The notes under the pieces were generated by a model. It saw only the letters and a list, made by a program, of their open reading frames with translations, ran no database searches and was not told where the DNA came from. A program made the translations under genes and the position numbers. A stretch of DNA of 20,287 nucleotides from a virus: positions 1 through 20,287 of the IMG/VR virus record IMGVR_UViG_3300006916_000530, one strand, 5' to 3'. Shown piece after piece: positions 1 through 20,287 of the stretch (position 1 is the stretch's first letter; every line of letters begins with the position of its first letter).

Positions 1-462
1 AGTACCAGAGGAATCACCAACACCATCAGAGTTCACGAACTGACAGCTGTACTCATAGCCGTTTGCCACAGGAGTGGGATCGTCCATGATACGGAGCTGT
101 GTTCCGTCGGGAGCTTCGATGATGTACTGGCGGACAAACCAACGCTCATTAAACGTCAGCTTAACTCGGGTGTGGTTTGTGCCAGTACCCGATTGAGCAA
201 GACACTCAAGTGCCTTATTCATACGGCCCATCACTGGGTAATCATACTCAACGTCGTTGATGTACTTAGTTGCACCCATACCTTCAGTCAAGTAAGAAAG
301 CGGGAAACGCTTGTCTTCCTGGCCGGAGAGGTGGGTAATTACAGGAGAAAGCACGTCCGGTTGCGTGAGGAGAGCAGCAGCGAGGCTATTCTCATCAGTC
401 ATGGACGAGCTGTTGAAGGTGTCTTCGTAAAGACGTAGCTTCTTGATGTTGTCAGCAGACAT
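1..462 (-). CDS. Major capsid protein, N-terminal part (runs off window)
   Basis: This is an open frame of 154 codons that begins with ATG at 462-460 and is still open at base 1, so the C-terminus is missing. The N-terminus reads MSADNIKKLRLYEDTFNSSS, followed by a mixed alpha/beta region with SGQEDKRFPLSYLTEGMG and a segment around VKLTFNERWFVRQYII that could start the HK97-type E-loop and core. Identification as the capsid rests mainly on position: it directly follows terminase, portal and an acidic scaffold-like gene on the same strand, the usual place of the capsid gene. The gap to the upstream gene is only 23 bases, so it is probably co-transcribed. Another abundant head protein is possible but less likely. 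Confidence 0.65.
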   Translation of the reverse strand, partial: MSADNIKKLRLYEDTFNSSSMTDENSLAAALLTQPDVLSPVITHLSGQEDKRFPLSYLTEGMGATKYINDVEYDYPVMGRMNKALECLAQSGTGTNHTRVKLTFNERWFVRQYIIEAPDGTQLRIMDDPTPVANGYEYSCQFVNSDGVGDSSGT

Positions 463-485
463 GATTCAAGGGTTTGTATTAAAGG

Positions 486-1571
486 TTATAAAAGATCTTT
501 CAATGATGGAAGTTTCTTTGGTGCCTTGTAGGACGTTTGACCGCCCTTCATCCGCTGGTTAGCGGGTTTCTTCTGCTGCAACTTTTGCTTAAGGTTCTGG
601 GCCTTCTTGGTATTCTGGGTATTACTAACGAGTTTGTTGAGGTCGAACTTCTTCCACAACAGATACTCCATGGCTACCTGGGTTTCCAGGTCCATTGCTT
701 CTCTATCTACAAGACGCTGAGTGCGTCCTTGGTTGTCAACTGCGTCGCTCATCCACGAGAAAAACTTCTTGCGGTCAGCGTTCGGAATTTGGAAGCCACG
801 AACAGTTCCACGCTCAATGGTATCTTGGATTGCTCCCCATTGTTGCTGAACTTGTTTTTGCTGCGCTTCTGCTTGCTGACGTTGTTGTTCCACAAGCTCC
901 TTAGCTTCTTTCTCTTGAGCGACTTTCAAACGGCCTAAGCTGCGATTAGCTTGGTTCAGAAGAATGCCTGCTTCAACGTACTCTTGAATTGTTTCAGACA
1001 CTTCATCCGGTTGATACCCCTGACGCGTCAAAAACTCTTGTACAACCATACGTTGCATGCTGACATCCTCATCGCTCAACTCAATAGCTCCATAGTCCAC
1101 GTTTGGACTTGTAGCTTGGAAGTACTTTTTTGGATCTCCGCCATTATAACGGAACTGTAAGTACTCCTCTACATCAGGGAACTGCGAAAACACAGTATCC
1201 AGCTGCTCTTTTGCAATTTCGTTTGCTACTGACTGAGTAAAGTTCACGACACCATCGTAGTCCTCACTGAACTCTCCGGCAATTTCGTAACCCATCTTCT
1301 CGCGCAAAATGTCAATTACCCCCGGCTCTTCCGTTTCTTCTTCAGTGCTAGAAACAGGCTCGGGCGTTTCTTCTGCCTCAGTAGACGCTGCAGGGGTATC
1401 CTGCGGCTCCTCCACTTCAGCCTGTGGTACGTCCTCCACTTCTTCATTCTGAACTTCAGTTGATTGTTCTACTTCTTCTGCCTCCGGTTGTGGGATGCTA
1501 GAAGGTGCGTCGTCATTCAGCAGGTTTGCCACGCTGACTTGACTTAGATCTAATGATTTTTCTTCTGTCAT
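486..1571 (-). CDS. Scaffold-like acidic head assembly protein
   Basis: This 361-residue protein lies between portal and capsid, the normal place of a scaffold. The first ~85 residues are a disordered, very acidic tract rich in Glu, Pro and Thr. A globular helical region follows (about 85-200), then a Gln/Glu/Lys-rich coiled coil (about 210-250), and a basic C-terminal tail (about 310-361, rich in Lys and Gln, ending in KLPSLKDLL). An acidic N-terminus, a coiled-coil middle and a basic C-terminus is the classic layout of phage scaffolds, in which the basic tail binds the capsid protein. I see no protease motif, so either head maturation needs no protease from here or the protease lies outside the window. 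The start ATG at 1571-1569 is preceded by TACTTTTG, which resembles a Bacteroidota -7 box. Confidence 0.65.
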   Translation of the reverse strand: MTEEKSLDLSQVSVANLLNDDAPSSIPQPEAEEVEQSTEVQNEEVEDVPQAEVEEPQDTPAASTEAEETPEPVSSTEEETEEPGVIDILREKMGYEIAGEFSEDYDGVVNFTQSVANEIAKEQLDTVFSQFPDVEEYLQFRYNGGDPKKYFQATSPNVDYGAIELSDEDVSMQRMVVQEFLTRQGYQPDEVSETIQEYVEAGILLNQANRSLGRLKVAQEKEAKELVEQQRQQAEAQQKQVQQQWGAIQDTIERGTVRGFQIPNADRKKFFSWMSDAVDNQGRTQRLVDREAMDLETQVAMEYLLWKKFDLNKLVSNTQNTKKAQNLKQKLQQKKPANQRMKGGQTSYKAPKKLPSLKDLL

Positions 1572-1576
1572 TGCTA

Positions 1577-1584
1577 CAAAAGTA
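1577..1584 (-). promoter_or_regulatory. Possible -7 promoter element before scaffold gene
   Basis: Read on the minus strand this is TACTTTTG, an exact match to the Bacteroidota -7 consensus TAnnTTTG, five bases before the start codon of the scaffold-like gene. No matching -33 TTTG is found 19-21 bases upstream, and transcription from here would leave almost no leader. The match could be chance. Confidence 0.2.
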
Positions 1585-1603
1585 TTTGATATACCGAATT
1601 ATA

Positions 1604-1621
1604 TGACGGATTCTACCGTCA
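1604..1621 (-). other. Perfect hairpin in portal-scaffold gap
   Basis: TGACGG, a six-base loop, then CCGTCA form a perfect 6-bp stem in the 67-base gap between the portal stop and the scaffold start. Read on the minus strand it is followed by TATAATTCGG rather than a run of T, so it is not an intrinsic terminator. It could protect a transcript end, be an RNase processing site, or bind a protein. The abundance step between portal (few copies) and scaffold plus capsid (many copies) would be a sensible place for such a site, but this is inference. Confidence 0.35.
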
Positions 1622-1638
1622 CTCTGTTTGATTTATTA

Positions 1639-3840
1639 TTATGAACTTTTTTGCCGTTGTAGCTCTACTTTTTGTTTTTCAACATCTAGTCGTGCCCGGT
1701 CAATCTCGTCCTTTCGCCCATTTCCATCGGCGTCAGAAGTAATTTTAGTAGCCAAGTCCATCTTCTTTAATTCAAGCTGCAGGCTACGGTCCTTCTGCTT
1801 TTCACCGGCTTCGAAGTCCTGTTTTTGCTGGGCCATTTGCTGCTGTGCTTGAATTTGCGCCTGCGCTTGCTGTTGCTGTGCCTGAGTTTGCTGCTGCTGC
1901 ATCTCTTTCTGCTTCTGATCCACCTCTGCCAGCAAGGATTTAATCTTACTGAAGTTATTGCTATCAAGAATTTCAGCGATTGTACCTGGCTGCTGCCCAT
2001 TTTGAGCCATAGCTTGTGCAAGACCCTTGAGCTGCTGGAGCTTGTCTTGCTCCCGGCTGTTGTTCTTGACAAACACGCCATACTCAGCCTCTTGGTACTC
2101 GTCTGGGTCAATAGATAGAAGTGCTGTACGCAAATCGCTTGTCACATACGTCATCTTCTTGCCTTCGCGCCACGCAATCTTGCTGGTATCAAGCAATCCT
2201 AAGTATTCGCGCTCAATAAAGTTCTCGAATCGGCGGAACAGCTCCTCTGAAATAACAGATGACTGGAAAATAGCGCGTTCAGTAACACCAACACCGTCAG
2301 ATGTCTTGACTTGACCCTTACGCTGACGGCTGACCCCAATCATTTCTTCCCACTCAGACTTAATTGCTTGCAAAAGCTGGAATTGCGCCGCGATATACTG
2401 ACCAAGCGACATATCAAGTACCTGATACTGGTTGAACGTCACGCGTTCATTGTTCTTACCCTCTGCCGTTGAGTCAATGAATGCAAATCCCATAGCATCT
2501 GCGTAGTACATGAACTTCTCCTCGTCCCAACCATGACGCTTTGGGATGGTATTCATCTCCATAAGCATAATCTTGTCCTTGTTCTTGGCAATAGACAGCT
2601 CTAAGCGGTAATGGAAAACGTTATACAGCACCTGGTATGGTAAGCCCATGCTAATAACACTGATGTTGTCGCTATGCCGGTTACTGTACACACGACCATT
2701 GTACGGCAGCTTACAGACAGACACGTTGTTCATCTCATTACGCTGCACCGGATGCGGTTGAGCAGTAACATAGATATCCTTGTCAATCTGATACCCCTCC
2801 CACACTTCGTTAACCCAGTAGTAGGTGATTTCCTCACCATCCGACTTCTTGTAGCTTTCATCTACAACAATCTCCTGCTCCTGGCCCAGCTCATCAGTAA
2901 ACGTAAGAATACCTACACGACTGAAAGACTTCCAGCATACGTGTAACACCTCAACCATGCGGTCGGACTCGTCATCCTCAGGCTTATTGATAAACATGCT
3001 CTGAACTCCACCATAACCATCACGCGATTTAGCGGTAGGCATTTCCAGTTGATCAATGTCTTTAGAAGAAAGCACATCATAGAAACGATCGACTACCTGG
3101 TTGATGCTCATGATCTGCCGGCGAACTACCCAGTCCGCATCTTCAATGAACTCGGTGTCTGGCCCCTTCTCATAGTCAATGTCCAAAGGAGAAACCACAT
3201 CAAACTCCACATCATTCATGCAGACATCCTTGTAGGTGTAGCACTCCCCCGCCACTAGCCAATCAAAGAATAACCTCTGTGACTTATCCTCGAAGTTGAG
3301 CCAGTCAAAGAGGTAATTCAATACTTCTTGTCCAATCATTGCTCGGCTGTCCCGGTAGCCCGTCATAACCTGCTCCATATACTCTTCGGGAGCTGGCATC
3401 TCTTCGGATGGTAGACCGGTCTCTAACCCCTGTGCATTCGCTTCGTTGATGAACAGCTGCTCAAGATACTCCCGGTATTGTTCCGACCGGTACTTATCAA
3501 AGCGCGATTCGATATCAGCATTCCGTACAACCACCTGGTATGACATAGGACGCTTGGCCTTTTCTCCCAAAAGCAAGTCTACAATAGGCTTCAGTACATT
3601 GTAGTTACGCAGACGTGCAGGAAAGTTCTTCTTTGACCACGCCTCACTGTTATAAGGATTGGTGACGTAGTTGTAGTCAGCCTCACGGATATTGCCGTTA
3701 TAGGCTTCGTAATAAGTCTGAAGCGTATGTTTCGTGCTCGTGCTGAAAGACGAACGGTTAATGAATGCACGAATGCACTCCTTAGCCCATTCTTTTGTCT
3801 TCCTAGACCGCGCGATTTTTTGTTTTGGAATTTGGTACAT
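1639..3840 (-). CDS. Portal protein
   Basis: This 733-residue protein follows the large terminase by 11 bases on the same strand. The N-terminal half has the features of portals from crAss-like and related Bacteroidota phages: a segment NVLKPIVDLLLGEKAKRP near residues 84-101, a helical insert with FINEANAQGL, and a conserved region around VAGECYTYKDVCMNDVEFDV. The dodecameric portal sits at one head vertex, is the docking site for the terminase motor and is the channel for DNA. After about residue 640 the protein becomes strongly Gln-rich (QQQQ, AQAQ runs) with a coiled-coil and charged tail, a likely barrel or flexible extension. Its length is within the large portal class. Function is assigned from context and sequence appearance, not from a search. 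Confidence 0.85.
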   Translation of the reverse strand: MYQIPKQKIARSRKTKEWAKECIRAFINRSSFSTSTKHTLQTYYEAYNGNIREADYNYVTNPYNSEAWSKKNFPARLRNYNVLKPIVDLLLGEKAKRPMSYQVVVRNADIESRFDKYRSEQYREYLEQLFINEANAQGLETGLPSEEMPAPEEYMEQVMTGYRDSRAMIGQEVLNYLFDWLNFEDKSQRLFFDWLVAGECYTYKDVCMNDVEFDVVSPLDIDYEKGPDTEFIEDADWVVRRQIMSINQVVDRFYDVLSSKDIDQLEMPTAKSRDGYGGVQSMFINKPEDDESDRMVEVLHVCWKSFSRVGILTFTDELGQEQEIVVDESYKKSDGEEITYYWVNEVWEGYQIDKDIYVTAQPHPVQRNEMNNVSVCKLPYNGRVYSNRHSDNISVISMGLPYQVLYNVFHYRLELSIAKNKDKIMLMEMNTIPKRHGWDEEKFMYYADAMGFAFIDSTAEGKNNERVTFNQYQVLDMSLGQYIAAQFQLLQAIKSEWEEMIGVSRQRKGQVKTSDGVGVTERAIFQSSVISEELFRRFENFIEREYLGLLDTSKIAWREGKKMTYVTSDLRTALLSIDPDEYQEAEYGVFVKNNSREQDKLQQLKGLAQAMAQNGQQPGTIAEILDSNNFSKIKSLLAEVDQKQKEMQQQQTQAQQQQAQAQIQAQQQMAQQKQDFEAGEKQKDRSLQLELKKMDLATKITSDADGNGRKDEIDRARLDVEKQKVELQRQKSS

Positions 3841-3851
3841 CCGAATGCGAT

Positions 3852-5861
3852 TTATGAGAAGAAGGCTCGATCAAAAAAAGTATCACTGCTGGCTTGCTCT
3901 ACAACCTGTACTTCTTTAGTATGCAAGTCCTTAAGGTGGAACATGCCTACCATTAGTGCTGAGACGCGGTCAAAGTTGCCACGGCGATTGTACTTTACTA
4001 GCTCATCTATTAGTGCAATATCATATATTTGATGCAAATTGAGCTTTACTTCGCCTGCCTCATTGCGTCCACGTGGAGTTTTGAGCCAGTCTCGTAGGTA
4101 TATCTCTGCCTGACCTTTACGTTCTTTACTACCCATGCTCATACCGTAACTACGGCCCAGCTTGCGTATACGAACATTGTCAGTCTTGTCAAAGATTTCT
4201 ACTTCCGGTAGGAGCTGCTGCATAAGCTTGTGACGCTTAGCATAAGGAATAATTTCCCCCCGGTCATTCTCAAATCCTATACGAGCATTAAAGTACTTTG
4301 ACAACAAAAATAGTGTATTGTTGTATTCATCCTGCGTATCCGGCCTACCGATATACGAAGCCACAATCATATCGTCCGGTTGACTGATGCTATTAACACG
4401 CTTTATTACATACGCTGCGCCCAGTGATTGCCCGCGCCCATCTTGTGCGTAGGGGTCATGTGCAATGATGTACAAGTCACGCGGTACTTCACCATTCTCT
4501 TTATAGGGAGACTGGTAAACAACTACACAACCTGTGGTATCATCACCTCGTTGCGTAGGAAATTTAGTTACAGGTCTAAGCCTGTCGTCCGGCTTGAGCT
4601 TTACCCCTGACTTGGTCTCTACCAAATGTCCAGCTACTGCTAAGGACTTAAACATACCGCTGCGCATCAACTCATTCCGCCACTCCATAAGGGTTGCGGT
4701 CGGGAAGATGTTGCTTGTATGCTGTAAGAAAGCTTCTTTAGGCGTAAATGGATACTCAGTGATGTGTTTATCCAACACGCCGGCATCCTTTGCGTCACGT
4801 TTGATTTGCTCACGTGTAGCTTCTTCGGACTGACGCGCTCCAGCTACATCGCTGTTACCGTCATGATCCATGTGCCCAATCTTATTGATATACGATGGGA
4901 AGAAGTACCCACAAGTGGTATGGTCTGCTCCCTCGTCCCAGATATTGGTAATCGGTAGAAGGTTGTATGCCTCAGGGTTATAGAACATACTCTCGAAGTC
5001 TATCGTACCCCCAGCCATATCACCACCCGTACCGAAAAGAATCATCTGCCCCGTGGTGATACCCCCGTCCTCTACAGTAGGCTTGGTAGCCAGGTACGAC
5101 GCTTTGAGATTGTCAAAGGCACCGCACTCTTCAAAAATGACAATGGAGGCATCTTTACCACGAGCAGCGTCTGGGTTATCCTTAAAGGTAATGGCCTCTA
5201 CTTCTGACCTGTAGCCCTTCTCGACTTGCTGCCCCGACATATACTCCAAGTAGCTAGCTTTCCTATGGTTCTGTTTATCAACAACTTGACGCCGTTTTGC
5301 CCAACCGGTATGCTCATTTAAGAAGTTCATGTTGTCCGTAACCATTGCCATAATACCTTTAGGGTACAAGTACTTCTTGTCAAACGCGCAAAGAAGGGTA
5401 TAGCTGTTACGTTCCGTATTGAACGTGTTGGTAACGAGTGCAGCATTCTTATAGGAGAAACCCTTACGACGCGCCTTACCTACGATCATATGACGCCCAC
5501 CATCCATATGAGCCTCGTCTACCCTAGTAGACAGGTTCAGCCGTTCATACTCTACTGGTTTGATCCCGTTACGGGCTATTTCCTGCAACCAGAAGTATTC
5601 ATAGTCCCCATCCCAGAAGTTGGGAAAGCTGAGAATCTTTTTGTTACCCTTGTCAGTCAGCTTTATCTGTACGTAGTTCAGATAGAAGTAGTGGTGACCG
5701 GTGATGGTTACGTCACCTATAGAATACCCGTTAGTACAACGGCGTAGCTCTTCTGCCCAATACTCATAGTATGCGGCACTGCCCTCCGGGTCGCCACAGT
5801 AGAAGCCGTGCTGTAAAAAATGCTTCGCCGATTTACTGAAGTCTGTTGTGTTGGTCAGCAT
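3852..5861 (-). CDS. terL: Terminase large subunit (TerL)
   Basis: This 669-residue protein is the packaging motor. The N-terminal ATPase shows an adenine-binding region near FPNFWDGDYEYF (79-90), a deviant Walker A GKARRKGFSY (128-137), a Walker B strand ending IVIFEE (240-245, with Glu-Glu rather than Asp-Glu), and a coupling motif LFGTGGD (275-281). The C-terminal RNase H-like nuclease has AHDPYAQD (467-474, metal-binding Asp469), GFENDRG (529-535) and FDRVSAL (630-636, Asp631). All catalytic elements are present and the length is normal for this class. The start ATG overlaps the stop of the preceding gene as ATGA, implying translational coupling. The portal gene follows after 11 bases. 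Confidence 0.93.
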   Translation of the reverse strand: MLTNTTDFSKSAKHFLQHGFYCGDPEGSAAYYEYWAEELRRCTNGYSIGDVTITGHHYFYLNYVQIKLTDKGNKKILSFPNFWDGDYEYFWLQEIARNGIKPVEYERLNLSTRVDEAHMDGGRHMIVGKARRKGFSYKNAALVTNTFNTERNSYTLLCAFDKKYLYPKGIMAMVTDNMNFLNEHTGWAKRRQVVDKQNHRKASYLEYMSGQQVEKGYRSEVEAITFKDNPDAARGKDASIVIFEECGAFDNLKASYLATKPTVEDGGITTGQMILFGTGGDMAGGTIDFESMFYNPEAYNLLPITNIWDEGADHTTCGYFFPSYINKIGHMDHDGNSDVAGARQSEEATREQIKRDAKDAGVLDKHITEYPFTPKEAFLQHTSNIFPTATLMEWRNELMRSGMFKSLAVAGHLVETKSGVKLKPDDRLRPVTKFPTQRGDDTTGCVVVYQSPYKENGEVPRDLYIIAHDPYAQDGRGQSLGAAYVIKRVNSISQPDDMIVASYIGRPDTQDEYNNTLFLLSKYFNARIGFENDRGEIIPYAKRHKLMQQLLPEVEIFDKTDNVRIRKLGRSYGMSMGSKERKGQAEIYLRDWLKTPRGRNEAGEVKLNLHQIYDIALIDELVKYNRRGNFDRVSALMVGMFHLKDLHTKEVQVVEQASSDTFFDRAFFS

Positions 5862-6424
5862 CAGTCTTCGAATAAGCCTTTCTTGCCCCCACCTTTAATA
5901 CGCGTATCGTTTGATTCTTCTTTGCGGACCTTTTCTTCAAGGGTTGAGATGTTTTCGATGGCCTTGGGGAGCTTCTCAGAGATTTCAAGCATGCGCGTAA
6001 CGGAGCGTACCACAGGGTCAATGTCTTCCAACTCAGGATCAGCAAGAGCAGCATCAATGCGCTCACGTAGCGAATCGATAAGGCGACTGCTCGTGAGAAG
6101 ACCTTCCCGAATAGACGTAAGACTCTTAAGAGTGGGAGTCTTCGAGAGTTCCAAATACTTTGTAATAGCTGCTTGTACTTTTTCATCCGGCTTATAGGTT
6201 TCACCCAACCCGGTGTCTACAGATACGCGTAAGCGCCGCTCGTCCTCCGGGTAGATGTAGTATGGCGACTTGTGGTCGTGGTTGAAGTAGATGTAGCTGA
6301 ACTCCTTCAACGCTTCTTTCTTGTCCTTAGTCCGGTCACGTGTGAGCAACGCTTTGAACTCGGGTATAAGCTTCAGCTCGGTATCTACTACCACCTTAAA
6401 ACTTTCTTCTCTGAATAACCGCAT
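5861..6424 (-). CDS. Conserved gene directly upstream of TerL; possible small terminase subunit
   Basis: This 187-residue protein is coupled to TerL by an ATGA overlap. The first ~75 residues carry a pattern I associate with proteins in this position in Bacteroidota phages (IPEFKALLTRDRTKDKKEAL, then FSYIYFNHDHKSPYYIYPED). The rest is strongly helical and charged, with a probable coiled coil at about 125-175 (ISEKLPKAIENISTLEEKVR) and a Gly/Lys tail GGGKKGLFED. Small terminase subunits are often helical oligomers encoded just before TerL, so that role is plausible. However, there is no clear helix-turn-helix, and a head-completion or regulatory role is equally open. Confidence 0.6.
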   Translation of the reverse strand: MRLFREESFKVVVDTELKLIPEFKALLTRDRTKDKKEALKEFSYIYFNHDHKSPYYIYPEDERRLRVSVDTGLGETYKPDEKVQAAITKYLELSKTPTLKSLTSIREGLLTSSRLIDSLRERIDAALADPELEDIDPVVRSVTRMLEISEKLPKAIENISTLEEKVRKEESNDTRIKGGGKKGLFED

Positions 6425-6629
6425 TGTTCAACCGGTATAGACGGGTGGGTTTGACATAGAACTTGCCCAGGTAGGGAAGGCGTACTTGACTGAACGCTCC
6501 GTGTTCCATGTGTTTGCGTACAAACGCGAATTGACTCATGACTACTTCAGCTACTTCCTCGTACGTGCCACCATCCTCTTCAATAATCTCTTGGATTATC
6601 TCTTCCATCAGTTTACTCGGTCGTGGCAT
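6396..6629 (-). CDS. HU/IHF-like small DNA-binding protein
   Basis: The protein has 77 residues. An N-terminal helical half (residues 1-40, KLMEEIIQEIIEEDGGTYEEV) leads into a beta segment FSQVRLPYLGKFYVKPTRLY (46-65). A pattern of charged helices, then a Gly/Asp turn, then V-x-L-xx-(L/F)-G-x-F-x-V and basic residues is the hallmark of the HU/IHF fold, in which the beta arm grips and bends DNA. The full arm and terminal Pro of canonical HU (about 90 residues) are not obvious, so this is a short relative. It overlaps the next gene by 29 bases and the previous one by 17. Placed before the terminase, it may help condense or present DNA for packaging, or act as a small terminase component. Fold assignment is by eye. 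Confidence 0.6.
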   Translation of the reverse strand: MPRPSKLMEEIIQEIIEEDGGTYEEVAEVVMSQFAFVRKHMEHGAFSQVRLPYLGKFYVKPTRLYRLNNAVIQRRKF

Positions 6630-6816
6630 AAATGAAGTAGGTTATTGCGTAGTGTTCGGGGCCTATGGCTATCTCAGTATCGTAGGAAATGTTCTGACCT
6701 TCTAGCTCAGCAGCCATCTGCAGCTCAAAAGCAAAGAGTATATCGAGACGTTGAATCTCATACTCCAGCCTGAAGAGCGCTTTCGGTGACGACGAATTTG
6801 AAGGTAAGTGACTCAA
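6613..6816 (-). CDS. Small hypothetical protein
   Basis: This is a 67-residue open frame between the winged-helix gene (59-base overlap) and the HU-like gene (17-base overlap). The sequence has a central helix LFRLEYEIQRLDILFAFELQ and a C-terminal beta-like segment ending YAITYFIYATTE. No family is recognised. The frame is kept open exactly across the gap between its neighbours and begins with ATG, which supports a real gene in this overlapping operon. A later internal Met (MAAELEG) could be the true start and would remove most of the overlap. Confidence 0.5.
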   Translation of the reverse strand: MSHLPSNSSSPKALFRLEYEIQRLDILFAFELQMAAELEGQNISYDTEIAIGPEHYAITYFIYATTE

Positions 6817-7111
6817 GATTTCCTTTAGGTTTAACGATGTCGTTGTATCGATACACCCCGTGGTCGTCCTTGTAAATTACTTTCTTATCCTTTAAGCTCT
6901 TGACGTAGTTGTTCAAAACGCTAACGCTCTTGAAGTTCATAGCTTCGGCTACGTGCTTCCTGGCGTGCATACTACAGGCTACGCTTGAGTCGTACTCTAA
7001 AAACAATAGTAACGAGTCCAACTCACGGGGAGTCAGCTTCAAGATACCATTTAATAGTTCTAGGTAGTGGCGAGTAAAACTTTTCTTACTTGTTTTGATC
7101 TCCAGCTGCAT
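6758..7111 (-). CDS. Winged helix-turn-helix DNA-binding protein
   Basis: The protein has 117 residues. After a short N-terminal strand (MQLEIKTSKKSFTRHYLELL), residues 21-90 read as a winged helix: LTPRELDSLLLFLEY, then RKHVAEAMNFKSVSVLNNYV as the recognition helix-turn-helix, then SLKDKKVIYKDDHGVYRYND as the beta wing. The pattern 'L-T-x-R-E ... NNYVKSLKDKKVI' is typical of small phage and plasmid regulators of the MarR or RepL type. It could control the late operon it sits in, or be a DNA-recognition subunit for packaging. It overlaps its neighbours on both sides, so it is part of one transcript. Confidence 0.65.
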   Translation of the reverse strand: MQLEIKTSKKSFTRHYLELLNGILKLTPRELDSLLLFLEYDSSVACSMHARKHVAEAMNFKSVSVLNNYVKSLKDKKVIYKDDHGVYRYNDIVKPKGNLESLTFKFVVTESALQAGV

Positions 7112-7391
7112 TCTCTTGGTATTTGTTCACGCGATCAATCTTACGGTTCAAGCGCTTCTTGAGCAGCACTCGGACTTGTTTCAGTAAGATGATGCAACAC
7201 TGATTCTCTACAGAGAAGTTCTTATTCTGCAAAGCATATAGACGATCGATGAGCATGCTCACAACCTCTTCATTGGTCGTGCCTGGGTTAAAACCAACAG
7301 GTGTCTTCTCTGTGAAGCGTACTGTCTGGTACTCAGTTTCTGACTTGAAGTTGTGCAGCCGATACTCTATCCCGGGCTTGACAATTTCCAT
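7086..7391 (-). CDS. Acb2/Tad1-type hairpin domain protein, candidate anti-CBASS sponge
   Basis: This 101-residue protein has a short beta-like N-terminus (HNFKSETEYQTVRFTEKTPV), then the segment GTTNEEVVSMLIDRLYALQ (37-55), then FSVENQCCIILLKQVRVLLK and a basic end RLNRKIDRVNK. Two long helices with 'G-x-T-N-E-E-x-x-x-x-L-I-D-R-L ... EN ... I ... L ... R ... R ... R-V' is the pattern I know from the Acb2/Tad1 hairpin family. Acb2 of phages T4 and PaMx33 is a small helical protein that forms oligomers and traps cyclic nucleotides made by CBASS defence enzymes. Known members usually end with a short motif of the type R-V-x-G; here it is R-V-N-K, so ligand binding may differ. A structural helical protein with a chance likeness remains possible. 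It is co-transcribed with terminase genes. Confidence 0.6.
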   Translation of the reverse strand: MEIVKPGIEYRLHNFKSETEYQTVRFTEKTPVGFNPGTTNEEVVSMLIDRLYALQNKNFSVENQCCIILLKQVRVLLKKRLNRKIDRVNKYQENAAGDQNK

Positions 7392-7421
7392 GACATTTTA
7401 TTTCCCCGAAATATAGGAATA

Positions 7422-7697
7422 TTATACGTCTGCTTCAGCAGTCTCCCGGAACCTCCGCTTATTATAGATTTTCTTAGTTACCATCTCTCGCTCCTCTATG
7501 GTAGCAATGGCATTGTAAAAATCCTCGTCCAGCTTACGAATCTCAACCAAGAACTGAAACCAAATCTGTTCAGCAGCTTGCGGGTTGGTCATATCGTACC
7601 TAGACTTAGTACCCATATTAGCTTGGATACATGCATTGATCTCTAATAGAGCATCAATCTTCTTACGCACTGAAGCGTCCTTGTAATACTTACTCAT
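7422..7697 (-). CDS. Small helical hypothetical protein
   Basis: The protein has 91 residues and is almost wholly helical: MSKYYKDASVRKKIDALLEI, a short turn with NMGTKSRYDM, then QIWFQFLVEIRKLDEDFYNA and a basic-acidic tail KRRFRETAEADV. No catalytic or binding motif is visible. It is second in the minus-strand operon, after a 57-residue gene and 30 bases before the Acb2-like gene. It may be an early-acting accessory protein or a head component. Coding is supported by clean ATG-to-stop boundaries that fit between its neighbours. Confidence 0.6.
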   Translation of the reverse strand: MSKYYKDASVRKKIDALLEINACIQANMGTKSRYDMTNPQAAEQIWFQFLVEIRKLDEDFYNAIATIEEREMVTKKIYNKRRFRETAEADV

Positions 7698-7729
7698 GTA
7701 TGGAATAACAGGTGATACTTTCTAGAGTT

Positions 7730-7903
7730 CTAACCAGACAGTAAGTCAAACACTTGGTCGTCCATCTCCTCGCTTACTAAATCACCGGTGATGTACTCAC
7801 CCGCCGGGGTAGTGATGATAACAACATCCCCGCCCCCTTGCTCATAGAAGACAAACAGATAGCCGTCAAGTATCTGAACGTTGTATGGATACAACTCCAA
7901 CAT
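7730..7903 (-). CDS. Small hypothetical protein, first gene of the leftward operon
   Basis: This is a 57-residue protein starting at the ATG at 7903-7901. It reads MLELYPYNVQILDGYLFVFY, then EQGGGDVVIITTPAGEYITG and an acidic end DLVSEEMDDQVFDLLSG. It looks like a compact beta-rich domain with an amphipathic C-terminal helix. No family is recognised. Coding is supported by the well-mixed, protein-like composition, the ATG start, and its fit between the divergent region and the next gene (32-base gap). Confidence 0.6.
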   Translation of the reverse strand: MLELYPYNVQILDGYLFVFYEQGGGDVVIITTPAGEYITGDLVSEEMDDQVFDLLSG

Positions 7904-8041
7904 GTACAAAGTTAGGGCAATATGCTTTTGAGTACCACCCTACTTATGACTCCCCCGGTAGACCCGACATTGACGACACCCCAGTCTTGTGCGGGTGGAT
8001 TGCCCACCGCAAAGCACACCGAAACCCCCAAATACACTATC
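7904..8041. promoter_or_regulatory. Divergent intergenic region between late and early arms
   Basis: This 138-bp region separates the first leftward gene (start 7903) from the first rightward gene (ATG 8042) and should hold promoters for both arms. On the minus strand, CAAAGTTA at 7907-7914 reads TAACTTTG, an exact fit to the Bacteroidota -7 consensus TAnnTTTG, but it lies only three bases before the leftward ATG and has no good -33 partner. On the plus strand TACTTATG at 7941-7948 is one base off the same consensus, also without a -33 element. The region could also encode an N-terminal extension of the rightward gene from ATG 7922 or 7946. Confidence 0.4.
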
Positions 8042-8386
8042 ATGGGTCAACTTACACTCATCCCGATGCGCGTTACCGAGCATGGAATCACCTTCCAAGC
8101 CGAAGACCGCGCCACCTTGTCGAACTGCCTCGTGTTTTGCGACGCTCTTATGCTGCGTGATTTCAACATCACCGGCGTAAAGAAGTCCAGCACGTGGGTC
8201 GAGAACAAGGCCAAGACGAAGTATGCCGCTTTCAAGGCTGCAAACGCAATCACCGTACAAGGTGCTGCACTGCTGCCTTGGGACAACGGCAAGTGGACAA
8301 CCAAGGAAGAGTCGCACACCGATGCGAACGGCCAGAAGGTTGTTACCAAGCCTGCAGAGAAAATCTACGGCTTGGTGCCAGCGTGA
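8042..8386 (+). CDS. Hypothetical protein, first gene of the rightward arm
   Basis: The protein has 114 residues if it starts at ATG 8042 (MGQLTLIPMRVTEHGITFQA). I chose this start because translation from upstream in-frame ATGs (7922, 7946) adds a Thr/Pro-rich, non-protein-like stretch. The sequence has beta-like segments (LTLIPMRVT, ITVQGAALLPW) around a helix-forming middle (CLVFCDALMLRDFNI, WVENKAKTKYAAFKAA) and a polar end. No family is recognised. It is followed by three hairpins, the last a very strong terminator, so it probably forms a separate abundant transcript. The position next to the divergent promoter suggests an early gene. Confidence 0.65.
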   Translation: MGQLTLIPMRVTEHGITFQAEDRATLSNCLVFCDALMLRDFNITGVKKSSTWVENKAKTKYAAFKAANAITVQGAALLPWDNGKWTTKEESHTDANGQKVVTKPAEKIYGLVPA

Positions 8387-8391
8387 CAATG

Positions 8392-8437
8392 GGAGCCTTG
8401 TGCTCCTTTGTGTAACACTATCATCGCAACGGTAGTG
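8392..8437 (+). other. Two tandem hairpins before terminator
   Basis: GGAGC (8392-8396) pairs with GCTCC (8402-8406), followed by TTTG. CACTATC (8416-8422) then pairs with GGTAGTG (8431-8437) with one G-U pair. Together with the terminator just downstream they make a triple-hairpin 3' end. They may stabilise the mRNA of the preceding gene or be weak terminators. Confidence 0.45.
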
Positions 8438-8440
8438 ATT

Positions 8441-8483
8441 AGCTACGTGCATGCGCCTACCAGCGTGTGTGCGTAGCTTTTTA
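8441..8483 (+). terminator. Strong intrinsic terminator
   Basis: AGCTACGTGCATGCGC (8441-8456) pairs along its full 16 bases with GCGTGTGTGCGTAGCT (8463-8478), counting G-U pairs, across a six-base loop, and is followed directly by a T run (TTTTTA from 8478). This ends the transcript of the 8042-8386 gene. Confidence 0.88.
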
Positions 8484-8539
8484 TTGTGTTTTGGGGGTTA
8501 TCGCAACGACTAGTACTACAGACTATAATCCTTTTCATC

Positions 8540-8692
8540 ATGAACATCTTACAAGAACTTGCTCTCGCACGTGAGACAAACTTGAACAACCAACTGCTGT
8601 CTGTCTTCGAACAGCTCAACGACAAGTGCATTGAACTTACAGACATGCCACTTGACGAATTCCTTGATGTGATTGATGACATCCATCCGTAA
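8540..8692 (+). CDS. Small acidic hypothetical protein
   Basis: The protein has 50 residues: MNILQELALARETNLNNQLL, then SVFEQLNDKCIELTDMPLDE and FLDVIDDIHP. It is helical and acidic at its C-terminus, with no recognised motif. The start at ATG 8540 is preferred over the GTG at 8486 because the latter would overlap the terminator tail. A perfect TATAAT lies at 8524-8529, but no -35 or -33 partner is evident. A compact acidic protein at an early position could be a host-interaction factor; this is inference only. Confidence 0.55.
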   Translation: MNILQELALARETNLNNQLLSVFEQLNDKCIELTDMPLDEFLDVIDDIHP

Positions 8693-9033
8693 GGCATAGA
8701 GGCTTTAGCTCATACACTCCTCTCTAAATATTGTAATGACTATCCAGTAAGCTCCTGGCGTGACCCACCTCATAGTTATCGAGTGGAACCGGAGCATCTT
8801 GTAGAGTAACATCTACGAGGTGCTCCTCAACTATTTAACGATGTCATCAGCTTGTCGCTGTATGGCATGGGAGATAGCTACTAGTGTAGTGACTCTTCTA
8901 TAACTACAGCGTGCTACACCAATTACAGTAGCAGTATGTGCACATGCAAGACACACAGGAATCCAGCAAGGTACTATAGGGTAGCTCCTTATGGGTGTGT
9001 TGACAGCTTGTAGTTATTCTTTCTCTCTACTCT
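8693..9033 (+). ncRNA. 341-bp intergenic stretch with strong hairpins, candidate structured RNA
   Basis: No credible gene fits here; the longest ATG frames found are 20-25 codons. The stretch holds a run of hairpins. H1 spans 8751-8795, pairing GCTCC..GG with CCGGAGC and CCACCTC with GAGTGG. H2 is a 15-bp stem at 8791-8805 and 8812-8826, including two G-U pairs, with a six-base loop. H3 is 11 bp with one bulged T at 8841-8851 and 8857-8868. A 6-bp pair TGTAGT/ACTACA and the palindrome ATGTGCACAT lie further on. H1 and H2 share GGAGC (8791-8795), so they are mutually exclusive. This could be a leader of the next gene, an independent RNA, or processing sites. Confidence 0.45.
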
Positions 9034-9363
9034 ATGGTAGATGAGACAAACCCGCAACCTCTTTTCAATTCAAATCCCAATACCATGTGGAACTTAGACT
9101 TCGTGGAAGAAACGCTCGAGACGCAGCGTGAACAACTTCACAACATCGAGGAGTACATCCGTGCTGCCGATTACCAACGCGACATGACTGAACAAGTCAA
9201 GATTCGCCAAGAGCTGCTCAACAAGCACACAGCGCTCGAAGAGATTCGTGACGAGATGACTGCTTGCGAGAAGCTCGAAGAGATGAATGACCTCATCTCA
9301 CAGAAAGCATTAGTGTACACTCTGATTCAGAAGTACACTGCACCACCAGCCAAGTCGATCTAA
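9034..9363 (+). CDS. Coiled-coil hypothetical protein
   Basis: The protein has 109 residues if it starts at ATG 9034; an alternative in-frame start at 9085 (MWNLDFVEETLETQREQLHN) would remove an Asn/Pro-rich N-terminus. The rest is a long charged helical region, with QREQLHNIEEYIRAADYQRD and then ELLNKHTALEEIRDEMTACE, and a final hydrophobic helix ALVYTLIQKYT. It looks like a helical hairpin or coiled coil. No family is recognised. Its TAA stop shares bases with the next gene's ATG (TAATG), a coupling signal repeated elsewhere in this window. Confidence 0.65.
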   Translation: MVDETNPQPLFNSNPNTMWNLDFVEETLETQREQLHNIEEYIRAADYQRDMTEQVKIRQELLNKHTALEEIRDEMTACEKLEEMNDLISQKALVYTLIQKYTAPPAKSI

Positions 9364-9521
9364 TGGCTGCTTCCTACACCGTTGACTCTCTCGGTTGCAT
9401 CACACGTACAGTGTGGTGTGCCGAGGAGGGTCAGCATATCATCACCATGATTGGCTCTGTCTATGAGTTCAATCAATCCGAACTCTTGTCGATGGGCATT
9501 GTGCTTGACGACAGGTTCTGA
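9363..9521 (+). CDS. Small hypothetical protein
   Basis: The protein has 52 residues: MAASYTVDSLGCITRTVWCA, then EEGQHIITMIGSVYEFNQSE and LLSMGIVLDDRF. It appears beta-rich, with two Cys residues nine apart. No family is recognised. It starts in the TAATG overlap with the coiled-coil gene, so it is almost certainly translated by coupling with it. The non-coding structured stretch starts directly after its stop. Confidence 0.6.
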   Translation: MAASYTVDSLGCITRTVWCAEEGQHIITMIGSVYEFNQSELLSMGIVLDDRF

Positions 9522-9913
9522 AGGAGTAAAACAGACATAGGACTGATCATCCGCCGTCTGGAGTGTGGCTGAATAATCCCTCGCACTGAGGGGATAAGGC
9601 ATACTGTTCAGTTAGTAGCTGGTTGCATCACAAGCGTGGTGTATTCCGGTGGGCTAGCTGTCTCAGTAGTTTGAGCGACCTAAACACTAATTACCTATTA
9701 GTGCGACGTGTGAACTTCAATCGAGTTGCAGCCTCGTGAAGTGATACTTGAAATGTATTTGGCGAAGTCCGGCAGGCCAGCTGGATGGGCTAACGACCCA
9801 GATAATCATCAAGAGTAACCGCGTTGAACAAAGCTGACGTTCATTGGAAGGCTGGTATACCTTCCCACTCACTTCTTCTTACCTCATCCTTTTTCACCAA
9901 CAACACTGTTACA
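9522..9913 (+). ncRNA. 392-bp intergenic stretch with serial hairpins, candidate structured RNA
   Basis: I see no convincing gene here. The region contains at least six local stems in a row: ATCCCTC/GAGGGGAT (9576-9595, one bulge); CTGG..GCATCAC/GTGGTGT..CCGG (9619-9649); CACTAAT/ATTAGTG (9685-9703, perfect); ACTTCA..CGAG/CTCGTGAAGT (9714-9742, 10 bp plus a two-base bulge); TGGG/CCCA (9786-9800); and GGAAGG/CCTTCC (9846-9865). Such density over 290 bases, with stems separated by short linkers, suggests a folded RNA rather than spacer. It does not look like a tRNA or tmRNA, and I found no group I or II intron core. It may be a leader of the lipoprotein gene, since the last stem and a pyrimidine-rich tract lie just before ATG 9914. 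Confidence 0.45.
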
Positions 9914-10072
9914 ATGAAACGTTCTCTGTTTTCACTCTTGACCATGTACCTGGTCTTCATTGCTGTGCTCTGCATAGTATGCTTGTCTTCATGTACCACC
10001 AGTTCTCATACTCGTGCGTACAATCCGATGTTTGGCAATAGCCAGCATCCTGTCTGCGCTGCTTATGACTGA
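9914..10072 (+). CDS. Small lipoprotein
   Basis: The protein has 52 residues. It starts MKRSLFSLLTMYLVFIAVLC, a basic n-region and long hydrophobic core, followed by the lipobox LSSC with the lipid-bearing Cys at residue 27. The mature part is only about 26 residues and ends YNPMFGNSQHPVCAAYD. It would be processed by signal peptidase II and anchored to a membrane. Small phage lipoproteins made early are known to block superinfection (for example Llp of T5, which inactivates its own receptor), and others act as outer-membrane spanins at lysis. Context here is early-type genes with no lysis gene in view, so exclusion is the better guess. The start at ATG 9914 is chosen because the upstream TTG at 9824 would put 30 residues before the signal peptide. 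Confidence 0.75.
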   Translation: MKRSLFSLLTMYLVFIAVLCIVCLSSCTTSSHTRAYNPMFGNSQHPVCAAYD

Positions 10073-10337
10073 TGCAGATACCTCATTCCAGTCGTGGTTT
10101 CTTAACTGCAACCGGAACCACAAGCTCAATGTCTTACGCGATGCTCTCATTCAGAAAGAGCGTGGTGTATTCATGGGCTTAGTGGACATCCTACTTGAGG
10201 CTCCCATCCACAAGGGTGGACTTTCGACCTCGACACTCCAACAGGCTTTCGGGCCTGACTTGTCTAACCCAAACTTTCATACCCATGGAGAAAGGTTCCC
10301 GATGGAAAGGACACAACGTCCCTCTCCACAAGATTAA
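10065..10337 (+). CDS. Hypothetical protein
   Basis: The protein has 90 residues starting at ATG 10065, overlapping the lipoprotein stop by eight bases. The N-terminal 60 residues look like a real small helical domain (WFLNCNRNHKLNVLRDALIQ, then KERGVFMGLVDILLEAPIHK, then LSTSTLQQAFG). The last ~18 residues overlap the start of the next gene in another frame and look less protein-like. An alternative upstream start at 10014 would overlap the lipoprotein gene more. No family is recognised. Confidence 0.55.
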   Translation: MTDADTSFQSWFLNCNRNHKLNVLRDALIQKERGVFMGLVDILLEAPIHKGGLSTSTLQQAFGPDLSNPNFHTHGERFPMERTQRPSPQD

Positions 10338-10653
10338 ACTCTCCACTCAACCACCAGAGCTGAGTGTGGAAGACGCGGAAGTATTCCGCAACGAAGTCAT
10401 AGAGCTTAGCGATAAGCTGTATGATGCCCAAGTCAAAGAGCGTTTGTTCTATGGTTTCTTGGGATCTCTACTCTTGATAGGGGTAGTGTTTGACTGGTAT
10501 CCGGTGCTCAACATTGGATACTACATCATTAAGATTGCAATAGACTTAGGTCTTGTTGCTCTCTCGATGGTCACGTACATCTCATACCGGGAGCGTACAG
10601 AATTGGAAGACCAATACTGGCGCAAAGTTCTTGGCGAGATGTACCGTGAGTAA
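10285..10653 (+). CDS. Two-helix membrane protein
   Basis: The protein has 122 residues if it starts at ATG 10285 (MEKGSRWKGHNVPLHKIKLS). It has a soluble charged N-terminus (about 1-48, ELSVEDAEVFRNEVIELSDK), two hydrophobic segments at about 50-70 (FYGFLGSLLLIGVVF) and 76-98 (GYYIIKIAIDLGLVALSMVT), and a charged C-terminal helix (YRERTELEDQYWRKVLGEMY). This suggests a hairpin in the inner membrane with both ends in the cytoplasm. It resembles no known holin closely, and no endolysin gene is nearby. It may act with the lipoprotein two genes upstream. It overlaps the previous gene by 53 bases and is followed by a terminator. Confidence 0.65.
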   Translation: MEKGSRWKGHNVPLHKIKLSTQPPELSVEDAEVFRNEVIELSDKLYDAQVKERLFYGFLGSLLLIGVVFDWYPVLNIGYYIIKIAIDLGLVALSMVTYISYRERTELEDQYWRKVLGEMYRE

Positions 10654-10665
10654 TGGGGTGATACA

Positions 10666-10694
10666 GGGGCGGGTGTAATGCTCGCCCCTTTATC
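10666..10694 (+). terminator. Intrinsic terminator
   Basis: GGGGCGGG (10666-10673) pairs over 8 bp with CTCGCCCC (10681-10688), with one G-U pair and a seven-base loop, followed by TTTATCTT. It lies 12 bases after the membrane-protein stop and so ends the lipoprotein/membrane-protein transcript. Confidence 0.8.
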
Positions 10695-10710
10695 TTAAAT
10701 TCAAAACATC

Positions 10711-10839
10711 ATGGAAGAATACATCATCTACCACTACACTCGGAACGGCATTCACTTCTGCACTCCGAGCATTGACGTCGCCTTCAAACGGGCTGACGAT
10801 GACACGGACGTAACCAAGACTATCTATGGACCCGCGTGA
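10711..10839 (+). CDS. Very small hypothetical protein
   Basis: The protein has 42 residues: MEEYIIYHYTRNGIHFCTPS, then IDVAFKRADDDTDVTKTIYG and PA. The start is 16 bases after the terminator tail, with an A-rich leader as is usual for Bacteroidota. Its end overlaps the next gene's start by 14 bases. No family is recognised. Coding is supported by its fit between a terminator and an overlapping gene. Confidence 0.5.
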   Translation: MEEYIIYHYTRNGIHFCTPSIDVAFKRADDDTDVTKTIYGPA

Positions 10840-11083
10840 AGATCGCGTACTCCCTAAGTTTAGTGGAGAGGTCTGGATTACAGTCTGCGTGACGTACGAT
10901 GACCACGAGTGTGAAAATCAAGACACACTCGAGGAAGATACTGTACAGCTGATTCGGCGTGCAGTAGATAATCTTGGCGGTGTATCCGCAAACCTTGAAG
11001 ACTCTGATCTCATCATAACAAATGAGGAAGAGGACTTCATGTCTCGTGCTGACCGTTTATACGAACAAGCCAACGACAAGTAA
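10826..11083 (+). CDS. Small acidic hypothetical protein
   Basis: The protein has 85 residues. A beta strand GEVWITVCVTYDD is followed by a helix TLEEDTVQLIRRAVDNLGGV, a second strand LEDSDLIITNEEE, and an acidic helix RADRLYEQANDK. The alternating layout hints at a small alpha/beta fold. No family is recognised. It overlaps the 42-residue gene before it and shares a TAATG with the next gene. Confidence 0.55.
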   Translation: MDPREDRVLPKFSGEVWITVCVTYDDHECENQDTLEEDTVQLIRRAVDNLGGVSANLEDSDLIITNEEEDFMSRADRLYEQANDK

Positions 11084-11328
11084 TGGGTTCCAATGCCAAG
11101 ACCTCCGGTAAATGGGTAAGCAAGGAGACGTGGAAGTGTGTCATCTACAATAGAGACAGACGTACTCGCATTCCTTTCTATGCCGCTACAGGCTGGGCAG
11201 CCAGAATGTCTGCTGCTCAGTACTGGAAAGCTAATAAGCTATCTGATTCTGTATGTGAGATACTGGAGCCAGTCGAGGTATTCAAACGTGGCATACCATA
11301 CGACGAATCGGTATCCCCATCATACTGA
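11083..11328 (+). CDS. Small hypothetical protein
   Basis: The protein has 81 residues, starting in a TAATG overlap: MGSNAKTSGKWVSKETWKCV, then IYNRDRRTRIPFYAATGWAA and a more acidic end ILEPVEVFKRGIPYDESVSP. The pattern of an aromatic strand (WKCVIYNRD) followed by a small amphipathic helix (WAARMSAAQYWKANKLSD) suggests a compact domain. No family is recognised. It is the last gene before a promoter-bearing non-coding stretch. Confidence 0.55.
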   Translation: MGSNAKTSGKWVSKETWKCVIYNRDRRTRIPFYAATGWAARMSAAQYWKANKLSDSVCEILEPVEVFKRGIPYDESVSPSY

Positions 11329-11342
11329 CTTTCTATATGCCT

Positions 11343-11373
11343 CTTGGTTACGTAGTATTCCCTTGTATATTTG
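11343..11373 (+). promoter_or_regulatory. Bacteroidota-type promoter for a candidate small RNA
   Basis: TATATTTG (11366-11373) matches the Bacteroidota -7 consensus TAnnTTTG exactly. CTTG (11343-11346), three of four bases of the -33 box TTTG, lies 19 bases upstream, the usual spacing. Transcription would start near 11380, and no gene follows on this strand before the terminator at 11523. Confidence 0.45.
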
Positions 11374-11379
11374 TGACAT

Positions 11380-11557
11380 GCAAGTATTAAGGGTTATGCA
11401 TAGTAGCTAAAGATGTGGGTTTCCAGTTGTACATACCCGCAGGCAGTAGTAGTCTACGTTTACAGGCCCTCCGCACCTGAACCAAAGCGGACCAATGGTA
11501 ACTCATTGGATTGAAAAGGATGGAGGGCTGGCAGGGATGCCGGCCCTCTTACTTTTT
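11380..11557 (+). ncRNA. Candidate free-standing small RNA of about 175 nt
   Basis: The stretch lies between a promoter-like site and a strong terminator and has no convincing gene. Predicted stems follow one another: TGTGGGT/ACCCGCA (11414-11420 with 11435-11441), TCCGC/GCGGA (11470-11474 with 11487-11491), CCAATG/CATTGG (11492-11497 with 11504-11509), then the terminator stem. GCCCTCC (11466-11472) can also pair with GGAGGGC (11522-11528), which would break the terminator, so a regulated read-through element is an alternative to a plain small RNA. Read-through on the plus strand would run antisense through the basic-protein gene at 11549-11857. Confidence 0.4.
11523..11557 (+). terminator. 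Strong terminator in a convergent position
   Basis: GAGGGCTGGC (11523-11532) pairs over 10 bp with GCCGGCCCTC (11539-11548), with one G-U pair and a six-base loop, followed by TTACTTTTT. The T run overlaps the last codons of the minus-strand basic-protein gene. Read on the minus strand the stem is followed by CATCCTTTTC, so it may stop transcription from both sides. Confidence 0.82.
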
Positions 11558-11857
11558 ACGCGTACTCTTACGCTTGGCAGAGGGCTTACGTCCCTTCTTC
11601 ATGCCATTACGAGCACGGTTCTTAGACTGTGACTCCATCACAATCTTACCACCTCGCGTATGACTGGCGTCTTTCTTGTCGCCATTGCCATACGTACCAG
11701 CGCGCCGGTTAGCTCTGTTAGCCTGGACGCGCTTCTTTACAGCGGATCGTTTCTTCTGATACTCTGCATCGTACTTCTTCTTCTTTGCGATACTCCTCGC
11801 AGTCATGCCGCGCTTCTTATAGACGCGGCCCTTACCAGCTAGTCGATTACGTGCCAT
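11549..11857 (-). CDS. Very basic conserved phage protein with YGNGD-K-D-SH motif
   Basis: The 102-residue protein is about one third Lys plus Arg. It begins MARNRLAGKGRVYKKRGMTA and has a central KKKYDAEYQKKRSAVKKRVQ. It then has the block RAGTYGNGDKKDASHTRGGK followed by ESQSKNRARNGMKKGRK. I recognise 'R-x-G-T/N-Y-G-N-G-D-x-K-D-x-S-H ... E-S-x-S-K-N-R-A-R-N' as a motif common in uncharacterised small proteins of many environmental phages, often near head or packaging genes. No function is proven for it as far as I know; a DNA-binding or packaged internal protein is likely from its charge. Here it stands alone on the minus strand, embedded in rightward genes, with its own terminator and a shared upstream region. 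Confidence 0.75.
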   Translation of the reverse strand: MARNRLAGKGRVYKKRGMTARSIAKKKKYDAEYQKKRSAVKKRVQANRANRRAGTYGNGDKKDASHTRGGKIVMESQSKNRARNGMKKGRKPSAKRKSTRKK

Positions 11858-11869
11858 ATCAGAATTCGA

Positions 11870-11877
11870 TATATTTG
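11870..11877 (+). promoter_or_regulatory. Possible -7 element for the 11910 gene
   Basis: TATATTTG, identical to the -7 element at 11366-11373, lies 32 bases before ATG 11910 in a 52-bp gap between divergent genes. No TTTG is seen 19-21 bases upstream (the bases there fall in the basic-protein gene), so the match is partial. Confidence 0.35.
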
Positions 11878-11909
11878 TTTAATTGTTTAACCTCAAAGTA
11901 CCTCAAAAC

Positions 11910-12395
11910 ATGAGTAACATGGTTGAAGTCCTTGCAACTGAAATCTGCACGGACAAGAATGGACGCGAATACAAGCGCGTCACCCTCGGCAAAATTGCCG
12001 CCTCTGAAACATGGACCAACCCGAATACGGGTGAAGTCATGCCACTGCTCTCTCCGGGCAGAACTGTACGCACCATTGGATACAAGGTGCCGTATCTCTA
12101 TGACGAAGATGATTCGTCTGCTGTTTCCGATTACCTCTGGAATGCTACTCCGGGTATGGTGATTGAAGGACAGATTGTCCGCCGTGAAGTCGTGCCATAC
12201 GATCTCAACGGTGACACCCGCAACTACCACACTTGCTTTGTGCAAGGTAACTCAAATGCTGCAGACTTCGAGACTGCAGTCAAAGAAGCCTTTGACCGAA
12301 GCGGGCGTACTCTCCTTGCACACGCCGTGCAAGTGCCTACCGAAGCCGCCGATGCAGTCACTGCTACTGCACGGGGAATCGTCGCAGGTATCTGA
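11910..12395 (+). CDS. Beta-rich hypothetical protein, possible OB-fold ssDNA-binding type
   Basis: The protein has 161 residues from ATG 11910 (MSNMVEVLATEICTDKNGRE); the TTG at 11883 gives a longer frame but an unlikely start. It has many short beta-like segments (YKRVTLGKIAA, TVRTIGYKVPYLYD, MVIEGQIVRREVVPYDLNGD, TCFVQGNS) followed by a helical, Ala-rich C-terminal quarter. The arrangement of 'D-K-N-G-R-E-Y-K-R-V-T-L' and 'G-x-I-V-R-R-x-V-V-P-Y' strands would fit an OB-like barrel that binds DNA. The position just before the replication genes makes a single-strand binding role attractive, but I recognise no family and cannot test the fold. Confidence 0.55.
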   Translation: MSNMVEVLATEICTDKNGREYKRVTLGKIAASETWTNPNTGEVMPLLSPGRTVRTIGYKVPYLYDEDDSSAVSDYLWNATPGMVIEGQIVRREVVPYDLNGDTRNYHTCFVQGNSNAADFETAVKEAFDRSGRTLLAHAVQVPTEAADAVTATARGIVAGI

Positions 12396-12411
12396 TATGA
12401 ACCTCACATAG

Positions 12412-12455
12412 GACGAGGCGCAGCTCAACGTTAGCGTAAGTCGTCTCTCCTTTTA
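12412..12455 (+). terminator. Weak terminator or attenuator before the replication operon
   Basis: GACGA (12412-12416) pairs with TCGTC (12441-12445), and an inner GCGC/GCGT pair can form, followed by TCTCC and TTTT. It lies between the 11910-12395 gene and the replication genes. The stem is imperfect and the T run short and offset, so partial read-through is likely. Confidence 0.4.
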
Positions 12456-12467
12456 CACCTTTTCTCC

Positions 12468-12797
12468 ATGACCCCAGTACCCACAGAACACACGAACACC
12501 GTCTACCAAACGCGAGACGGCAAACAGCACCTAATCTCAGAGATGGATGCTGTCCAACTCATGACTGCTCTCTACGACATGCTGATGCGTAAGGCTAAGC
12601 ACAACCACAAGCTCAACAAGATGCTTGAGGTAGGAGAGGTATTGTCGGGAGTAACCAAGGCTATTCACATAGAGCTTGGTAAGCGCGAGGCTGCTAACAT
12701 GGCTGACCTCAACGAGATGCAAATCAGTGCCGATCTCGGCAAGCTGAAGTTGCACACTGATGAATCGTCAATCAAAATCACAACAAGTAACTCATGA
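12468..12797 (+). CDS. Hypothetical protein, first gene of the replication operon
   Basis: The protein has 109 residues. After a short polar N-terminus (MTPVPTEHTNTVYQTRDGKQ) it is mostly helical (MDAVQLMTALYDMLMRKAKH, then KLNKMLEVGEVLSGVTKAIH), with a Lys/Ser-rich end. No motif is recognised. Its stop overlaps the next gene's start by four bases (ATGA), so the two are probably made together; a partner role for the ParB-like protein is possible. Confidence 0.6.
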   Translation: MTPVPTEHTNTVYQTRDGKQHLISEMDAVQLMTALYDMLMRKAKHNHKLNKMLEVGEVLSGVTKAIHIELGKREAANMADLNEMQISADLGKLKLHTDESSIKITTSNS

Positions 12798-13528
12798 GTA
12801 TCTTGTCTACCTCCAACCTCGACCAGTTCAAGTACCACAAGCGAAACCGCAAGGTCAATAAGTCCCAGGTCAAAAAGCTCGCTGAGTCTATCACAAAAGA
12901 AGGTCAGCTCGTTCCTATCATTGTCAGCAAAGGCAATGTGGTGCTCGACGGACAGCACCGGCTTCAAGCCATTCAGCTCATCAACAAGACAGCTGAAAGC
13001 CCGCTCAAAATCAAGTATGTCCAGAAGAAGATGGCTATCCAACAGGTAGCCGCCATGAATGCACACCAACTGCAGTGGCGCATCAACGACTGGATCAACT
13101 ACTACGCAGAAGGTGGTAATGAAAATTACATTGCTCTGCGTGACGCTGCCGAGAAGTACAAGCCCCTCAAGCTCAGTGCTCTCGCCGGGTTCCTCAACCC
13201 CACCGCCTCTACACATTCTACCTACCTTACACGTGGGGAGTATGTGTACGAGATGACTGACACGAAGGAGTTTATCTTGGACAAGCTCGTGGCTCTGAGC
13301 AAAATCAACGCAGCCTTCTCACAGAAGTGCGTGTTGGTAGCTATCATCCACCTCATGCGCCAGAAGATGTTCGACCCGCAGCGATTGTTCCACGCTATCG
13401 AGCGTAACTTTGAGTCTGTACTCGTGCAGTCCGGCACCAGTAATTGGGCTAAACACCTGCTCTACTGGTACAACAAAGGATTGCGTCACGGCAGACTCAA
13501 CCCCAATGATTTACCTCGTAGCCACTGA
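12794..13528 (+). CDS. ParB/Srx-like N-terminal domain protein
   Basis: The protein has 244 residues. The first 65 residues match the ParB N-terminal (ParB/Srx) fold: an early SNLDQFKYHKRNRKVNKSQV, a helix KKLAESITKEGQL, strand VPIIVSKGNVV, and the signature LDGQHRLQAI (51-60) with the Asp-Gly-Gln-His-Arg core. In related phage and plasmid proteins this domain binds or hydrolyses nucleotides, and some members nick DNA. The rest (about 85-244) is helical, without the classic ParB helix-turn-helix that I can see. It sits directly before the DNA polymerase (23-base overlap), so a link to replication or to copying control is likely. No parA partner is present in the window. Confidence 0.75.
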   Translation: MSILSTSNLDQFKYHKRNRKVNKSQVKKLAESITKEGQLVPIIVSKGNVVLDGQHRLQAIQLINKTAESPLKIKYVQKKMAIQQVAAMNAHQLQWRINDWINYYAEGGNENYIALRDAAEKYKPLKLSALAGFLNPTASTHSTYLTRGEYVYEMTDTKEFILDKLVALSKINAAFSQKCVLVAIIHLMRQKMFDPQRLFHAIERNFESVLVQSGTSNWAKHLLYWYNKGLRHGRLNPNDLPRSH

Positions 13529-15386
13529 GCCTAACCGCTCAGACTGTACAGACGGATTTGAATACATGCCCTGGGATGCTGCACTTGCAGCTCTCAGGGA
13601 CAATGTATATCTCTTCGTCGACATCGAAACCACAGGCTTCAACTTCCAAAGCGACAGTATCCTCTCGATACAGCTCGCTCACGACACCAACGACCAATGG
13701 GTATTCCTATTCGATAAGGACAGGATGCCCGAGATGTTCGAGGTGCTCAACAGTTGCAAGATGCTTGTCGGTCACAACATCAAGTTTGACCTCAAGTTCC
13801 TGATGCACCACGGTTATCAAATTGACGTACCTATCTACGACACTATGTTGTGTGAGCAGGTACTCGTCAATGGCACTAACCTACGTGCCGGTCTCGACAG
13901 TGTAGTACAACGCTACTGCCAAGTACGTTTGGATAAGTCTGTCCGTGCCACCTTCACCCGTGGCGGACAGCTATCCGAACGACAACTGCAGTACGCTGCC
14001 GATGACGTCAAGTATCTCAAGCCTGTTATGCAGGCTCAGATATCTGCGCTCAAGAAGAACGATCTCATGCACATCGCTCGTCTCGAATGCCAAGCCTGTC
14101 TTGCATTCCTGACCATCGAGTACAACGGTCTTACTCTTGACCGCTCGTCATGGCTCGACATGGTTGACGACCTACAATTGCAGTCACGCAAGTGTGAGTC
14201 CGACCTTAACACTATCATCGATTCAGACGACACATTCGAGTCCGTTCGCACCCCCGCGTCACAGCTCGATATGTTCTTACCTGAGTCGGAGGTAATGGGT
14301 TCGCGTCTCAATTGGGATAGCCCCGCCCAAACTCTCCGTGTGTTCCAATGCATCGACCATACCATCATGGGTACCTCTGAGCGAGACACCATGAAGATTG
14401 CTGCTGTCCATGACATCGGTAAGCTTCTACGTCTCTATCGTGAGCAGACCAAGAAGGTATCTTCGTTCGGTGAGTCCTTCATGTCTCATGTATATGAGGA
14501 TGGTAAGATTCACCCGCGCTTCGTTCAGATTAAGCGTACCGGACGTGTGTCGTGCAAAGAACCCAACATGCAGCAGATACCTGCAGACAATAACTATCGG
14601 AACTGTTTCATTACACAGCCCGACCACGTCTTCGTATCTGCTGACTATTCATCACAGGAGCTATGCATCATAGCTCACGGATCTAAAGACCCGGTCTTCA
14701 ATCACGCTCTCCGTAATGGACACGATTTGCATAGCGTCTGCGCAGCACTTGTGTTCGGGGAACGGTGGAAGGAAGCCGCGTTGGATTCGTGTGCCTTTGA
14801 GCAGAGCTTTATGAAATGCGACTGCCCCGAACATAAGAAGCTGCGTACTGCAGTTAAGAGTATCAACTTTGGACTCGCGTATGGCATGGGGCCTAAGAAG
14901 CTATCTGAGCAGATGGAGATTTCTATGTCAGAGGCTTCTACTCTGATTGAGAAGTACTTCAAAGCTTTTCCTTCTATCAAGGATTTCCTTGAGGGTATGT
15001 CCCGATCCGGTGTCAAGAATGGATTTATCAAAACCTTCAAACCGTGGGGACGTACACGTTGGTTTGACGATTGGATGCCACGTGGTATGGATATGGCTAC
15101 CAAAGGCCGTATCGAACGTGTGTCCAAGAATACCCCCATCCAGGGTACTGCAGCTGATATGACTAAGCACGCCCTCGTGCTGTGCTATGAGCATATCAAA
15201 AAGAATAACTTACCCGTAAAGCTTGTCATGACGGTTCACGACCAGATTGATACCACATGTCCTCGTGACTATGCGGAGGAGTGGGCAGCCAAGCTCAAAG
15301 AGCTAATGGAAGAAGCCGCTCAACATATTATGGGCAATGACCTACTAAAAGCAGAGGTCGACATTACAGACAAATGGAGCAAATGA
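13506..15386 (+). CDS. Family A DNA polymerase with 3'-5' exonuclease
   Basis: The protein has 626 residues from ATG 13506. The exonuclease domain has motif I VDIETTG (Asp39, Glu41), motif II GHNIKFDLKFL (Asp95) and motif III YAADDVKYL (Tyr163, Asp167). The polymerase domain has TGRVSCKEPNMQQIP (345-359), motif A SADYSSQELCIIAH (Asp380), motif B RTAVKSINFGLAYG (447-460) and motif C VHDQID (577-582). All essential residues are present except that the usual Glu of motif C (HDE) is Gln580. A Cys/His cluster (Cys429, Cys438, Cys440, His443) lies in an insert before motif B and may bind metal. The length is that of a phage replicase without a 5'-3' exonuclease. The start overlaps the ParB-like gene by 23 bases; a later start at residue 21 is possible. 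Confidence 0.95.
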   Translation: MIYLVATEPNRSDCTDGFEYMPWDAALAALRDNVYLFVDIETTGFNFQSDSILSIQLAHDTNDQWVFLFDKDRMPEMFEVLNSCKMLVGHNIKFDLKFLMHHGYQIDVPIYDTMLCEQVLVNGTNLRAGLDSVVQRYCQVRLDKSVRATFTRGGQLSERQLQYAADDVKYLKPVMQAQISALKKNDLMHIARLECQACLAFLTIEYNGLTLDRSSWLDMVDDLQLQSRKCESDLNTIIDSDDTFESVRTPASQLDMFLPESEVMGSRLNWDSPAQTLRVFQCIDHTIMGTSERDTMKIAAVHDIGKLLRLYREQTKKVSSFGESFMSHVYEDGKIHPRFVQIKRTGRVSCKEPNMQQIPADNNYRNCFITQPDHVFVSADYSSQELCIIAHGSKDPVFNHALRNGHDLHSVCAALVFGERWKEAALDSCAFEQSFMKCDCPEHKKLRTAVKSINFGLAYGMGPKKLSEQMEISMSEASTLIEKYFKAFPSIKDFLEGMSRSGVKNGFIKTFKPWGRTRWFDDWMPRGMDMATKGRIERVSKNTPIQGTAADMTKHALVLCYEHIKKNNLPVKLVMTVHDQIDTTCPRDYAEEWAAKLKELMEEAAQHIMGNDLLKAEVDITDKWSK

Positions 15387-15754
15387 AAGTCTATAGGGAC
15401 AACTCGTTCACTCGATACGAGCATCTCCCTATGCACCTACGACAAACTTACTGGCTTGATTATCTTAACAGGCTCGTTCAGTTTTCCCTTTATGACCCGG
15501 ACTTATCCGGAGAGAAGCAAGACCGGCTTCTCGCAGAAATTCGACATGTAACCGCAATCATCAAAATTCTACAGCATGAGCCTAACCGCAGAACAGTTGA
15601 GTCAAAAGCGACAGCAAAACATTGCAGTAAAACAACGCCTATTCCAGCAGCCTATCCCGGCAGCGACACGAACGTACGGACCAGTAGCAAACGAAGAGCT
15701 GCACGCCGTAGTAACCGAAAGAGTACGACAGCACGGTCTGACAATAGTAAATGA
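15374..15754 (+). CDS. Small hypothetical protein with long overlap into next gene
   Basis: The open frame has 126 residues. Residues 1-67 (from MEQMKVYRDNSFTRYEHLPM through DYLNRLVQFSLYDPD to IRHVTAIIKILQH) look like a real small helical protein. Residues after about 68 become Ser/Thr/Arg-rich (SKRRAARRSNRKSTTARS), typical of translating another gene's frame. It overlaps the polymerase end by 13 bases and the next gene by 179. Either the protein has a long disordered tail, or its C-terminus is a by-product, or ribosomes shift into the next frame. No family is recognised. Confidence 0.5.
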   Translation: MEQMKVYRDNSFTRYEHLPMHLRQTYWLDYLNRLVQFSLYDPDLSGEKQDRLLAEIRHVTAIIKILQHEPNRRTVESKATAKHCSKTTPIPAAYPGSDTNVRTSSKRRAARRSNRKSTTARSDNSK

Positions 15755-16346
15755 GGAGTTCTCCTCTGCATTGAAAGACCAGATCATGTTGTGCAAGCTG
15801 CACATCAGCAGCCCCGAGACGCCAGGTATTAACCGGGTCTTTGCCTTTATGAACAGCTATAACAAGATGCGTAAGGTCAGCTTTGCATCTGGCGCAGTTG
15901 TTCTCGTCTGTTGGAACGGCATGTTCTGGAGCGATGAAGGCACCTTTGCACGTCGTCATTACCGCAATGTGTGGGATGACATCCACAATGCTGTTGACAC
16001 ACAAGTCAACAAGATGCATACAGACTTCACCAACTTGATGGAGTTCAAGCATATGGCAGAGCAGGTAGACATTCGCCCTAAGAGTGTTGCTTCTCTTGCT
16101 GGACGCATGTACTTCGATGGCATCTTGTCTCCCCGTATGCTCAGTGACCTCAAGCGTGAGACGTATGAGTCGCCAGAGTGGGGCTTCAAGCAAACCGATG
16201 ACGGCATCTTGTTGCCCGACTCTTTGTGGAAGTTCTACAACAACTGTACAGAGGCAGCTAAGCGTGCCCCTGCACACGAAACTGTGGGTGTCCATAGCAA
16301 AATCACTAAGTTCTTGGCTGACGCAGCCGGCTTCAGCATGAACTAA
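15576..16346 (+). CDS. DUF932-like phage protein
   Basis: The protein has 256 residues. A polar N-terminus is followed by a conserved centre: RVFAFMNSYNKMRKVSFASG (87-106), AVVLVCWNGMFW (107-118), and RRHYRNVWDDI (126-136). The block 'N-S-Y-N-K ... A-x-G-A-x-V-x-V-C-x-N-G ... R-x-H' is what I associate with DUF932-type proteins, found in many phages and plasmids with unknown function. The C-terminal half is helical. It lies between polymerase and helicase genes, so it probably serves DNA metabolism. The start is uncertain because the first ~60 residues lie in a region also open in another frame. Confidence 0.65.
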   Translation: MSLTAEQLSQKRQQNIAVKQRLFQQPIPAATRTYGPVANEELHAVVTERVRQHGLTIVNEEFSSALKDQIMLCKLHISSPETPGINRVFAFMNSYNKMRKVSFASGAVVLVCWNGMFWSDEGTFARRHYRNVWDDIHNAVDTQVNKMHTDFTNLMEFKHMAEQVDIRPKSVASLAGRMYFDGILSPRMLSDLKRETYESPEWGFKQTDDGILLPDSLWKFYNNCTEAAKRAPAHETVGVHSKITKFLADAAGFSMN

Positions 16347-16585
16347 TGGACATCCGGCAACACGCCCAGTGGCAGGAGGTACTGGAAGACATCAAATCCA
16401 TGACGGATAGGGTGCTCCAGTCCTCCCGCCAGGGGCACTACCGCTTGTACAAGTGGCGCTCTTCATACATCATTGAGGAAGTAGCTACCGAACAAACCAT
16501 CGCGTTACGTACTGAACTCAAGCAAGTAATAAATGCTGCTCGAGATAAAGGTATCGACCTACGTGATGTCATCCTTGATTTATAA
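16346..16585 (+). CDS. Small helical hypothetical protein
   Basis: The protein has 79 residues: MDIRQHAQWQEVLEDIKSMT, then DRVLQSSRQGHYRLYKWRSS and a helical rest with LRTELKQVINAARDKGIDLR. Mixed charge and two helices around a short aromatic strand (HYRLYKW). It starts in a TAATG overlap with the DUF932-like gene and ends in another TAATG overlap with the next gene. No family is recognised. Confidence 0.6.
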   Translation: MDIRQHAQWQEVLEDIKSMTDRVLQSSRQGHYRLYKWRSSYIIEEVATEQTIALRTELKQVINAARDKGIDLRDVILDL

Positions 16586-16980
16586 TGGCACATGCTCATC
16601 ATCACGCTGATAGTTCTGCTCGTCGCTTCCGAGGTAGTCCATCAGACTATCTTGCTATACACGAGTGGATTGATCACTCTAAGATTGCTTTTAGTGATCA
16701 TCGACATCGTGCTCTTCGGCATCATAGCTTTGGCGTTTATGCTTGTGAAGAGCACTTCGGAAAAACGATAACGAATTCCGACGGCATTGAGGTACCTGTT
16801 AGGACTATTGCCGAACAACACATCATTGAAGACTTGGGATTCGTCCCAACAGTACAAGACTGGCTCAAGAGCATCGATAAAGAGTTCTGGATGACCGGTC
16901 GCAAATTGAATTTAGATGAACAAGATTCCGAGAGAAGTCCTCGACGCAGTAGAAGACCTGTACAAGAACAGCCAGGTTGA
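16585..16980 (+). CDS. DUF6915-like protein
   Basis: The protein has 131 residues. Residues 1-106 match a pattern I know from DUF6915 proteins of phages and bacteria: HHADSSARRFRGSPSDYLAI, then IDHSKIAFSDHRHRALRHHS, then FGKTITNSDGIEVPVRTIAE, then QHIIEDLGFVPTVQDWLKSI, and WMTG. The dense His/Asp/Glu content (HRHRALRHH, EQHIIEDLG) suggests a metal-binding, perhaps enzymatic, centre, but no activity is established to my knowledge. The last ~25 residues, Arg/Ser-rich, overlap the next gene's start by 65 bases and look non-conserved. Confidence 0.75.
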   Translation: MAHAHHHADSSARRFRGSPSDYLAIHEWIDHSKIAFSDHRHRALRHHSFGVYACEEHFGKTITNSDGIEVPVRTIAEQHIIEDLGFVPTVQDWLKSIDKEFWMTGRKLNLDEQDSERSPRRSRRPVQEQPG

Positions 16981-17395
16981 CCCACGGGAATACCCTGGTG
17001 TCTACATCTACTGGCAAGGCTGTGGCGACAGCGGAGGCATTGACGACATCCACTTCCTAAGTAAGGAGGGACTCGAGTATGCCAAACGCCAAGACTGTGC
17101 GCCTCCCCGTTGGCTTTCACGAAATGATGGACCTAACGGGCCAGAAAAGATGTACGCCTGTCATACCGTTCGCAATCAGTGGGACAACCAGGAGCGGCTT
17201 GTACCTATTGCAGGTAATCACCGCCACGAGTTGACTATTGACCAGTGGGTGTACGAACACTTTGACGTGTGTGAAATCAATGACGGTGGCTTTGCTCACT
17301 GCTTTATTGAGATGCCGCATGGTAAAGTGTGGGGTAACAGTTACAACTGGGTGCAGACGGAGGAAGAAGTTCGCTACGATCGCTATGAAGATTGA
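16916..17395 (+). CDS. Hypothetical protein (possible DUF6878-type)
   Basis: The protein has 159 residues. It has an early strand VYIYWQGCGDSGGIDDIHFL (29-48), a Cys/aromatic middle, then DQWVYEHFDVCEINDGGFAH (108-127) and an acidic end. 'Y-x-G-x-G-D-S-G-x-I' followed later by 'W-V-Y ... E-I-N-D-G-G-F/Y' is a pattern I have seen in small phage and bacterial proteins of unknown function; DUF6878 is my best guess at the family name, held with low certainty. It lies between the DUF6915-like protein and the SF2 helicase, overlapping both. Confidence 0.6.
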   Translation: MNKIPREVLDAVEDLYKNSQVDPREYPGVYIYWQGCGDSGGIDDIHFLSKEGLEYAKRQDCAPPRWLSRNDGPNGPEKMYACHTVRNQWDNQERLVPIAGNHRHELTIDQWVYEHFDVCEINDGGFAHCFIEMPHGKVWGNSYNWVQTEEEVRYDRYED

Positions 17396-18623
17396 TCAGC
17401 GGCGACTGAAACGGCAGCAGGAGGTCATTGATAAATGGACTAAGGCAGGGCGGCGAGGCACGCTTGAGGCAGTGACGGGTTTTGGTAAAACGTTCGTCGC
17501 CCTCCTTATCCTCCAAGAGATGAATGAGAAGCTACCTACAGGTACTTCTCTCATCGTAGTGCCGACACAGAATCTCAAGCAGCAGTGGGAGGAGAGCATC
17601 GAGAAGATGCACATCACCAATGCTACAGTCATGGTTATCAACAGCGCTGTGAAAATGAATCACAACGTCGACTTGTTGATACTTGACGAGATTCACAACT
17701 ACATGTCTGAGGTGTTTCGTGGTATCTTTGGGTGTACCGAATACCGATATATCCTCGGGTTGACTGCAACCCTTGACGCTGAAGACCCTAGGTTTCACGT
17801 CATCAGTCAAGCCGCTCCGGTTATCGATACGATCACCTTGCATGAAGCTGTGCGCAACGACTACGTGTCACAGTTTCAAGTCTTCAACCTCGGCCTACGC
17901 ATGAGCGAGAACGAGGAGAAGAACTACAAACTGGTAACAGACGACTACTACAAAGCGTTTGCTATCTTCAACAACCGGTTTCATGCAGCTATGCGCTGTA
18001 TGCAAGACCGACAATACCTGTCCGTATTCACTAGAAACTTGGCAGGATGGGACGAACAACAGGTACTAAACCAGGCCCGTGCGTTCAACCGAGCCATGCA
18101 GAAGCGTAAGCAGCTCATCTACAAGAGTGCTACTAAGCGTGAAGCAGCAAAGAAACTCATCGAGATATTTGATGTACCCACCATCACCTTCTCCGAGAGT
18201 GTAGACTTTGCCATTCAAATGAATAAAGAGACGCAGCCTTGGGGTGCAGCATATCATTCAAAGATGTCTAAGTACGCTCGCCAGAACGTCTTGGATTCTT
18301 TTGCTGACCTTCGGACAGACACACGTGTAATTCATACTGCACGTGCATTGGACGAAGGGTTTGATGTAAAAGGTATAGAGCTGGCTATTGTGTGTTCCGG
18401 TACGAGCACACCTCGACAAGATTTGCAACGGACTGGCCGTGCAATCAGGTTCAAGGAGGGCAAGACCGGAGTTATTATCAACCTTTATCTGAAAGATACT
18501 CAAGATGAAAAATGGCTTAAGAAGCGGCAATCCAAGTCCGCGAACGTCCAGTGGGTCTGGTCCATTGAGGAACTTCTCACTAAGTGCAACAACTCTCTAC
18601 TCCGAAATCCTATTGCTGGTTAA
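17385..18623 (+). CDS. SF2 DNA/RNA helicase (DExH type)
   Basis: The protein has 412 residues from ATG 17385, chosen because the frame upstream of it (from 17238) only shadows the previous gene. The motifs are all in order: Q-like start KIDQRRLKRQQEVIDKW; Walker A VTGFGKT (30-36); motif Ia VVPTQNLKQQW (58-68); DEIH box (101-104); motif III GLTATL (125-130); and in the second RecA domain a motif V region ALDEGFDVKGIELAI (321-335) and motif VI QRTGRAIR (348-355). This is a compact UvsW/RecG-like or RAD25-like phage helicase without accessory domains. It probably remodels replication or recombination intermediates. It overlaps the previous gene by 11 bases. Confidence 0.9.
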   Translation: MKIDQRRLKRQQEVIDKWTKAGRRGTLEAVTGFGKTFVALLILQEMNEKLPTGTSLIVVPTQNLKQQWEESIEKMHITNATVMVINSAVKMNHNVDLLILDEIHNYMSEVFRGIFGCTEYRYILGLTATLDAEDPRFHVISQAAPVIDTITLHEAVRNDYVSQFQVFNLGLRMSENEEKNYKLVTDDYYKAFAIFNNRFHAAMRCMQDRQYLSVFTRNLAGWDEQQVLNQARAFNRAMQKRKQLIYKSATKREAAKKLIEIFDVPTITFSESVDFAIQMNKETQPWGAAYHSKMSKYARQNVLDSFADLRTDTRVIHTARALDEGFDVKGIELAIVCSGTSTPRQDLQRTGRAIRFKEGKTGVIINLYLKDTQDEKWLKKRQSKSANVQWVWSIEELLTKCNNSLLRNPIAG

Positions 18624-18783
18624 GTCCGGCAAGCGTAAAGCGGATGACGAGCCGTGGCAGTTCCAACTGTCACTAAGTGAGGAGTACAACCTAGAAGCAA
18701 GCCTTGAACAAATTCAAGGAGAGCTTATGGACGTACGCAATGTTGAACAGGTGATTGCTATGACTGATGGTATACCCGCTTGA
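18505..18783 (+). CDS. Small hypothetical protein overlapping the helicase end
   Basis: This is a 92-residue open frame from ATG 18505. The first ~40 residues lie inside the helicase gene in another frame and look Ser/Gly/Pro-rich; the rest (KSGKRKADDEPWQFQLSLSE, then EASLEQIQGELMDVRNVEQV) looks like a genuine protein and fills the 143-base gap between the helicase and the next gene. No ATG lies between 18505 and the helicase end in this frame, so the true start may be a TTG or CTG near 18600-18616 or the ATG at 18505. It overlaps the following gene by 17 bases. Function unknown. Confidence 0.5.
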   Translation: MKNGLRSGNPSPRTSSGSGPLRNFSLSATTLYSEILLLVKSGKRKADDEPWQFQLSLSEEYNLEASLEQIQGELMDVRNVEQVIAMTDGIPA

Positions 18784-19324
18784 CAAGTACGTAGACGTAC
18801 TCTTGAAGCTGGACATCAGTCCAATCCAAGTTCTGTTTTGCCAAATCATATATGAACGGCGACACGACCTACTCTATAAGATTGCCCAAGAGGGACAGAT
18901 ATTCCCTAAAGAATACTTGGACGATCTTGTAGAGAAGGGTCTTGTCGTAGATACTAATCCCAACGAGAACTCCAAGTACGCAGATTTCTATGAGGTTACG
19001 GACAAGTTTGTTCAGGCGTTCTACGCTATTTCAACGACTGACGGTGAGGAGTTCTGGGCTGCATACCCTGCCTTCATTACCATTGACGGTAAGAAGATTC
19101 CGGCTAAGGCGGTCAACAAAGAGGAGCTGGTAAAGTGGTACCACAAACATGTGGGTAGCATGCATGACCATACCAAGGTGATGGATGCTCTCAAGTTTGC
19201 TAAGGAACGTAAGCTTATCAGTATGCGTATTGACAAGTGGCTCCAAGCCGAGTCATTCGTTGACCTCTGGGAGATGATGAAAGATGTACCTGTAGAAGAC
19301 CTACCGCATGACCGAATCCTCTGA
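18767..19324 (+). CDS. Hypothetical protein, possible helicase loader or accessory
   Basis: The protein has 185 residues. The N-terminal half is a helical region with winged-helix appearance (LDISPIQVLFCQIIYERRHD, then PKEYLDDLVEKGLVVDT). The C-terminal half has a pattern I associate with proteins encoded just before phage DnaB genes: EEFWAAYPAFITIDGKKIPA, then KEELVKWYHKHVGSMHDHTK, then DALKFAKERKLISMRIDKWL. The DnaB gene overlaps its end by 17 bases. Position and layout (DNA-binding-like half plus helical half) suit a helicase loader or replication initiator, but there is no AAA+ motif and the role is inferred. Confidence 0.6.
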   Translation: MVYPLDKYVDVLLKLDISPIQVLFCQIIYERRHDLLYKIAQEGQIFPKEYLDDLVEKGLVVDTNPNENSKYADFYEVTDKFVQAFYAISTTDGEEFWAAYPAFITIDGKKIPAKAVNKEELVKWYHKHVGSMHDHTKVMDALKFAKERKLISMRIDKWLQAESFVDLWEMMKDVPVEDLPHDRIL

Positions 19325-20287
19325 ACTTAAAGTAACCCCGATGGCTACTGTAGTCGAGTCTACCCAGACTACGATTCACAACTACATGGATGGCAAGATC
19401 CCCGTGATGAAAACACGGTGGGATAAAGTCAACAAGATGCTATTGGGTGGTATGCAGTTCGGGATGGTCTATGTAGTAGCCGGTGCATCAGGTCACGGTA
19501 AGAGTATGTTCTTGAACAACCTTATCCGGGACTTCACTTCTACAGCATATAACAAGTTCGACAAGCCTGTCAAGATTCTGCACTTCTCATTCGAGATGTC
19601 TGCAGAGATGGAGCTTATGCGTCGGCTGTCCTCACTTGCTGAGGTGCCGCTTGACCGCATGCTTCACGCTACAACAGCATTGGACGATGTGGAACGTGTA
19701 ATGATTGAGGACAAGCTCGCTCAGATACACGAACCATCTATGTTCTTTATCGAACAACCCGGTAACCGGTTACAGATAGCACGCGCTGTCTCTAAGTTTA
19801 TCCAGACTCATGGCGATTGTCATTACGTCATTTGTCTTGACCACACTTTGCTGGTTACCCCTATGCCTGGCGAGAACGAGATTCAGACTCTCGCTGAACT
19901 AGGTAAGATGTGTATTGAAATCCGTAAGCGCTTTGGCGCTATGGTGGTGTTACTCTCTCAGCTGAACGACAAGATCGAGGGTGAGAAGAGACGTGACCCC
20001 GATACACCCAACCTACATTACCCATTGAAGACGGACATCCATGGCTCTAAGCAGCTCTATCACGCTGCTGATGTAGTCATGGTTATACACCAACCGTCTT
20101 TGCTGGGGCTAGAAAGCTATGGCAGGAAGAACCTGCCTACTAGAAACCTCGTAGCGCTGCATTGTCTCAAGAACCGACACGGTCAAGCAGGCATCACGCT
20201 ACTTAAGAACAACTTAAGACATGGAATCTTTGAAGACTGGGACGGTGGAGATTCGCCAGCACGTAGAGACAACCCCTACGGTTTGTA
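19308..20287 (+). CDS. DnaB-type replicative helicase, partial (runs off window)
   Basis: This is an open frame of 326 codons from ATG 19308 that is still open at the window end. It reads MTESSELKVTPMATVVESTQ, then a linker, and by residue 46 is already in the RecA core. Core motifs: Walker A GASGHGKS (59-66), H1a FSFEM (94-98), Walker B YVICLDH (173-179), H3 LLSQLND (215-221), and the arginine-finger region KNRHG (288-292). The ~150-residue N-terminal DnaB domain that normally binds primase and loader is absent, so this is a core-only SF4 helicase, as in some phages. No primase gene is visible in the window. Confidence 0.9.
   Translation, partial: MTESSELKVTPMATVVESTQTTIHNYMDGKIPVMKTRWDKVNKMLLGGMQFGMVYVVAGASGHGKSMFLNNLIRDFTSTAYNKFDKPVKILHFSFEMSAEMELMRRLSSLAEVPLDRMLHATTALDDVERVMIEDKLAQIHEPSMFFIEQPGNRLQIARAVSKFIQTHGDCHYVICLDHTLLVTPMPGENEIQTLAELGKMCIEIRKRFGAMVVLLSQLNDKIEGEKRRDPDTPNLHYPLKTDIHGSKQLYHAADVVMVIHQPSLLGLESYGRKNLPTRNLVALHCLKNRHGQAGITLLKNNLRHGIFEDWDGGDSPARRDNPYGL

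Follow-up and report, generated by a model that had tools for sequence, protein, structure and literature searches.

Sponges that sequester nucleotide immune signals are usually described as accessory genes of phages, gained and lost over time. The two closest described types, Tad1 and Acb2, have in common the helical hairpin of the Acb2/Tad1 Pfam family; the published Tad1 layout comprises strands β1–β4 and two long helices, whereas Acb2 is composed of one short and two long helices and lacks a β-domain (PMC12043709). The Tad1 homologues that have been tested have the known ligands in common, and the C-terminal RGVEGT tail belongs to the stretch lining the ligand pocket (PMC12043709). The phiKZ Tad1 blocks both CBASS and Thoeris and, according to a review, is injected by the phage (PMC13282480). 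Tad1 proteins (CbTad1, 7uav/8smd/8kbf; CmTad1, 8kbb; SBSphiJ7 Tad1; phiKZ gp184) share with the 101-residue protein described here an N-terminal β-domain, predicted in the latter, followed by two long helices, and within these a QxIxF-like strand, a G-(x)TNE motif, an EN pair opening helix 2 and an R/K pair near the helix end.

The window, by which we mean the whole stretch of DNA analysed here, is a 20.3-kb virus record (20,287 nucleotides) with a Tad1-like gene at 7086–7391 on the minus strand, an ATG-initiated ORF of 101 codons plus stop that was assigned from the ORF itself, PHROG_2428, hhalign and fold matches. A preliminary description of this DNA had pointed to the ORF and its motifs, and had placed it upstream of the terminase on the same strand; both hold, including the gene order down to the large terminase subunit (TerL). 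The gene is overlapped by 26 nt by the start of a gene for a 117-residue winged-helix-like regulator (6758–7111), so called from its position, as the counterpart of crAss001 gp13, and from a weak match to a PHROG repressor (E = 0.035). Downstream on the same minus strand lie a 67-codon gene with no assigned function that is present in part of the relatives (6613–6816), a gene for an HU/IHF-like DNA-binding protein (6396–6629; PF00216, E = 2.1e-4, just under the cut-off), a gene for a 187-residue protein that is a conserved TerL neighbour in crAss-like phages (5861–6424; phrog_16390, E = 1.4e-5) and occupies a place similar to that of crAss001 gp16, and the genes for TerL (3852–5861; phrog_6681, E = 4.8e-146) and the portal protein (1639–3840; phrog_6547, E = 1.2e-125, and PF16510), both matching crAss-like PHROGs. 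TerL matches 165 records, nearly all of crAss-like or Flavobacterium/Cellulophaga phages, the best being a Flavobacterium phage at 39% identity. The window is from a crAss-like phage, probably of a Bacteroidota host, this host being the most likely one because all three relatives of the Tad1-like protein in bacterial and archaeal assemblies sit in Bacteroidota bins. A parallel in gene position is found in the Bacteroidota phages Cellulophaga phi17:2 and phi4:1, whose Tad1-family proteins gp072 and gp070 (phrog_2428, 7e-32) are also encoded a few genes upstream of TerL; their TerL is distantly related to that of the window, the neighbouring genes differ, with no winged-helix or HU gene found, and, unlike the window protein, gp072 and gp070 keep the RxxxR...GT ending.

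Kinship with Tad1 emerges from family-specific profiles. PHROG_2428, identified as the Tad1 family by its matches to a CbTad1 fragment (5e-25) and to SPG24 Tad1 (2.6e-48), matched the window protein at E = 1.3e-5 and was matched by all 29 diverse members of the window subfamily. This family still carries an unknown-function label in PHROGs v4. A search of the PDB with the single sequence ranked Tad1 first at E = 0.059, and with a profile built from a 29-row alignment Tad1 chains were the only entries under E = 0.1 (best, 0.005). In hhalign comparisons with 13 phage Tad1-family proteins the subfamily scored 94.6–95.2% probability (E = 7e-8/3e-8), with about 30% identity over 65–67 aligned columns, and all 12 scrambled controls, in which columns were reversed or shuffled, remained below 1%. 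The Pfam hairpin profile against which the preliminary description had proposed to check the protein, PF24729 (Acb2_Tad1_hairpin), was not reached: it gave no match to the window protein at E values up to 1 and does not figure in the list of families matched by the 29 subfamily members, so that kinship is established through family-specific profiles, a bridging sequence and structure only. Weak Pfam matches to Katanin_con80, PemK/MazF and ACP53EA differ between members, lie far below the cut-off and were set aside as chance.

The monomer is predicted to have the Tad1 layout of a β-domain and a two-helix hairpin. AlphaFold2 models computed from the 29-row alignment, with no templates, reached a pLDDT of 84.9, the five agreeing models scoring 80–85; an earlier model from 13 near-identical sequences (pLDDT 70) is superseded by these. 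Residues 1–39 (7275–7391, minus strand) form a predicted N-terminal β-domain as in Tad1, with strands at residues 2–5, 9–13, 21–26, 28–30 and 33–35, and shorter than its Tad1 counterpart. It is followed by helix 1 of the hairpin (residues 40–57, NEEVVSMLIDRLYALQNK; 7221–7274), whose GTTNEEV motif is invariant in the subfamily alignment A2, and by helix 2 (residues 61–98; 7098–7211), both helices being placed by alignment and AlphaFold2. In a Foldseek search of the PDB, ranks 1–11 are exclusively Tad1 (probability 1.00, E = 2.4e-4 to 0.03), with query TM-scores of 0.51–0.59 to the Tad1 chains, and the first entry other than Tad1 appears at E = 0.84; the named top viral fold matches include ‘Acb2/Tad1 hairpin domain’ proteins. 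The two-helix pattern recognized earlier corresponds to a predicted hairpin, and residues 1–38, overlooked in that description, make up a predicted β-domain and no loose leader. The label ‘Acb2/Tad1-like’ is right as to the superfamily, which profiles, fold and bridging sequence narrow to Tad1; its Acb2 half falls away, since Acb2 proper is ruled out by the predicted β-domain and by the lack of any Acb2 among the sequence or fold matches.

A direct link between the two families is provided by a protein from a Bacteroidia assembly (L173:5001–5312). Its first half resembles the window protein (KPGxxYxLxN...GTTNEEVIxMLIDRL; 35% identity over residues 1–80, 6e-13), and its end is that of a canonical Tad1 (RETALAITKxEESLMWLEKRTADRKKRGVEG), with E = 3.7e-12 to CmTad1 and 60% identity to SBSphiJ7 Tad1 over the hairpin. 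Even this bridge reaches only 25.3 bits with PF24729, and phi17:2 gp072 reaches 23.6 bits, against a cut-off of 27. A second bridging Tad1-family protein is encoded at L174:3983–4297. Both bridge genes lie on contigs that are viral or linked to Bacteroidota, and neither has a TerL cassette nearby; the L173 assembly also encodes a pair of adjacent CD-NTase (SMODS) domains. In a phylogenetic tree the bridges group with the crAss-like clade (support 99/95), which is monophyletic (100/99) and sits on a long stem, long branches making these groupings and the finer points of the tree unsafe. Homology of the 101-residue protein to Tad1 is secure.

CbTad1 contacts gcADPR through R57, F82, N92, R109 and R113, and the residue types at these positions fit the PDB chain once the numbering is shifted by one. 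The profile alignments pair N92, R109 and R113 with N63 (7203–7205), R80 (7152–7154) and K84 (7140–7142; all minus strand) in helix 2 of the window protein, each of which is invariant in alignment A2 and, by inspection, is also kept in the more divergent members L210, L219 and L172. Across the Tad1 set itself the arginines matching R109 and R113 are invariant; the R113 counterpart in the window subfamily is a lysine. F82 aligns with a leucine, L54, and the alignment of R57 to the window protein is uncertain. The arginine ahead of the EN motif is lost, one residue being missing there (REN to V/A/S-EN). The RGVEGT tail is missing as well, a longer helix standing in its place; the departure from R-V-x-G noticed earlier is real and extends throughout the subfamily. 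An RGVxGT tail is usual and not invariant in Tad1 homologues, being degenerate in AerS_266, and so is typical of the family without defining it. From these alignments the charged part of the pocket seems to have been kept and its walls changed, and the loss of the tail and of the REN arginine, together with the F82-to-leucine replacement, suggests a changed pocket or ligand spectrum.

The Tad1-like ORF is a real gene under strong purifying selection, because it has many intact relatives and a low dN/dS. A first search of IMG/VR returned 35 relatives at 78–100% identity, and 184 were confirmed once a profile was used, with identity reaching down to about 54% among the 80 of these that were kept; in a set of 50,697 phage records, tblastn gave no match to either the window protein or one distant member. 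The dN/dS values against eight relatives are 0.036–0.063, about equal to those of TerL (0.030–0.055 where computable). Of the other cassette genes, just TerL and, for the most part, the portal are conserved to this degree, and the HU-like and winged-helix neighbours change faster. Directly upstream, a 91-codon gene with no assigned function (7422–7697, minus strand; dN/dS 0.18–0.32) evolves several times faster than the rest of the cassette and may be a rapidly changing accessory or counter-defence gene.

The position of the gene is as constant as its sequence. The order Tad1-like, winged helix, (67 residues), HU/IHF-like, 187 residues, TerL was found in 118 of the 119 loci in which the region is covered, and the lone exception begins inside the winged-helix gene; part of these loci came from searches with the Tad1-like gene, and those found through TerL give the same picture. 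Every relative with a TerL at least 55% identical to that of the window carries the Tad1-like gene at the head of this block, which runs on from TerL to the portal, where the slot is visible. The gene is lacking from the next clade out, in all 13 loci with TerL 37–42% identical. Profile searches of the upstream genes likewise found none in the same slot of Fpv3, crAss001, p-crAssphage, phi14:2, phi38:1, cr118_1, cr113_1, DAC15 and cr107_1 (cr3_1, L093, was left out), and the slot had none in 13 Fipvunavirus-like loci. The slot proteins of cr113_1 (L092:769–1146) and cr118_1 (L091:1706–2107) may, judged by eye, also combine β-strands with a hairpin; kinship in sequence is undetectable. The Tad1-like gene is thus an invariable core gene of one crAss-like clade, with a fixed place adjoining the packaging genes that distinguishes it from described Tad1 genes. 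Because a block of similar make-up lacks the gene in the named crAss-like phages, its acquisition probably dates to the base of the clade and took place in a variable slot preceding the regulator.

Judged from its sequence and modelled fold, the 101-residue protein is likely to be a divergent Tad1 sponge of nucleotide immune signals. It would assemble as Tad1 does, into a hexamer of three dimers, and sequester small nucleotide signals made by the Bacteroidota host, gcADPR of Thoeris and/or the cyclic di- and trinucleotides of CBASS, so that the effectors would stay untriggered. The missing RGVEGT tail and the unreached Pfam hairpin model count against this reading. More tentatively, a single capture by the clade ancestor may have given rise to a core protein with a changed pocket that sequesters a not-yet-known Bacteroidota signal, or that travels in the virion and enters the cell along with the DNA.

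Universal presence and a dN/dS as low as that of TerL are unusual for an arms-race gene, and a housekeeping role fits them equally. The protein could have lost the binding of immune signals after capture and now have a function in the packaging or late regulatory module, such as scaffolding, forming part of the virion or partnering the winged-helix regulator whose gene overlaps its own. In favour of this account, which we regard as unlikely, are the single fixed place of this core gene, a level of conservation close to that of the portal and above that of the adjoining genes, a dN/dS of 0.04–0.06 like that of TerL, the 26-nt overlap, the long stem that follows the bridge proteins in the tree, and the loss of the tail and one aromatic pocket residue. 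Against it, the residues that correspond to the charged ones of the pocket do not vary within the clade, and the vicinity of packaging genes does not oppose sponge function, since sponges can be virion-borne, as in phiKZ. The altered pocket (F82 to L54, R113 to lysine, tail absent) could instead mean that the protein sequesters or senses some other nucleotide signal, such as that of another Bacteroidota defence system, in place of gcADPR or the CBASS ligands; the known ligands common to the tested Tad1 homologues (PMC12043709) make this improbable. An unrelated two-helix coiled-coil protein merely resembling the hairpin, for which the unreached Pfam profile and the single-sequence E value of 0.059 might speak, is very improbable given concordant profile–profile, fold, PHROG and bridge evidence with negative scrambled controls, and is refuted in practice by L173.

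What is new here is a divergent Tad1 subfamily that lacks the classic tail and is unseen by Pfam, a sponge-family gene kept in every visible member of a crAss-like clade and constrained like the terminase. We found no literature linking crAss-like phages with Tad1 or anti-CBASS sponges, in a search that took in a minority of subscription papers. If the protein does bind immune signals, these Bacteroidota phages would be under near-constant pressure from second-messenger defences; otherwise, it would be a case of a sponge turned core phage protein.

A Tad1 sponge in this phage may have a promoter of its own and act early, or ride in the virion as reported for phiKZ Tad1. The contention in the preliminary description that the gene lies apart from early genes is unsupported: it is the third gene of the leftward transcript, and many relatives have a Bacteroidota-type −7 box upstream of it. 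In the window, consensus matching places TATATTTC, one base off the −7 consensus TAnnTTTG, just ahead of the start codon (7408–7415, minus strand), and a second box of this type, TAACTTTG, at the head of the leftward transcript (7907–7914, minus strand); of 13 distinct relatives, 6 have the latter box in exact form. Within 100 nt upstream of the Tad1-like start, at distances of 10–83 nt, an exact TAnnTTTG occurs in 26 of 60 distinct relatives, which share ancestry and are not 26 independent cases, against a background expectation of ~0.04 per region. These boxes suggest host-type promoters. A sigma-70 promoter scan was uninformative, as expected for Bacteroidota.

Several Tad1 homologues of unrelated phages are annotated as structural (phiKZ 184, Lactococcus 1706 orf71, Bacillus CM1 and Bacillus P59), and gp280 of 201phi2-1 was detected by mass spectrometry (homologues of these two kinds at L165:2527–3219, L162:5869–6222, L166:323–922 and hits H173 and H175); carriage of sponges in virions may be common. 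Because of these homologues and the injection reported for phiKZ, a virion-borne sponge is, by analogy, a fair option for the window phage.

Elsewhere in the window, a 16-pair hairpin followed by a T run (8441–8478, plus strand) resembles a terminator among small rightward genes. A very basic 102-codon ORF on the strand opposite to its neighbours (11549–11857, minus strand; KKKKYDAEYQKKRSAVKKR...GGKIVMESQSKNRARNG) appears to encode a genuine small phage protein. For the helicase encoded at 17238–18623 (plus strand), the best-matching NCBIfam family is that of the Dnd restriction helicases (E = 1.4e-31), with a score far short of the cut-off, and the protein is probably an ordinary phage SF2 helicase.
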